NCBI RefSeq assembly: GCF_016937515.1
Contig: NZ_JAFHKM010000002.1
Coordinates: 2,041,001 to 2,105,000, forward strand
Direction of reading: 5' to 3'
DNA: 64,000 bases
Origin: Cohnella algarum
GTDB taxonomy: Bacteria; Bacillota; Bacilli; Paenibacillales; Paenibacillaceae
In this document: positions 1-64,000 of the stretch, one piece after another
Layout: each line of letters opens with the position of its first letter
Numbering within the stretch: position 1 is the first letter of the stretch
Notes under the pieces: model-generated
Told to the model about the DNA's origin: nothing
Database searches by the model: none
What the model saw: the letters and a program-made list of their open reading frames with translations, nothing else
Translations under genes and position numbers: made by a program

Positions 1-2
1 AA

Positions 3-809
3 TTCCGCAAGGACGAAATCGACCGCCGCGTTCGCGAAGCCGCAAAAACGCTGGAAATCGAGCATTTGCTCGACCGCAAGCCGAAGGCTCTGTCCGGCGG
101 TCAACGCCAACGGGTCGCTCTCGGCCGCGCGATTGTCCGCGAACCGCAAGTGTTCCTGATGGACGAACCGCTTTCCAACTTGGACGCCAAGCTGCGTACG
201 CAAATGCGGGCGAGCATCTCCAAACTGATGAAGCGTCTTGAGACGACTTGCATCTACGTAACCCACGACCAAACGGAAGCCATGACGATGGGCGACCGCA
301 TCGTCGTTATGAAAGACGGCTTCATTCAGCAAGCGGCTACTCCGGAAGAGCTGTACAACCATCCGATCAACCTGTTCGTCGCAGGCTTCATCGGCGCTCC
401 GGCAATGAACTTCGTAACGGGCCAATTGACGGAAGAAGGCGGCGCCGTTCACTTCAAAGCAACGGGCATCAACGTCGAAATTCCGGAAGGCAGAGCGAAA
501 GTGCTCCGCGGCAAAGGCTACATCGGCCGCGAAGTGATCCTGGGCTTCCGTCCGGAAGACATTCACGAAGAGCCGGTCTTCATCGAGGCTTCGCCGAAAT
601 CGATCGTTAACGCAAACATCGAAGTATGCGAAAACCTCGGTCACGAAACGCTCCTGTACTTGGCCGGTCTGGGCAAGGACAGCGTCATCGCTCGCGTCGA
701 CGGACGGACCACGCTGCAAGAAGGCCAAAACGTCAAGCTGGCGATCGACATGAACAAGGTTCATCTTTTCGACAAGGACAGCGAGCTCAACATTCTGGAA
801 ACGGAATAA
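3..809 (+). CDS. Sugar ABC transporter ATP-binding protein, MsmK/UgpC type (5'-truncated by window edge)
   Basis: C-terminal part of an ABC ATPase that energises carbohydrate importers; the open frame runs into the left window edge, so the Walker A is outside. Visible are the signature LSGGQRQR, Walker [13 protein letters not shown], the D-loop and the H-loop (YVTHDQTEA), followed by an OB-fold-like regulatory domain (GFRPEDIH region) typical of the MalK/MsmK/UgpC group. Such ATPases often serve several permease pairs; the fucosidase-linked importer at 7-10.7 kb in this window has no ATPase of its own, so this protein is a candidate partner (inference). A hairpin terminator follows the stop. 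Family call is firm; the transported sugar is unknown. Confidence 0.93.
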
Positions 810-824
810 TAAGCTCTTACCCCC

Positions 825-855
825 AAGCGCTCGGCCAATCGGCCGGGCGCTTTTA
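825..855 (+). terminator. Rho-independent terminator after the ATPase gene
   Basis: Arms AAGCGCTCGGCC and CGGCCGGGCGCTT flank a short AAT loop and run into TTTT, 15 bp after the ATPase stop codon. Confidence 0.85.
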
Positions 856-952
856 TTGCGATCGGCAGGGATGGCGGACTTTCGACCCCGACTTCAAGCG
901 GCGATTCGGAGCGAACGAACGTTGCTGGCGCTCGTTTTGCGAAGGAATGCTA

Positions 953-975
953 TAAACATTATAACGTTATGTTTA
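953..975. promoter_or_regulatory. Candidate GntR operator/promoter region of the Dga-type operon
   Basis: A dyad TAAACAT-N9-ATGTTTA (953-959 / 969-975) with the palindrome ATAACGTTAT nested inside it (961-970) lies about 50 bp upstream of the first gene of the operon, whose last gene encodes a GntR/HutC-type regulator. It overlaps an A/T-rich, -10-like stretch. Autoregulation through this site is an inference from position and symmetry. Confidence 0.5.
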
Positions 976-1023
976 ATTTTTCGTTCCGTTGTGTTATCCT
1001 TATCCTGAACAAAGGAGCTCCAT

Positions 1024-2160
1024 ATGAAAACCGGGCTGCGGAAAGTTGGGATGAGGGAAGTGAACGGTTCTTTCGTGCTGCAAAAAGTGAAGCTGCCGGA
1101 CGAGCGGGAAATCGACGTCGTCATCCGGAACGGAATCGTGGCGGAAATCGTTCCGGGAGGGAAGGCGAAAGGGGAAGGCGGATTCGACGGCACGGGCCTG
1201 TACGTCTCGCCCGGGTGGATCGATCTGCACGTGCATGCGTTTCCGGAGTTCGAGCCGTACGGGGACGAAATCGACGAGATCGGCGTGAAGCAGGGGGTCA
1301 CGACGATCGTGGACGCAGGCAGCTGCGGGGCCGACCGGATCGCGGAGCTCAGGAAGAGCGCGAAGGGGGCGAGAACGGGCGTATTCGCCTTTTTGAACGT
1401 TTCGCATATCGGGCTTGCGCGTGTCGACGAGCTTTCGCGGCTTGCGTGGATCGACGAGGAAAAGGCCGCCGCGGCGGTGCGGGAGAACGGCGATTTCATC
1501 GTCGGACTGAAAGCGCGAATGAGCGGCAGCGTCGTCAAGGACAACGGGATCGAGCCGCTGCGGCTGGCGCGCCGAATATCCGGGCGAACCGGGCTTCCGC
1601 TCATGGTCCATATCGGCTCGGCGCCTCCCGCGATCGAGGACATTCTTGCCCTGCTGCAAGAACGCGATATCGTCACCCATTATTTGAACGGGAAGCCGAA
1701 CAATCTGTTCCGCCCCGACGGGACGCCGGTCGAAGGGCTCGCCGACGCGATCCGAAGGGGCGTCCATTTGGACGTCGGGCACGGCACGGCGAGCTTCTCG
1801 TTCCGGGCGGCCGAGCAGGCGCGTCGCTGCAGCATCGGGCTGGGGACGATCAGCACCGACATTTACCGCGGCAACCGGCTGGAAGGACCCGTATATGGGA
1901 TGGCCAACGTGATGAGCAAGTTTCTGAGCCTCGGCTATTCGCTACGGGAAGTCGTGGACGCGGTGACCGTTCGCGCCGCCGCATGGCTGAACAAGCCGGA
2001 GCTGGGCCGGATCCGGGTCGGCGACAAGGCGAACCTGACCTTGTTCGAAGTGAAGAAAGGAAAGCGCGTGCTGGTCGATTCCGAAGGGGAGCGCCGATTG
2101 GCGGAAGCATATGTCGAAGCGAAAGGGGTAGTGATCGGTGGCAGCTACTATACTTGCTAA
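1024..2160 (+). CDS. Amidohydrolase/deacetylase-type metallohydrolase of a DgaE/DgaF locus
   Basis: 378-residue member of the amidohydrolase superfamily, most like the EF_0837/dihydroorotase-type deacetylases found beside dgaE genes. The metal-binding HxH is visible as DLHVHAF near residue 74, the mid-protein Lys/His region as VGLKARMSGSV and MVHIGSAPP, and a late His-containing DVGHGTASF. ATG start with AAAGGAG eight bases upstream. It is the first gene of a five-gene operon and overlaps the next gene by 23 bases. By context it probably removes an N-acyl group from an amino-sugar acid (phosphate) before the ammonia lyase acts; the substrate is inferred, not shown. Confidence 0.8.
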   Translation: MKTGLRKVGMREVNGSFVLQKVKLPDEREIDVVIRNGIVAEIVPGGKAKGEGGFDGTGLYVSPGWIDLHVHAFPEFEPYGDEIDEIGVKQGVTTIVDAGSCGADRIAELRKSAKGARTGVFAFLNVSHIGLARVDELSRLAWIDEEKAAAAVRENGDFIVGLKARMSGSVVKDNGIEPLRLARRISGRTGLPLMVHIGSAPPAIEDILALLQERDIVTHYLNGKPNNLFRPDGTPVEGLADAIRRGVHLDVGHGTASFSFRAAEQARRCSIGLGTISTDIYRGNRLEGPVYGMANVMSKFLSLGYSLREVVDAVTVRAAAWLNKPELGRIRVGDKANLTLFEVKKGKRVLVDSEGERRLAEAYVEAKGVVIGGSYYTC

Positions 2161-3250
2161 ATACGGATTGAAGAGGGTCGTGAACGCGAGCGGCCGGATG
2201 AGCATTCTGGGCGTCTCGGCGCCGACCGATACGGTGATGGAAGCGATGAAGGAGGGCGGCCAAAACTACGTGGAAATGGCCGATTTGGTCGACAAGGCGG
2301 GCGATTACGTCGCCGAAATTCTCGGTTCGGAGGCGGCCGTCGTCGTCAATTCCGCCTCGAGCGGCATCGCGCTGACGGTGGCGGCCGTCGTGACCGAAGG
2401 CGATGTCCGCAAAAGCTTGCGCCTCCATCAGGATCCGCTGCCGAAAAACGAGATCATCCTGCTGAAAGGGCACAACGTGCAGTACGGCGCTCCGGTGGAA
2501 ACGATGGTCTACCTGGGCGGAGGCCGCCTGATCGAGGTCGGCTACGCGAACGAAGGGCGCAAGGAGCACATCGAAGCGGCGATCTCGGAGCGCACCGCCG
2601 CCATTCTGTACGTGAAATCCCATCACTGCGTACAGAAAAACGTGATTTCCGCGGAGGAAGCGTGGGAAGTCGCCCAAAGCCGGGGCGTTCCCCTGATCGT
2701 GGATGCCGCCGCGGAAGAAGAGCTCCGCAAATACGTGACCTGCTCCGATCTCGCCATTTACAGCGGCTCCAAGGCGATCGAAGGGCCGACTTCCGGGCTC
2801 GTCGCCGGCAAGCGCAAATACGTCGACTGGGTGAAGGTCCAGCTGCACGGCATCGGACGCAGCATGAAGGTCGGCAAGGAATCGACGTTCGGCCTGCTGC
2901 AGGCGCTGGACGAATATATGCGCAAGGAAGACCGCAGCGAGCGGGAGAAGGAAGCGCTCAAGGCGCTGGACGCGTTGTCCGGGCTGCCCGGCGTGACGGT
3001 TTCGATCGTGCGGGACGAGGCGGGACGAGCGATTTATCGCGGGCGCGTTCGGGTGGACGCCCAAGCGGCGGGGGTGACCGCGAAGGAAGTGAACGACGCG
3101 CTGCGCGAGGGCGCCATTGCCGTTTACACAAGGGATTACGGAGTCCGGCAGGGGTACTTCGACATCGATCCCCGCTCGCTGCAGGGAGACGATATGGCGG
3201 TTATCGTAGCGAGAATAAACGAAATTATCGGAGGGTCGGCCCATGGCTGA
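2138..3250 (+). CDS. dgaE: DgaE-type PLP-dependent ammonia lyase (SelA-like fold)
   Basis: 370 residues, GTG start inside the end of the preceding gene. Belongs to the DgaE/SelA-like group; DgaE in Salmonella converts D-glucosaminate 6-phosphate to 2-keto-3-deoxy-6-phosphogluconate plus ammonia. Visible features are N-terminal YGLKRVVNASGRMS, the cofactor region VVVNSASSGIALT, the Asp of LIVDAAAEEEL and the probable Schiff-base lysine in IYSGSKAIEGP. It is translationally coupled to the aldolase gene downstream (8-base overlap), which would take its product. Exact substrate stereochemistry cannot be told from the sequence. Confidence 0.85.
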   Translation: MAATILAKYGLKRVVNASGRMSILGVSAPTDTVMEAMKEGGQNYVEMADLVDKAGDYVAEILGSEAAVVVNSASSGIALTVAAVVTEGDVRKSLRLHQDPLPKNEIILLKGHNVQYGAPVETMVYLGGGRLIEVGYANEGRKEHIEAAISERTAAILYVKSHHCVQKNVISAEEAWEVAQSRGVPLIVDAAAEEELRKYVTCSDLAIYSGSKAIEGPTSGLVAGKRKYVDWVKVQLHGIGRSMKVGKESTFGLLQALDEYMRKEDRSEREKEALKALDALSGLPGVTVSIVRDEAGRAIYRGRVRVDAQAAGVTAKEVNDALREGAIAVYTRDYGVRQGYFDIDPRSLQGDDMAVIVARINEIIGGSAHG

Positions 3251-3998
3251 TTTGCAGAACCGTCTTTACCGAGGCCGCGCGGCGCTGAACGTGCTGGCCG
3301 GCAGCGTGCGAAACGCCAAAGAGGTGTTCGCGGCGGCCCGGGGCCATGTCCTCGTCGGCGTGCTGTCCAAACATTACCCGAATGCCGCGGAGGCGGTCGC
3401 CGGCATGAAGCGGTACGGGGAGGCGATCGAGGATGCCGTGTCGATCGGCCTCGGCGCCGGCGACAGCCGCCAGGCCGAGGTCGTGGCCGAGATCGCGAAA
3501 TCGTATGCCGGGGCCCACATCAATCAAGTGTTTCCCGCCGTCGGCGCCACCCGCGCCAACCTGAACGGCTGTCCCGGCTGGATCAACGGCCTCGTTTCGC
3601 CCAGCGGCCGCGCCGGCTACGTCAATCTTTCAACCGGGCCGATCAGCGGAAGCGCCTCCGAGCAGGCGATCGTCCCGGTGAAGGCGGCAATCGCGCTCGT
3701 GCGGGATATGGGCGGCAACGCGCTGAAATATTTTCCGATGCAGGGCCTGAAGCTGGAGGACGAATACCGCGCCGTGGCGAAAGCGTGCGGGGAGGAAGGC
3801 TTCGCGCTGGAGCCGACGGGCGGCATCGACCCGGACAACTTCAGGCCGATCGTCGAAATCGCGCTGCAGGCGGGCGTGCCCCAGGTCATCCCGCACGTCT
3901 ACTCGTCCATTATCGATCCGGCGACCGGCGATACGAGGACAGGCGACGTGGAAGCGCTGCTCGAGGCGCTGACGGCGCTGGTGGACCGCCATGCCTAA
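3243..3998 (+). CDS. dgaF: DgaF-type 2-keto-3-deoxy-phosphogluconate aldolase
   Basis: 251 residues, overlapping the genes on both sides by 8 bases, which suggests tight co-translation. It resembles the KDGP aldolase family that accompanies DgaE and cleaves 2-keto-3-deoxy-6-phosphogluconate to pyruvate and glyceraldehyde 3-phosphate. The likely Schiff-base lysine lies in GGNALKYFPMQGLK, and the TIM-barrel C-terminal glycine motif is EPTGGIDPDNF. Placing it between an ammonia lyase and a KDG-type kinase gives a complete short route from amino-sugar acids to central metabolism. Function is inferred from family and operon. Confidence 0.87.
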   Translation: MADLQNRLYRGRAALNVLAGSVRNAKEVFAAARGHVLVGVLSKHYPNAAEAVAGMKRYGEAIEDAVSIGLGAGDSRQAEVVAEIAKSYAGAHINQVFPAVGATRANLNGCPGWINGLVSPSGRAGYVNLSTGPISGSASEQAIVPVKAAIALVRDMGGNALKYFPMQGLKLEDEYRAVAKACGEEGFALEPTGGIDPDNFRPIVEIALQAGVPQVIPHVYSSIIDPATGDTRTGDVEALLEALTALVDRHA

Positions 3999-5007
3999 AA
4001 AAATCGCGGCCTTCGGAGAAGTGATGATGCGCCTGCAGGTGCCGGGCTTCGATTCCCTCGCGCAAAGCGATACTCTCCGGTACACGTTCTCGGGAACCGG
4101 GGTCAACGTCATCTCGGCTCTGTCCCGTTTCGGCCATGAAAGCTACCTCGTCACGACGCTGCCGGACAATCCGGTCGGCGACGCGGCGGTCGCCTTCCTC
4201 CGCAAGCTCGGCATCGCGACGACGTACGTCAGCCGGGGAGGGAAGTACATCGGCATGTACTTTCTGGAGAACGGCTTCGGCGTCCGGCCGAGCCGCGTGA
4301 CGTACGCCGACCGGCAGGGCAGCAGCTTTAACCGGGTGGCGGCCGGGCCGTACGATTTTTCCGAAATCGCCGGGCTCGCCGATTACGTTCATTTCTGCGG
4401 CATTACGCTCGCGATGAATGACGGCGTCCGAGAGCAGATGAAGCGGTTTGCCGCGGAAGCGAAGCAAGCCGGGGCTGCGGTCGCGTTCGACTGCAACTAT
4501 CGGCCGGCCTTGTGGGGCGAGGAAGGCTATGCCGCGGCGAAGCCGCATTACGAGGAGATGCTGGCGCTTGCCGACATCGTGCTGATGAACGAGCGGGACG
4601 CGATGCTGACCCTTGGCATGCGGACGAGCGAACGGGATCGAACGGGGCAGTTGAAGGAATTGATTCCCCAGGTCGCGCGGCGATACGGCATCGGAACGAT
4701 CGCCGGAACGCACCGCGGCGTCAACGGCGACAATTCGCACTCGCTGACCGGCTTTATGTACCGCGAAGGGGAGTTCGTCTTCTCGGACACGCTGACTTTT
4801 CAGGTGCACGACCGGATCGGCGCGGGGGACGCCTACGCAAGCGGGATCCTTCACGGCGCGGCAAAGGGGCTTCCTCCCCGGGAGACGGTCGAGTTTGCGG
4901 CGGCGGCGGCGATGCTCGCCCATACGGTGGCGGGAGACACGCCGATCGCCACCGAAGCGGAAGTGCTGCGGGCGATGACCGGCGCTTCCCGGGATATCGA
5001 AAGGTAG
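3991..5007 (+). CDS. PfkB-family sugar kinase (2-keto-3-deoxygluconokinase-like)
   Basis: 338 residues of the ribokinase/PfkB family. The C-terminal signature DRIGAGDAYASGIL carries the catalytic Asp, and the N-terminal GTGVNVISALSRFG matches the family's glycine-rich substrate motif. It overlaps the aldolase gene by 8 bases. In this operon it would phosphorylate 2-keto-3-deoxygluconate or a related keto acid to feed the aldolase. Substrate assignment is by context only; fructokinase-like activity cannot be excluded. Confidence 0.85.
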   Translation: MPKKIAAFGEVMMRLQVPGFDSLAQSDTLRYTFSGTGVNVISALSRFGHESYLVTTLPDNPVGDAAVAFLRKLGIATTYVSRGGKYIGMYFLENGFGVRPSRVTYADRQGSSFNRVAAGPYDFSEIAGLADYVHFCGITLAMNDGVREQMKRFAAEAKQAGAAVAFDCNYRPALWGEEGYAAAKPHYEEMLALADIVLMNERDAMLTLGMRTSERDRTGQLKELIPQVARRYGIGTIAGTHRGVNGDNSHSLTGFMYREGEFVFSDTLTFQVHDRIGAGDAYASGILHGAAKGLPPRETVEFAAAAAMLAHTVAGDTPIATEAEVLRAMTGASRDIER

Positions 5008-5016
5008 GGAGAAGGC

Positions 5017-5733
5017 TTGTCGATAACGCGTAAAAAAGGCCCTTTATATTTGCAGGTCAAAAAGATCATCAAGGACCGCATTTTGCACGGAGTCTATCCG
5101 CTCGGCACGAACATTCCTTCGGAGCCGCTGCTGGAGAAGGAATTCCAGGTAAGCAAAATGACGATCCGCAGCGCCATGCAGGAGCTGGCCCAGGAAGGCT
5201 ACGTCGAGAAAAAAAGCGGCGTCGGCACGATCGTGCTGCGAAACACCTCCTTTTCCAAGCTGTCCAAGGGGAAGCGGTTCACGGAAATTTTGGTCGAGGA
5301 AGGCCACAAAATCGAAAAAAAAGTGCTGGGCGCAGCGCTCGCGGACATCGAGGAAGGGACGGAGCTCCGCCGTCTGTTCGGAGCGCGCTGCCGGAAAATC
5401 GAGCGCCTCTACTTTCTGGACGGAGAGCCGTATATCCATTACATTCATTTCTTTTCCGAAGCCGTATGGCTGGACGAAGCCGCGGGCTTGCCCGACATGC
5501 AGTCGCTGTACGATCTGATCGAGGAGAGCCGGATCGAGCTGGAAAGCTTCCGGGACCGCTTTACGGTCGGCTTCGCTTCGGCCGAGACCGGAAAGCTGCT
5601 GGGGGTGCCCGAAGGCGCGCCGCTGCTGAAGCGGCTGCGGTATTCGTTCGACGCCGAAGGCAACGCCGTCGAGCACAGCGTCGGGTTCTACAACACCGAG
5701 CTGCAGCATTACTTGGTAAACTACGATGCGTAA
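5017..5733 (+). CDS. GntR/HutC-family transcriptional regulator of the Dga-type operon
   Basis: 238 residues; TTG start behind GGGAGAAGG, 9 bases after the kinase stop. The N-terminal winged helix (residues 1-75) has the GntR pattern LYLQVKKIIKDRIL...PSEPLLEKEFQVSKMTIRSA, and the remainder is a UTRA effector domain (TEILVEEGHKI; GEPYIHYIHFF). HutC-type members usually repress their own operon until a sugar phosphate or acid binds. The dyad at 953-975 upstream of the operon is a candidate operator. A strong terminator follows. Confidence 0.9.
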   Translation: MSITRKKGPLYLQVKKIIKDRILHGVYPLGTNIPSEPLLEKEFQVSKMTIRSAMQELAQEGYVEKKSGVGTIVLRNTSFSKLSKGKRFTEILVEEGHKIEKKVLGAALADIEEGTELRRLFGARCRKIERLYFLDGEPYIHYIHFFSEAVWLDEAAGLPDMQSLYDLIEESRIELESFRDRFTVGFASAETGKLLGVPEGAPLLKRLRYSFDAEGNAVEHSVGFYNTELQHYLVNYDA

Positions 5734-5751
5734 ACGCCGTTGTGCCGCCGC

Positions 5752-5787
5752 AACGGGCGCGCCGCGAAAATCAGGCGCGCCCGTTTT
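5752..5787. terminator. Bidirectional terminator between the gntR gene and the convergent fucosidase gene
   Basis: A perfect 12-bp stem, AACGGGCGCGCC and GGCGCGCCCGTT, with a 10-base loop and TTTT after it on the plus strand, lies between two convergent stop codons. Confidence 0.85.
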
Positions 5788-5810
5788 CGGCTATCGGCTT
5801 CGAACGGCGC

Positions 5811-7097
5811 TTAAGCCCGCTCGCCTTCGGGCAGCAGCTCCAGCTCGATAACCGTATCCCATTCGTCGGGCAGCTCCGCCCCCTTCAGCAGGATGAACGC
5901 TCCGGTGTCGGTGTCGGAGTAGTGGTCGGCCATCCACGGCACCGATACGCTCAGTTCGGAGCCGTCGCGGAGCAGGCGGGCTTGTTTGATTTTCCCTTTG
6001 AGCCCCTGGAAGTAGATCGGTCCGATGCCGCGATCGTAGACGTGCGCGTACAGCTTGTCGCCCTTCCGCGTATAACGGCCCCATTCCGGCTTCGGCAGCT
6101 CCGACGCGCCGCACCCGTAAATGCTGTCGCCGTTCCGCCGCAGCCATTCCCCGACCCCGGCCAGCGCGTCCAGCGATTCGCGCGGAATTTCGCCCTTCGC
6201 GTCCGGACCGACGTTGAGCAGCAGGTTGCCGTTTTTGCTGACGCATTCGACGAGCGCGCGGACGATGTGCATCGGCGGCTTGAACGCCCGGTCCTCCGCG
6301 TAATAGCCCCAATTTTCGTTCAGCGTGATGCACGCCTCCCACGGAAGCGGCCGGCCGTTCGCATCGACGATGCCGCCCGGCGGAATGATCTGCTCCGGCG
6401 AATAGAAGTCGCCGGCATACGATTCCGGCAGCTTCGCATTGATATTGCCGAGCCGGTTGTCGATGACGACGTGGGGCTGAAGCGACCGGATCATGCCGAC
6501 GAGCTCGGACGCCTTCCACTTTTCGCCGGTCATGTCGTCGTAGGAAAAATCAAACCACATGATGTCGATTTTGCCGTAATTCGTCAGCAGTTCCTTCACC
6601 TGGCCGTGCATGTACGCGACATAGCGGTCGAAATCGATCGGCTTGTCCCTGAACGCCTCATTGTCCCGCTCGGGATGGTAGCGGTCGCCGTAAGCCGGAT
6701 AATCGTCATGATGCCAATCGATCAGCGAATAATAAAAGCCGATGCCGAGTCCTTCCGCCCGGAACGCGTCGACGTATTCCCGCACCAGATCGCGGCCGGC
6801 CGGCGCGTTCGTCGCCTTGTACTCGGTCAGCCCGCTGTCGAACAGGCAGAAGCCGTCGTGGTGCTTCGTCGTCAGCACGGCGTACTTCAGCCCGGCCTCC
6901 CTGGCCGCCCGCGCCCAGGCTTTCGGATCGTAGCGGGACGCGTCGAATTCCGCGAAATAGCGCTCGTATTCCGCCTTGCTTATCCTTTCGTGACTGCGAA
7001 CCCATTCGCCTCGGGCGGGAATCGCATACAGCCCCCAATGGATAAACAGGCCGAACCGGTCATGCAAAAACCGCTTTGTTCTTTCTTCTCTCGTCAT
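5811..7097 (-). CDS. Alpha-L-fucosidase, glycoside hydrolase family 29
   Basis: 428 residues from the ATG at 7097, which has GGGAGG 11 bases upstream; a longer frame to 7166 lacks a ribosome site. GH29 hallmarks are the N-terminal FGLFIHWGLYA, LTTKHHDGFCLFDS, and the nucleophile region IDIMWFDFSYDD. These retaining enzymes remove terminal alpha-L-fucose from glycans. No signal peptide is visible, so it should act in the cytoplasm on imported fucosylated oligosaccharides. It is the last gene of a minus-strand cluster that begins with an AraC regulator and includes a lipoprotein and two permeases. Fucose itself is inferred from the family. Confidence 0.9.
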   Translation of the reverse strand: MTREERTKRFLHDRFGLFIHWGLYAIPARGEWVRSHERISKAEYERYFAEFDASRYDPKAWARAAREAGLKYAVLTTKHHDGFCLFDSGLTEYKATNAPAGRDLVREYVDAFRAEGLGIGFYYSLIDWHHDDYPAYGDRYHPERDNEAFRDKPIDFDRYVAYMHGQVKELLTNYGKIDIMWFDFSYDDMTGEKWKASELVGMIRSLQPHVVIDNRLGNINAKLPESYAGDFYSPEQIIPPGGIVDANGRPLPWEACITLNENWGYYAEDRAFKPPMHIVRALVECVSKNGNLLLNVGPDAKGEIPRESLDALAGVGEWLRRNGDSIYGCGASELPKPEWGRYTRKGDKLYAHVYDRGIGPIYFQGLKGKIKQARLLRDGSELSVSVPWMADHYSDTDTGAFILLKGAELPDEWDTVIELELLPEGERA

Positions 7098-7172
7098 CAA
7101 GCGCGTTTCCTCCCGTCTTGTCGGAAGGTCCGCTCCGCAAGGGGAGCGGGGCCTTCCGTTCGTCAATAAGCT

Positions 7173-8834
7173 TTACTGCATCGCCGAGTAGGCTTCCTGA
7201 TAAATTTCGATCAGCCGGCCAAGGTTCATGTTGTCGAGCGTTTTGACATAGGTGTCCCAATCCTTGTCGAGATCGGCGTCGCCGAGAACGAAGCGGGCCA
7301 TCATTTCATCGACGTAGTCGTTGATCGTCTTCGCCAGGTCGGCGGATTCGGTCGCCTGTTCATTCGTCATGAACAGCGGCGGCACGGAAGAAACGTCGGT
7401 CGGTTTGTACGGCTCGTAATTATTTTTCGTTTCGTTGTACAGGATGACTTCCAAATCGTTGTCTTCCTTGGCGACCGCGCTCAGGCGGAACTCGTTGGAG
7501 CGGAGCGACGGGCCGGTCTGCGCCCAATGAACGTTTTGCACTTTTCCGAACGGCTCGACCTCCGCCCATTTCGCCGGTTCTCCGTTGATGCCGAGCTCGT
7601 CGGCTTCCGCTTCGCGCCATTCCGTGTCCGGACGGCCGTAGTTGCTGCGCAGCGTATGCTCGTACTCGTACAAGCCGTCCGCCCAGCGGAAGGCGACTTC
7701 CGGATTTTCGGCCTTGTCGGTAATAATGAAGGTTCCGGGCACCAGGATCGCGGGATCGTTCGGCGCGTATCGGACGCCGGCCGGTCCTTCGAGCGGCGGC
7801 ACCGTTACGTATTCCGCCCATCGGCCGCTGTCGCCGAGCAGCTGCGTGAACGCGGCCGTCGTGCCGCCCGTCGAAGCGCCGAGCAGCACCGTATCCGGGT
7901 TTTCCCCGAGCTGAATGAGCTGGTTGTTGTCCTGGGTGAACGATTCCGAGGTCAGCAGGCCGTCTTCATAAAGCTTGTTCAGATATCGAAGCCCTTCCTT
8001 CCATTCCGGCTTGTTGTACGCGACGTCTAGCTTGCCGTCCTTTACGAACAGATGCTTCGTGTCGCCGTACATCGGATTGTAGATAAAGGAATTCATCAGG
8101 TACGCGTCGATCGGCGATCCCCACGCTTGGTTCGTGATGGAGAGCGGAACCTCGTCCGCTTTGCCGTTGCCGTTCGGGTCCCGCGTTTTGAACGCCATGA
8201 GCACGTCGTAAAATTCGCCGGTCGTCGTCGGGACGTCGAGTCCGAGCTTGTCGAGCCAGGGCTTGTAAATCCACATTTTCTGGTTCATCGAGCAGTGGTA
8301 GCATTCGTTGATTTCCGGCAGCGAATAGATGGAGCCGTCCGGCGCCGTAATCGCTTTCTTGACCTCAGGTTTGTCCGCGAACAGCTTCTTCGTCTGCACG
8401 CCGTATTTCTCGATCAGATCGTTCAGCGCGATAAAGGTGCCCTCCGAACCGTAGATCATTTGCTGCGAAGGCGGAACGTTGAGGCCGAGAATCACATCCG
8501 GATAATCCCCGCCGGCAAGCACGAGGTTCAGCTTTTCCTGCAAGCTTTGCTCCGGCACGACTTCCCATTCGATATGGACGTTCGTTTTTTCTTCGTACCA
8601 TTTCGTGAATTCGTTCGTCTCGAAATCTTCGACGAGCGGGTTGCCGCGCACCATCACTTTCAGCGTCGTTTTTTCCTTGACGATCGGGTACGTTCCCGCC
8701 TCGGTCAGATTGGCCGCGGCCGAGCCGGAAGCCCCGGACGACCGGGATGTCCCGTCGCCGCCGCCGGAACAGGCCGCGAGAACGAACGTCAACAGCAGAA
8801 TGATGGAAAGAAGACCCGGGTAACCTTTTTTCAT
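7173..8834 (-). CDS. Extracellular solute-binding lipoprotein (family 1, LplA-like)
   Basis: 553 residues from the ATG at 8834, with TAGGAGG seven bases before it. The N-terminus is a lipoprotein signal peptide: KK, a hydrophobic core and the lipobox VLAAC, followed by a Gly/Ser-rich tether. The rest is a large periplasmic-binding-type fold (WYEEKTNVHIEWEVVP; NLVLAGGDYPDVI) of the LplA group, which binds complex sugars outside the membrane. It lies between the second permease and the fucosidase, so it is the substrate receptor of this importer. Confidence 0.93.
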   Translation of the reverse strand: MKKGYPGLLSIILLLTFVLAACSGGGDGTSRSSGASGSAAANLTEAGTYPIVKEKTTLKVMVRGNPLVEDFETNEFTKWYEEKTNVHIEWEVVPEQSLQEKLNLVLAGGDYPDVILGLNVPPSQQMIYGSEGTFIALNDLIEKYGVQTKKLFADKPEVKKAITAPDGSIYSLPEINECYHCSMNQKMWIYKPWLDKLGLDVPTTTGEFYDVLMAFKTRDPNGNGKADEVPLSITNQAWGSPIDAYLMNSFIYNPMYGDTKHLFVKDGKLDVAYNKPEWKEGLRYLNKLYEDGLLTSESFTQDNNQLIQLGENPDTVLLGASTGGTTAAFTQLLGDSGRWAEYVTVPPLEGPAGVRYAPNDPAILVPGTFIITDKAENPEVAFRWADGLYEYEHTLRSNYGRPDTEWREAEADELGINGEPAKWAEVEPFGKVQNVHWAQTGPSLRSNEFRLSAVAKEDNDLEVILYNETKNNYEPYKPTDVSSVPPLFMTNEQATESADLAKTINDYVDEMMARFVLGDADLDKDWDTYVKTLDNMNLGRLIEIYQEAYSAMQ

Positions 8835-8891
8835 GGAAATCCTCCTATACGGGCTTGAGTTGCCGTCGGGCATCGGTGCCCGCCGCGGGCG

Positions 8892-9788
8892 TTATCCTTT
8901 GACGGAGCCGATCATGACGCCCTTGACGAAAAACTTTTGCACGAACGGATACACGATAAGCAGCGGGAGCGACGTGACGACGATCAGGGAATATTTCAGC
9001 AGCTCGCGCAGCCCCTGTCTGGCCGCGGCGGTTTTGACGTCTCCAAGCATGTCGACGCTCACCTCGTTCTGCACGAGAATGTCGCGCAAAATGAGCTGCA
9101 GCGGATACAGATCGGGATTTTTCAAATAAATCATCGCGTTGAAATACTGGTTCCAGTGCCCGACGGCGTAGAACAGGGCGATGACGGCCAAAATCGGGCC
9201 GGACAGCGGCAGCACGATCCGCGTAAGAAACCGAAAGTCGTTGCACCCGTCAAGTTGGGCCGCTTCCAGCATTTCGTAAGGAATCGTCGTCTGGAAGTAA
9301 GTTCTCATGATGATGACGTTCCATACCGACAGCGCCGTCGGCACGATCATCGCCCAGATCGTATCGAGCATGTTCAGCTCCTTGACGAGCAAATAATTCG
9401 GAATAAGGCCGCCGTTAAACATCATGGTGAATACGAACAGCAGCATGAAGCCGGCTCTTCCCCTGAAATCCCGGCGCGACAGCGGATACGCCGCCATGAT
9501 CGTCAGCGCGACGTTGAGCAGCGTGCCGAGCGCCGTATACATGACCGTATTGAGAAAGCCCCGAACGACGTTGCCGTTTTGGAAGATCGCCTCGTATCCG
9601 TCCAGCGACGGTTCGACCGGCCACAGCCAGACGCGTCCGGACAAAACCGCGCTCGTGGAGCTGAACGACGCGCTGAACACGTAGATCAGCGGATAGGCTA
9701 CGGCGATCAGCGCAAGCGTAAGCAGAATCGCGTTGACGATATTGAACAGCCGATCCCCTTTGGACTCTTTGATGACCCGTTGATTCAT
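8892..9788 (-). CDS. Carbohydrate ABC transporter permease, LplC/MalG type
   Basis: 298 residues from the ATG at 9788 (GGAGG 9 bases upstream); the frame extends further but into the other permease gene. Six hydrophobic segments are visible. The ATPase-contacting EAA loop is EAAQLDGCNDFRFLTRIVLP, typical of the MalG/LplC half-transporter. The C-terminus ends in FVKGVMIGSVKG, characteristic of LplC proteins. It pairs with the permease 14 bp upstream and the lipoprotein downstream. Confidence 0.93.
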   Translation of the reverse strand: MNQRVIKESKGDRLFNIVNAILLTLALIAVAYPLIYVFSASFSSTSAVLSGRVWLWPVEPSLDGYEAIFQNGNVVRGFLNTVMYTALGTLLNVALTIMAAYPLSRRDFRGRAGFMLLFVFTMMFNGGLIPNYLLVKELNMLDTIWAMIVPTALSVWNVIIMRTYFQTTIPYEMLEAAQLDGCNDFRFLTRIVLPLSGPILAVIALFYAVGHWNQYFNAMIYLKNPDLYPLQLILRDILVQNEVSVDMLGDVKTAAARQGLRELLKYSLIVVTSLPLLIVYPFVQKFFVKGVMIGSVKG

Positions 9789-9801
9789 CCCGCCATGCCT
9801 C

Positions 9802-10710
9802 CTACCATAAGCTTTCCTGGCCGAGCTTCTTGGCCGAGGCATTGACGACGACGAGCAGGATGAAGCCGATGACCGCTTTGAACAACCCGATCGCGGTCGC
9901 ATACGAGAAGTTGAGCGCCTGCGACACGAGCCCCACCTTGTACACGTAAGTGTCGATCACCTCGGACGTCCGCAAATTCAGAGAATTTTGCATCAGCAAA
10001 ATTTTTTCGAAGCCCGTCTCCATCACGGAGCCCGTATTCAGAATGAGCATGATGATCGCGATCGGCATAATGCCGGGGATATCGATGTGCCAGATGCGCC
10101 GCGCTTTGGAGGCGCCGTCGATGACCGCGGCCTCGTGAAGCGAAGGATCGATCCCGGAAAGCGCTGCCAAAAAAATAATGCAAGAGAACCCGACGTTTTG
10201 CCAGATGTGCGACCAAACGTAGATCGACTGGAACAACGACGCCTCGGCCATAAAGTTGATCGGCTCGACGCCGAACAGGCCAAGAATCTGGTTGACGACG
10301 CCCGTGCGGGGGTCGAGGAACTGCAGCAGCAGCCCGACCAGCACGACGAGCGAAATAAAATACGGGGCGTACGTGACCATCTGCACCGTTTTTTTGAAAC
10401 GCTCGCTGCGCGCGTAATGAAGCCCGACCGCGAGCAAAATCGGAAAAGGAAAGCCCGCGATCAGCATATAGAAACTGATGGAGAGCGTATTGCGCAGCAG
10501 CCGCCAAAATTCGTACGAATTGAAAAACCGTTCGAACTGGCCGAAGCCGACCCAAGGACTGCCGAAAAAGCCTTTGGATATCGTGAATTGCTTGAACGCG
10601 ATGACGTTGCCGAACATCGGCACGTACTTGAACAAGACGATATACAGAAGAGGCAGCGCGAACAGCGCGTACAACTGCCAGCCCCTTCTCCAATCCTGCA
10701 CCCATCTCAA
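9802..10710 (-). CDS. Carbohydrate ABC transporter permease, LplB/MalF type
   Basis: About 302 residues from a TTG at 10710 preceded by AAGGGGGG; an ATG at 10788 is in frame but has no ribosome site, so the start is uncertain. The sequence WQLYALFALPLLYIVLFKY starts the first membrane segment. The EAA loop reads EAAVIDGASKARRIWHIDIP, and the C-terminus KKLGQESLW is typical of LplB proteins. It is the first structural gene after the interrupted AraC regulator. No ATPase gene lies in this cluster, usual for importers that share an MsmK-like ATPase. Confidence 0.9.
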   Translation of the reverse strand: MRWVQDWRRGWQLYALFALPLLYIVLFKYVPMFGNVIAFKQFTISKGFFGSPWVGFGQFERFFNSYEFWRLLRNTLSISFYMLIAGFPFPILLAVGLHYARSERFKKTVQMVTYAPYFISLVVLVGLLLQFLDPRTGVVNQILGLFGVEPINFMAEASLFQSIYVWSHIWQNVGFSCIIFLAALSGIDPSLHEAAVIDGASKARRIWHIDIPGIMPIAIIMLILNTGSVMETGFEKILLMQNSLNLRTSEVIDTYVYKVGLVSQALNFSYATAIGLFKAVIGFILLVVVNASAKKLGQESLW

Positions 10711-10843
10711 GCGGCGGTTCCCCCCTTTGCGCCAGATGATCGAAAGCTTCGTTTGCCGGCCGGCGATTTGAAGTATAAGGGGGGGCATGGGGGGCGTAAA
10801 GCGGAAGATTTCATCCGTTGCGCAATCGTTTAGAATCGTATGA

Positions 10844-10873
10844 AAGCGCTGTTACTCCATATTCAAGCGCTGT
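10844..10873 (-). promoter_or_regulatory. Direct repeats likely bound by the AraC regulator
   Basis: On the minus strand ACAGCGCTT occurs twice (plus-strand AAGCGCTGT at 10844-10852 and 10865-10873), exactly 21 bp apart, in the short gap between the AraC stop codon and the first permease gene. Tandem direct repeats two helical turns apart are the usual binding pattern of AraC-family activators. Function is inferred. Confidence 0.55.
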
Positions 10874-10881
10874 GCGTTTTT

Positions 10882-11232
10882 TTAGAACCCGCCCGGGGCG
10901 CGGGGTTTTCGCATTTTTCGGTATTCGGTCGCGCTCAGTCCGTTGGCCCGCTTGAACGCCCGGCCGAACGTGTTGAGGGAGTAGTAGCCTACCCGGGCGG
11001 CTACTTCGTTCACGGGCATGTCGCTCTCCTCAAGCAGCCGCTTCGCGTGCTTCATGCGTTCGTTTTCCAGATAGTCCGAAAAGTTGACCCCGGTTTGTTC
11101 TTTGAAAAAGTAGGAAACGTACGCCTCGGAAATGCCGAACCTTTCCGCCAGCTTGCTCAAGCTTAGATCGGTTTGCATGTAATGATCGTCGAGATGCCGA
11201 ATCAGCTCTTCCTTCAATCGCTTGTTGTGGCT
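10882..11232 (-). pseudogene. AraC-family regulator, C-terminal DNA-binding fragment (gene split by IS110)
   Basis: About 116 residues carrying both helix-turn-helix motifs of an AraC domain (LSLSKLAERFGISEAYVSYFFK and VNEVAARVGYYSLNTFGRAFKRANG). The frame enters the insertion at the CT core 11231-11232 and meets a stop codon in the IS110 end. Joining it to the N-terminal fragment ending at 16265 through one copy of CT gives a continuous 2313-base frame (770 residues) reading RKKTSHNKRLKEEL across the junction. The fragment has a possible TTG start at 11217, but no evidence says it is expressed. Confidence 0.9.
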
Positions 11233-11239
11233 TTCGTAT

Positions 11240-11245
11240 TATTAG
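11240..11245 (+). promoter_or_regulatory. -10 half of the IS110 circle-junction promoter (left end)
   Basis: TATTAG at 11240-11245. When the element's ends are joined through the CT core, it lies exactly 17 bp after TTGACA of the right end (16249-16254). IS110-family circles are known to build a promoter across the junction that transcribes the bridge RNA and recombinase. Confidence 0.55.
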
Positions 11246-11272
11246 GTCAGCCAGAGATTTCTGGTTGGCCTA
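11243..11272 (+). ncRNA. 5' stem-loop of the IS110 bridge RNA, terminator-like; intron insertion target
   Basis: A 13-bp stem (11243-11255 with 11260-11272, two G-U pairs, GATT tetraloop) followed by TTTTTA. It sits just downstream of the junction -10, where the 5' hairpin of an IS110 bridge RNA is expected. A group II intron starts six bases after the stem. Some bacterial introns (class IIC) insert after terminator-type hairpins, which would explain the choice of site. Confidence 0.6.
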
Positions 11273-12814
11273 TTTTTAGTGTGCCACGCATGGCGATTAA
11301 CTAGGTGGTGAAAGTCCACTGTGGGGGTTTGTAGTTACCAACCACTAGCCAAGAGCAAGGGTGTCCACCGCGAGGTGGAATCCAAAGGAAGCTGGAGGCA
11401 AACTTCCGGCCCAAGGAACACGAACATCATCAGGCATAGGATACGGGATGAGTCTGCTAAACAAGACGAAGTCCAATTAACTACACGGACGTACCAATGT
11501 AAATGATGTGGGTATATGGAAGGAAAGTGAATCGTCTTACCGTGGGAGGTCTCATGGACGTGAGGAGATGCACTTCGAATCACGGTTGAAACAAGATTTA
11601 TCATGAGAAGTCAGCAGACGCCATAGTACCGCGAACAGTCGACGGTTCGAGGGAAGGGCTGAACCTTAGGAGGTGAAGTCAATGAAAGTTACCGAAACAG
11701 GAGCCAAGGGCAGCCAACTTCTAACGGAAGACTCTTTGCAAAAGAATAGTGCGGAACACGAAGGATATGCGGGAGTGCACAGTCCTGCGAGGATAACCGA
11801 AACCGACGACACCAACGCAACCGAGTCGAAGGACCGGTTGCTTGAGAAAATCGTTAGCAGGGACAACTTGAACGAAGCATTCAAGAGAGTCAAAGCGAAC
11901 AAGGGATCGCACGGAATCGACGGGATGGGAGTAGATGAACTTCTACAATATCTCAGAGACAACGGCGAGACCATCAAGCAACTGATCTTGGGCGGCAAGT
12001 ACCGCCCGAATCCCGTTCGAAGGGTAGAGATTCCCAAAGAGAACGGAAAGAAGAGAAACCTTGGCATTCCAACAGTGGTTGACCGAGTCATCCAGCAGGC
12101 AATCGCCCAAGTGCTTACGCCAATTTATGAGAGGCAGTTTTCAGACAACAGCTACGGATTCCGACCCAAACGGAGCGCACACCACGCGATGAAACGAAGC
12201 CAACAATACGTGCAAGAGGGATATCGTTACGTGGTGGATATGGACTTGGAGAAATACTTTGACACCGTCAACCAAAGCAAGCTCATCGAGGTGCTTTCAA
12301 GAACGATCAAAGACGGACGAGTGATCTCGCTCATCCATAAGTATCTCCGGGCGGGAGTCGTCGTGAAGCATAAGTTTGAGGACACGGAAATCGGCGTACC
12401 GCAGGGAGGGAACCTAAGTCCGATTCTCAGCAATATCATGCTGAATGAATTGGACAAGGAACTGGAAGCAAGAGGACATCGATTCGTGCGATACGCAGAC
12501 GATATGCTCATATTCTGCCGGAGCAGGAGGAGTGCGGAGCGTACCCTGACGAAAATTCTCCCTTACATCGAGAAGAAGTTGTTTCTCAAGGTAAACCGGG
12601 AGAAAACGATTGTGGACGATGCGACAAAAGTTAAATTTCTTGGCTTCTCATTCTACCAGAGCAAAGGGGAAACGCGGGTCAGAATCCATCCCAAATCCGT
12701 ATCCAAGATGAAAGCTAAAGTGAAAGAGCTAACGTCGAGAAGCAACGGAATGGGCAACACCGACCGGGCGCTGAAGCTTAGGCGTTACATCATGGGATGG
12801 GTAAATTATTTCAA

Positions 12815-14401
12815 CCTAAATTACGAAAGCCTATAGAATCAGGCTTTTGAAGACGCAGAACTTGGATTTCACAACCAATTATGGAGGCAGAATATGCAGT
12901 CAAAATGGAATGCGAGCAAAAATGCCGTTACTTTCCCCCTCCCCACATGAAGGGGCAACGGGATTTCCAAGACACAAATTGGGATTATCGTTTATTCCAA
13001 TAAAATACTTTTTCGCTCCATTCGTCGCCATGCCCACTGGTTTTGGAAAGACGTACTCAGTTTCAATGTCATTTGGCGGGCATGCTGGACAAACACACCT
13101 GCACAAACAAAAAACGTTCGCCGGAACCGCTGGATGGTGTAGGATCGGTGAATCGGCTCACAACAATGATGCTTGAATCGCTCAAAGAGATTATAGGCGA
13201 GCAGCTTTAAGAGCAGGTCGATTTCATTGGCGGCAAACGACTGCGTTGGAATGCGGTGGATGGCAAAGCCATTCTTGCCTTCCTTGATGTAGTTCTCCAT
13301 GCAGCAGCGCTGGTTGTAGAACCGCCACACATCGATGGCTTCCCATTCCTCCGTTGTGACCATGGCTTCGTATTGCCAAAGCAAATCCAGTTCCAACTGA
13401 GACTGATCCCCGTCCCAACGCGGCATTTTGCGGATGACAGCAACACGACGCATCTTCTTCCAACCGATCGCTTGGTAGGCCAGCACGATGCCTTCAATGA
13501 TCCAGTCCTCGTCCACAAAGCGTGTCCAATGCGCACAGGTTTTGACTTGGTCCTGGAGACGACTTGTCCATTTCAGCTTGCCGACGTAGCCGATCTGACG
13601 GGACTCCCAGAACGCGTAGAAGTCTTCTCCGCCAAAGCCTTTGTCAAACCGGGCATAGCGTACGTGGTGGGATTCCAACAACGCCAGCGTTTGCCGGGCA
13701 AACGAAAGGACGTCGGTCGAACTGCTCGTGTTGCCGGGACGCAGCGCGGCATTCACTAGCATTCGCGACTGCCCTTCGTACACGAGAAGGGGATGATAGC
13801 TCTTTCGGCCGCGCTTCTGACTGTTAAAACCGACTTCCGCTCCCTGCTGGTTGCCGTACACCGTCTCAACAGTCGAATCCAGATCGAGAATCAAGGAGTC
13901 GGGTAGCTGCGGTGCAATGATTTCGACATTCAGGTTTCGCAGGGCTGGCGCTAAATGGTCGTGGGCTTTGCCCAGACGAAGCAATTCCTTGTTTAACAAT
14001 GTGTGATGCGGCACCCGGCCGCCCAGCGCCTGGGCGATCAAGGCATCACCTTGTAGGGATTTGAAATGAAAGAGACGTTCGCAGCCCAAAATCCAGCCGA
14101 TGATGAGCATCTGCAGAATGCGATGCGTCGGAAAGATGGCATTCGCCGCTTTGGCTAGTCCAAGGCTCCGAAGGGCTTGATTCAAACCGATGTTTTCAAG
14201 AAATCCGAGGATCACCTTGCTTCCTGCAAAATTTGTTGCATTTCTCATAGAAAATGCCGTTTTCAATGACGCGATTTTTGTGGTAGACTTCACCTTAAGG
14301 GTGCTCCTCTCTTGGTTGGTGATGTTCTAGGCAAACACCATTCTACCAAAGATCTGGGCACTTTTTCATGTTTTTATGAGGTGGTACTTTCGTAATTCAG
14401 G
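12815..14401 (-). mobile_element. IS1380-family insertion sequence, 1587 bp, with 5-bp target duplication
   Basis: Ends are imperfect inverted repeats: CCTAAATTACGAAAG on the left and, on the opposite strand, CCTGAATTACGAAAG on the right (14 of 15 identical). TTCAA flanks the element on both sides (12810-12814 and 14402-14406). The single transposase gene reads on the minus strand. Length and ends suit the IS1380 family. Its plus-strand left end contributes the stop codon that truncates the reverse transcriptase. Confidence 0.93.
12992..14293 (-). CDS. IS1380-family transposase (DDE)
   Basis: 433 residues with a GTG start behind GAGAGGAG. DDE residues are probably the Asp of LILDLDSTVETVYG, the Asp of YARFDKGFGGEDFY and the Glu in CCMENYIKEGKNGF. 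The gene fills most of the IS and appears intact. Lower GC than the chromosome around it is consistent with transfer. It could still move the element, since both inverted repeats are present. Confidence 0.93.
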   Translation of the reverse strand: MKSTTKIASLKTAFSMRNATNFAGSKVILGFLENIGLNQALRSLGLAKAANAIFPTHRILQMLIIGWILGCERLFHFKSLQGDALIAQALGGRVPHHTLLNKELLRLGKAHDHLAPALRNLNVEIIAPQLPDSLILDLDSTVETVYGNQQGAEVGFNSQKRGRKSYHPLLVYEGQSRMLVNAALRPGNTSSSTDVLSFARQTLALLESHHVRYARFDKGFGGEDFYAFWESRQIGYVGKLKWTSRLQDQVKTCAHWTRFVDEDWIIEGIVLAYQAIGWKKMRRVAVIRKMPRWDGDQSQLELDLLWQYEAMVTTEEWEAIDVWRFYNQRCCMENYIKEGKNGFAIHRIPTQSFAANEIDLLLKLLAYNLFERFKHHCCEPIHRSYTIQRFRRTFFVCAGVFVQHARQMTLKLSTSFQNQWAWRRMERKSILLE

Positions 14402-14772
14402 TTCAAGCTTGCTGACATGAAACAACTACTCCAAACCACTGATAAATGGATGAGAAGGCGTATCCGAATGGTCTTCTGGAAGCAATGGAAACGAGTGAGG
14501 ACGAAACTCGAAAGGCTTATATCGCTCGGAATTCATGAACAGAAGGCGTGGGAATACGCAAACACAAGAAAGGGCTATTGGAGAATCTCCAATAGCCCAA
14601 TCCTCTCGAAGTCCCTCGGTAACAATAGGCTGAAGAACCTCGGATTCCTTTTCTTTTCTGATTATTATCGACAAGTTACTGCGCATTCCTAATGGAACCG
14701 CCGTATACCGAACGGTACGTACGGTGGTGTGGGAGGTCGGCTGCCCAATTAATGGGTAGCCTCCTACCCGAT

Positions 14773-14935
14773 TTGGGATCTTACGATGGTGGTAGCCGGG
14801 AGAACGAGGGTGGCTTAGGGGCTAGGACCCCGTCAAAAAAACTGTTCTCTCACTACCTTCCAACGACCATGTTTGAGCTGGTAGGGGCAATGACCTCGCA
14901 TCACAAGCGAAGCTATGGGTTTGGAAGCCATGTGG
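14773..14935 (+). ncRNA. IS110 bridge RNA body: target-binding and donor-binding loops
   Basis: Between the intron's 3' end and the recombinase gene two stem-internal loop-hairpin modules can be drawn. Module 1: GGTAG/CTACC and GAGAAC/GTTCTC stems close an internal loop (14806-14817 and 14832-14843) capped by GGGG-CTAGGA-CCCC. Its left side contains GTGGCT (14810-14815), identical to the host flank ending in the CT core. Its right side contains CAAAAAAAC (14834-14842), complementary to GTTTTTTTG of the other flank (16266-16274). Module 2: CTTCCAA/TTGGAAG and CCAT/ATGG close a loop capped by GGGG/CCTC; its sides carry GAGCT and GAAGCT, which partly match the element's own ends around CT. Folding was done by eye. 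Confidence 0.7.
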
Positions 14936-14967
14936 GAATGCCGGTGAACGAATTGAAGGAGGGTTTT

Positions 14968-16148
14968 ATGCAACCAGTTGTAGGCGTGGATGTAGCGAAA
15001 GGTTTTAGCGTGATACAGCCATTCTTAAGACGGAACGAGCCATACGGAAGGATGGAGAACCTTCAGCATGGGGAGAATGGTTTTGCGCGATTAGGGGAAT
15101 TGTTAGAGCAACTAAAGCGAGTGAGCGGCGAGGACCCCGTTGTTGTCCTCGAAGCGACGGGCCACTACCATCGGGGGTTAGTGGGATATTTAAAAGTTAA
15201 CGGATGGATCCACTACATCGTCAACCCCTCCGAGCCAAACGAGCAAAGGGAACGCAGCTCCGTAAGGTGAAAACGGATGCGGCCGATGCTTGGCATCTGG
15301 CTGAGCTGTATTACAAGGGAGATGTAGTTCCACACCGCGAATGGCAAGAATCCTATACGGAGCTTCAGCACCTGACTAGACAGCATGAGTTTGTAACCGG
15401 CATGTATGTACAGGCAAAATTGAATAGCAGGGCATTAATGGAGCAAGTATTTCCGGATTACATTGGAATATTCCACAATCTTTTTTCGAAAACGTCATTG
15501 AAGGTGCTGAAGCGATGCTTAATGAACCAGACAACAGATCTAGGGGAATTTATTCGAGAATGCACAGGTAAATCCCATTCAAAAGTGTGGATAGAAGAGA
15601 AGGTAACGAAGCTTAGTGAAATTCTTCATAACTGGGCTAGGCAAGTTAAGAGTCCATCTCAGACAATTGCACTGAACAGCATGGTTTCGTTGCTGCTGGA
15701 GTTTGACGAGCAATTAACCCAGTTGGAAAAGCAAATGAATGAACTGGCCGAAGAACTGCCGGAGATACAATTGATTAAGAGCATACCTGGCATAGGGGAC
15801 AAACTTGCTGCACAGATTGCAGCTGAACTCGGGGATGCCAGCCAATTCGAAGATGCCAAGCAGGCTGTGGCTTTTGCAGGACTAGATCCGGGAATCTACA
15901 GTTCGGGGAAATTTACAGCCACGTCTAACCGAATTACCAAAAGGGGCTCCAAAAGGCTAAGGCGAGCGTTGTATCTAGCCGTACAGTGCGGAATTCGAAG
16001 AGGTGCTAACCGAAGGATAACCGATTACTACAAAAAGAAAAGGATAGAGGGCAAGCCCTACAAGGTGGTCGTGATCGCTTGCGCCAACAAGCTTCTCCAT
16101 CACGTGTACGCCATCCTTCGTAAAAGCGAGCCCTACCACGAGAACTAA
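14968..16148 (+). pseudogene. IS110-family DEDD recombinase (transposase) with a -1 frameshift
   Basis: ATG at 14968 with GAAGGAGG upstream. The N-terminal frame gives the first acidic residues of the RuvC-like site (PVVGVDVAKGFSV, VVLEATGHYH) and WIHYIVNP, then goes out of frame. The other frame continues PLRAKRAKGTQLRKVKTDAADAWHLAEL, with the last two Asp, through the C-terminal domain (SIPGIGDKLAAQIAAELGD, IYSSGKFTATSNRITKRGSKRLRRAL) that supplies the nucleophilic serine in this family. One base missing from the C run at about 15226-15230 explains the break. All catalytic motifs are otherwise present, so decay looks recent; a sequencing error in the run is possible. Confidence 0.9.
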
Positions 16149-16248
16149 ATGCCAAACTTAACCATAATCCTTCTCGCCAAAGAAGGTTATTTGTGCTGCC
16201 TAAAAACGAGTATACCAAAACAATTTCAATTGCACCAAACCCAAATAC

Positions 16249-16254
16249 TTGACA
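16249..16254 (+). promoter_or_regulatory. -35 half of the IS110 circle-junction promoter (right end)
   Basis: Perfect TTGACA located 8 bases before the right CT core. In a circular intermediate it faces TATTAG of the left end at 17-bp spacing. In the integrated copy it faces into the AraC fragment antisense and has no matching -10. Confidence 0.55.
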
Positions 16255-16258
16255 AGCA

Positions 16259-18226
16259 TTAGCTGGTTTTTTTGCGATCGTTCATGTTGCGGCTCATCCG
16301 CAGAAACGCGTCCGCCAGTTCCTTGAACGCGTCTTTTGCCAAACGTCCGGATTCCGCGGCCGCAAGCGCCCTGTCCAGCTCCTCGGAGCCGAGCCGGTCG
16401 TCCGGCTGCGTCTGCTCGATGCATTTGAGCAGCGTGCCGCTCATTTCGCCGAGCAAAATGCGGCCGACGCCCGCGGGCATGCCGCTTCCCTCCAGGTTGT
16501 TTTTCCGGATCAGCTCGAGCAGCGCCACGGTTTCTTCGACATCGCCCGATTTGACCAGATTGATCAGCCGCTGCTCGACGTCCGGCGGATAGTAATACGC
16601 GGGCAGGGGAAGGGCGTCGTCGTCGCGGCAGACGACCGGACGCGTTTCCGTCCAGTTTGTCCGCTGCAGGATCAGCCGAGCCTCCTCGTAAGAACGGCTG
16701 ATTTCCGTCAATCGGGAATAGCAGCCTCCGACGGCCGCGTATGCGGCGATGTTGAGCGTTCCGGCGAGCCGGGCGCGCAGTTCCTTGAGCTTGTTCAGGC
16801 ACTCGGAAAGAAAGGCGGCGGACGTCGGCGCGTCGCCGTTAAGCACTAGGGCGATCTGGTTTTCGCCCAGATCGTGCGCGGACATCGCGGCCCCGTACGC
16901 TTGGTCGACGACGTCGCGAACGGCCATTTTGCGAATTTCGAGCTCGGTCAGCATTTCCTCGTTGTACGTGCCGTCATAGCCGGAGATCGCGAGCACGCCG
17001 ACGGCGAAATAGTCCCCTTCCCACTGCAGCCTCGAATGCTCCATGGCCAGGGCGATATCTTTGTCGGAAGCGAACTGCCCCCGCAGCAGCCGCTCGTAAA
17101 AGCCGCTGCGGATCAGCGGCGCCTGCTGCTCCAGCTTCTCCTCCAGGGAGTTGTTGCGGTAGACGAGACCGGCGACCGAGGTTCGGACGTCATCCCAGGT
17201 GTTCCGGGGGTTCCCGTCCGTTCCGTTGGCGTGCTGCGCCGGCAGCGCCCGAAGCAGCAGCCAGAGCGGCCGGCTGTTGCGATAAGCGAACAGCGCCGCG
17301 GCGATCAGGCCGAGGGCGACGCCCAGCGCGATAATCGTCAGAATGAGCTGTTCGAAATAGCGCACCTTGTGCAGCACGGCCGATTCCGGCTGGGCCGATA
17401 CGTACGTCCACCCGTTAATTTGCGATGTGGTGCGGGTGACAAGCATGCGGCGGCCGTCGATCGCGGCGGAAGAGAAACCGTCGGGCAAATCGGCCGCCCA
17501 CGCGGTAGAGGCGAAGTCCCCCGTGCCGCTGATCGCTTGCCCCCGATCGTCGGTAATGAACGCGAACCCTCCGGAATCCGGCACCAGCTTGCGAAGCATG
17601 CTCTGGATCTGGGAGTTGTCGATGAGCATCAGCACGAGGGCGACGCGGTCCTTCGTGCCGAACGATTGCATATAGGAAACGACCGACTGCCGCTTGCCGT
17701 CGTAAACGGCGGACTGGCCGGGAATGAACGTCCGATACCGGTACCGGTCGGACAGCTCGCTTTTCCACCGTTCGAAGCTGAAGCCGTCGTATTGGAATTT
17801 CAAATCGTAAAACTGCCGCAGCGTATACACTTTGTGGGGGGATACGGCGAGGTCCTTGTCGGGGTAAACGACGTAATAGTCGAGAATGAAATGGTTGAAC
17901 AGCGGATAATCGAACAAGCCCTTCTGCAGCTCGAGAATGCGCGCCGGATTCGTTCCGGCGAACGGATCGCCGACGTAGGGGAACGACCTTGCTTTCGTGC
18001 TCCCGGCCACTTGCTCGGCGATCGTTTCGATTTCCTCGAAACGCCGGTCCAGGGTTTCCTTGGTTTGAGCCATGATGGCGTAAGCGGTTTCATTTGTTTG
18101 ATTTTCAACGAGCGCCGCCGTGCGCCCGTAAGCGTACAGCCCGACGGCCACGAAGCCGGCCAGCAGGACCGCGTAGGGTACGAAAAAATGCGCCAACACT
18201 TTCACTTTTCGGTTTACTTTGGACAT
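16259..18226 (-). pseudogene. AraC-family regulator, N-terminal sensor fragment (gene split by IS110)
   Basis: 655 residues from the ATG at 18226 (GGGAGAG upstream). A first membrane segment (VPYAVLLAGFVAVGLYAYG, residues about 14-32) and a second (LILTIIALGVALGLIAAALF, about 300-320) bracket an extracellular dCache-like domain; a cytoplasmic linker domain follows. The frame ends RKKTS at the IS110 right end, just before the DNA-binding domain should begin. Precise removal of the element restores a 770-residue regulator of the YesS/LplR-like type usual beside lplABC importers. The fragment cannot bind DNA, so regulation of the fucosidase-importer cluster is probably lost or altered. Confidence 0.9.
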
Positions 18227-18278
18227 AAGGAGATCTCTCCCGGGCTCGATGTCGATACGGCCGTGACCGATAAGGTTC

Positions 18279-18307
18279 AGTGTAAGGAAAAACGGCGGCC
18301 TTGACAA
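18279..18307 (-). promoter_or_regulatory. Sigma-A-type promoter of the AraC regulator gene
   Basis: Minus-strand TTGTCA and TACACT are 17 bp apart, about 50 bp upstream of the regulator's ATG. Confidence 0.65.
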
Positions 18308-18363
18308 TAAAGAAAATGAACGGGCGCGCGAAAGCGAATCGTTCGGCAGGCGAGCGGATTACA

Positions 18364-18392
18364 TTGATTTCCGGCGGTATTTTCGATACGAT
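18364..18392 (+). promoter_or_regulatory. Promoter of hprK
   Basis: TTGATT-17 bp-TACGAT, ending 33 bp before the hprK start codon. Confidence 0.6.
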
Positions 18393-18425
18393 GAATAAAT
18401 AAACGGATGGGAAGGGAGCTGTACG

Positions 18426-19358
18426 ATGGCCAAGAAAGTAAGAGTATCCGAACTCGTGCAGCAGTTCCAATTGGAAGTGGTGGCGGGCGTGGACGGCCTG
18501 CGCCGCACGATCGAGACCGACGACCTCAATCGGCCCGGCTTGGAGATGGCCGGCTATTACGATTATTATCCGGTGGATCGCGCCCAAATCCTGGGCAAGA
18601 CCGAACTAGCCTTTCTCGAAACGCTCACTTCCGACGAACGGCGGGAGCGGCTCGAGCGCATTTGCGCGGACGAAACGCCCTGCATCATCATTACCCGCGG
18701 CATCGAAGCTCCCGAGGAACTTGTCGGCGTGGCGAACGAGCGCAATTTCCCCGTGCTGCGCAGCGGGATGGCGACGACGATCCTGATCAGCCGCATCACG
18801 AACTTTCTCGAGAAGAAACTGGCCCCGACCGCCACGATCCACGGCGTTCTGGTCGACGTGTACGGGGTCGGCATGCTCATCACGGGCGGCAGCGGCATCG
18901 GCAAAAGCGAAACGGCGCTGGAGCTCGTCAAGCGCGGCCACCGGCTGGTCGCCGACGACGCGGTCGAAATCCGCCAGACGGCGGACAACCAGCTGTACGG
19001 CAACGCCCCGGAGCTTATCCAGCATTTGCTGGAAATTCGCGGGTTGGGCATTTTGAACGTCATGACGCTGTTCGGGGCCGGCGCCGTCCTGACGCAAAAG
19101 AAAATCAGCCTCGTCATCAAGCTGGAAAACTGGCAGCAGGAGAAGCAATACGACCGGCTCGGTCTGGACGAGGAGACGACGCGCATCATCGAGTCGGATA
19201 TTCCGCTCGTTACCGTCCCGGTGCGTCCCGGACGGAACCTGGCGGTCATCCTGGAAGTGGCCGCGATGAATTACCGCCTCAAGCGGATGGGCTTCAATGC
19301 GGCCCAACAGTTTACCAACAAGTTGACGGAAGCGATCGCGGACGAAGACTACGATTAA
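18426..19358 (+). CDS. hprK: HPr kinase/phosphorylase
   Basis: 310 residues, normal length. The bifunctional enzyme phosphorylates and dephosphorylates Ser46 of HPr and Crh, setting carbon catabolite control. The P-loop is [19 protein letters not shown], followed by the HPrK signature with [12 protein letters not shown], and the C-terminal allosteric region contains [21 protein letters not shown] start behind GGGAAGGGAG. As in Bacillus it heads an hprK-lgt-ppaX gene string. An HPr-family substrate with Ser46 is encoded at 40.2 kb. Confidence 0.98.
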
Positions 19359-19406
19359 TTACGGCCGCCCGCGGCATCCGCGGGCGGGAGGAGACGGAGG
19401 AGACGG

Positions 19407-20681
19407 ATGTTGCCGTTGGCGTTGAACCCCATTGCTTTTTCGATCGGGCCGATTTCGGTGCACTGGTACGGAATTATTCTTGGATTGGCCGCGCTTGTCG
19501 GGCTGCTGCTCGCCATCCGGGAGGGGAAAAGGTTTGGAATTCCTTCTGATTTTTTCCTCGACCTGCTGCTGTTCGGAGCCCCGTCGGCGATTATCGCCGC
19601 GCGTTTGTATTACGTCATCTTCAAATGGGACTACTATAGCGAGAATCCCGGGGAAATCATCCAAATCTGGGAAGGCGGCATCGCCATTTACGGCGCCATT
19701 ATCGGGGCGCTCATTTGCGGGTACATTTATAGCCGGAAAAAAGGGTACTCTTTTATCCGCATCCTCGACATTTGCGTTCCGTCCTTGCTGGCGGGGCAAA
19801 TGATCGGACGCTGGGGCAACTTCGTCAATCAGGAAGCGTACGGCGGGGAGGCCGGCGAATCGTTTTTGCGGGATACGCTGCGCCTGCCCGGTTTCATCGT
19901 CGACCAGATGAACGTGAACGGCACGTATGTTCACCCTACTTTTTTGTACGAGTCGTTGTGGAGCCTTGTCGGCCTGATCCTGCTGTTCGTCGTAAGGAGA
20001 CGGAAATTCCTCCGGGTCGGCGAGCTGTCCGTCCTCTATTTCGCCTGGTATTCGATCGGCCGTTTCTTTATCGAAGCGCTTCGGACGGACAGCCTTGCGT
20101 TCAAGGGACCGGACTGGCTCGCTTCGCTGCTGGATTCGATCTGGTCGCCGATGGGCTGGCTCGGCTTCGAGCAGGGCTATCTGGACCCGGTGTACGGCAA
20201 TGTCCGCAGCTCGCAGCTGCTGGCGCTGCTCATCGTGATCGCGGCCATCGTCTTTATCGTCGTGCGCCGGTCCAACGGGAGGGCCCAAGAGCGCTACTTG
20301 GATCCGATCGAACGCCGCGTCGCGGCTTCGGCTGGCGGAGCGCCGGCTTCGGATCGGGGGAGCGACGCCTACGCGGGCTCGACGATCGCGAACGACCCGA
20401 ATGCCGGCGCATACGGGGACAGGGACGATCGCCGTCCTGACGACGATTCGAAAAAATCAGGAGGCGCGGACGACGCCGGCAGCGGCGGCTATTCGAGCGA
20501 TTCCGGCCGTTCCGGATCCCGGTCCGGAGGCGGTTCCGCCGACTCCCGGTCGGATTCCGATTCGCGGTCGGGCTCCGATTTTTCCGGCAGCTCCGACAGC
20601 GGATCGAGCTCCGGCGGTCATAGCGGCGGTTCGGACTCCGGCGGCGGCTCGGATGGCGGCGGAGGCGGCGGAGGGGACTGA
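19407..20681 (+). CDS. lgt: Prolipoprotein diacylglyceryl transferase with a long Ser/Gly/Asp tail
   Basis: 424 residues, against about 270-330 usual. Residues 1-290 form the multi-spanning membrane enzyme that moves diacylglyceryl from phosphatidylglycerol to the lipobox Cys; visible are the Lgt signature MIGRWGNFVNQEAYGG, VHPTFLYESLW and YSIGRFFIEALRTDS. From about residue 300 a tail of some 120 residues rich in Ser, Gly and Asp (GSDFSGSSDSGSSSGGHSGG and similar) follows the last membrane segment. The tail keeps an open frame with no stop, and its start is charged (NGRAQERYLDPIERR). Function of the tail is unknown. It lies between hprK and ppaX. Confidence 0.96.
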   Translation: MLPLALNPIAFSIGPISVHWYGIILGLAALVGLLLAIREGKRFGIPSDFFLDLLLFGAPSAIIAARLYYVIFKWDYYSENPGEIIQIWEGGIAIYGAIIGALICGYIYSRKKGYSFIRILDICVPSLLAGQMIGRWGNFVNQEAYGGEAGESFLRDTLRLPGFIVDQMNVNGTYVHPTFLYESLWSLVGLILLFVVRRRKFLRVGELSVLYFAWYSIGRFFIEALRTDSLAFKGPDWLASLLDSIWSPMGWLGFEQGYLDPVYGNVRSSQLLALLIVIAAIVFIVVRRSNGRAQERYLDPIERRVAASAGGAPASDRGSDAYAGSTIANDPNAGAYGDRDDRRPDDDSKKSGGADDAGSGGYSSDSGRSGSRSGGGSADSRSDSDSRSGSDFSGSSDSGSSSGGHSGGSDSGGGSDGGGGGGGD

Positions 20682-20764
20682 GCCCTCGGCCGAAGCCGGA
20701 GCCGCGACGAATGATTCGTCCCTCAAGATCCGCTTGGACAGCACGATGGAAATAAGGAGCAGGA

Positions 20765-21430
20765 ATGATGAAACAAGCGATTACGACCGTTTTGTTCGAT
20801 CTGGACGGGACGATTATCGATACGAACGAGCTGATTATCGAATCGGTTTTGCATGCGCTGGAGGGCGTCGTTCCGGAAGGGTTCTCCCGGGAACACATCA
20901 TCCCGAAAATGGGACTCCCGCTCGCGATGCAAATGCAAATCTTCACCGGCAGGGATGAAGTCGAAGAACTGACGAAGAAGTACCGGGCCTACAACTTGCA
21001 GCGGCACGACGAAATGGTGACGCTGTTTCCGGGAGTGGCGGAAGCCGTCCCCAAGCTCAAGGCGGCGGGCCTCAAGCTCGGCATCGTCACGACCAAAATG
21101 CGCGAAACGTCCGTTCATGCCCTTAAGCTGCTCGGCATTTTCGACGATATGGATGTCATCGTGGCGCTGGACGACGTGCAAAACGCCAAGCCGCACCCCG
21201 AGCCGGTGCGCAAGGCGATGGACGCGCTCGGCGCCGATCCGCGCCGCACCGTCATGCTCGGCGACAGCGCGGTCGATATCGAATCCGCGCGGCAAGCCGG
21301 CGCCATACCGGTCGGCGTCGCCTGGTCGCTGAAAGGGAGCGAAGCGTTGCGGGAAGCCGGCGCGGAAGTCGTGATCGAAAGCATGGACGAGCTGCTCACC
21401 TTATGCGGAATCGAGGCGGAGCCCCGTTGA
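20765..21430 (+). CDS. ppaX: Pyrophosphatase PpaX (HAD family)
   Basis: 221 residues. HAD motif I is VLFDLDGTIIDTNELI, motif II the Thr of LGIVTTKMRE, motif III/IV the region GDSAVDIESARQAGA. PpaX hydrolyses the pyrophosphate released when HprK dephosphorylates HPr-Ser-P. ATG pair at 20765/20768 with AAGGAG upstream; either may be used. Its TGA overlaps the TTG start of the acyltransferase gene, so the two are translationally coupled, as in the yvoE-yvoF pair of Bacillus. Confidence 0.95.
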   Translation: MMKQAITTVLFDLDGTIIDTNELIIESVLHALEGVVPEGFSREHIIPKMGLPLAMQMQIFTGRDEVEELTKKYRAYNLQRHDEMVTLFPGVAEAVPKLKAAGLKLGIVTTKMRETSVHALKLLGIFDDMDVIVALDDVQNAKPHPEPVRKAMDALGADPRRTVMLGDSAVDIESARQAGAIPVGVAWSLKGSEALREAGAEVVIESMDELLTLCGIEAEPR

Positions 21431-21918
21431 GACAGACCGAACGGTACCCGGTGGACGGACCGAATGCGTTATGGCAGGTATACCATACGGTTTCCCGCTG
21501 GAAGGCGGTACGCAATTTCGTGTTTATTCAGTTGGCCCGGTACTGTCCGGAGCTTCGCGTCAAAAACTGGATCTACCGCCGCGTTCTCGGCATGAAGGTC
21601 GGGAAGCAAACCTCGTTCGCGCTCATGGTGATGGTCGACGTCTTTTTCCCGGAAAAGATTTCGATCGGCGACAACTCGATCATCGGCTACAATTCCACGC
21701 TGCTGACGCACGAATATTTGATCAAGGAATACCGGCTCGGCCCGATCCGGATCGGCTCCAACGTCATGATCGGAGCGAACGTTACGGTGCTGCCCGGCGT
21801 GACGATCGGAGACGGCGCCGTCGTGGCGGCCGGCTCGGTCGTCCATCGGGATGTGCCTCCGGGCGCCCGCGTCGGCGGCAATCCGCTGCGCGAGCTCGGG
21901 TCGGACGGCAAACCTTGA
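21427..21918 (+). CDS. Left-handed beta-helix acyltransferase (YvoF-like)
   Basis: 163 residues from TTG at 21427, which overlaps the ppaX stop as TTGA and gives the family's usual N-terminus (RQTERYPVDGPNALWQVY). Hexapeptide repeats are visible from about residue 75 (ISIGDNSIIGYNSTL, IRIGSNVMIGANVTVLPGVTIGDGAVVAAGSVV). The family transfers acetyl or other acyl groups; the substrate of YvoF-type members is not known. It ends the hprK operon; no clear terminator follows, only an intergenic repeat array. Confidence 0.88.
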   Translation: MRQTERYPVDGPNALWQVYHTVSRWKAVRNFVFIQLARYCPELRVKNWIYRRVLGMKVGKQTSFALMVMVDVFFPEKISIGDNSIIGYNSTLLTHEYLIKEYRLGPIRIGSNVMIGANVTVLPGVTIGDGAVVAAGSVVHRDVPPGARVGGNPLRELGSDGKP

Positions 21919-22085
21919 TTTGTTTCGAATAACGGTCCTTCGCGGCCGTTATTTTGTTTTTTAGGGGCGGGATTTGGCGGATACCGGTCTCCGAACGGCC
22001 GGGCAACGGTTGGCAGCGGTTGCGAACGGCCGGGTAACGGTTGGCGAACGGCTGGGCAGGTGCGTACTCAAATTGCCGGGCCTAT

Positions 22086-22370
22086 GTTGGATTTTATCCA
22101 ACGGGCAGTGCGAAAAACGGGGAAGCTTTGGTCTAGAGTGGATTTTATCCAACGGAGAGCGGCGATTGTGGCCGAAAAGTACAAAATGGCCTTGCCTGAT
22201 TGGACAAAATCCATCGTAGACGGAAAGTTTCGCCAAAAAGCCGGTTTTGATTGGATAAAATCCATCGTAGCCAGCGAGTTTCGCCAAAAGGCCAGGGTTA
22301 GTTTTCACAAAATCCATCGAAGCCGGAGAGTTTTGCCAAAAGGCCGGTTTAGATTGGACAGAAATCCACT
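22086..22370. repeat. Intergenic array of palindromic TTGGAT-type repeats, 51-52 bp period
   Basis: Core TTGGATTTTATCCAA (a near-perfect palindrome) occurs forward at about 22087 and 22138, and in reversed form (TTGGACAAAATCC or variants) at about 22200, 22251, 22303 and 22354. Within each orientation the starts are 51-52 bp apart. The forward and reversed halves could fold on each other. The same repeat is found at 30.8-31.0 kb. No gene is visible between 21919 and 22640. Confidence 0.85.
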
Positions 22371-22473
22371 TGAAGCTCCGCGCATTAGGCCAGCCCACGA
22401 AGTCCTCGGACAGGCCGCGTTCCGTTTGGTCCCGAGGGTGCCGGGGCAACGGGGCAAAAGGGATGAAGCCCGC

Positions 22474-22563
22474 TTGACTGGGGGCATATTTACATGATAA
22501 AGTACATTAAAAGTCTTTATTTTGGCAGTATGGTAACATGTTAGAACTTTAATGTGATAAAGT
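22474..22563 (+). promoter_or_regulatory. Candidate promoter and dyad upstream of the his operon
   Basis: TTGACT (22474-22479) is 18 bp from TAAAGT. Just downstream an inverted repeat ACATTAAAAGT/ACTTTAATGT (22504-22514 and 22546-22555) and a direct repeat GATAAAGT (22496-22503, 22556-22563) surround the palindrome AACATGTT. No T-box specifier structure was recognised. The role in histidine regulation is inferred from position. Confidence 0.45.
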
Positions 22564-22640
22564 GAACGGGCGGCTTTCGTCGATTTAACGAACGATGCGG
22601 ACGATGCTTCGCAGCTTACAGAAACGAGGTTTGTTAGCTT

Positions 22641-23864
22641 ATGTCCAAGCCAAAAGTGTTTGAAAAGCCGACAGGCGTTAAGGATTATTTGCCTCATGCC
22701 GTGGCGAAGCTCCGGCGGATCGAGCGGGACGTGCTGGAGTGCATGCGCCTGTGGGGCTACGAGCAAATCGTCACGCCGACGATGGAATACTACGACACGG
22801 TAGGGGTAGCCAGCTCCACTTCGGATCGGAAGCTGTTCAAGCTGCTCGACCACCGCGGGACGACGATCGTGCTGCGCTCGGATATGACGGCGCCGATCGC
22901 CCGCGTCGTTTCCTCGCTGCTGAAGGAGACGCCGTTTCCGCTGCGGCTCAGCTATCACGGCAACGTTTTCCGGGCGTTCGAGGAGGAGGGAGGCCGCGAC
23001 GCCGAATTCGTGCAAACCGGCGTGGAGCTGGTCGGCGACCCGTCGCCGGAAGCGGACGCGGAGACGATCGCGCTCGCGATCGCTTCCTTGCAGGCGGCGG
23101 GCGTTCCCGCGTTCAAAATCGCCGTCGGCCACGTCGCGTTTTTGAACGGGCTGTTCGAGGAGGCGCTGCCGGGCCGGCCGGACGATCAGGAGGCGCTGAA
23201 GGAAAGGCTGCTTCAGCGCGATTACGTCGGCTATCGCGGCGCCCTGCGGCAATTGTCGCTTGCGGAACCGGTGCGCGCCGAACTGGAAGGCCTGCTGCGG
23301 CTGCGCGGCGGGCAGGAGGTTTGCGCGCAGGCGCTGGAGCTCGGCGGCAGCGAAGAGGCGAAAGCGGCCATCCGCCACCTGTGCGACGTGTGGGACGTGC
23401 TGAAGGCGTACGGCGTGCAGGAGCACGTGCTGATCGATCTGACGATGATCGGGGATTTTTCGTATTATACCGGCATGACGTTCGAGGGCTATGCCTCGAA
23501 TTTGGGCTTTCCCGTATGCAGCGGCGGCCGGTACGACAACCTGCTCGCCCAGTTCGGGCGTCCGGCCGCGGCGACGGGCTTCGCGCTCAAGACGACCCGC
23601 ATTCTCGAGGTCGTGAGCGACGAGGCGGATCAAGAGAGCCGCACGCTTATCGTCTATTCGCAGGAGAAGCGGGACGAAGCGCTGGCGGAAGCGGCGCGGG
23701 AGCGCGCGGAAGGCCGGGTCGTCGTGACGGAATTCGCCGCGGACGGCGGACGGCAAGCGGCCGAACTGCATCGGCAGGCGTCCGCGGGCGGAACTTTTTT
23801 CTATAAAGGCAAAGACTTCGACCGGTTCATCGCATTCGGAGCCGACAAGGAGGAGCGGGCATGA
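22641..23864 (+). CDS. hisZ: ATP phosphoribosyltransferase regulatory subunit
   Basis: 407 residues, a class II histidyl-tRNA-synthetase-like protein that complexes with short-form HisG and gives histidine feedback control. Visible are [20 protein letters not shown], the motif-2-like [29 protein letters not shown] and the motif-3-like [12 protein letters not shown]. It lacks the anticodon-binding domain of a true HisRS. First gene of the his operon, ATG start, with its TGA overlapping the hisG ATG. Having HisZ agrees with the short HisG that follows. Confidence 0.96.
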
Positions 23865-24499
23865 CGGACGGCGGCGTTTTGAAAGTGGCAATGCCCAAAG
23901 GCCGCATTTACAAGCAGGCCAGCAAGCTGTTTCGCGAGGCGGGGCTGCCGATCCCCGAGGATTTCGACGACTCGCGCCGGCTGATCATTCCGGTTCCGGA
24001 AGCGAACATGGAATTCATCATGGCGAAGCCCGTAGACGTTCCGACTTACGTGGAATACGGCGTCGCGGATATCGGCATCGTGGGCAAGGACGTGCTGATG
24101 GAGGAGAATAAGGACGTCTACGAACTGCTCGATCTCGGCATCGCGAAGTGCCGGATGTCGGTCATCGGGCTGCCGGGCTGGAAGCCCGTCATTCAGCCTC
24201 GCGTCGCGACCAAGTATCCGAACGTGGCTTCGCAATATTTTCGCGAGCGCGGGCAGCAGGTCGAAGTGATCAAGCTGAACGGTTCGATCGAGCTGGCTCC
24301 GCTGATCGGGCTTGCCGACCGGATCGTCGACATGGTGGAAACGGGCCAGACGCTTAAGGAGAACGGCCTCGTCGAGATGGAGACGTTGTTCTCGGTGACG
24401 AGCCGGCTGATCGCGAACCGCGTCAGCTACCGGCTGAAAAACGCGCAAATCCAGGCGCTGTGCGACCGGATCGGCCAGAAGGTGCCGGCGTCGCTGTAA
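23861..24499 (+). CDS. hisG: ATP phosphoribosyltransferase, short form
   Basis: 212 residues: the short HisG without the C-terminal regulatory domain, so it needs HisZ. It joins PRPP to ATP in the first step of histidine synthesis. The family start [18 protein letters not shown], the [15 protein letters not shown] segment and the PRPP-binding region [22 protein letters not shown] are present. ATGA overlap with hisZ couples translation. A 154-bp gap with no recognised element separates it from hisD. Confidence 0.97.
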
Positions 24500-24653
24500 A
24501 TGACCGAAAGCCGGATAACCGGCAGGCGCGGGCGGGACGTCCGTAAGGGCGCTTCGAATTTCGGTTCGCGCTTCCGAAGCATCCGTGCGGACTCCTGCTT
24601 GCGCGGGAGATCAAGATCAATAGAACGGACGATCAGGAAGGGGGACGATCCTC

Positions 24654-25943
24654 ATGTATATCGGTTCGGCGGAAGGGTTCCGGCTGGAGCGGGAAACCGA
24701 ATACGGCTCGGCGCAGCAAAACGAGACGGTCGCGGAGATCGTCGCGGCGGTTCGCCGGGAAGGCGATGCCGCGCTGCTGCGCTATACGGCGCAGTTGGAC
24801 AAGGTGGAGCTTGCGCCGGGCGAGCTGCGGGTCGCGCAGGAGGAAATCGAAGCGGCTTACGGCAAGGTGGAGCCGGAATTTATCGCCGCGCTGCGGCAGG
24901 CGGCAGCCAACATAACGGCCTTTCACGAAAAGCAAAAACGCACGACCTGGGCGGACGCCCGTCCCGACGGCACGCTGCTCGGGATGGTGTTTCGTCCGCT
25001 CAAGCGGGTCGGCCTGTACGTGCCCGGCGGAAAGGCGGCCTACCCTTCGTCGGTGCTCATGAACGTGCTGCCCGCCAAGGTGGCCGGCGTGCCGGAAATC
25101 GCGCTCGTGACTCCGCCGTCGACGGGGGGGAGCGCCGGCATCGACCCGTACATTCTGGTGGCGGCCGCGGAAGCGGGCGTGACCGAAATGTACCGGGTCG
25201 GAGGAGCGCAAGCGATCGCGGCGCTTGCGTACGGGACGGCGAGCATTCCCGCCGTCGATAAAATTTGCGGGCCCGGCAACATCTACGTGGCGCTGGCCAA
25301 GCGCGCCGTGTTCGGCGCGGTGGACATCGACAGCATCGCCGGGCCGAGCGAAATCGCCGTGCTTGCCGACGATACGGCCGATCCGCGGTACGTGGCCGCG
25401 GATATGCTGTCGCAGGCGGAGCACGACGAAATGGCGTCGGCGGTGCTCGTCACGCCGTCGCACAAGCTCGCGCAGGCGGTCGCGGCCGAGCTCGACCGCC
25501 AGGTCGCCACGCTGCCGCGCCGCGAAATCGCGGAGAAGTCGCTCGCGGATTACGGCGCGATTTTGACGGTGGCCGACCTCTCCGAAGGCGCGGAGATCAT
25601 CAACAAGCTCGCGCCGGAGCATCTGGAAATCATCACGGAGGACCCGATGAACCTGCTCGGGACGATCGAGAACGCGGGCGCGATTTTCCTCGGTCCGTAC
25701 AGTTCCGAGCCGGTGGGCGATTACTATGCCGGACCGAACCACATTTTGCCGACGAACGGGACCGCGAGGTTTTCTTCTCCGCTCAATGTGGACGACTTTT
25801 TGAAAAAATCAAGCCTGATCCGCTACAGCCGCGAGGCGCTGCAGCGCGACGCCGCCGGCATCGCGACGCTGGCGCGGCACGAAGGGCTGGAAGCCCACGC
25901 GAGAGCGGTCGAAATCCGATTGGAAGGTGGAGAAAGAAAATGA
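24654..25943 (+). CDS. hisD: Histidinol dehydrogenase
   Basis: 429 residues. Catalyses the last two NAD-dependent steps from histidinol to histidine. Family motifs are VGLYVPGGKAAYPSSVLMNV, KICGPGNIYVALAKR, the zinc/active-site region DMLSQAEHDEMA and the C-terminal GPYSSEPVGDYYAGPNHILP. ATG start with GGAAGGGGG upstream. Its stop overlaps the hisB ATG (ATGA). Confidence 0.97.
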   Translation: MYIGSAEGFRLERETEYGSAQQNETVAEIVAAVRREGDAALLRYTAQLDKVELAPGELRVAQEEIEAAYGKVEPEFIAALRQAAANITAFHEKQKRTTWADARPDGTLLGMVFRPLKRVGLYVPGGKAAYPSSVLMNVLPAKVAGVPEIALVTPPSTGGSAGIDPYILVAAAEAGVTEMYRVGGAQAIAALAYGTASIPAVDKICGPGNIYVALAKRAVFGAVDIDSIAGPSEIAVLADDTADPRYVAADMLSQAEHDEMASAVLVTPSHKLAQAVAAELDRQVATLPRREIAEKSLADYGAILTVADLSEGAEIINKLAPEHLEIITEDPMNLLGTIENAGAIFLGPYSSEPVGDYYAGPNHILPTNGTARFSSPLNVDDFLKKSSLIRYSREALQRDAAGIATLARHEGLEAHARAVEIRLEGGERK

Positions 25944-26542
25944 CGCAGCAGGCAGGAGCGCGCGCGGCGGAAATCGCCCGCAAGACGAACGAGACGGACA
26001 TCAAGCTTTCGTTCGCGGTGGACGGCACGGGGACGGTCGACATCGAAACGGACGTGCCGTTTATGAACCATATGCTGGACCTGTTCGCCAAGCACGGCCA
26101 GTTCGACCTGAAGGTCGAAGCGCGGGGCGACGTGGACATCGACGACCACCATACGGTCGAGGACATCGGCATCTGCCTCGGCCAGACGCTGCGCGAGGCG
26201 CTCGGCGACAAGGCCGGCATCAAGCGGTACGCGAGCGTGTTCGTGCCGATGGACGAGGCGCTGGCGCAGGTCGTCATCGACGTCAGCAACCGGCCGCATT
26301 TCGAATACCGCGCCGAGTACCCGTCGGCGACGGTCGGCAGCTTCAGTACGGAGATGGTGCACGAGTTTTTGTGGAAGCTGGCGTTGGAGGCGCGGATTAC
26401 GCTGCACGTTATCGTCCACTATGGAAAAAATACCCACCACATGATCGAAGCGGTGTTCAAGGCGCTCGGGCGGGCGCTGGACGAAGCGACCTCGATCGAT
26501 CCCCGGGTGAAAGGCGTGCCTTCCACGAAGGGAGTGCTGTAA
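25940..26542 (+). CDS. hisB: Imidazoleglycerol-phosphate dehydratase
   Basis: 200 residues, the monofunctional form. Removes water from imidazoleglycerol phosphate. The two metal-binding signatures are visible: DDHHTVEDIGICLGQ and, later, HHMIEAVFKALGRALDEA, as is FMNHMLDLFAKHG. The start is the ATG overlapping the hisD stop; the open frame continues upstream inside hisD, but that is a shadow. Confidence 0.97.
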   Translation: MTQQAGARAAEIARKTNETDIKLSFAVDGTGTVDIETDVPFMNHMLDLFAKHGQFDLKVEARGDVDIDDHHTVEDIGICLGQTLREALGDKAGIKRYASVFVPMDEALAQVVIDVSNRPHFEYRAEYPSATVGSFSTEMVHEFLWKLALEARITLHVIVHYGKNTHHMIEAVFKALGRALDEATSIDPRVKGVPSTKGVL

Positions 26543-26543
26543 C

Positions 26544-27176
26544 GTGATCGCGATTATCGATTACGGCATGGGCAACCTGCACAGCGTCAGCAAGGCGGTG
26601 GAGCGGCTCGGCTGCGAGGCCGTCGTGACGTCGTCGGCCGACGAGATCATGGCCGCTCGCGGGGCGATTTTGCCCGGCGTCGGCGCTTTCGGCGACGCGA
26701 TGGGCAATTTGCGGGAGACCGGGCTGCTGGATACGGTCAAAGCTTGCGCGGCGTCGGGCAAGCCGCTGCTCGGCATTTGTCTCGGGATGCAGCTGCTGTT
26801 CGAGGAGAGCGAGGAGCACGGCGTCCACGAGGGGCTGGGCTTGCTGCCAGGCCGGGTCGTCCGTTTTCAAGGCGATTACAAGGTGCCGCACATGGGCTGG
26901 AACAAGCTGGAGTTCAGGCAAAAAAGTCCGCTGTTCGAGGGGCTCGAGCCCGGACACGTTTATTTCGTCCACTCGTACCATGCGCTGCCGAAGCGCCGCG
27001 AGGATCTGCTCGCGACGACCGACTACCATCAGCCGGTGACGGCGATCGTCGGCCGGGGGGCGCTGCTCGGCATGCAGTTCCACCCGGAAAAAAGCGGCGA
27101 CCTCGGCATGGCGCTGCTGCAGAGGTTCGTCTCGGCCGCGGAGTCCGGGGCGGAGACGGTTTCGTTCACGGTTTGA
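26544..27176 (+). CDS. hisH: Imidazole glycerol phosphate synthase, glutamine amidotransferase subunit
   Basis: 210 residues; GTG start one base after the hisB stop. A class I glutaminase that supplies ammonia to HisF. The nucleophile Cys is in GICLGMQLLFEES, and the His/Glu partners are in GMQFHPEKSGD. The N-terminus IAIIDYGMGNLHSV is typical. It works with hisF at 28.0 kb. Confidence 0.96.
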   Translation: MIAIIDYGMGNLHSVSKAVERLGCEAVVTSSADEIMAARGAILPGVGAFGDAMGNLRETGLLDTVKACAASGKPLLGICLGMQLLFEESEEHGVHEGLGLLPGRVVRFQGDYKVPHMGWNKLEFRQKSPLFEGLEPGHVYFVHSYHALPKRREDLLATTDYHQPVTAIVGRGALLGMQFHPEKSGDLGMALLQRFVSAAESGAETVSFTV

Positions 27177-27200
27177 TTACAGAGGAGGCAACGGCCCATC

Positions 27201-27941
27201 ATGTCCAACTTTATATTATATCCCGCGATCGATATTCGCGGCGGCAAGTGCGTGCGGCTCGTTCAAGGCGACTATAATCAGGAAACGGTGTACGGGGAAG
27301 ATCCGGTCGCCGTCGCCCGGGACTGGGAAGCGCAAGGCGCCCGGTGGATCCACCTGGTCGATCTGGACGGGGCGAAGGCCGGCCGCCCGGTCAACGACGA
27401 GCTGATCGGCCGGATCGCGCAGGCGGTGAAGGTGCCGGTGCAGGTCGGAGGCGGCCTCCGAACGGAAGCGGACGTCGAGCGGCTTGTCGGCCTCGGCGTG
27501 TCCCGCGTCATTCTCGGCACGGCGGCGATCGAAGACCGCGCGTTCGTGACGAAGGTGCTCGAGAGCTACGGAGAAAAAGTCGCGATCGGCATCGACGCGC
27601 GGAACGGCTTCGTGGCGACGCGCGGCTGGCTCGAGACGTCCGAGGTGAAAGCCGAAGAGCTGGCGGTTTCGCTGGCCGCGGAAGGGGCGCAAACGTTCAT
27701 CTTCACGGACATTTCCCGCGACGGCATGATGGGCGGTCCGAACGTGGAGGCGATCGTCCGGCTGGCCCGGGTTTCCGGCCGCACGGTGATCGCGTCCGGA
27801 GGCGTCAGCAAGCCGGAGGATTTGGAGCGGCTCGCGGAGCAAGCGGATCAAGGCGTCGGCGGGGCGATTGTCGGCAAAGCGCTGTACACGGGAAGCATCA
27901 AGCTGGCGGACGCGGTCAAGCGGTTCGCGGCGCAACAATAA
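27201..27941 (+). CDS. hisA: Phosphoribosylformimino-AICAR-phosphate isomerase (ProFAR isomerase)
   Basis: 246-residue TIM barrel. Family landmarks are the catalytic Asp in YPAIDIRGGKCVRLVQGDY, VQVGGGLRTEADVERL, FTDISRDGMMGGPN with the second Asp, and VIASGGVSKPEDLERL. ATG with AGAGGAGGC upstream. Followed by a 93-bp gap before hisF. Confidence 0.97.
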   Translation: MSNFILYPAIDIRGGKCVRLVQGDYNQETVYGEDPVAVARDWEAQGARWIHLVDLDGAKAGRPVNDELIGRIAQAVKVPVQVGGGLRTEADVERLVGLGVSRVILGTAAIEDRAFVTKVLESYGEKVAIGIDARNGFVATRGWLETSEVKAEELAVSLAAEGAQTFIFTDISRDGMMGGPNVEAIVRLARVSGRTVIASGGVSKPEDLERLAEQADQGVGGAIVGKALYTGSIKLADAVKRFAAQQ

Positions 27942-28034
27942 TCATGCAGCCGGCCGGGAGCGGCCGCCGGAGAGCGATGGTTTCCGGCGGCCCGGCTCGT
28001 TTGGGCCGGCGGGCGGAAGGGAGCCAAGCGCGCT

Positions 28035-28789
<755 letters not shown>

Positions 28790-28793
<4 letters not shown>

Positions 28794-29449
28794 ATACGAC
28801 GTGGATCGAAGAGGTTCGCTGGAACGCGGACGGCCTCGTGCCGGCCGTCGTGCAGGATGCGGTCAGCAAGGAAGTGCTGATGCTGGCCTACATGAACGAA
28901 GAGTCGCTCAAATTGTCGCTGGAAAGCGGCACGACATGGTTCTGGAGCCGCTCCCGCGGGGAGCTGTGGAACAAGGGCGCGACGAGCGGCCACACGCAGC
29001 AGATCGCGTCCATGCACTACGACTGCGACGGCGACACGCTGCTGGTCAAGGTGAAGCAGAAAGGACCGGCCTGCCATACGGGCGCCTACTCCTGCTTCTA
29101 TCGCGACGCGGAGCTCGGCGGGGCCGCCGCGGAGCTTGGGGAAGCGGACCGCTTCGCCCCGCTGTCCAATCTGGAAGCGACGATCGCAAGGCGCGAAGCG
29201 GAACGCCCGGAAGGCTCGTATACGACCTATTTGTTCGAAAAAGGCCTCGACAAAATCCTCAAAAAAATCGGCGAGGAGACGGCGGAAGTCATCATCGGCG
29301 GCAAAAACAACGACCGCGCCGAAATCAGCAGCGAGGCGGCCGATTTGATTTTCCACTTGATGGTGCTGCTGCGCCAGCAGGGCATTCCTTTTGACGATGT
29401 CTTGAAGGAACTGGAATTCCGCCACCGCAAGCCGGTCAAGAAAAACTAG
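28790..29449 (+). CDS. hisI: Bifunctional phosphoribosyl-AMP cyclohydrolase/phosphoribosyl-ATP pyrophosphatase
   Basis: 219-residue fusion (also called hisIE). The N-terminal cyclohydrolase half has [16 protein letters not shown] and the metal-binding [21 protein letters not shown]. The C-terminal pyrophosphatase half (from about residue 125) has [20 protein letters not shown] and [15 protein letters not shown]. These do steps 2 and 3 of the pathway. It closes the operon; histidinol-phosphate aminotransferase (hisC) and phosphatase genes are not in this window. Confidence 0.97.
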
Positions 29450-29622
29450 GCGGGGGGATCGCGACGCGCATCCATGCGGCGGCCAGGGAAATGTATCCTT
29501 CCCGAAGCGCATCATCCCGAAAAAATAGGACAAAAATGGGAAGAAGCGTCCGCGATGTTGAAAAACGTCGGATATTCGCGCTTGGCGACGTTTAACGGCT
29601 GCAAGCGGGGCGCAGTCGATTT

Positions 29623-29650
29623 TTGAAATCGCGTCTCGCTGTTGTATAAT
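29623..29650 (+). promoter_or_regulatory. Promoter of prs
   Basis: TTGAAA-16 bp-TATAAT, about 70 bp upstream of the prs ATG. The -10 box is perfect. Confidence 0.8.
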
Positions 29651-29719
29651 ATTCTAGGCAATTTTTAATAGCTTTTATTTAAATGATAGATGCGATTTGA
29701 CCGAACCGTGGAGGGGCAC

Positions 29720-30670
29720 ATGCACAGCAGTAAGCTTCGCATTTTTTCGGGGTCGTCGACTCCGCTGTTAGCCGAGAATATCGCCAATCAGCTTGGGCTG
29801 CCGCTCGGAAAGATCAAGCTGTCCCGCTTCAAGAGCGGCGAGATTTACGTTCATTTCGAGGAAACGATCCGCAACTGCGACGTTTTTCTCGTACAGTCGC
29901 TGTCTCATCCGATCAATGAATTTTTTGTCGAACTGCTGGTCATGATCGACGCGGCCAAACGGGCCTCCGCCCGGACGATCAATGTCGTGCTGCCGTATTA
30001 CGGGTATGCCCGCCAGGAGCGCAAGGCGGCCCCGCGCGAGCCGATTTCCGCCAAGATGGTGGCCGACGTGCTGACGACGGTCGGCGCGAACCGGGTCGTG
30101 ACGATCGACCTTCACGCCGCCGCGATTCAGGGCTTCTTCAACATCCCGGTCGACCATTTGACCGCCCTGGACCTCATCAGCGACTACCTCAAGGCAAAAA
30201 GCATCCGCAGCCCCGTCGTCGTGTCTCCGGACGCCGGACGCGCATCGACCGCGGAGAAGCTGGCGAACCAGCTCGACTCGCCGTTCGCGATCATGATTAA
30301 GAAACGCCCCGCCCACAACGAATCGGTCATTACGCACGTTATCGGGGATGTCGAAGGACAGACGCCGATTATTATCGAAGACTTGATCGACACGGGCACG
30401 ACGATCGTCAACGTCGTCGAAAGCCTCAAGGAACGCGGCGCCGAGGACGTGTTCGTCTGCGCGACGCACCCGCTGTTCTCCGGCGACGCGCTCCGGAAGC
30501 TGGACCACCCGAATATCCGGGAGGTCGTCGTCACCGACTCCATCCAGCTGCCGCTGGACCGGCCGAGCCGGTTCAAGGTGCTGTCCGTCGCGCCGATGCT
30601 GGCCGATGCGATCCGCATTATCATGGAGGGCGGCTCGATCAGCACGCTCTTCAAGGATGCGGGCGTATGA
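29720..30670 (+). CDS. prs: Ribose-phosphate pyrophosphokinase
   Basis: 316 residues from ATG 29720 (GGAGGGG upstream); the frame extends 30 bases further without a ribosome site. Makes PRPP, which the adjacent histidine operon consumes. The ATP loop region YYGYARQERKAAPREPISAKM and the PRPP-binding signature IIIEDLIDTGTTIVNVV are present. The segment VVSPDAGRASTAEKLANQL departs from the usual PDHGGVxRAR motif, so it may be a divergent paralogue. A terminator follows. Confidence 0.93.
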   Translation: MHSSKLRIFSGSSTPLLAENIANQLGLPLGKIKLSRFKSGEIYVHFEETIRNCDVFLVQSLSHPINEFFVELLVMIDAAKRASARTINVVLPYYGYARQERKAAPREPISAKMVADVLTTVGANRVVTIDLHAAAIQGFFNIPVDHLTALDLISDYLKAKSIRSPVVVSPDAGRASTAEKLANQLDSPFAIMIKKRPAHNESVITHVIGDVEGQTPIIIEDLIDTGTTIVNVVESLKERGAEDVFVCATHPLFSGDALRKLDHPNIREVVVTDSIQLPLDRPSRFKVLSVAPMLADAIRIIMEGGSISTLFKDAGV

Positions 30671-30710
30671 TTTTCGTTGTCGCCGAGCGACAGTGCGCAT
30701 AGGAAATGGC

Positions 30711-30748
30711 AAGCTCCGGCTTCCGCTTCGGCGGGCCGGGGTTTTTTC
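30711..30748 (+). terminator. Terminator after prs
   Basis: CTCCGGC and GCCGGGG arms around a GC-rich loop, followed by TTTTTT. Confidence 0.7.
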
Positions 30749-30808
30749 GTTTTTCGTTGCGCGCGCTGACTGGCAGCCGCGTTACCGATCAGCGAGCGGA
30801 AGTCTATG

Positions 30809-31000
30809 TTGGATTTTATCCACTCTACGGAGCGAAAAACGGGCGAACCGCGGTCTATCATGGATTTTATCCAACGAGAGACGCGGGATACGGGCAAAAT
30901 CTCCGAAAAGGTCTCGCCAGATTGGACAAAATCCAACGGAGATGGCGAGATTTCCGAGAAAGCCGGTTCTGATTGGACAAAATCTGACAAAATCCAATGA
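30809..31000. repeat. Second TTGGAT-type palindromic repeat array, 51 bp period
   Basis: Forward cores TGGATTTTATCC start at 30810 and 30861; reversed cores TGGACAAAATC at 30923 and 30974, with a further partial core right behind. Spacing within each orientation is 51 bp. The sequence and the forward-then-reversed layout match the array at 22.1 kb. Confidence 0.85.
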
Positions 31001-31068
31001 AGTTTCGCCACGTCTTGCTGCAGTTCGATTCGCTGAAAGACAGGCCCGGATCGTGAAGGGACTCGAAC

Positions 31069-31290
31069 GGACTACAAGGGACAGTAGCGGTCGTTCGGAG
31101 GCCGAGAAGAGAACCGGACGGACTCCAAGGGGCAGTAGGCGGTCGTTCGGAGGCCGAGAAGAGGACCGAACGGACTACAAGGGACAGTAGGCGGTCGTTC
31201 GGAGGCCAGGAAGGTGACTGGACGGACGACATAGGGACGCTAGCGGTCGTTTGGGTGAGAGGAAGGAGCTGGAACGGACGACATGGGGCC
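31069..31290. repeat. Tandem 51-52 bp repeat running into the ABC exporter gene
   Basis: GGACTACAAGGG or close variants begin at 31069, 31120, 31172, 31224 and 31276, so the unit is 51-52 bp; units also share AGTAGGCGGTCGTTCGGAGG. The last copies lie inside the 3' end of the minus-strand ABC exporter gene (stop at 31240). Confidence 0.85.
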
Positions 31291-33099
31291 AGCGTAAGCC
31301 TCCGTCTTCTCCTGCGGAAACTGCAGGTCGTGCAGCTGCCGGTACCGGCCGTTCAGACGCAGCAGCGACTCGTGCGTGCCGGATTCGACGATGGCGCCGG
31401 CCTCCAGCACGACAATCCGGTCGGCCCGCTGAATCGTCGACAGCCGGTGGGCGATGACGATGCTCGTCCGCCCGGCCAGCAGGCGCGACAGCGCCTCCTG
31501 GATCTGCTGCTCGGATTCGGTGTCGAGCGCGGACGTCGCTTCGTCGAGAATGATGAGCCGCGGGTCGCGCAGCAGCGCTCGGGCGATCGACAGCCGCTGC
31601 TTCTGCCCGCCGGACAGCTTGACGCCCCGCTCGCCGATTTGCGATTCGTACCCGTCGGGCAGCGCGGCGACGAACTCGTGCGCCGCGGCCGACCGCGCGG
31701 CAGCTTCCACTTCCGCGTCGGTCGCGCCCGGCTTTCCGTACGCGATATTTTCGCGGACGGTTCCGTTCAGCAGCATGACGTCCTGCGAGACGATGCCGAT
31801 CTGGTCCCGCAGCGAGCGGATCCGGACATCGGCGAGCCGGTATCCGTCGATGGCGATTTCGCCGCCCTGCGGGTCGTAGAACCGCGCGAGCAGATGCGCC
31901 AGCGTCGTTTTGCCCGCGCCGGAGGAGCCGACCAGCGCGGTCATCGTGCCGGGCGCAAGCTCCAGACTGAAATCGCGCAGCACGGGAACGCCGTTGCCGT
32001 AGGCAAAGTCGACGTGCCGGAACGAGACGGCCCCCCGGATCGGCGGCAGCTCGATCGCGCCTTCCTTGTCCCGGATTTCCGGAACGAGCCGGAGCATCTC
32101 CTGGATCCGTTCGAAAGCCGCCGACGATTGCTGGACGGTGTTGAGGGCCCGGCTGAAATGGCGAACGGGATTTTGCAAAAGCCGCAAATAGGCCAAAAAG
32201 GCGACGATTTCGCCGACCGAGAGCTTACCTTTTATCGCTTGCAAGGCTCCGACCAGCAGGACGGCGGCCATCCCGATATAATTGAGCAGGTCGATCAGCG
32301 GCTCGTAAACGGCGCGCAAGCCCGCGGCTTGAACGCTCGCCTCCATGTTGGCCCGGCTCTTGGCGCCGAAGCGCACCGCCTCGTAATCCTCGGTCGTAAA
32401 CGACTTGATCAGGCGAATCGAGGAAAAACTGTCTTGCAGATGGTTGTTCACTTCCGCAACCGATTCCTGCACCTTCCGGGAAGCGCCGCGGATGCGCCGC
32501 CCGAACTTGCGGGTCGCAAGCGTCATAAACGGAAAAGTGGCGAGCATGATGCATGTCAGAAGCCAATCCTTGTAAAACATATAGCAAGCCACGGCGACGA
32601 ACGTAAACGCGTCGGTCAGCAGCGACAGCATGCTGGACGAGACGAGCTGCTGCAGCATGTTGACGTCGCTCGTCACCCTGGACATCAGGTCGCCGGTGCG
32701 GTTGCGGTCGAAAAAGCCCAAATCCATCCGCTGGATGTGGCGGTACAGCTGATTGCGCAAATCGTAAACGACGCGCTGGCCGACGGCGGACATCGTATAG
32801 CCGCTCGCGAAGTTGAAAGCGCCGAGCAGGAGGGCGGTGCCGACAATCGCGGCCGCGATAAGGATCAGTTGATCGGAACGCCGTTCGGGAATGACGCGGT
32901 CGATCGTATACGCGGTTAGCTGCGGAATGACGAATTCGAGCAGCGCGATCAGCAGCATGCAAACGAACGCGATCGCGATCCGCCCTTTTTGGGCGCGAAC
33001 GTGCGGGTATACGTAACGCAGCATATTCCGGATCCGGCCGTAACGCGGCGCCGGACCGGACGGAGCTTCGCCTCCGCTTCGGCGGCTGTTTTCCCGCAT
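31240..33099 (-). CDS. ABC transporter, fused membrane and ATPase domains (exporter, MsbA/YfiBC-like)
   Basis: 619 residues from the ATG at 33099 (GGGAGGTGG upstream). Residues about 25-310 are a six-helix exporter membrane domain; the rest is the nucleotide-binding domain with Walker A GSSGAGKTTLAHLLA, signature KLSGGQKQRLSIARA, Walker B LIILDEATSALD and H-loop VIAHRLST. It should dimerise in the membrane and export a lipid, drug or peptide; substrate unknown. The last 15 or so residues (AGPMSSVPAPSSHPNDR) are encoded by an intergenic tandem repeat, so the original C-terminus was probably replaced or extended. Confidence 0.92.
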   Translation of the reverse strand: MRENSRRSGGEAPSGPAPRYGRIRNMLRYVYPHVRAQKGRIAIAFVCMLLIALLEFVIPQLTAYTIDRVIPERRSDQLILIAAAIVGTALLLGAFNFASGYTMSAVGQRVVYDLRNQLYRHIQRMDLGFFDRNRTGDLMSRVTSDVNMLQQLVSSSMLSLLTDAFTFVAVACYMFYKDWLLTCIMLATFPFMTLATRKFGRRIRGASRKVQESVAEVNNHLQDSFSSIRLIKSFTTEDYEAVRFGAKSRANMEASVQAAGLRAVYEPLIDLLNYIGMAAVLLVGALQAIKGKLSVGEIVAFLAYLRLLQNPVRHFSRALNTVQQSSAAFERIQEMLRLVPEIRDKEGAIELPPIRGAVSFRHVDFAYGNGVPVLRDFSLELAPGTMTALVGSSGAGKTTLAHLLARFYDPQGGEIAIDGYRLADVRIRSLRDQIGIVSQDVMLLNGTVRENIAYGKPGATDAEVEAAARSAAAHEFVAALPDGYESQIGERGVKLSGGQKQRLSIARALLRDPRLIILDEATSALDTESEQQIQEALSRLLAGRTSIVIAHRLSTIQRADRIVVLEAGAIVESGTHESLLRLNGRYRQLHDLQFPQEKTEAYAGPMSSVPAPSSHPNDR

Positions 33100-33255
33100 G
33101 AGTTCCCACCTCCCCGCAATCGTCAAGTGCATTAAACGACAGATCGGCAGGATTGTCAACAAAGCCGCCAGGAGCGGGAAAGCGCCGGCAAACGGCGCGC
33201 GGCGCCGGGACGCGGCGGCGGCGGAAACCCGCGTTCCGCTTCTCGGAGCATTTTA

Positions 33256-33284
33256 TTTTAAGGATGCCGCGCGTATGGTATAAT
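33256..33284 (+). promoter_or_regulatory. Promoter of the TPR protein gene
   Basis: Perfect TATAAT (33279-33284) with an upstream TG (extended -10) and a weak -35, TTTTAA, 17 bp away. Confidence 0.65.
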
Positions 33285-33364
33285 CGTTGTGATGTGGGCC
33301 GACCGAAACGTGAAACGCTGGCAGGCCCGCGAACCCATTCCCAGGATCGGAAGGAGCCTTGCCG

Positions 33365-35095
33365 ATGAATCAGCGCAAACGCGCGGTGAAGAACCGTCGA
33401 CCCAAAGTCATCCCCTTTTCCCCCGACGCCACATTCTTCTTCGAACGGGCCGTGCAATCGCTGGATCGCTATCGTTACGACAAGGCTCTGAAATATTTCC
33501 GCCGCGCGGTGGAATACGAGCCGGACAATCCGGTCAATCACTGCAACATGGCCGGCATTTTGTCGGAGATGGGCCGTTACGAGGAATCGAACGACATTTT
33601 GCGGTCCGTGCTGGATCGGATCGATCCCGCCATGACCGAATGCTATTACTATTTGGCCAACAATTATGCCAACATGGAGCTGTACGAAGCGGCGGAAGAC
33701 GCGCTCGTCCAATATTTGGAGAACGATTTGGACGGTCATTTTCTCGAGGAATCCGACGAGCTGCTCGACTTGCTCAACTACGAGCTGAACCGTCCGACGA
33801 AGCTGACGACGATCAAATCCCGGGAAAATCTGTATGCCCACGACAAGGCGCGCGAGCTGCTCGAAGCCGGGCGCTTCGCCGAAGCGGTCCGGATTCTGGA
33901 GGGCATTCTCGAACGCCAGCCCGATTTCTTGGCCGCCCGCAACAATTTGGGCTTGGCTTACTATTACATGGGACTGTTCGAAAAGTCCGTCCAGACGATC
34001 GACCTGGTGCTGCAGGCCGAACCCGGGAACCTGCACGCGCTTTGCAATCTGGCGATCTTTTACCAGCATTCGAACCGGGCCGAACTGCCCGGGCTGATCC
34101 GCCTGCTGAAAAAAACGGTCCCGTTCCACCCCGAGCACGTCTTCAAGCTGGCGACGACGCTCGGCATCGTCGGCGAGCACCGGGAAGCGTACGGCCATTT
34201 TCGGCGGCTGCTGCGGTCCGGGGAGCTGTCCGACGAGCCTTGCCTGCATCATTTCGCCGCCGTCGCCGCCGTGAACATCGGCCGGTTCGACGACGCCGAG
34301 CGCCATTGGCGCCAGGCCGACCGGCTCGATCCGGAGTCGGAGGTCCCGGCGTTTTACCTGGGCAAGCTGGACGACATGCGCAGCGGGGCGTACGCGACGC
34401 CGTCCCACTACCATTTCCATCTCCCGTTCGACGAGCAGTTCCGGCAATGGGAGCAGGATCCGCAGATGGTGCCGAACGCCCTGAAGCGCAACCCGCTCAT
34501 CCGCTCGTCGTTTTTTTGGGCTTTGCGCCACGGCGACCGCCACACGAAAATCCAGGTCATCCAGGCGCTGGGCCTCGTGGCCGACGACGAGGTGGTCGAC
34601 GCGCTCAAAGCGTTTCTGATCGATCCGGAGGAGGAGGACGAACTGAAGCGGGTCGCCGTGCTCGTGCTGCGCTCGATCGGCGTGCACGATCCGTTGCGCG
34701 TCGTTTACGGAGGGCGTTCGCTGACGCTGGAATCGAGGCGGAAATCCGTCAATCTTCCGATTTGGGACAGCTCCTGGCAAACCGTGCTGGAAATCGCGAC
34801 GGAACGGATGTCGGGCCGCTACGACGTCGTTCAGCAGCACGACCTGATGACGCTTTGGGTCGACTATCTTTCGCGGGTGTATCCGAAAGTGCCCAAGCTG
34901 CTCAAGCCGTACGGCTGGGCTGCCGCGCTCGAATACTGGACCGCCAAAATGCACCGCAAAGCGATCACCTACGCCGACCTCGTCAGCCGTTACGGCGCTT
35001 CCCAGGCAAGCATCAGCCGTTACGCGAATCTGATCGACGAAGCTTGCGGCATCCGGGAGAAGCTCAAGCGAAGCAGCGCGACTTTCGGCGAATAA
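33365..35095 (+). CDS. Tetratricopeptide-repeat protein with C-terminal helix-turn-helix-like segment
   Basis: 576 residues from ATG 33365 (GGAAGGAGCC upstream). N-terminal half holds TPR units, e.g. ALKYFRRAVEYEPDNPVNHC, and ILEGILERQPDFLAARNNLG with GLFEKSVQTIDLVLQAEPGN. The middle has a HEAT-like stretch (HTKIQVIQALGLVADDEVVDALKAF), and near the end DLVSRYGASQASISRYANLI looks like a helix-turn-helix. TPR proteins of this kind lie between the his operon and trxB in many Bacillales; the role is unknown. Cytoplasmic, no signal peptide. Confidence 0.88.
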   Translation: MNQRKRAVKNRRPKVIPFSPDATFFFERAVQSLDRYRYDKALKYFRRAVEYEPDNPVNHCNMAGILSEMGRYEESNDILRSVLDRIDPAMTECYYYLANNYANMELYEAAEDALVQYLENDLDGHFLEESDELLDLLNYELNRPTKLTTIKSRENLYAHDKARELLEAGRFAEAVRILEGILERQPDFLAARNNLGLAYYYMGLFEKSVQTIDLVLQAEPGNLHALCNLAIFYQHSNRAELPGLIRLLKKTVPFHPEHVFKLATTLGIVGEHREAYGHFRRLLRSGELSDEPCLHHFAAVAAVNIGRFDDAERHWRQADRLDPESEVPAFYLGKLDDMRSGAYATPSHYHFHLPFDEQFRQWEQDPQMVPNALKRNPLIRSSFFWALRHGDRHTKIQVIQALGLVADDEVVDALKAFLIDPEEEDELKRVAVLVLRSIGVHDPLRVVYGGRSLTLESRRKSVNLPIWDSSWQTVLEIATERMSGRYDVVQQHDLMTLWVDYLSRVYPKVPKLLKPYGWAAALEYWTAKMHRKAITYADLVSRYGASQASISRYANLIDEACGIREKLKRSSATFGE

Positions 35096-35141
35096 GGTTC
35101 GGGCAAATCCTGATCCGGGGACGTTCGAGCCTCGGGACAGG

Positions 35142-35170
35142 TTGCGCATAGAGAAAGTAACTGTTATGGT
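35142..35170 (+). promoter_or_regulatory. Promoter of trxB
   Basis: TTGCGC-17 bp-TATGGT about 90 bp before the trxB start; both boxes are imperfect. Confidence 0.5.
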
Positions 35171-35262
35171 TGGAATTACAGATAGTGATCAGCCAAGAAA
35201 CTTGCATCGCTAAGCGGATACGACCGTTTTAGCCGGGAGACACGCCAAGGAGGAGAGCAACC

Positions 35263-36210
35263 ATGTACAAAACGATTGTCATCGGCACGGGCCCTGCGGG
35301 GTTGACGGCCGCTATTTACCTGGCTCGCGCGAATTTGAAGCCGCTCGTCATCGAAGGCCCCGAGCCCGGCGGACAATTGACGACGACGACCGAAGTGGAA
35401 AACTTCCCGGGCTTTCCGGAAGGCATTATGGGCCCGGACCTGATGGCGAACATGCGCAAGCAGGCGGAACGCTTCGGAGCGGAATTCCGCACCGGATGGA
35501 TCAATTCCGTCGAAACGGCATCGCGCCCGTTCAAATTGTCGCTTGAAGGCGGCGAGACGCTCGAAGCCGAAACGCTGATCATTTCGACGGGCGCATCCGC
35601 GAAATATTTGGGCATTCCCGGCGAGAAGGACAACGTCGGACGCGGGGTCAGCACGTGCGCGACATGCGACGGGTTCTTCTTCCGCGGCAAAAAAATCATC
35701 GTCGTCGGCGGCGGGGACTCCGCCATGGAGGAAGCGAACTTCCTGACGCGGTTCGCTTCCGAGGTGACGCTCGTGCATCGCCGCGAAGAGCTGCGCGCTT
35801 CGAAAATCATGCAGGACCGCTGCCGCGAAAATCCGAAAATTTCGTGGAGCCTGAACCGCGCCCCGCTCGAAGTCGTCGCGGGCGAAAGCGGCGTTACGGC
35901 GCTTAAGGTGAAGAACAACGAGACCGGCGAGGAAGAGCTGATCGATACCCAGGGCGTATTCGTCGCGATCGGCCACACGCCGAACACGAAGTTTCTCGGG
36001 GGACAAGTCGAGACGGACGAGCACGGCTACATCGTGACGAAGCCGGGTTCGACGGAAACGAGCGTGCCGGGCATTTTCGCCTGCGGCGACGTTCAGGATA
36101 CGAAATACCGCCAGGCGATCACGGCTGCCGGAAGCGGCTGCATGGCGGCGCTCGACTGCGAGAAATTCCTGGAAGGCTCTTCTGTTCACGATTGGAGCCA
36201 TACGCTTTAA
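35263..36210 (+). CDS. trxB: Thioredoxin reductase
   Basis: 315 residues. Reduces thioredoxin with NADPH. The FAD-binding GTGPAGLTAAIYLARA, the redox pair CATC (STCATCDGFFF), the NADPH-binding VGGGDSAMEEANFL and the C-terminal GIFACGDVQDTKYRQA are all present. ATG start with AAGGAGG upstream. Neighbouring trxB with rapZ-yvcK-whiA is the Bacillales order. Confidence 0.98.
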   Translation: MYKTIVIGTGPAGLTAAIYLARANLKPLVIEGPEPGGQLTTTTEVENFPGFPEGIMGPDLMANMRKQAERFGAEFRTGWINSVETASRPFKLSLEGGETLEAETLIISTGASAKYLGIPGEKDNVGRGVSTCATCDGFFFRGKKIIVVGGGDSAMEEANFLTRFASEVTLVHRREELRASKIMQDRCRENPKISWSLNRAPLEVVAGESGVTALKVKNNETGEEELIDTQGVFVAIGHTPNTKFLGGQVETDEHGYIVTKPGSTETSVPGIFACGDVQDTKYRQAITAAGSGCMAALDCEKFLEGSSVHDWSHTL

Positions 36211-36249
36211 AGTTCACTTTTATTCTATTCATTCGAGGTGTCAACCATT

Positions 36250-37200
36250 ATGTCTCAAGCTTTATACGTTGGCGTCGATTTGGGCGGCACAGCGATAAAA
36301 GTCGGTTTATGCAACGCCGACGGGCAACTGCTTCGCATCAACGAAGGTCCGACGCAGACCGAACTCGGAACGGATGCGATTTTGGAAAACATCGCGTCGT
36401 ACGTGCGGGAGCTCGTTCCGCCGGGCACGCCCGAATGGGAGAAGGTTCAAGGCGTCGGCATCGGAATCGCCGGCTTCCTTGACATTCCGAACGGCATCAT
36501 CGACTTTTCGGCGAATCTTCCCTTTCGCAAAGTGCCCGTGAAAGCGATCGTGGAGGAGAAGCTGGGCAAACCGGTCAAAATCAATAACGACGCCAACGTG
36601 GCCGCTCTGGGCGAAGTTTGGGGCGGCGCGGGACGAGGGGTCGCCGATTGCGTCTGCTACACCCTCGGCACGGGAGTCGGCGGCGGCATTATCGTCGGCG
36701 GCCGGCTGATCGAAGGCTTCAGCGGGATGGCCGGGGAGCTCGGCCATATGTCGGTCGTTCCCGACCTTGAAGCGATTCAATGCGGCTGCGGCCAGATGGG
36801 CTGCCTGGAGACGGTGTCCTCGGCGACGGGCATTATCCGGATGGCCCGCGACGCGGTCGAGCGGGGCGACAGAACGTCGCTCTCGTATATCGAGGAGCTG
36901 ACGGCCAAGGACGTGTTCGACGCGGCCAAGGACGGCGACGAGGCGGCGCAGCGAATCGTTACCCGCGCGGCGTTCTACCTGGGCAAGTCGATGGCCGCGA
37001 TCGCCCTGATCGTGAACCCGCAGCGCTTCATTATCGGGGGCGGCGTGAGCAAGGCGGGCGAATTCCTCTTTTCGCAAATTCGCGAGTCGTTCGCCAAAAT
37101 GACCCCCGAAAGAGCCCGCAGCGGCGTCGACATCGTCGCGGCGGAACTGGGCAACAACGCGGGCGTCGTCGGCGCGGCTGGCTTGTTTCTCCGGGCATAA
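36250..37200 (+). CDS. glcK: ROK-family glucokinase
   Basis: 316 residues from ATG 36250. The ATP-binding DLGGTAIKVGLCNADG, the catalytic Asp in KINNDANVAALGEVWGGAG, and the ROK zinc site GHMSVVPDLEAIQCGCGQMGCLE with three cysteines are visible. It should phosphorylate glucose with ATP. Placement between trxB and rapZ is common in Paenibacillaceae. A hairpin at about 37205-37252 (AATGCGCC/GGCGCATT outer arms) follows. Confidence 0.94.
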   Translation: MSQALYVGVDLGGTAIKVGLCNADGQLLRINEGPTQTELGTDAILENIASYVRELVPPGTPEWEKVQGVGIGIAGFLDIPNGIIDFSANLPFRKVPVKAIVEEKLGKPVKINNDANVAALGEVWGGAGRGVADCVCYTLGTGVGGGIIVGGRLIEGFSGMAGELGHMSVVPDLEAIQCGCGQMGCLETVSSATGIIRMARDAVERGDRTSLSYIEELTAKDVFDAAKDGDEAAQRIVTRAAFYLGKSMAAIALIVNPQRFIIGGGVSKAGEFLFSQIRESFAKMTPERARSGVDIVAAELGNNAGVVGAAGLFLRA

Positions 37201-37204
37201 TCGA

Positions 37205-37252
37205 AAATGCGCCGCTTGCCGGTGAACGCTGCCGGCTCGTTGGCGCATTATT
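37205..37252 (+). terminator. Possible hairpin terminator after glcK
   Basis: AATGCGCC and GGCGCATT arms enclose an inner GCCGG/CCGGC stem. Only ATTGT follows, so termination may be partial. Confidence 0.45.
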
Positions 37253-37291
37253 GTCATCATTCGACCATTTTCGGACTTAAGGAGACTGCTC

Positions 37292-38182
37292 ATGGAAACG
37301 CTAGGAGCGAAACCGACGCTGGTCATCATTACGGGAATGTCGGGCGCGGGCAAAACGATTGCCGTGCAGAGCATGGAGGACCTGGGCTTCTTTTGCGTCG
37401 ACAATTTGCCTCCGGTGCTCATTCCGAAATTCGCGGAACTGATCGACCAATCGCAAGGCCGCATCGCCAAGGTCGCTCTCGTCATCGATTTGCGGGGAAG
37501 AGAGTTTTTTACCGCATTGTCCGAGTCCCTTCAATACATCAGCGAACATTATACGATACGCAGCGAAATTTTATTTCTCGACGCCACGGATTCGGTGCTC
37601 GTCCAGCGCTACAAGGAAAGCCGCCGCCGGCATCCGCTCGCTCCGGAAGGCATGCTGCTCGAAGGAATCCGTTCGGAACGGAAGCTGCTTGAGGACTTGA
37701 AGGGCGGGGCTTCCCAGGTAATCGACACGAGCAATTTGAAGCCGGCCCAGCTCAAGGAACGGATCGTCGGCCGGTTTACGAATCTGGATCGGAATACGAT
37801 TTCGATTCAAGTCACCTCCTTCGGATTCAAATACGGAGTCCCGATCGACGCCGATCTGATTTTCGACGTCCGCTTTTTGCCCAACCCCCACTATGTGGAG
37901 CAATTGCGGCCGAAAACCGGGCAGGATGCGGAAGTGTACGATTATGTCATGAAATGGCCCGAAACGCAGACCTTCCTGTCCAAGCTGCTCGATATGCTGC
38001 AATTTTTGCTTCCCATGTACCACAAGGAAGGCAAAAGCCAGGTCGTCATCGGCATCGGGTGCACGGGCGGCAAGCATCGTTCGGTGGCGCTCGCCGAATA
38101 TCTCGGACGGATGCTCGGCACGAGCGAAACGGAGACGGTCCGCGTCAGTCATCGGGACGCGGAACGCGATCGTCATGGATAA
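37292..38182 (+). CDS. rapZ: RNase adapter protein RapZ/YvcJ
   Basis: 296 residues. GTP/ATP-binding protein with P-loop [20 protein letters not shown] and the family segment [13 protein letters not shown]; the C-terminal half has [18 protein letters not shown]. In Enterobacteria RapZ delivers a small RNA to RNase E; in Bacillus YvcJ acts in competence by an unclear route. It starts the rapZ-yvcK-whiA-HPr string. ATG with AAGGAG upstream. Confidence 0.96.
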
Positions 38183-38194
38183 GGCGGTGAGGCA

Positions 38195-39184
38195 ATGAAG
38201 AGACCGGCCAAAGGGGCCGAGCGGAATCCCCGGATCGTCGTGATCGGCGGCGGTACGGGACTGTCGGTTATGCTTCGGGGGTTGAAGCAGAAACCGCTGG
38301 ATATTACCGCCATCGTCACGGTCGCGGATGACGGAGGCAGCTCCGGCATTTTGCGGGAAGAGCTGAGGATGCCGCCTCCGGGCGATATTCGCAACGTGCT
38401 CTCGGCGCTTGCCGACGCGGAGCCGCTGCTTGCGGATATGCTTTCGTACCGTTTTCAGAACGGGACAGGACTAGCGGGCCACAGCTTGGGCAACCTGATA
38501 TTGGCGGCCATTACGGATTTGTCCGGCGATTTCGTGACCGGCATCCGCGAACTGAGCCGGGTGCTTGCCGTGCGGGGGAGGGTGCTTCCCGCGGCGAACC
38601 AGGCGATCGTGCTCAAGGCGGAGATGACCGACGGCACGACGGTGACCGGAGAATCCGCCATTCCGAAGTCCGGACGAAAAATCCGGCGCGTCCTGATCGA
38701 GCCGGCGGATGTCGAAGCGCTGCCGGAAGCGGTCGAGGCGATCCGGGAAGCGGATGCGGTGCTCATCGGTCCGGGCAGCCTGTACACGAGCATCATTCCG
38801 AATTTGCTCGTTCCGAAGCTGGCCGAGGCGATCGTGTCCGCGAACGCCGTGAAAATTTTCGTCTGCAACGTGATGACCCAGCCGGGGGAAACCGACAATT
38901 ATTCGGTAAGCGATCATTTGAATGCGGTTCATGCGCATGTCGGGCATCATTTATTCGATTACGTGATCGTCAACGACGGGGAAATACCGCCGCAGGTGCA
39001 CAGCATGTACGCGGAGCAAGGCGCCAAAGCGGTCCACCTGGATCTGGACGAAGTGACTCGCCGGGGCTACAAGGTCATTGCCGACCGTCTCGTTTTGTTC
39101 CGGACGTATTTGCGGCATGATGCCGTGAAGCTGAGCGAGCACATTTATCAGCTGGTGGAAAACTGGATGCTTAGAAAGGAGTGA
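38195..39184 (+). CDS. yvcK: YvcK/MgfK-type gluconeogenesis and cell-shape factor
   Basis: 329 residues of the CofD-like family. N-terminal [20 protein letters not shown] binds a UDP-sugar in characterised homologues; further motifs are [28 protein letters not shown] and [16 protein letters not shown]. In Bacillus it is needed on gluconeogenic carbon sources and for normal shape. Starts 12 bp after rapZ; ends next to whiA. Confidence 0.95.
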
Positions 39185-39189
39185 GCGTC

Positions 39190-40125
39190 GTGTCTTTCGC
39201 GGCCCAAACGAAAAAAGAACTGACGATGGTGGACGCGGAGCCGTGCTGCGAGGTCGCGGAGCTGTCCGCGCTCATTCGGATGAACGGATCGGTTCAATTG
39301 ACGAACAAAAGGATCGTCCTGGACATCTCCACCGAAAATGCCGCGATTGCGCGCCGGATATACACCTTGATGAAGCGTCATTTCGCCGTGCCGACCGAGC
39401 TGCTCGTTCGCAAGAAGATGCGACTGAAAAAAAACAACGTCTACATCGTGCGCGTGCCCGCCGGCGTCGAGCCGTTGCTGAAGCAGCTTTACATTACGAG
39501 CGAAGGGTTTCAGTTTCATCCGACGATCGACAAGGAGCTCGTCCGCAAGCCCTGCTGCAAGCGCGCCTATTTGCGGGGAGCTTTTCTCGCGGGAGGCTCG
39601 GTCAACAATCCGGAAGGCTCGTCCTACCATCTGGAGATCGCTTCGATGTATGAGGAGCATTGCCGTTCGCTCGTCGAGCTCGCCAACAAGTTTCAGCTGA
39701 ACGCCCGGTTCATCGAGCGCAAAAAGGGCTTCATTCTTTATATCAAAGAAGGCGAAAAAATCATCGAATTTTTAAGCATCATCGGCGCGCACCAGGCGCT
39801 GTTCAAATTCGAGGATGTCCGAATCATGCGGGATATGCGCAATTCGGTCAACCGGATCGTCAATTGCGAGACGGCGAACCTGAACAAGACGATCGGGGCG
39901 GCCATCCGCCAGATCGACAACATCAAGCTGCTGCAGAAGGAAGTCGGGCTCGAGAACATGCCCGAAAGGCTTCGGGAAGTGGCCGAAATCCGCCTCAAGC
40001 ATCCCGATTTGAATTTGAAAGAAGTCGGAGATATGCTTAAGGGGCAGGTGAGCAAGTCCGGCGTCAATCACCGTCTCAGGAAAATCGACGAGTGGGCCGA
40101 AAAAATCCGCAACGGCGGGGCATAA
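39190..40125 (+). CDS. whiA: WhiA-family DNA-binding protein
   Basis: 311 residues from GTG 39190, which gives the usual N-terminus [13 protein letters not shown]; an in-frame GTG at 39181 is possible. N-terminal LAGLIDADG-like homing-endonuclease fold ([24 protein letters not shown]) and C-terminal helix-turn-helix ([25 protein letters not shown]). In Bacillus it influences chromosome segregation and division; in actinomycetes it controls sporulation. Third gene of the conserved string. Confidence 0.95.
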
Positions 40126-40154
40126 CCGTATGGCGCAACCGTTCCAAACAATGC

Positions 40155-40160
40155 TATAAT
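40155..40160 (+). promoter_or_regulatory. Extended -10 promoter of the HPr-family gene
   Basis: TGCTATAAT: perfect -10 with the TGN extension, 71 bp before the ATG, and no good -35. It may add transcription to read-through from whiA. Confidence 0.55.
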
Positions 40161-40230
40161 AGGTGACAGACTACACACGCGGTGGGTCCCGGGTTCGGGA
40201 CGACGAAATTTGACAGGGGGTATCCGTTCC

Positions 40231-40500
40231 ATGACGAGACAGCCGGTGGTTGTTCGGCTTAAGACGGGGCTTCACGCCAGACCGGCGGCTTTATTTGTAC
40301 AAGAAGCCAATAAATTTTCCTCTGACGTCTTTGTTGAGAAAGACGACAAGAAGGTGAATGCCAAGAGCATTATGGGGATTATGAGTCTGGCGATCAGCTC
40401 GGGCACGGAAGTATTCATAAGTGCCGAAGGTTCGGACGCAGAGCAAGCTGTAACCGCTTTAGTCCAATTGGTCAGCAAGGAAGAACTGGAGAACCAGTAA
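40231..40500 (+). CDS. HPr-family phosphocarrier in the crh position, retaining His15
   Basis: 89 residues from ATG 40231. Both regulatory positions can be read: His15 in KTGLHARPAALFVQ and Ser46 in VNAKSIMGIMSLA. In Bacillus the gene after whiA is crh, whose product has Gln at position 15 and so cannot take part in sugar transport. Here His15 is kept, so the protein could be a true HPr, phosphorylated by enzyme I and by HprK, or serve both roles. A strong terminator follows. Confidence 0.93.
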   Translation: MTRQPVVVRLKTGLHARPAALFVQEANKFSSDVFVEKDDKKVNAKSIMGIMSLAISSGTEVFISAEGSDAEQAVTALVQLVSKEELENQ

Positions 40501-40514
40501 AATCCTTTAGCATC

Positions 40515-40537
40515 AAGCTCCCTCGAGGGGGCTTTTT
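40515..40537 (+). terminator. Terminator after the HPr-family gene
   Basis: AAGCTCCC-TCGA-GGGGGCTT hairpin followed by T residues, 14 bp after the stop codon. Confidence 0.9.
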
Positions 40538-40624
40538 GCATTTTATGGACGATTTTGCGTATGCTTGCAACCTTTTCCGCCCAAGATGCGTTTGTGAAGA
40601 CAAACAGGCGAAAGGGGTTCCGAG

Positions 40625-41401
40625 ATGAGGATGAAAGGGATGAAAATCGCGGCGGTCGTTCTGGCCGCGGCGGCAATCGGTTGGTACGGATTCGGACGAG
40701 GGGAGGCCGGTACGGTGGCGAATGCGGAGACGGCGACGGCGGCATCGGGTTCGGCATATGCGGTGAATACGGTGACGGTCGGAGCGGAGGGTTCGGTCAA
40801 GGCGGAGCCCGACGTCGCATACTTGAACGTCGGCGTCGAGACGCGCGGGTCGACCGCCCAGGCGGCGCAGCAGGCGAATGCGGAAACGTTCGCCGCCGTC
40901 GAAAAGGTGCTGTACGACACGTTCGCGATCGACAAAAAGGACGTCCAAACGACGGGGTTTCATGTAAGCCCGGAGTATAATTATACGGAGAAGGACGGCC
41001 AGGTTTTGAAAGGGTACGTGGCGGTCCATGAGATCCGGATTACGTACCGCAAGCTCGCGGACATCGGCAAGCTGCTGGACGCCTTGTCGGGAGCCGGCGT
41101 GAACCGGATGCAGGGCGTGACGTTCGATACGGAGAAGCGGGACGAGTACGAGCTGGAGGCGCTGAAAAAGGCGATGGAGTCCGCCGGGGCGAAAGCGGGC
41201 GTGCTGGCCGCCTCGGGCAATCGCCAGCTGGGAGGCGTCATCAACATCGTTCAGGGCGACGCCGCGCCGGTTCCGGTTCTCAGAGCCGGAACGATGGCCG
41301 AGGCGAAAATGCTGGCGGGCGACAGCGCGCAATCGTCTTCGGTGCAATCCGGCCAGATCGAGATTTCCGCGAGCGTAACCGTGCAATATGAGCTGAAATA
41401 A
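40625..41401 (+). CDS. SIMPL-domain (DUF541) secreted or membrane-anchored protein
   Basis: 258 residues. An N-terminal hydrophobic stretch (MKIAAVVLAAAAIGWYGFG) acts as signal peptide or anchor. The SIMPL domain follows (NTVTVGAEGSVKAEPDVAYLNVGVETRG ... to SATVQYELK-like end). Members form ring-shaped oligomers in other bacteria; function in Firmicutes is unknown. ATG 40625 or 40637; GGGG lies upstream of both. It is monocistronic. Confidence 0.9.
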   Translation: MRMKGMKIAAVVLAAAAIGWYGFGRGEAGTVANAETATAASGSAYAVNTVTVGAEGSVKAEPDVAYLNVGVETRGSTAQAAQQANAETFAAVEKVLYDTFAIDKKDVQTTGFHVSPEYNYTEKDGQVLKGYVAVHEIRITYRKLADIGKLLDALSGAGVNRMQGVTFDTEKRDEYELEALKKAMESAGAKAGVLAASGNRQLGGVINIVQGDAAPVPVLRAGTMAEAKMLAGDSAQSSSVQSGQIEISASVTVQYELK

Positions 41402-41425
41402 TCGTGGCAAAGGGCAGCGCTAGGG

Positions 41426-41467
41426 GGAAAGCCCCGTCGCTCCGGCATTCGGGCGGCGGGGCTTTCC
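41426..41467. terminator. Long hairpin after the SIMPL gene
   Basis: 15-bp stem (41426-41440 with 41453-41467, one G-U pair) made of GGAAAGCCCCG-type arms. No T-run follows, so it may stabilise or end transcripts by another means. The rest of 41402-41706 holds only this and the next terminator. Confidence 0.6.
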
Positions 41468-41591
41468 ATGTTCGATGGCTCGGTTTCGCAGCGGCAGCCC
41501 GGAGGCGGAATTAGCCCCCCTGTTCGCGATATCCCGTTCGCTCAGAGGGCCATCCGAACGGGCGCGCTTGTCCCGATGTCAAGGCAAAAGT

Positions 41592-41620
41592 AAAAACCCC
41601 CCGTTCATTCGAACGGGAGG
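41592..41620 (-). terminator. Terminator of the Sda-like gene
   Basis: On the minus strand CTCCCGTTC-GAAT-GAACGGGGGG forms a hairpin followed by TTTTT. Confidence 0.8.
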
Positions 41621-41706
41621 CGATTACGCGTTTGGTGGAAAGGCAAACCGTCAGAAAGGCAAACCGCAGGATTTATCTTGTCTTGCTTGGTCCGAATTTG
41701 TCAGGT

Positions 41707-41967
41707 TCAGGCTTTAAGCCTATGCTCCAACTGGCGGAGCTCGATGGCGTCTTCCAGCAGCTCGATGAATTCGGCCGACAAGTTCATCTTCTTGGCTTCC
41801 CGGTACACTTCCAACAGGTGTTCGTCTTTCAACGGGCGAAGCAGCGATGCTTTGTCGCTAAGGCTTCGCGCGGCAATCGCGTCGGAACTGCTCTTGCTGG
41901 TCGTGACTGAATCGTTTGCGGATGAGTTTCGCGGTACCAGCCGAATGATGTGGGACGTGCGGCTCAT
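41707..41967 (-). CDS. sda: Sda-like sporulation histidine kinase inhibitor, N-terminally extended
   Basis: 86 residues, with AAAGGGGGG before the ATG. The C-terminal 42 residues (LKDEHLLEVYREAKKMNLSAEFIELLEDAI and on) match the helical hairpin of Sda, which blocks the sporulation kinases KinA/KinB when replication is disturbed; B. subtilis Sda is about 46 residues. The first 40 or so residues are Ser-rich and low complexity, and are not part of the known domain. The gene stands alone between the SIMPL gene and clpP. Family call rests on one short motif, so moderate. Confidence 0.75.
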   Translation of the reverse strand: MSRTSHIIRLVPRNSSANDSVTTSKSSSDAIAARSLSDKASLLRPLKDEHLLEVYREAKKMNLSAEFIELLEDAIELRQLEHRLKA

Positions 41968-42094
41968 GGGGATCCCCCCTTTGCAAGATTCCTAGGGTTT
42001 AGCTAGATATGGTTGTTTATGGAATGTTTCTTGAGTTTAGAATAACACGATACAGGTTTTTCGCAGAGGGGGGATTCGCAGATTTGAATTCTTG

Positions 42095-42123
42095 TTGACA
42101 AAGGAAAACGTTTATGATATTAA
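42095..42123 (+). promoter_or_regulatory. Promoter-like sequence reading antisense into clpP
   Basis: TTGACA-17 bp-TATTAA on the plus strand, near consensus, immediately before the clpP terminator hairpin. No plus-strand gene follows for 1 kb, so any transcript would be antisense to clpP or very short. Confidence 0.4.
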
Positions 42124-42156
42124 AAGCCTCCCCGGCTCCAAGGGGAGCGGGGAGGC
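42122..42156 (-). terminator. Terminator of clpP
   Basis: Minus-strand hairpin with outer arms GCCTCCCC/GGGGAGGC and inner GCTCC/GGAGC, then TTTT. Confidence 0.88.
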
Positions 42157-42203
42157 AACGGGGGCGGACATCCGCCGCCATGCAAGCAAAGCGGACGCGA
42201 GCG

Positions 42204-42785
42204 TCAGATTTTCTCGATGACTTTGTCCACGAGGCCGTAAGCTTTCGCGTCTTCCGCATCCATGAAGTTGTCGCGGTCGGTGTCTTTCTCGATTTTTTCC
42301 AGCGGTTGCCCGGTGCGCTCGGACAAAATGCGGTTCAGCTTGTCGCGCATCTTCAAAATGCGGCGGGCCCTGATTTCGATGTCGCTGGCTTGGCCTTCGG
42401 CGCCGCCCAGCGGTTGATGGATCATCACTTCGCTGTTCGGAAGCGCGTAGCGTTTGCCTTTCGCGCCGGCGGCGAGCAGGAAGGCGCCCATCGAGGCGGC
42501 CATGCCGACGCAAATCGTGGAGACGTCCGGCTTGATGAATTGCATCGTGTCGTAAATCGCCATGCCGGCCGTGATCGATCCGCCGGGGCTGTTAATGTAT
42601 AAGCTGATGTCCTTCTCCGGATCGTCGGCGGCAAGGAACAGCATTTGCGCGATAATCGAATTGGCGACGACGTCGTTTACGCCCGATCCGAGAAAAATGA
42701 TTCGGTCTTTAAGCAAACGGGAATAAATATCGTAGGCCCGTTCGCCTCGATTGCTTTGTTCGATGACCATGGGTACGAAACTCAT
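42204..42785 (-). CDS. clpP: ATP-dependent Clp protease proteolytic subunit
   Basis: 193 residues from the ATG at 42785 (GAAGGAGG upstream). Catalytic triad: Ser in [11 protein letters not shown], His in VMIHQPLGG and Asp in DTDRDNFM. Forms the tetradecameric barrel fed by ClpC, ClpX or ClpE. A perfect CtsR operator overlaps its -35, so heat-shock control by CtsR is expected. Confidence 0.98.
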
Positions 42786-42822
42786 AACATAACCTCCTTC
42801 AGTTAGGTGACGAAGTGATTCC

Positions 42823-42862
42823 ATCATAAATCATCCGAAACCAAAAGTCAAAGAAAGTCAAA
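42823..42862 (-). promoter_or_regulatory. clpP promoter with CtsR operator
   Basis: Minus-strand TTGACT-17 bp-TATGAT (42846-42851 and 42823-42828). The plus-strand heptad repeat AGTCAAA-GAA-AGTCAAA (42846-42862) fits the CtsR consensus RGTCAAANANRGTCAAA exactly and covers the -35 box. Confidence 0.9.
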
Positions 42863-42869
42863 CTTGGAC

Positions 42870-42900
42870 AAACAAAAAAACCGCGCCTCTTCGCGAAGGG
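42870..42900 (-). terminator. Terminator of the tRNA-Arg gene
   Basis: Minus-strand CGCG-AAGAGG-CGCG hairpin followed by GTTTTTTT, about 40 bp after the tRNA. Confidence 0.65.
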
Positions 42901-42931
42901 CTGGTCGTTCGGTCGTGCTTATGATGAATAT

Positions 42932-43006
42932 TGGCGCGCCCGTAGGGAATCGAACCCCAATCTCAGGCTCCGGAGGCCTGCGTCATATCCGTTGGACCAC
43001 GGGCGC
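42932..43006 (-). tRNA. tRNA-Arg (anticodon CCG)
   Basis: 75 nucleotides with encoded CCA. Acceptor stem GCGCCCG/CGGGCGC, anticodon arm CAGGC-CTCCGGA-GCCTG giving anticodon CCG, and T-arm loop GGTTCGATTCC. Reads CGG arginine codons, which are common in this genome. Confidence 0.95.
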
Positions 43007-43124
43007 ATACTTGAGAAGATTAACACGCTGAAAGTTTGACAGCAAGAGTTATTATAGGCCATTCCCTGATAAAAAGCAAGGGTTCGACAAAAATAATTAG
43101 GCCGGGAGGAAACGGCGGCCGCTC

Positions 43125-43153
43125 TTGCAAGAGACGGCGAGTTGCATTAAAAT
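43125..43153 (+). promoter_or_regulatory. Promoter of the cggR glycolytic operon
   Basis: TTGCAA-17 bp-TAAAAT, ending six bases before the CggR operator. Confidence 0.7.
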
Positions 43154-43158
43154 AAATG

Positions 43159-43194
43159 TGGGACTTAAAACGTAGTGGCGGGACATTTAACGTC
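43159..43194 (+). promoter_or_regulatory. CggR operator, tandem half-sites
   Basis: TGGGAC-N6-CGTA-N4-CGGGAC-N6-CGTC. This reproduces the spacing of the B. subtilis operator (CGGGAC-N6-TGTC-N4-CGGGAC-N6-TGTC) exactly. It lies just downstream of the promoter, so bound CggR would block transcription. Confidence 0.85.
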
Positions 43195-43251
43195 CAGCTA
43201 GACGGACCCGCATTCGTGCCGACTCCATCCGGCATTTGGGGAGGCCGGAAC

Positions 43252-45388
<2,137 letters not shown>

Positions 45389-45418
45389 TTCGCCTTACAG
45401 CTATATAGTCGTTACGGA

Positions 45419-45442
45419 GAAGAGGAGACGCGTCTCCTCTTC
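45419..45442. terminator. Perfect 24-bp palindrome between gap and pgk
   Basis: GAAGAGGAGACG/CGTCTCCTCTTC, no loop and no T-run. Could be a transcript-stabilising or processing hairpin, or an attenuator within the operon. Confidence 0.6.
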
Positions 45443-45636
45443 ATCCGCGATTCGGGATCGATTGACGGTACCGTCGCCCTTTCCGAATCGGCTCAAAATC
45501 GGCTCCAAATAAAACGGGTGCGTCTTGGGAAAGGCTAACGCAGCCGTTTTACTTGGATATAAGGACATTGCCGCGGACTTGTCTTTTTGAGGACGGTTCG
45601 CTTTAGAGCACGACCTATCGGGAGGAGATTGGACCT

Positions 45637-47584
<1,948 letters not shown>

Positions 47585-47585
47585 G

Positions 47586-49130
47586 ATGAGCAGCGCTCCG
47601 AAACCGGTTGCCCTCATCATTCTCGACGGCTTCGGCCTGCGGAACGACGTCACGGGCAACGCGGTCGCGCAAGCGAACAAACCGAATTACGACAAGTACT
47701 GGTCCGAATTTCCCCATACGCAATTGACCGCGCAAGGGGAAGCCGTCGGATTGCCGGAAGGCCAGATGGGCAACTCCGAGGTCGGCCACCTCAATATCGG
47801 CGCTGGACGGATCGTCTACCAGGACTTGACCCGGATCACGAAGTCGATCCGCGAAGGGGATTTTTACCGCAACGAAACGCTGCTCGCGGCGGCTCGCCAC
47901 GCCAAGCAAAACGGCAAGAAGCTGCACTTCTACGGCCTGCTGTCCGACGGCGGCGTTCACAGCCATATCGCGCACCTGTTCGCGCTGCTGGACCTGGCCA
48001 AGTCGGAGCAGCTTGACGAAGTTTACATTCATGCGTTTTTGGACGGCCGCGACGTTGCGCCGGACAGCGCGGTCGGGTACTTACAGCAGCTGCAAGCGAA
48101 GATCGACGAGGTCGGCATCGGCAAAATCGCCACGATCCAGGGCCGGTACTATGCGATGGACCGCGACAAGCGCTGGGATCGCGTCGAGAAATCGTACCGC
48201 GCCATGGTGTACGGCGACGGTCCGACCGCCGTCGATCCGGTTCAGGCGGTTAAAGCTTCGTACGAAAGCTCCGTCATGGACGAGTTCGTGCTGCCGACGG
48301 TCATCGTCGGCGCGGACGGCAAACCGGTCGGCCTCGTCGAATCGGGCGACTCGGTCATTTTCTTCAATTTCCGTCCCGACCGGGCGATCCAGCTTTCGCA
48401 GGTGTTCACGAACGAAGATTTTCGCGGCTTCGACCGCGGCGAGAAGGCGCCGAAGGATTTGCACTTCGTCTGCCTGACGCTGTTCTCCGAGACGGTCGGC
48501 GGCTTCGTCGCCTACAAGCCGAAGGAGCTCGACAATACGCTCGGCGAAGTGCTCGTGCAGCAGGGCAAGAAGCAGCTGCGGATCGCCGAAACCGAGAAGT
48601 ATCCGCACGTCACGTTTTTCTTCAGCGGCGGACGCGACGTCCAGCTGCCGGGAGAGACGCGGATTCTGATCAATTCGCCGAAGGTGGCCACGTACGACCT
48701 GAAGCCGGAAATGAGCGCCTACGAGGTCGCGGACGCCGCGGTGAAGGAAATCGAAGAAGACAAGCATGACGCGATCATTCTCAATTTCGCCAACCCCGAC
48801 ATGGTCGGCCACTCCGGTCTCCTGGAACCGACGATCAAAGCGGTGGAGGCGACCGACGAATGCCTCGGCCGCGTCGTCGACGCCGTTCTCGCGAAAGGCG
48901 GCGTGGCGGTCATCATCGCCGATCACGGCAACGCCGACATGGTCATCGACGAAAACGGCCGTCCGCACACCGCGCATACGACGAATCCGGTGCCGTGCAT
49001 CGTGACCAAGAAAGGCGTCGCGCTGCGCGACGGCGGCATTCTGGCGGATGTGGCGCCGACGCTGCTGACGCTGCTGGAGCTGCCGCAGCCGGCGGAGATG
49101 ACGGGCCAAACGCTGATTCAAAACGCTTAA
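47586..49130 (+). CDS. gpmI: 2,3-bisphosphoglycerate-independent phosphoglycerate mutase
   Basis: 514 residues from ATG 47586. Alkaline-phosphatase-type enzyme with two metals (Mn in Bacillus). Visible are [18 protein letters not shown] with a metal-binding Asp, the catalytic Ser in [17 protein letters not shown], and [14 protein letters not shown] with further metal ligands. The early in-frame start at 47565 would overlap tpiA and lacks a ribosome site. Confidence 0.98.
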
Positions 49131-49170
49131 ATCGCCGACGCCGCGTTATCCAGCGGTCCGGACGAAATAA

Positions 49171-50490
<1,320 letters not shown>

Positions 50491-50532
50491 TTTCGCTTTT
50501 CGAAGCCCGCGCTTGCGATACATTTCCTTCGA

Positions 50533-50574
50533 AAGACGGATCCGACCGCGTTTACGCTCGGGTTCGTCTTTTTT
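50533..50574 (+). terminator. Terminator of the glycolytic operon
   Basis: AAGACG...CCGA and TCGG...CGTCTT arms followed by TTTTTT, 43 bp after eno. Confidence 0.85.
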
Positions 50575-50676
50575 ATTCGAAAAGAATTTCCGGGACAAAG
50601 TTCATCGCGGCCTTGGCGGCAATAGGCGGACCCGATCGGTGAACCAAATGCCATAAGAACACGGCCAAAACGGCGG

Positions 50677-50705
50677 TTTCGCGAAAGAAGGCGTTTCCCT
50701 ATAAT
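50677..50705 (+). promoter_or_regulatory. Promoter of the TIM-barrel isomerase gene
   Basis: TTTCGC-17 bp-TATAAT, 74 bp before the ATG. Perfect -10, weak -35. Confidence 0.6.
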
Positions 50706-50779
50706 GTGAGGTAGACATGCGCTTCGCCCACGCGGGAAAGCGCACGAATCGAATCGATACGTTCAGGAGGTTTTTTCCG

Positions 50780-51547
50780 ATGAGCAAGCCGCAATTGGGC
50801 ATTCAGCTTTATTCCGTTCGCGACCGGAGCGAGCGCGATTTTCTCGGAACGATCCGCGAGATGGCGGAAATCGGATATCGCAACGTGGAATTGGCGGGAA
50901 TTTTCGGCCACTCGGCCCGCGAGGTTCGCCAAACGCTTGACGACGCCGGACTTAAGGCGCCTTCGGCCCATATCGGGCTGCCGTTCAAGGAGCCGGAAAA
51001 AATCGGCGAGCACTTGAAGCAGCAGATCGAGATCGCGTTGGAAATCGGACTCAAGCGCTTCATCGTGCCGGCCTATCCGCTTGCGGAAGTGCCGACGGAG
51101 GACGACGTGGCGAAATTCGCGGCGGCTTTGCAAGAAGCGGGCGAAACCGTGAAAGCGGCCGGCCTCGAATTCGGCTATCACAACCATGCTTTCGAGTTCA
51201 AGACGGTTAATGGCAAAGCAGTCATCGATCATCTGCTGGAGCGGGTTTCCCCGGACTTGCTGTTCGCGGAATTCGACCTCGGTTGGGTTAAAGTAGGCGG
51301 CCAGGATCCGGCGGCTTACGTTCGCAAATACGCGGGACGGGTGCCGGTCGTGCACGCCAAGGATTTCAAGGATGACGGCGTCGACACGGAAATCGGACGC
51401 GGCTCGGTCGATTGGGATTCGGCGCTCGCGGCTTGCGAGGAAACGGGCGTCGAGTATGTCATCATTGAGCAGGAACGCTACGACGTGAATTCCCTGGAGA
51501 GCGCCAAGCTGAACTACGCTTGGTTCAAAGCGCGGGGCTACGAGTAA
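50780..51547 (+). CDS. Sugar phosphate isomerase/epimerase family protein (xylose-isomerase-like TIM barrel)
   Basis: 255 residues from ATG 50780 (CAGGAGG). AP-endonuclease-2/IolE-like barrel: LGIQLYSVRDRSERDFLGTI at the start, metal-site residues in FGYHNHAFEF, LLFAEFDLGWVKVGGQDP, VVHAKDFKDDG and YVIIEQERYD. Acts on a sugar or inositol derivative; the substrate is unknown. Single-gene unit with its own promoter and terminator. Confidence 0.88.
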   Translation: MSKPQLGIQLYSVRDRSERDFLGTIREMAEIGYRNVELAGIFGHSAREVRQTLDDAGLKAPSAHIGLPFKEPEKIGEHLKQQIEIALEIGLKRFIVPAYPLAEVPTEDDVAKFAAALQEAGETVKAAGLEFGYHNHAFEFKTVNGKAVIDHLLERVSPDLLFAEFDLGWVKVGGQDPAAYVRKYAGRVPVVHAKDFKDDGVDTEIGRGSVDWDSALAACEETGVEYVIIEQERYDVNSLESAKLNYAWFKARGYE

Positions 51548-51558
51548 AGATGCGAAAA

Positions 51559-51607
51559 AGGTTCGGCCCATTCCGGCAGGCGCTGCGGCGGGCCGGGCCT
51601 TTTTTGT
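51559..51607 (+). terminator. Terminator after the isomerase gene
   Basis: AGGTTCGGCCC and GGGCCGGGCCT arms, then TTTTTT. Confidence 0.85.
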
Positions 51608-51658
51608 TTTGTGGGGGAGCCGAGATAATGGGGGCTGGACAAAAAGGGGAGCAGGCGG

Positions 51659-51872
51659 ACTACATAAGAGGGTGTTGCGGCGGATACCGCCAAAGTGGTG
51701 CACGGGGTGCACTACATGAGAGGATGTTGGGGTGAAAACCGCCAAAGTGGTGCACCGGGTGCACTACATGAGAGGGTGTTGCGGCGGATACCGCCAAAGT
51801 GGTGCAACGGGTGCACTACATGAGAGGGTGTTGCGGCGGATACCGCCAAAGTGGTGCACCGGGTGCACTACA
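51659..51872. repeat. Four tandem 52-bp repeats
   Basis: ACTACATGAGAGGG or a variant starts at 51659, 51711, 51763, 51815 and (partial) 51867: exactly 52 bp each time. Each unit holds a GGCGG-ATA-CCGCC hairpin (altered in unit 2) and GTGCAC palindromes (GGTGCACCGGGTGCAC). It ends about 20 bp before the stop of the convergent membrane-protein gene. Confidence 0.92.
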
Positions 51873-51889
51873 CGAATGGAATTGGCGCG

Positions 51890-52501
51890 TTAGGCCGAAT
51901 TTTTTTCCGTTTTCCGCGTATACATCGCTTCAATTTTTTTGCTGATCCATAGCGACGCCGCGATAAAGGCGACGACATACAGCAATTGCAGCGGATGCTC
52001 GACGAACCGGGACAAATCGTATCCGATGATCGATACGGACATCACCATAATCGCTTTGCCGAAGGCGATCGCGATCAGGAAAGACCCGAACCGCATGCGC
52101 GCCAAGCCCGCCGCGATATTGATGACGACGAACGGACCGACAGGAAAAAGGCTGAGCAAAAAGACGTAGCTGAATCCGTTTCGCCGGATCCAAACCATGC
52201 TTTTTTGCACTTTGGGCTTGCGGGCCCAGCGGTCCAAAAAGGGGTGGCCGGCGATTTTTTTCACGATCCAGAACGTCGTCAGGCAACCGGCGACGATGCC
52301 GATCCAGGAATAAAGAAAGCCGAGCCACAGCCCGTAAACGGCGGCGTTTACTCCGACGATTAACAGCGTCGGCAGCGGCGGCACGAACGATTTGGCGAAC
52401 GTAAGGAGAATGCCGGGGAGAGGGCCGAGCGCGCGAAATTGCTCCAGCCAGCTTTTCAGGTCCTCTTCGGTCAAGTTTTTTAAGGTATCGACAATATCCA
52501 T
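51890..52501 (-). CDS. TVP38/TMEM64 (VTT domain) family membrane protein
   Basis: 203 residues with about five hydrophobic segments; FPPLPTLLIVGVNAAVYGLWLG-like and the VTT motif LLSLFPVGPFVVINIAAGLARM are visible. The family includes DedA-type lipid or undecaprenyl-phosphate flippases, but the role of this branch is unknown. ATG with AGAGGGAC upstream. Monocistronic. Confidence 0.85.
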   Translation of the reverse strand: MDIVDTLKNLTEEDLKSWLEQFRALGPLPGILLTFAKSFVPPLPTLLIVGVNAAVYGLWLGFLYSWIGIVAGCLTTFWIVKKIAGHPFLDRWARKPKVQKSMVWIRRNGFSYVFLLSLFPVGPFVVINIAAGLARMRFGSFLIAIAFGKAIMVMSVSIIGYDLSRFVEHPLQLLYVVAFIAASLWISKKIEAMYTRKTEKNSA

Positions 52502-52753
52502 CGGTGCACGTCCCTCTAAGGATTGAAACGCCGAACGGGCGGCGCGAACCGCTGCGCAACAACAGGCCGCATGCGATCCTAAACAGAGTTTACACTACAT
52601 GGCACAAGTTGCAAATGCCGACCGGAGGACGACGATGTTCATCGTTCATTCGTCGGCAAGTTCCCGCGAGCGGCCGCTGATCGGAAGAAAGACGGAGATG
52701 GCGGAGGAGCGGAAAAAATTTGCGGCGGACCGGAGACGAACCCGAAAGCAGGT

Positions 52754-53209
52754 ATGCAAACGTACGGAGGAGACAAGTCAAAAAAGCCGGGATTCGTTAG
52801 AAACATGATCGAGCCCATCGCGGCAAGCTATGAGGAATTTCCGGCATCGGCAGCGTCTGCCGAAGGAATGAAGACGATTCCGATGGATGAGGAGGCGATA
52901 TTTTGCCGGGTGATTTACCGGCATCCTTACTGTCAACGCGACGGCTACCCTCTGCATATGCACCTGATTTTGCCCGCTCAGCATCAGAAGCCCGAAAAGC
53001 GATGGCCGCTGCTCGTTTATGTGCAGGGTTCGGCCTGGCGGAAGCAGGAACTGGACCTGAACCTGGCTTCGCTCTCGTGGGTCGCCCGACGCTGCTATGC
53101 CGTCGCGATCGCCGAATATCGCCCGTCCGACGTGGCCCCGTTCCCCGCGCAAATACAGGATGCGAAAACGGCGATCCGTTATTTGCGCAAATGGTTCGGC
53201 GAGGATTGA
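52754..53209 (+). pseudogene. Truncated alpha/beta-hydrolase (esterase), N-terminal remnant
   Basis: 151 residues covering only the first part of a BD-FAE/acetylesterase-like fold: IYRHPYCQRDGYPLHMHLILP, LLVYVQGSAWRKQELDLNL (oxyanion region), VAIAEYRPSDVAPFPAQIQDAKTAIRYLRK. The frame stops at WFGED, before the nucleophile GxSxG and the rest (normally 250-300 residues). The start is unclear (52754, or ATG 52805). The 360 bp after it hold no recognised gene. Probably a decayed or deleted gene. Confidence 0.7.
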
Positions 53210-53568
53210 GCAGGCAATCGACGCCGCGCCGCGCGCCGTTCCCGGCATGCGGCGCGGCTTGCGGAAGGCGAGGAGTCCTCCGAAGCGGGGGGCGGGTGCC
53301 GGTCGTCACTTGCCGATCCGCCGCCCGTCGGCGGCATGGACCGGATAATGGGACCGGGGGATGCCCCGTTCCGCCATTTCGGTCACAAAATTGCCTCGAA
53401 TGACGGCGGATTCGGTCTTTTGCGCCGCCTGCGCATTCGCTATTCTGAAAGAAGAAGATCCGCGCCGGCCGGGCCCCGCAAGGGCTGTGCGCCGCCTGCC
53501 GCCGCCATCGCGCCGCGGCCTGGCGCACGGCGCCTTCGGTGCCGGAACGCGCGTGACGGGAGGCCAAG

Positions 53569-53862
53569 ATGTCGACTTCTTACCGGCTGTTCAAATGGGT
53601 CAGCTACGCCGAAGGCATATCCTTTCTCGTGCTGCTGCTGATTGCGATGCCATTAAAGTATATGGTGGATATTCCCGAGCCGGTCACGGTTATCGGAATG
53701 ATTCACGGCGTTCTTTTTGCCGCGTACGTGGCCGGGATCGCCTGGATGACGATTTTGCACCGCTGGCGGTTGGTTTGGGCGCTCGGGGCGCTGGCCGCCG
53801 CTTTTCTCCCGTTCGGTCCGTTCGTTTTCGAGGCGTTTTTGAAGCGCAAATGGGCATCGTGA
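53569..53862 (+). CDS. DUF3817-family small membrane protein (YdzA-like)
   Basis: 97 residues with three hydrophobic segments. The family start YRLFKWVSYAEGISFLVLLLIAMPLKY, then IGMIHGVLFAAYVAGI, and a positively charged C-terminus. ATG behind GGGAGGCC. Function unknown. Confidence 0.88.
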   Translation: MSTSYRLFKWVSYAEGISFLVLLLIAMPLKYMVDIPEPVTVIGMIHGVLFAAYVAGIAWMTILHRWRLVWALGALAAAFLPFGPFVFEAFLKRKWAS

Positions 53863-53879
53863 CCCGTCGCGAAAGCAGG

Positions 53880-53908
53880 TTGTCACCCAGGTGCGTCTAT
53901 GGTAGAAT
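53880..53908 (+). promoter_or_regulatory. Promoter of secG
   Basis: TTGTCA-17 bp-TAGAAT, 41 bp before the ATG. Confidence 0.8.
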
Positions 53909-53949
53909 AGAAATACTGTTGTCTGCATAGCGCAATGGAGGTGGAAGCA

Positions 53950-54195
53950 ATGGAAGCACTTGAAGTAATCTTGAAAATTTTGCTGATCATTTTCTCGCTT
54001 GGCCTGATTACTGTCGTCCTTCTTCAACGCGGGAAGAGCGCGGGGCTGTCGGGCGCCATCTCCGGCGGGGCAGAGCACTTGTTCGGCAAGCAGAAGGCAC
54101 GCGGCCTGGACCTGTTTTTGCAGCGTCTGACGGTCGGACTGGCGGTCGGCTTTTTCGTTTTGTCGCTGGTCGTAGCCTATGTCGTAAAAGCGTAA
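53950..54195 (+). CDS. secG: Preprotein translocase subunit SecG
   Basis: 81 residues from ATG 53950 (GGAGGTGG). Two membrane segments (residues about 3-22 and 55-77) linked by the SecG motif [29 protein letters not shown]. Partner of SecYE. The secG-rnr-smpB order is conserved in Bacillales. Confidence 0.96.
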
Positions 54196-54211
54196 ATCGG
54201 ACGGGAACCAA

Positions 54212-54240
54212 ACGGGGAGCGATCGCTTCTCGTTTTTTTT
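54212..54240 (+). terminator. Terminator after secG
   Basis: ACGGGGAGCG/CGCTTCTCGT stem followed by eight T residues. Confidence 0.85.
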
Positions 54241-54267
54241 ATGCGGTTGACAGGGCGGCTGATCTGA

Positions 54268-54296
54268 TTGCAACCGGCCGAAAGCGTGTATACTAT
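54268..54296 (+). promoter_or_regulatory. Promoter of rnr
   Basis: TTGCAA-17 bp-TACTAT, ending about 15-20 bp before the gene start. Confidence 0.65.
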
Positions 54297-54310
54297 AGCA
54301 GGACGAGGTG

Positions 54311-57160
54311 ATGCCGGTGCCATTGTGTACGGAGCAGGAACTGCTCGATTTCATGCGCGAAAGCGCGTATAAACCATTGACGTACCAAGAGCTGGAAAAG
54401 CATTTCGAATTGGAGGACGCCGCGGAATTCAAGGCGTTTTTGAAGCTGTTGAACGAACTGGAGCATCAGGGAAAAATCATGCGGACCCGCACGGAGCGCT
54501 ACGGCGTGCCCGAGCGGATGAATCTGGTGCGCGGCAGGCTGCAGGCGCATGCGAAAGGCTTCGCCTTCCTGCTGCCGGACGAGCAGGACCATCCCGACCT
54601 GTATATTCACGCCAACGACTTGAAGGGCGCCATGAACGGCGACATCGTGCTGGGGCGCGTGACGTCGAAGAGCGAAGGCGGCTCCCGGATGGAAGGGGAA
54701 GTCGTCCGCATCGTCAGGCGCGCGGTGACCCAGGTCGTCGGCACGTTTGAAAACCACGAAAGCTACGGCTTCGTGCTGCCGGACGACAAGCGGATCAATA
54801 AAGATATTTTTGTCCGGCCCGAAGGGTTTCACGGCGCGGTGACCGGGCAGAAGGTCGTCGTCAGCATCATTCATTACCCGGAAGGCCGTTCGGCGGCGGA
54901 AGGCGAAATCGTCGAAATTCTCGGCCATAAGGACGATCCGGGCGTCGATATTTTGAGCATCATTCGCAAGCACGGACTGCCGGAAGCTTTTCCGGCGGAA
55001 GCGCTGGCCGAGGCGGAGGCCGCTCCGGATACGATCCGGGAGGACGAAATCGCGGAGCAAGGCCGCCGCGACCTCCGCAACCGGGCAATCGTGACGATCG
55101 ACGGCGAGGACGCCAAGGATCTCGACGACGCGGTCAACGTGGAGCGGCTTCCGAACGGAAATTTGCTGCTCGGCGTCCATATCGCGGACGTCGGCTACTA
55201 CGTCCGCGAGAAGTCCCGGCTTGACGAGGAGGCGTACAGTCGCGGGTGCAGCGTGTACCTGGTCGACCGCGTCATTCCGATGCTGCCGCACCGGCTGTCG
55301 AACGGCATTTGCTCGCTTCACCCGAAGGTGGACCGGCTGACGCTGACGTGCGAGATGGAATTCGAGCCGAAGACGCTGCGGCGGGTTCGCCACGACATTT
55401 ATACGAGCGTGATCCGCACGGCGGAGCGGATGACGTATACGAACGTGCGCAAAATTTTGGTCGACAAGGATCCCGAGCTGCTGGAGCGCTACGCGCCGCT
55501 GGTCGACATGTTCCGACTGATGGAGGAGCTGGCGATGGGGCTGCGGAAGAGCCGGATGCAGCGCGGGGCGATCGATTTCGATTTTCAGGAATCGAAGGTG
55601 ATCGTGGACGAGGAAGGCAAGCCGGTCGACATCGTGAAAAGGGAGCGCTCCGTCGCGGAGCAGATCATCGAGGAGTTCATGCTTGCGGCGAACGAGACGG
55701 TCGCGGAACACTTTCACTGGCTGAAGGTGCCGTTTCTGTACCGAATTCACGAGGAGCCGGACAGCGAAAAGCTGATGACGTTCGTGCAGTTCGCGAGCAA
55801 CTTCGGCTACGCCGTGCGCGGCAAGGGCAATTCGGTGCACCCGCGCGCGCTGCAAACGCTGCTGGAGGAAATCCGCGACACGAAGGAAGAGACGGTCATC
55901 AGCACGATGATGCTCCGCTCGATGAAGCAGGCGAAGTACGACTCGCAAAGCCTCGGGCATTTCGGGCTGGCGGCGGAGTTTTACACTCACTTCACGTCGC
56001 CGATTCGCCGGTATCCGGATCTGGTCATCCACCGGATTATCCGCGAGACGCTCGAAAGCGGCGGCATGCCGAAGGAGGACCGGCTCGATGCGCTCGCGCA
56101 GCGGATGCCGGATATCGCGCAGCAGTCGTCCGAACGCGAGCGGGTGGCGGTCGACGCGGAGCGCGATACGGAGAAGCTGAAGAAAGCCGAGTTCATGCTG
56201 GACAAAATCGGCGAGGAGTTCGACGGCATCATCAGCGGCGTGACGGGCTTCGGCATGTTCGTGGAGCTGGAAAACACGGTGGAAGGGCTCATTCGGCTGA
56301 GCGACCTTTCCGACGACTACTACCACTTCCACGAGCTGCACATGGCGCTCATCGGCGAGCGCACGTCGAAAATGTACCGCATCGGCGACGAGGTCCGCAT
56401 TCGCGTCGCGCGCGTCAACATGGACGACTATAACATCGACTTCGAGATGGTCGACATGAAGCCTCGCCGCGCAGGCAAGATGAACGTCGTCGGCGCCGGA
56501 GCGTTCGGGGGCGGCCGCGGCGGATTCGGCCGCAAGAAGCGCGGCCGCCGGGAAGAGCCGGCGGCGTTCGGCGGCGCGGCCGCGGGCGGCGGCAAGCGCC
56601 GCAAGGGCGCCGGCGTCGCGGCTGGCGCGGCCGCGGCGGGGCGCAAGAGCAAGCAGCGCCGGGGCAGCGGCGGCGTTGCGCTGGGGGCGGCGCCGGGAGC
56701 GGGCGCCGCAGAGCCGCCGCTCCGCGCGAAGCGGGGCGGCAAGGGCGGCTCCGCCGCCGCCGGAGCCGGCGGCGGGAAGGGAGCCGGCCGGCGCGGCGGG
56801 CGGCCGGCACCGGCGGAGGCGGCGGAGTTCGCCGTCGAGCCGCCGGTGAACCGCGACTCGGCGGACTACATTCCGCCGGCCCCCGCCCGCAAAGTCGCGC
56901 TCGACATGTGGGGCCTGCCGATCCCGCCTGCCGGCCGCCGCTCCCGGAACCATGACGACGATGAGGTCGGGTTCACCGTTTCCCGGGGCCGAAAACGGGG
57001 GTCCGGCGAGAGAGCCGCGGGCACCGGCGGATCCGCGGGTATCATCGGTGCCGTCGGTGGCCGGAAACGGAACGGCAGCAAGAAAAAACCGGCCCTGACG
57101 CTTGCCCCCGCAGGCGAAAAGGCCGCCAAGCCGTCCAAACGCAAAAAAACGAAAAAGTAG
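54311..57160 (+). CDS. rnr: Ribonuclease R with a long basic, glycine/alanine-rich C-terminal tail
   Basis: About 949 residues; B. subtilis RNase R is near 780. Start ATG 54311 or GTG 54317; GAGGTG lies close by. An N-terminal winged helix and cold-shock domains ([23 protein letters not shown]) precede the RNB domain with [23 protein letters not shown] and the Asp cluster, [18 protein letters not shown], then an S1 domain ([25 protein letters not shown]). From about residue 715 on, roughly 230 residues are Lys/Arg/Gly/Ala-rich, interrupted by a conserved-looking DMWGLPIPP, and end [10 protein letters not shown]. The tail's GC is extreme. It may bind RNA or ribosomes. Confidence 0.96.
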
Positions 57161-57182
57161 CGAAAACGCAACGTCGCAGAGA

Positions 57183-57211
57183 GTCGTCCGCTCGTCCGGA
57201 CGGCTTTTTTT
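57183..57211 (+). terminator. Terminator of rnr
   Basis: GTCGTCCG and CGGACGGC arms followed by seven T residues. Confidence 0.85.
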
Positions 57212-57377
57212 GCATAGACTTGCGTTGCGGCGGGCATGACGTTCCGGTATCCTCAGGCAGGGAGGCTGGTCGGGCGGGAACGAACGACGGACCGATCCGC
57301 AAAGCCGAAGCCTCTCCGGGCAGGATCCGCATCGGGAATTCTGCACGGAGAGGCGCAAGGCAAGCGAAAATTCGGTT

Positions 57378-58223
57378 TTAAAAATCGAAGTTTTCCGGAT
57401 CGGGACCGACGCGGCGGTTTTCGTTCAAAGCGTCGATGCGCTTCATATCGTCCTTCGCGAGTTCGAAGTCGAAGACGTTCGCGTTTTCGGCGATGCGGGT
57501 TTCTTTCGTGGACTTCGGGATCGTGACGACGCCGTGCTGCAGATCCCAGCGCAGAATGATTTGGGCCGCAGTTTTGCCGTACTTGGCCGCAAGCTCCGCC
57601 AGCAACGGATGATCCAGCAGCTGGCCTTGCATGAGCGGCGACCAGGCCTCCATTTGGATGCCGCGTTCTTCGCAGTACGCGCGCAGAGGCTCTTGCGTCA
57701 ACAGCGGATGGAATTCGACTTGGTTGACCATCGGCACGATCTCGGCGCTTTCCTTCAGCTCTTCCAAATGCCGGATTTGAAAATTGCTCACGCCGATCGC
57801 CCGGACTTTTCCCCGGTTATACAGGGTTTCGAGCGCCTTCCAGGCTTCCTTGTATTTTCCCTCCACCGGCCAATGGATGAGGTACAGGTCCAAATAGTCG
57901 AGGCCCAGCTTTTGCAGGCTCGCCTCGTACGCGGCCAATGTTTGCTCGTAGCCCAGGTCGGTGTTCCACACCTTGGATGTTACGAACAGGCTTTCTCTTG
58001 CCAGTCCGGTTTCCGCGAGCGCTTCGCGGATCCCCTGCCCGACGCCGGTCTCGTTTTGATAGATCGCCGCGGTGTCGATGCTCCGGTAGCCGAGCTTGAC
58101 CGCCGACCGGAGAGCTTTCACGAGCTCGCTTCCTTCTTGAACCTGGAAAACGCCGATGCCAAGCCAAGGCATGTCGACTCCGTTGCGAAGCTTAATCGTA
58201 TCTTGCAAATGTCGTGCTTTCAT
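57378..58223 (-). CDS. Aldo/keto reductase (YvgN/YtbE-like)
   Basis: 281 residues. The tetrad is recognisable: Asp and Tyr in GYRSIDTAAIYQNE, Lys in LFVTSKVWN, His in YLDLYLIHWPVEG. NADPH-binding end VTIPKSTKETRIAENANVF. Reduces aldehydes such as methylglyoxal in related proteins. It lies 19 bp downstream of the MFS gene on the same strand and is probably co-transcribed with it. Confidence 0.92.
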   Translation of the reverse strand: MKARHLQDTIKLRNGVDMPWLGIGVFQVQEGSELVKALRSAVKLGYRSIDTAAIYQNETGVGQGIREALAETGLARESLFVTSKVWNTDLGYEQTLAAYEASLQKLGLDYLDLYLIHWPVEGKYKEAWKALETLYNRGKVRAIGVSNFQIRHLEELKESAEIVPMVNQVEFHPLLTQEPLRAYCEERGIQMEAWSPLMQGQLLDHPLLAELAAKYGKTAAQIILRWDLQHGVVTIPKSTKETRIAENANVFDFELAKDDMKRIDALNENRRVGPDPENFDF

Positions 58224-58242
58224 TGTTTGTATCCCTCCTTAT

Positions 58243-59445
58243 TTATTGAGAGCCGGCCGAACGGGCATCCCGGTTTTCGAGCGCGCGAGCCCGGAACGTC
58301 AGCGCGACGGCGGCTCCGACCATCAAGGCGCCTACCCAAGGCGTATGAATCAGGCCCAGCGTATCCGTTACGATTCCGCCCAGGTACGCTCCGAACGCGA
58401 TTCCGGCGTTAAAAGCGGCGATGTTGATCGCCGAAGCGACATCCACCGCTTTGGGCACGAACCGTTCGGCCAATACGACGACGTAAGACTGCAGGCCGGG
58501 CACGTTCATGAACGCGAGGAGCCCCATCAGAAAGACGGTCGCGAGACTGGCTGCCGGATAAGGCGCGGTAAACGTGAAAACGAGCAGCACGACGGCCTGA
58601 ACGGAGAACATGACCAGCAGCGCGGACACGGGGTTCCGATTGGCCGTTTTCCCGCCTACGGCGTTGCCGATGGCGATCGCCGCGCCGTACAGCACGAGGA
58701 TGAGCGCCACCGTTTTTTCCGGAAAGCCGCTGATTTCGTGAAGCATCGGCGACAGATACGTGTAAACGACGAAGGTGCCGCCGTATCCCAGCGCGGTGAT
58801 GATAAACATCAGCAGCAACCGGCCGTTCGCAATTACTTTCGCCTGATCCCGAAAGGAAACCGACGTGCCCTTGCGCAAACCCGAAGACGGAACAAGGGTC
58901 AGATTGGCGAAAAAGGCGACGGCTCCGACAACCGTAATGAGCCAAAACGCGATTCTCCAGCCCAGTTCCTGGCCGATATAGGTTCCCAGCGGCACGCCGG
59001 CCACGGTGGCGACGGTCAGGCCGGAGAACATGATCGAGATGGCGCTGGCCCTGCGGTTCTCGGGAACGAGGTCGGCGGCGATGGTCGACCCGACGGACAT
59101 GAACACGCCGTGCGAGAACGCCGAGACGACGCGGGCGGCCAGCAGCACGCCGATGCTTCCGGCGGACGCGGCCAGGGCGTTTCCGGCGATGAAGACGAAC
59201 ATGATCCAGAGCAGCAGCGTTTTGCGCGGGACGCCGGAAGTCAGAGCGGTCAAAACGGGAGCCCCGAACGTTACGCCCAAAGCGTAGAGGGTTACGGTAA
59301 GGCCCGCAGCGGTGACCGATATATGCAAATCATCGGAAATGAGCGGCAGCAGCCCGACGCTGATAAATTCCGTCGCTCCGATGGCGAATGCGCTGATCGC
59401 CAGCGCCAGCAGCGCCGGCGCGCTTGTTTTTCGGTTATGCGTCAT
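58243..59445 (-). CDS. MFS efflux transporter (AraJ/YdhP type, DHA1)
   Basis: 400 residues, twelve hydrophobic segments. Start ALLALAISAFAIGATEFISVGLLPLISDDL is typical of the sugar-efflux/drug-H+ group, and the loop GSTIAADLVPENRRASAISIMFSGL is the family's conserved motif. ATG with AGAGAGAG upstream. Divergent from an HxlR regulator, with a large dyad between; an inducible efflux-detoxification unit together with the reductase is likely. Confidence 0.92.
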   Translation of the reverse strand: MTHNRKTSAPALLALAISAFAIGATEFISVGLLPLISDDLHISVTAAGLTVTLYALGVTFGAPVLTALTSGVPRKTLLLWIMFVFIAGNALAASAGSIGVLLAARVVSAFSHGVFMSVGSTIAADLVPENRRASAISIMFSGLTVATVAGVPLGTYIGQELGWRIAFWLITVVGAVAFFANLTLVPSSGLRKGTSVSFRDQAKVIANGRLLLMFIITALGYGGTFVVYTYLSPMLHEISGFPEKTVALILVLYGAAIAIGNAVGGKTANRNPVSALLVMFSVQAVVLLVFTFTAPYPAASLATVFLMGLLAFMNVPGLQSYVVVLAERFVPKAVDVASAINIAAFNAGIAFGAYLGGIVTDTLGLIHTPWVGALMVGAAVALTFRARALENRDARSAGSQ

Positions 59446-59525
59446 CTCTCTCTCTCCACTCCATAGGTTGTTGTTGCCGGCCGGCGAATGTTATTATGAA
59501 TTAAACGGACAATAAATAACAGTAC

Positions 59526-59558
59526 GTACTTTCAAGTGCTATAGGCACCAAAAAGTAC
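59526..59558. promoter_or_regulatory. HxlR operator candidate, 33-bp dyad
   Basis: GTACTTT (59526-59532) and AAAGTAC (59552-59558) plus inner GTGC (59536-59539) and GCAC (59545-59548) share one centre, 59542; eleven of 14 positions per arm agree. It lies in the gap between the divergent MFS and HxlR genes. Confidence 0.65.
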
Positions 59559-59583
59559 CCTCATCCTAAAGGAGCTGTCATCG

Positions 59584-59964
59584 ATGAACTCTAAAAGATA
59601 CAACATCGGAGTGGAAGCTACGCTTGAAGTCCTCGGAGGAAAATGGAAGTGCGTCATTTTGTGCCATCTGACGTACGGCAAGAAACGGACCAGCGATTTG
59701 AAGCGCCTGATCCCGAACATCGCCCAGAAAATGTTGACGCAGCAGCTCCGGGAGCTGGAACAGGACGGCATTATTAAACGGTTCGTGTACGATCAGGTTC
59801 CGCCGAAGGTGGAATACGAGCTGACCGAATACGGCTGGAGCTTGAAGCCGATTCTGGACGCGCTTTGCGCCTGGGGAGATTGCCACATCGAACGGGAATA
59901 CGGGGACAAGTTCGCGGTTCTGGAGGAGAGCGTCCTGACCCGCAAGCCGGAGGAGATCCGCTAA
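59584..59964 (+). CDS. HxlR-family transcriptional regulator
   Basis: 126 residues, ATG behind AAAGGAG. Winged helix of the HxlR/YodB type: VEATLEVLGGKWKCVILCHL, RTSDLKRLIPNIAQKMLTQQLRELEQDGII and KVEYELTEYGWSLKPIL. A Cys near residue 22 (KCVILC) could sense electrophiles as in YodB, though that role is inferred. It probably controls the divergent MFS-reductase pair and itself. Confidence 0.92.
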   Translation: MNSKRYNIGVEATLEVLGGKWKCVILCHLTYGKKRTSDLKRLIPNIAQKMLTQQLRELEQDGIIKRFVYDQVPPKVEYELTEYGWSLKPILDALCAWGDCHIEREYGDKFAVLEESVLTRKPEEIR

Positions 59965-60079
59965 AGGATCGGCCGGCGAATGGCCGCGGCGGGCGCGGAA
60001 GCCGATTTACTTTTGAGGGCGTATCCGATAGGATAGAACATGGTGTATTTCAGGATACGGACGAGGGGAAGGATCCGAT

Positions 60080-61003
60080 ATGGAACCGAAATTGTATCAC
60101 GTTCTCGGGGCGAAGCAGTTCAGCCGGCCGGAGCTGGACCGGCTGTTCGAGGAGGCCCGGGCGATGGAGGAAGTCGTGCGCGGCGGCGGGAGCCGGAAAT
60201 ACGAGGGACGGATCATGACGACGCTGTTTTTCGAGGCGAGCACGCGGACGCGGCTGTCGTTCGAATCGGCGATGACCCGGCTCGGGGGAAGCGTCATCGG
60301 CACGGAGAACGCGGCGCAGTTTTCGTCGGCGATCAAGGGCGAGACGCTGGAGGATACGATTCGCATCGTAACGGGCTATAGCGACATCATCGTCATGCGC
60401 CATACGGAAATCGGAGCGGCCAAGCGCGCGGCGGCGGTGGCCGGCGTGCCGGTTATCAACGCGGGGGACGGAGCGGGCGAGCACCCGACGCAGGCGCTGC
60501 TGGACGCGTATACGATCCAGAAGGAATGCGGACGCATCGACGGCCTGCGCATCGCCATGGTGGGCGATCTCGCGTACGGGCGGACGGTGCATTCGCTAAG
60601 CTACATTTTGGCCAACTATTCCGACGTTTCGATCTACTACATCTCCCCGGACAACGTGCGCATTCCGGAAAGCGTCAAACGGTACATGGACGAAAAGGGC
60701 ATCCGCTACCGGGAAACGGCCGACCTGAACGCGGTCGCGGGCGACATCGACGTGCTGTACCAGACGCGCATCCAGAAGGAGCGGTTTACGTCGCTGGAGG
60801 AGTACGAGAAGGCTTCCGGCAAATATATCGTCGATCCCGAGCTGATGGACGGCCTGAACCGAAACGCGATCGTGCTGCACCCGCTGCCGCGCGCCGGGGA
60901 AATTTCCGAGGCGGTGGACAACGATCCGCGCGCGGCGTATTTCCGCCAGGCCGTGAACGGGCTGTACATCCGGATGGCGTTGATCGACAAGGCTTTGAGC
61001 TAG
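60080..61003 (+). CDS. pyrB: Aspartate carbamoyltransferase catalytic subunit
   Basis: 307 residues. Carbamoyl-phosphate site FFEASTRTRLSFESAM, then HTEIGAAKRAA, DGAGEHPTQALLDAYTI and the late HPLPRAGEISEAVDNDPRA. Starts pyrimidine synthesis from aspartate. It stands alone, away from any other pyr gene in this window. ATG with GGAAGGA upstream. The STRTR and HPLPR motifs exclude ornithine carbamoyltransferase. Confidence 0.93.
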   Translation: MEPKLYHVLGAKQFSRPELDRLFEEARAMEEVVRGGGSRKYEGRIMTTLFFEASTRTRLSFESAMTRLGGSVIGTENAAQFSSAIKGETLEDTIRIVTGYSDIIVMRHTEIGAAKRAAAVAGVPVINAGDGAGEHPTQALLDAYTIQKECGRIDGLRIAMVGDLAYGRTVHSLSYILANYSDVSIYYISPDNVRIPESVKRYMDEKGIRYRETADLNAVAGDIDVLYQTRIQKERFTSLEEYEKASGKYIVDPELMDGLNRNAIVLHPLPRAGEISEAVDNDPRAAYFRQAVNGLYIRMALIDKALS

Positions 61004-61242
61004 ACCTTCGCGACGGATCGTCATCAAGGCAGATTATGCGGGAGCCGGCGAGTGGCCCGCAGGATGAGCCTTCGGCTGCGATTCGTTAACAGGCGAAACG
61101 TTCGCGCGGTTAATCTTCGGACAAGTTGATGTTCGGCGTTAACGGGGTTTATCTCTAATGGGGTTAAGGATCGGCGGGGGCGAGGCGCTTGACGAAAGAA
61201 CGCGATTCGGGCCGGAACCCCGGTTCCCGACGGAGAAGCCCC

Positions 61243-61272
61243 CTTTGCCGCGGGCGTTCCGGTCGTGGTATA
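61243..61272 (+). promoter_or_regulatory. Promoter of smpB
   Basis: TTGCCG-18 bp-TATAAT, 54 bp before the ATG. The rest of 61004-61325 shows no gene. Confidence 0.65.
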
Positions 61273-61325
61273 ATGAATGTCCGGCTGGCTGCAATTCAAT
61301 CGTTGCGTGAAGGAGATGGAGCGGA

Positions 61326-61802
61326 ATGGGCAAAAACAGTCAAACGGACAAACCGTTGGCGCAAAACAAGAAAGCGTCCCACGACTACTTCATCGAGGAT
61401 ACTTACGAAGCGGGAATCGTGCTGACCGGCACCGAAATCAAGTCGCTCCGGCGCGGCCGCGCGAATTTGAACGATGCGTTCGCGACGATCCGGAACGGCG
61501 AAATCTTTTTGCACAATATGCACATCAGCCCGTACGAGGAGGGCAACCGGGCAAATCCCTCGGACCCGACCCGCGCGCGCAAGCTGCTGCTGCACAAGGT
61601 GCAAATTCACAAGCTGCTCGGGCTGTCCAAGCAGGAAGGCTTCACGCTCGTGCCGCTGAAGGTGTACGCGCGCAACGGCTACGCCAAAGTGCTGATCGGT
61701 CTCGGCAAAGGGAAAAAGCTGTACGACAAGCGGGCCGTCGCCGCCAAGCGCGACGCGGAGCGCGACATCCGGCGGGCTTTGCGCGAGAAGCAGAAGGTTT
61801 AA
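61326..61802 (+). CDS. smpB: SsrA-binding protein
   Basis: 158 residues, full length. [35 protein letters not shown] is the family start; [32 protein letters not shown] is the C-terminal helix that enters the ribosome. Works with tmRNA to rescue stalled ribosomes. No tmRNA gene was recognised within the 200 bp downstream. Terminator follows. Confidence 0.98.
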
Positions 61803-61830
61803 GATAATCGTTTCATATGCTCAATACAGG

Positions 61831-61874
61831 GAGCCCTTCCATCGGTCCGAATACGGCCGGGGAGGGCTTCTTTT
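61831..61874 (+). terminator. Terminator after smpB
   Basis: GAGCCCTTCC and GGGGAGGGCTTC arms with a structured loop, then TTTT. Confidence 0.75.
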
Positions 61875-62024
61875 GATTTCGGCGGGAAACGAGGACGCGG
61901 ATTGGCGTGAGAATGCGGATGGGCGGTTCGGTGTGGCGCAGCGTGGCTCGGTGAGGCTCGGCGCTACCGTTCCCCGCGCTAACGGCTCGGAGCCGAGCCA
62001 ACGCCTTGCCCGCGTCCCCGCCTG

Positions 62025-62822
62025 CTAAACCGCCGACTCGCGGGCGGAAGGCTCGAGCGCGAGCGCTTCGAGCCGGGCGATTTGCTTCAGCAGCTTTTTG
62101 AGCATGATGGACGCTTTCACTTGCACCGGCAGCGTCTCGGCGACGCGGATGTCGTAAGCGCCGTCGGCGATGGCCTGCTTCAAGTCCGCGACCGAACGGC
62201 ACGGACGGCGAAGCTCGTTGTACACGCTGCCGTATTGCAGGCATTGGTGGGTGTCGCTTCCGGCGGTCACCGGCTTGCCGAGCTCGGCGGCGAAGCGTTC
62301 CACGCGCCGGCGGTTCGTTTCGCTGCCGTACTCGTACATATCTTTGGCGTTCAGGTCGAAGGCGTCCAGCCGCCGAAGCTCGGACCGGTCCAAATGATGA
62401 AGGGGGGTCGATTCCCGGAACGGGTGGGCGCCGATTTTCAGCAGCGGAACCTCCTCGGCCAGCGTCATCAGCTCCGCGAACGGGATGAAGGCGTCTTTTT
62501 CCGTAAAAGGTTCGAGCCGGCGCCTGACGTCCAGAATGTGCTCCTTGCGGCCGATCAGCAAAATATGCCCGGTCTCCCGGACGTCCACTTCCATGCCGGG
62601 GAAAATTTTGAGGCTGCCGGCTTCATAATGCTCTCCGTTGTAGGGAAACAGCCGGTCCAACTGGTCGTACACGTCGAAAAAATGCCGCGTATTGAAATGC
62701 TCGGTCAAGGCCAGGGCATCGAGCCCGTTCGCCTTGGCTTCCCGAAGCATCTCGTCGTAATAAGCGGGCGAAAAGTCGCTCGCTTTGGACAGCTTGGCGT
62801 GGGTGTGCAGGTCGATTCGCAT
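62025..62822 (-). CDS. PHP-domain protein (probable phosphoesterase)
   Basis: 265 residues. First metal motif IDLHTHAKLSKASDF, second LALTEHFNTRHFF, middle KIGAHPFRES and late VTAGSDTHQCLQYG are the PHP metal ligands. PHP enzymes hydrolyse phosphoesters; this one resembles stand-alone PHP proteins rather than HisJ, though histidinol phosphatase cannot be excluded. ATG with GAAGGAGC upstream. Confidence 0.85.
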   Translation of the reverse strand: MRIDLHTHAKLSKASDFSPAYYDEMLREAKANGLDALALTEHFNTRHFFDVYDQLDRLFPYNGEHYEAGSLKIFPGMEVDVRETGHILLIGRKEHILDVRRRLEPFTEKDAFIPFAELMTLAEEVPLLKIGAHPFRESTPLHHLDRSELRRLDAFDLNAKDMYEYGSETNRRRVERFAAELGKPVTAGSDTHQCLQYGSVYNELRRPCRSVADLKQAIADGAYDIRVAETLPVQVKASIMLKKLLKQIARLEALALEPSARESAV

Positions 62823-62866
62823 GATGCAGCGCTCCTTCTTTTATATAGGGATATGGCTTTGCGGCT

Positions 62867-63676
62867 TCAGCCCAGCCAAAACAGGACGGCCACGTACGCC
62901 GCCGATCCGGCCAAAAACAAAACGTCGCGCGTTCGGAATTTCAGGTGCGACAGCTTGAGCTTTTTGGCTGCCGGATTTTTCAGCCCGTAGGAAAACCCCC
63001 GCGTCTCCAGCGCTTCCACCGTCGTGCGGGAACGTTTGGCGGTCGCGAGCATTAACGGGTAAAACGAATAGACGAGCAGCCGCAAATAGTAGGCGCCGAG
63101 CCGCCAATAGAGCAAGCCGGGACGCTCCGGCGCTTTGCCGCGCAGCCGATAGGACAGCAGCACGTTGCGGAATTCCTGGAACAGCACCGGCAAAATGCGA
63201 TAGCCGTAGGACAGGCTGAAGGAAAACGCCGCCGGCATCCCGAGCGCCAGCAAGCCGTCGCTGATTTTCTCCGGATCCAGGCCGGAAAACACCGTGATGC
63301 TCGCCAGCGACACGATCGACAGCTTAAGCGTCAGCTTCAGCAGCGGCAAAGCCGAAGAAACATCCCCGCCAAAAAACAGCGACAGCACAAACAGCCACCC
63401 CACCTGCCCGATCAGCCCCAGGCACAGCACGACAATGATAAGAGGCGTCACCCGCGACAGCACGGTCGTGACGATCATGAACAGGCACATGCCGGCCAGC
63501 ACGACATAGCTTCCGACAAACCACGGGACGACGGCGAAAAAAAGATACCAGACGAGCAGCCCGCGCGGGTCGAGCCGCGAAAGCGAGGCATGCCCGGTGC
63601 CGTAGGCGGTGTTCATCAGTTCGAACTGAATCCGGTCGAGCGACAGCTTATGGAACCAGTTGCGGACGAGCTGCAT
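62867..63676 (-). CDS. ECF transporter transmembrane subunit EcfT
   Basis: About 269 residues from ATG 63676 (AGGAGG upstream), overlapping the ATPase gene by 29 bases. Several membrane segments, and the coupling-helix motifs are readable: ALGMPAAFSFSLSYGYRILP and SRTTVEALETRGFSYG (the Ala-Arg-Gly type coupling motif). With two ATPases and a substrate subunit it imports a vitamin or metal. The substrate subunit is not in the window. Confidence 0.88.
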   Translation of the reverse strand: MQLVRNWFHKLSLDRIQFELMNTAYGTGHASLSRLDPRGLLVWYLFFAVVPWFVGSYVVLAGMCLFMIVTTVLSRVTPLIIVVLCLGLIGQVGWLFVLSLFFGGDVSSALPLLKLTLKLSIVSLASITVFSGLDPEKISDGLLALGMPAAFSFSLSYGYRILPVLFQEFRNVLLSYRLRGKAPERPGLLYWRLGAYYLRLLVYSFYPLMLATAKRSRTTVEALETRGFSYGLKNPAAKKLKLSHLKFRTRDVLFLAGSAAYVAVLFWLG

Positions 63677-64000
63677 GGGGTCGGTCCTCCTTTCGGGCAA
63701 TCAGGCGAAACAGGCGTTCGGCCAACTCCTCCGGGGAGGCGCATGGCGGCGAGAGCGCGAGTTCCGCCGACAGCTCCAGGCTTTGCGTCAGCGCGAGTCC
63801 GGCGCGGCGGATGAGATCGGGATCGGCGAAAATGTCGGCGGGCGTCCCGTCGGCCGCCACGGTTCCCTCGCTCATCACGATCGCTCTCGTCGCCCATCGG
63901 CTGACGAGCTGCATGTCGTGCGTGGCGATGATGACGGTGCGGACGTGATGCCGAAGCTCCTCCAGGGTGCCCAGCAGCTCCTCCCGAGTCGCCAAGTCGA
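63648..64000 (-). CDS. ECF/cobalt-type ABC ATPase, C-terminal part (cut by window edge)
   Basis: The last 117 or so residues of an energy-coupling factor ATPase. H-loop VIIATHDMQLVSRW and RAIVMSEGTVAADGTPADIF are seen; Walker and signature motifs lie outside. It is upstream of and overlaps ecfT, the usual order. Confidence 0.85.
   Translation of the reverse strand, partial: DLATREELLGTLEELRHHVRTVIIATHDMQLVSRWATRAIVMSEGTVAADGTPADIFADPDLIRRAGLALTQSLELSAELALSPPCASPEELAERLFRLIARKEDRPHAARPQLVP

Follow-up and report, generated by a model that had tools for sequence, protein, structure and literature searches.

Within the 64-kb stretch of Cohnella algarum DNA analysed here (the window), several mobile elements lie nested in one another. 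A host gene for an AraC-type regulator is interrupted by an IS110 element, the bridge-RNA gene of that element is split by a group II intron, and the open reading frame (ORF) of the intron, a match to the maturase model TIGR04416, is itself cut by an IS1380-family element (Table 1). As a whole, the locus is very probably best explained as a decayed IS110-group element with a bridge RNA encoded in its left end. This anatomy, the position of the intron, the empty site and the matches between guides and flanks are all read from sequence.

Table 1. Features of the nested locus, in window coordinates
Feature	Position	Strand	Basis or remark
Host AraC-type regulator gene, 3' part (HTH), interrupted	10882..11217	-	
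Left target flank, GTGGC + TTT (one copy of T-rich core)	11227..11234	+	Empty-site reading
Decayed IS110 element	11235-16266		
IS110 left end, exon 1: CGTATTATTAGG	11235..11278	+	Conserved in relatives
-10-like TATTAT in left end	11237-11242		
IS110 bridge-RNA gene	11243-11278 + 14773-14946		Split by group II intron
Terminator-like hairpin, then T-run	11243-11272 (hairpin)		Probable bridge RNA 5' stem-loop
Group II intron (GTGTG...CCCGAT) inside bridge-RNA gene	11279..14772	+	Rfam group-II-D1D4-3, D1D4-1; boundaries defined by near-identical copies elsewhere in the genome
Intron reverse transcriptase/maturase ORF, 5' part	11673..12836	+	Cut by IS1380; rest at 14417-14692
IS1380-family transposase	12992..14293	-	Element inserted in intron ORF
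IS110 bridge RNA, exon 2: target-binding and donor-binding modules	14773..14946	+	Model R1 match 14790-14946
Left target guide GGGTGGCTT	14808..14816	+	GTGGCTT = left flank
Right target guide TCAAAAAAA	14833..14841	+	Pairs with TTTTTTTG at 16267-16274; U14833 unpaired
Left donor guide AGCTGGT	14876..14882	+	Equals right end AGCTGG + T; direct reading
Right donor guide AAGCGAAGC	14905..14913	+	Pairs with junction GTTTCGTAT, one mismatch, two G-U; direct reading
IS110 recombinase gene	14968..16148	+	ORFs; PF01548 + PF02371; NF033542 for second frame
IS110 right end, TTGACA-N12 closing with AGCTGG	16249..16266	+	
Right target flank TTTTTTTG, including second core copy	16267..16274	+	
Host AraC-type regulator gene, 5' part	16267..18307	-	GGDEF-like PF17853; dCache below its own cut-off

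The recombinase is encoded in two frames, with the break somewhere about 15235-15250. Membership in the IS110 family follows from the DEDD (PF01548) and Transposase_20 (PF02371) domains, which score above their curated cut-offs and are split over the two frames. The second frame also matches NF033542 (192 bits), and the open frame of a relative, L013, matches the PDB entries for the IS621 and ISCro4 recombinases. Because the recombinase frame is broken and the intron ORF has been cut by IS1380, the window copy is probably dead or rescuable only in trans. A DNA search of the 6.2-Mb genome with the recombinase side of the element found one copy, and the genome contains three further left ends of the family, one of them solo, one without a target loop and one truncated in the donor loop.

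Definition of the element ends drew on 13 loci retrieved by protein similarity. TTCGTATTAT is present at the left in 11 of these relatives and TTAGCTGG at the right in 11, with variable flank beyond each end, and two pairs of copies from the same genome (L003/L012 and L005/L013) part company at these very ends. The host flanks, joined with seven T, read NDRKKSHNKRLKEEL. All six of the closest uninterrupted homologs of the host gene (59-63% identical) have RKKSHN. The original prediction had set the boundary at CT/GG and counted GG as target, which predicts RKKTSHN; the extra codon is absent from all six homologs, GG is therefore element-derived, and the exact right boundary proposed at first was wrong. 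G16265-G16266 are, moreover, common to the right ends of the relatives. A CT core of the IS621 type had likewise been proposed and must be rejected, since the empty site and the relatives put the crossover in the T-run; the core is best described as T-rich. Together, the two junctions contain three additional T, from which a circle junction AGCTGG-TTT-CGTATTAT follows. The insertion site in the host homologs reads CTTTTCTT or similar, which makes the seven-T target peculiar to the window strain. In relatives, 33 of the 34 located right ends have TTGACA at a distance of 12 or 13 nt from the terminus (exactly 12 in 11), and in the window the joined ends would give TTGACA-17-TATTAT.

A covariance model of the bridge RNA (R1) was built from 29 relatives, the window being excluded (31 diverse sequences were picked from 62 RNAs, and L128 and L136 omitted). 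R1 recognizes the window RNA with 138 bits (E 2e-32), finds no second match in the window up to E 10, and covers in its first module the target loop that had been predicted there. The match lies upstream of the recombinase gene, that is, in the left end, as in the IS110 group and not the IS1111 group. Across the 29 relatives, 97.3% of stem cells are paired versus 93.7% after shuffling, and 6 stem pairs show two-sided change versus 2.2 (0/500 shuffles reach either value); stem covariation also exceeds that of slid controls, although the structure tested was drawn from the same alignment, which favours a positive result. Folded alone, the window RNA is of unremarkable stability (z -0.90), so that the support for it comes from the model and the covariation, not from lone folding. 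The outer stem of the donor module is weakly supported, and RNAalifold pairs part of the donor loop differently.

The central claim of the original prediction, an IS110 bridge RNA whose target loop matches the very site at which the element sits, is supported by R1 and by the family tests described below. Direct reading confirms that GTGGCT at 14810-14815 is identical to 11227-11232, and the proposed pairing of the seven-A run with the seven-T run holds (16267-16273), C14834-G16274 adding a further pair. The segment CAAAAAAAC (14834-14842) had been taken as the complement of 16266-16274. Its letters are indeed complementary, but C14842-G16266 is not a pairing with the original target, and neither are the two G-U pairs thought to extend the match, G16265-G16266 being the right end of the element; C14842 looks mostly structural. 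For the second module, AGCTGG-TTT-CGTATT is a better partner of AGCTGGT and AAGCGAAGC than the AGCTTT first suggested. The donor guide letters thus fit the element's own joined ends, but they are conserved across relatives, which leaves donor pairing without covariation support.

When the element is removed from the 64 kb, the insertion point ties for the best guide score, 15/18, which 3 positions reach among the 117,882 scored on both strands; the result is the same with seven or eight T at the join. Could chance and T-run bias have produced the match between loop and flank? An A-run opposite a T-run is of low complexity, the left match amounts to GTGGC plus T, and the window's left guide is matched equally well by 2/73 other flanks. 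We nevertheless regard such an origin as highly improbable, because just 3 of all positions scored, the site included, reach this value and because the scores across the family exceed those of shuffled flanks that keep the T-run bias.

For these family-wide scores, 84 rows were parsed from 146 left-end places and the window was entered by hand. The 62 unparsed places comprise contig ends, solo left ends and pattern failures (for example L009, L056, L058, L069, L073, L086 and L104); L113 and L128 were mis-parsed and dropped from the guide set. One scan behind the sample covered at least 118 stretches. Left guides match their own flanks at a mean of 7.39 of 9 positions (74 unique pairs, window included). 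Counted once per guide (n=40), the mean is 7.47 versus 4.87 for shuffled pairs, with a maximum of 5.83 in 3000 shuffles, and right guides (n=29) reach 6.48 of 8 versus 4.69 (0/5000 shuffles); T-runs raise the matches on both sides, a bias that the shuffled controls share. The same scoring rules were applied to 40 hand-chosen held-out regions, 20 of which were unparsed and 6 of the 20 parsed previously seen. Here the left guides (n=14) score 7.71 versus 5.72 (0/5000 shuffles) and the right guides (n=9) 6.56 versus 5.61 (6/5000), the latter being the weakest result, with one guide at 2 of 8; a number of the held-out guides had already occurred in the first set. Poor fits, with at most 5 of 9 matches, occur in 11/74 left guides, and only 36/74 beat 95% of foreign flanks, partly since many guides are alike. 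Loops track their own flanks well above shuffled pairs, in the held-out set as well. The search turned up no second copy whose loops are identical to those of the window. Other elements that share their loops mostly share a flank motif too, as the original prediction would have it, the exceptions being L198/L145 (GGCGAAT) and L140, in which the same loops accompany odd flanks.

For a comparison of targets, the elements were grouped by a single left-end letter, position 11, into those with C or T (as in the window) and those with A or G. The left flank ends in a hairpin of -8 kcal/mol or lower in 37/51 C/T elements (window and solo left ends included), versus 15/48 upstream controls (Fisher 5e-5) and 8/90 A/G elements (Fisher 6e-15). 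Held-out flanks are hairpin-ended in 19/28 cases, against a mean fraction of 0.21 in mononucleotide shuffles. Within the GC-rich C subset, 11/13 flanks pass the threshold, but so do 6/13 controls. The window's own flank, at -6.1 kcal/mol, fails it. The nearest upstream ORF of C/T elements is co-directional in 26/47, opposite in 9 and absent in 12, at a median of 52 nt before the element; the corresponding figures for 86 A/G elements are 20, 27 and 39. The idea that A/G elements generally choose palindromic targets found no support (own -5.8 kcal/mol versus a shuffled mean of -5.0 and minimum of -6.7; n=16). Two A/G elements, L008 and L084, have near-perfect palindromic targets, for example CTTCAACTAAC...GTTAGTTGAAG.

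The hairpin-ended flanks of the C/T elements, in the first and held-out sets alike, would also be expected from a recombinase that recognized terminator hairpins by itself, a habit likewise ascribed to group IIC introns, with the resemblance of the loop letters to guides being incidental. This seems very unlikely to us, since the loop letters vary between subgroups and follow the flank, the A/G elements combine other loops with other flanks, and the window site is coding and has a weak end-hairpin, yet its guides match. Guide-directed targeting of terminators remains our preferred reading. IS110, among other families, has been described as over-represented between convergent gene ends in the portion of PMC9208149 available. 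Aiming of IS110 at intrinsic terminators is unreported in the accessible portions of the open PMC literature searched (including PMC1525189, PMC11187229, PMC9208149 and PMC8919778); the terminator aim thus appears to be new, while the IS110 bridge-RNA mechanism is already known.

Many left ends occur without the rest of an element. Of 177 unique left-end places, 75 have a full bridge RNA and 102 do not; among the latter, 21 run into a contig end and 3 into N, and the test overlooked a small number of full elements. No further similarity follows in 52 of the remaining 78, a few of them representing the same site in two genomes. These solo left ends stop at 40-59 nt, just past the hairpin T-run, in 29 cases, earlier in 9 and from 60 nt onwards in 14. 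The one in the window genome has a host hairpin on one side and, on the other, the end of a ligA-like gene (named from its last residues); several relatives have a hairpin at the end of that gene. Solo left ends can be read as elements in which the remainder was lost between two T-runs and the hairpin was kept as a terminator, a pattern that either selection or biased deletion could produce.

Several individual left ends deserve description. Solo copies of about 45 nt include several at terminator-like sites (G000:C2:927179 (L179), L202, L205, L218, L219, L124/L232, L233 and others). In L033 and L090, the left-end hairpin abuts what appears to be the right target flank (TTTAGTT), which would fit a loss of the intervening part of the element between T-runs. 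L123 contains, at about 6613-6665, two facing left ends that form a palindrome of ~54 nt, TTCGTATTATAAGG...CCTTATAATACGAA. The left-end hairpin loop of L042, L101, L109, L110 and L072 apparently holds another element, with ends like TGTACCC / GGGTAC.

The left-end hairpin also bears on the position of the intron. At least 4 T occur within 9 nt after this hairpin in 73/90 unique left ends (mean -15.3 kcal/mol), and the intron begins, at 11279, directly after its T-rich tail. The genome contains 12 intron matches, five of which have no usable 5' end (L168, L172-L175; the reading of L175 is doubtful). The other seven are copies of the window's intron and of its 70%-identical relative, and all 7/7, window included, follow a hairpin with a T-rich tail ending in TTTTA (-11.2 to -27.9 kcal/mol; host hairpins in the six non-window copies), the insertion habit of group IIC introns. 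A T follows the intron in 5/5 copies read. The ORF is uninterrupted in two copies, each 1,902 nt long. Another, L178 (G000:C2:1573000-1577500), is 3,494 nt long like that of the window, with its ORF broken at another place; by reading, the end of its insert resembles the window's IS1380 element, which suggests recent movement. A search of 394 genomes for an intron within a left end gave 2 matches, the window and, in G001, an intron-start fragment of ~78 nt behind a left-end-like hairpin. Rfam was also run on 37 loci, of which 34 were left ends lacking a bridge RNA; group II matches appeared in L014, L120 and L123, those of L120 and L123 lying kilobases from the left end. The L014 match is in the right flank, where no more than about 10 nt separate the start of the intron from the IS110 right end; both kinds of element thus appear to have used one host terminator. 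No report of a group II intron in a bridge-RNA gene was found in the accessible portions of the open PMC literature searched, and the intron-split guide gene appears to be new.

With regard to present activity only, we lean towards the locus being a plain relic, in which bridge-RNA function was lost with the arrival of the intron and splicing does not occur. The recombinase frame is broken, the intron ORF is cut by IS1380, and the arrangement was met once in the 394 genomes, besides the G001 fragment. Against this stand the letters at the splice sites, which are as in other copies, the two copies with uninterrupted ORF, which could act in trans, and the two exons, which together equal the uninterrupted left end of L121 in length (by reading).

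From this anatomy we infer transcription, recombination, termination and splicing along the following lines. The bridge RNA encoded in the left end would carry a terminator-like stem-loop at its 5' end, followed by the target loop and then the donor loop. The left guide (stem-arm letters, then Ts) and the right guide (an A-run and a few letters) would pair with both strands of a T-run target, and the donor loop with the joined ends, across which a promoter would also form. Guides in such elements would mostly be directed at intrinsic terminators, specifically at the 3' arm and the T-run; in the window strain the guide may instead have met a look-alike, GTGGC-TTTTTTT-G, within the regulator gene. 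Since the element brings its own hairpin and T-run, insertion into a terminator should leave termination largely intact. The same hairpin is the kind of site used by group IIC introns, and an intron of this sort lies just behind it and splits the bridge-RNA gene. We give even chances to the broader proposal that a set of Bacillales IS110 elements is specialized on intrinsic terminators and carries a spare terminator in its left end, making insertion nearly harmless; that the hairpin persists after loss of the element, serving as a solo left-end terminator; that it turns the bridge-RNA gene into a landing pad for group IIC introns; and that the guide RNA would, in this case, need splicing. These elements offer bridge RNAs that occur naturally, share a T-rich core, differ in their guides and can be tested statistically; they could help to establish the rules of target choice and to select sites behind genes where insertion costs little. 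They also suggest how two unrelated RNA-based mobile elements converge on one niche and nest in each other.

Among known RNA-guided systems, IS621 has, according to the parts of PMC11208160 available, a recombinase of the same DEDD/Ser family, a long left end whose RNA has a 5' stem-loop followed by two loops, guides that match the two strands of the target, a donor loop matching the joined ends and a promoter across the junction. It differs in its CT core, as opposed to the T-rich core described here (engineered AT, GT and TT cores have been reported for IS621 in the same source), and in its REP targets, many members of the window's set being inserted at terminator-like hairpins instead; the RNA gene in the window, furthermore, is interrupted by a group II intron. 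Neither "terminator" nor "intron" appears as a word in the main text of PMC11208160. The seekRNA elements of the IS1111/IS110 type (ISEc11, ISEc21, ISKpn4 and ISPa11) share RNA-guided target choice, and some of their targets are potentially folded (attC, REP), as stated in the available part of PMC11187229, where terminator occurs 3 times, always in connection with expression constructs. The IS1111 group differs in keeping its RNA in the right end (PMC11208160, in part). Group IIC (bacterial C) introns, as described in the part of PMC8919778 available, insert immediately after Rho-independent terminators, as does the intron described here, assigned to this class by its insertion habit and Rfam; the difference is that here an IS110 left end supplies the hairpin.
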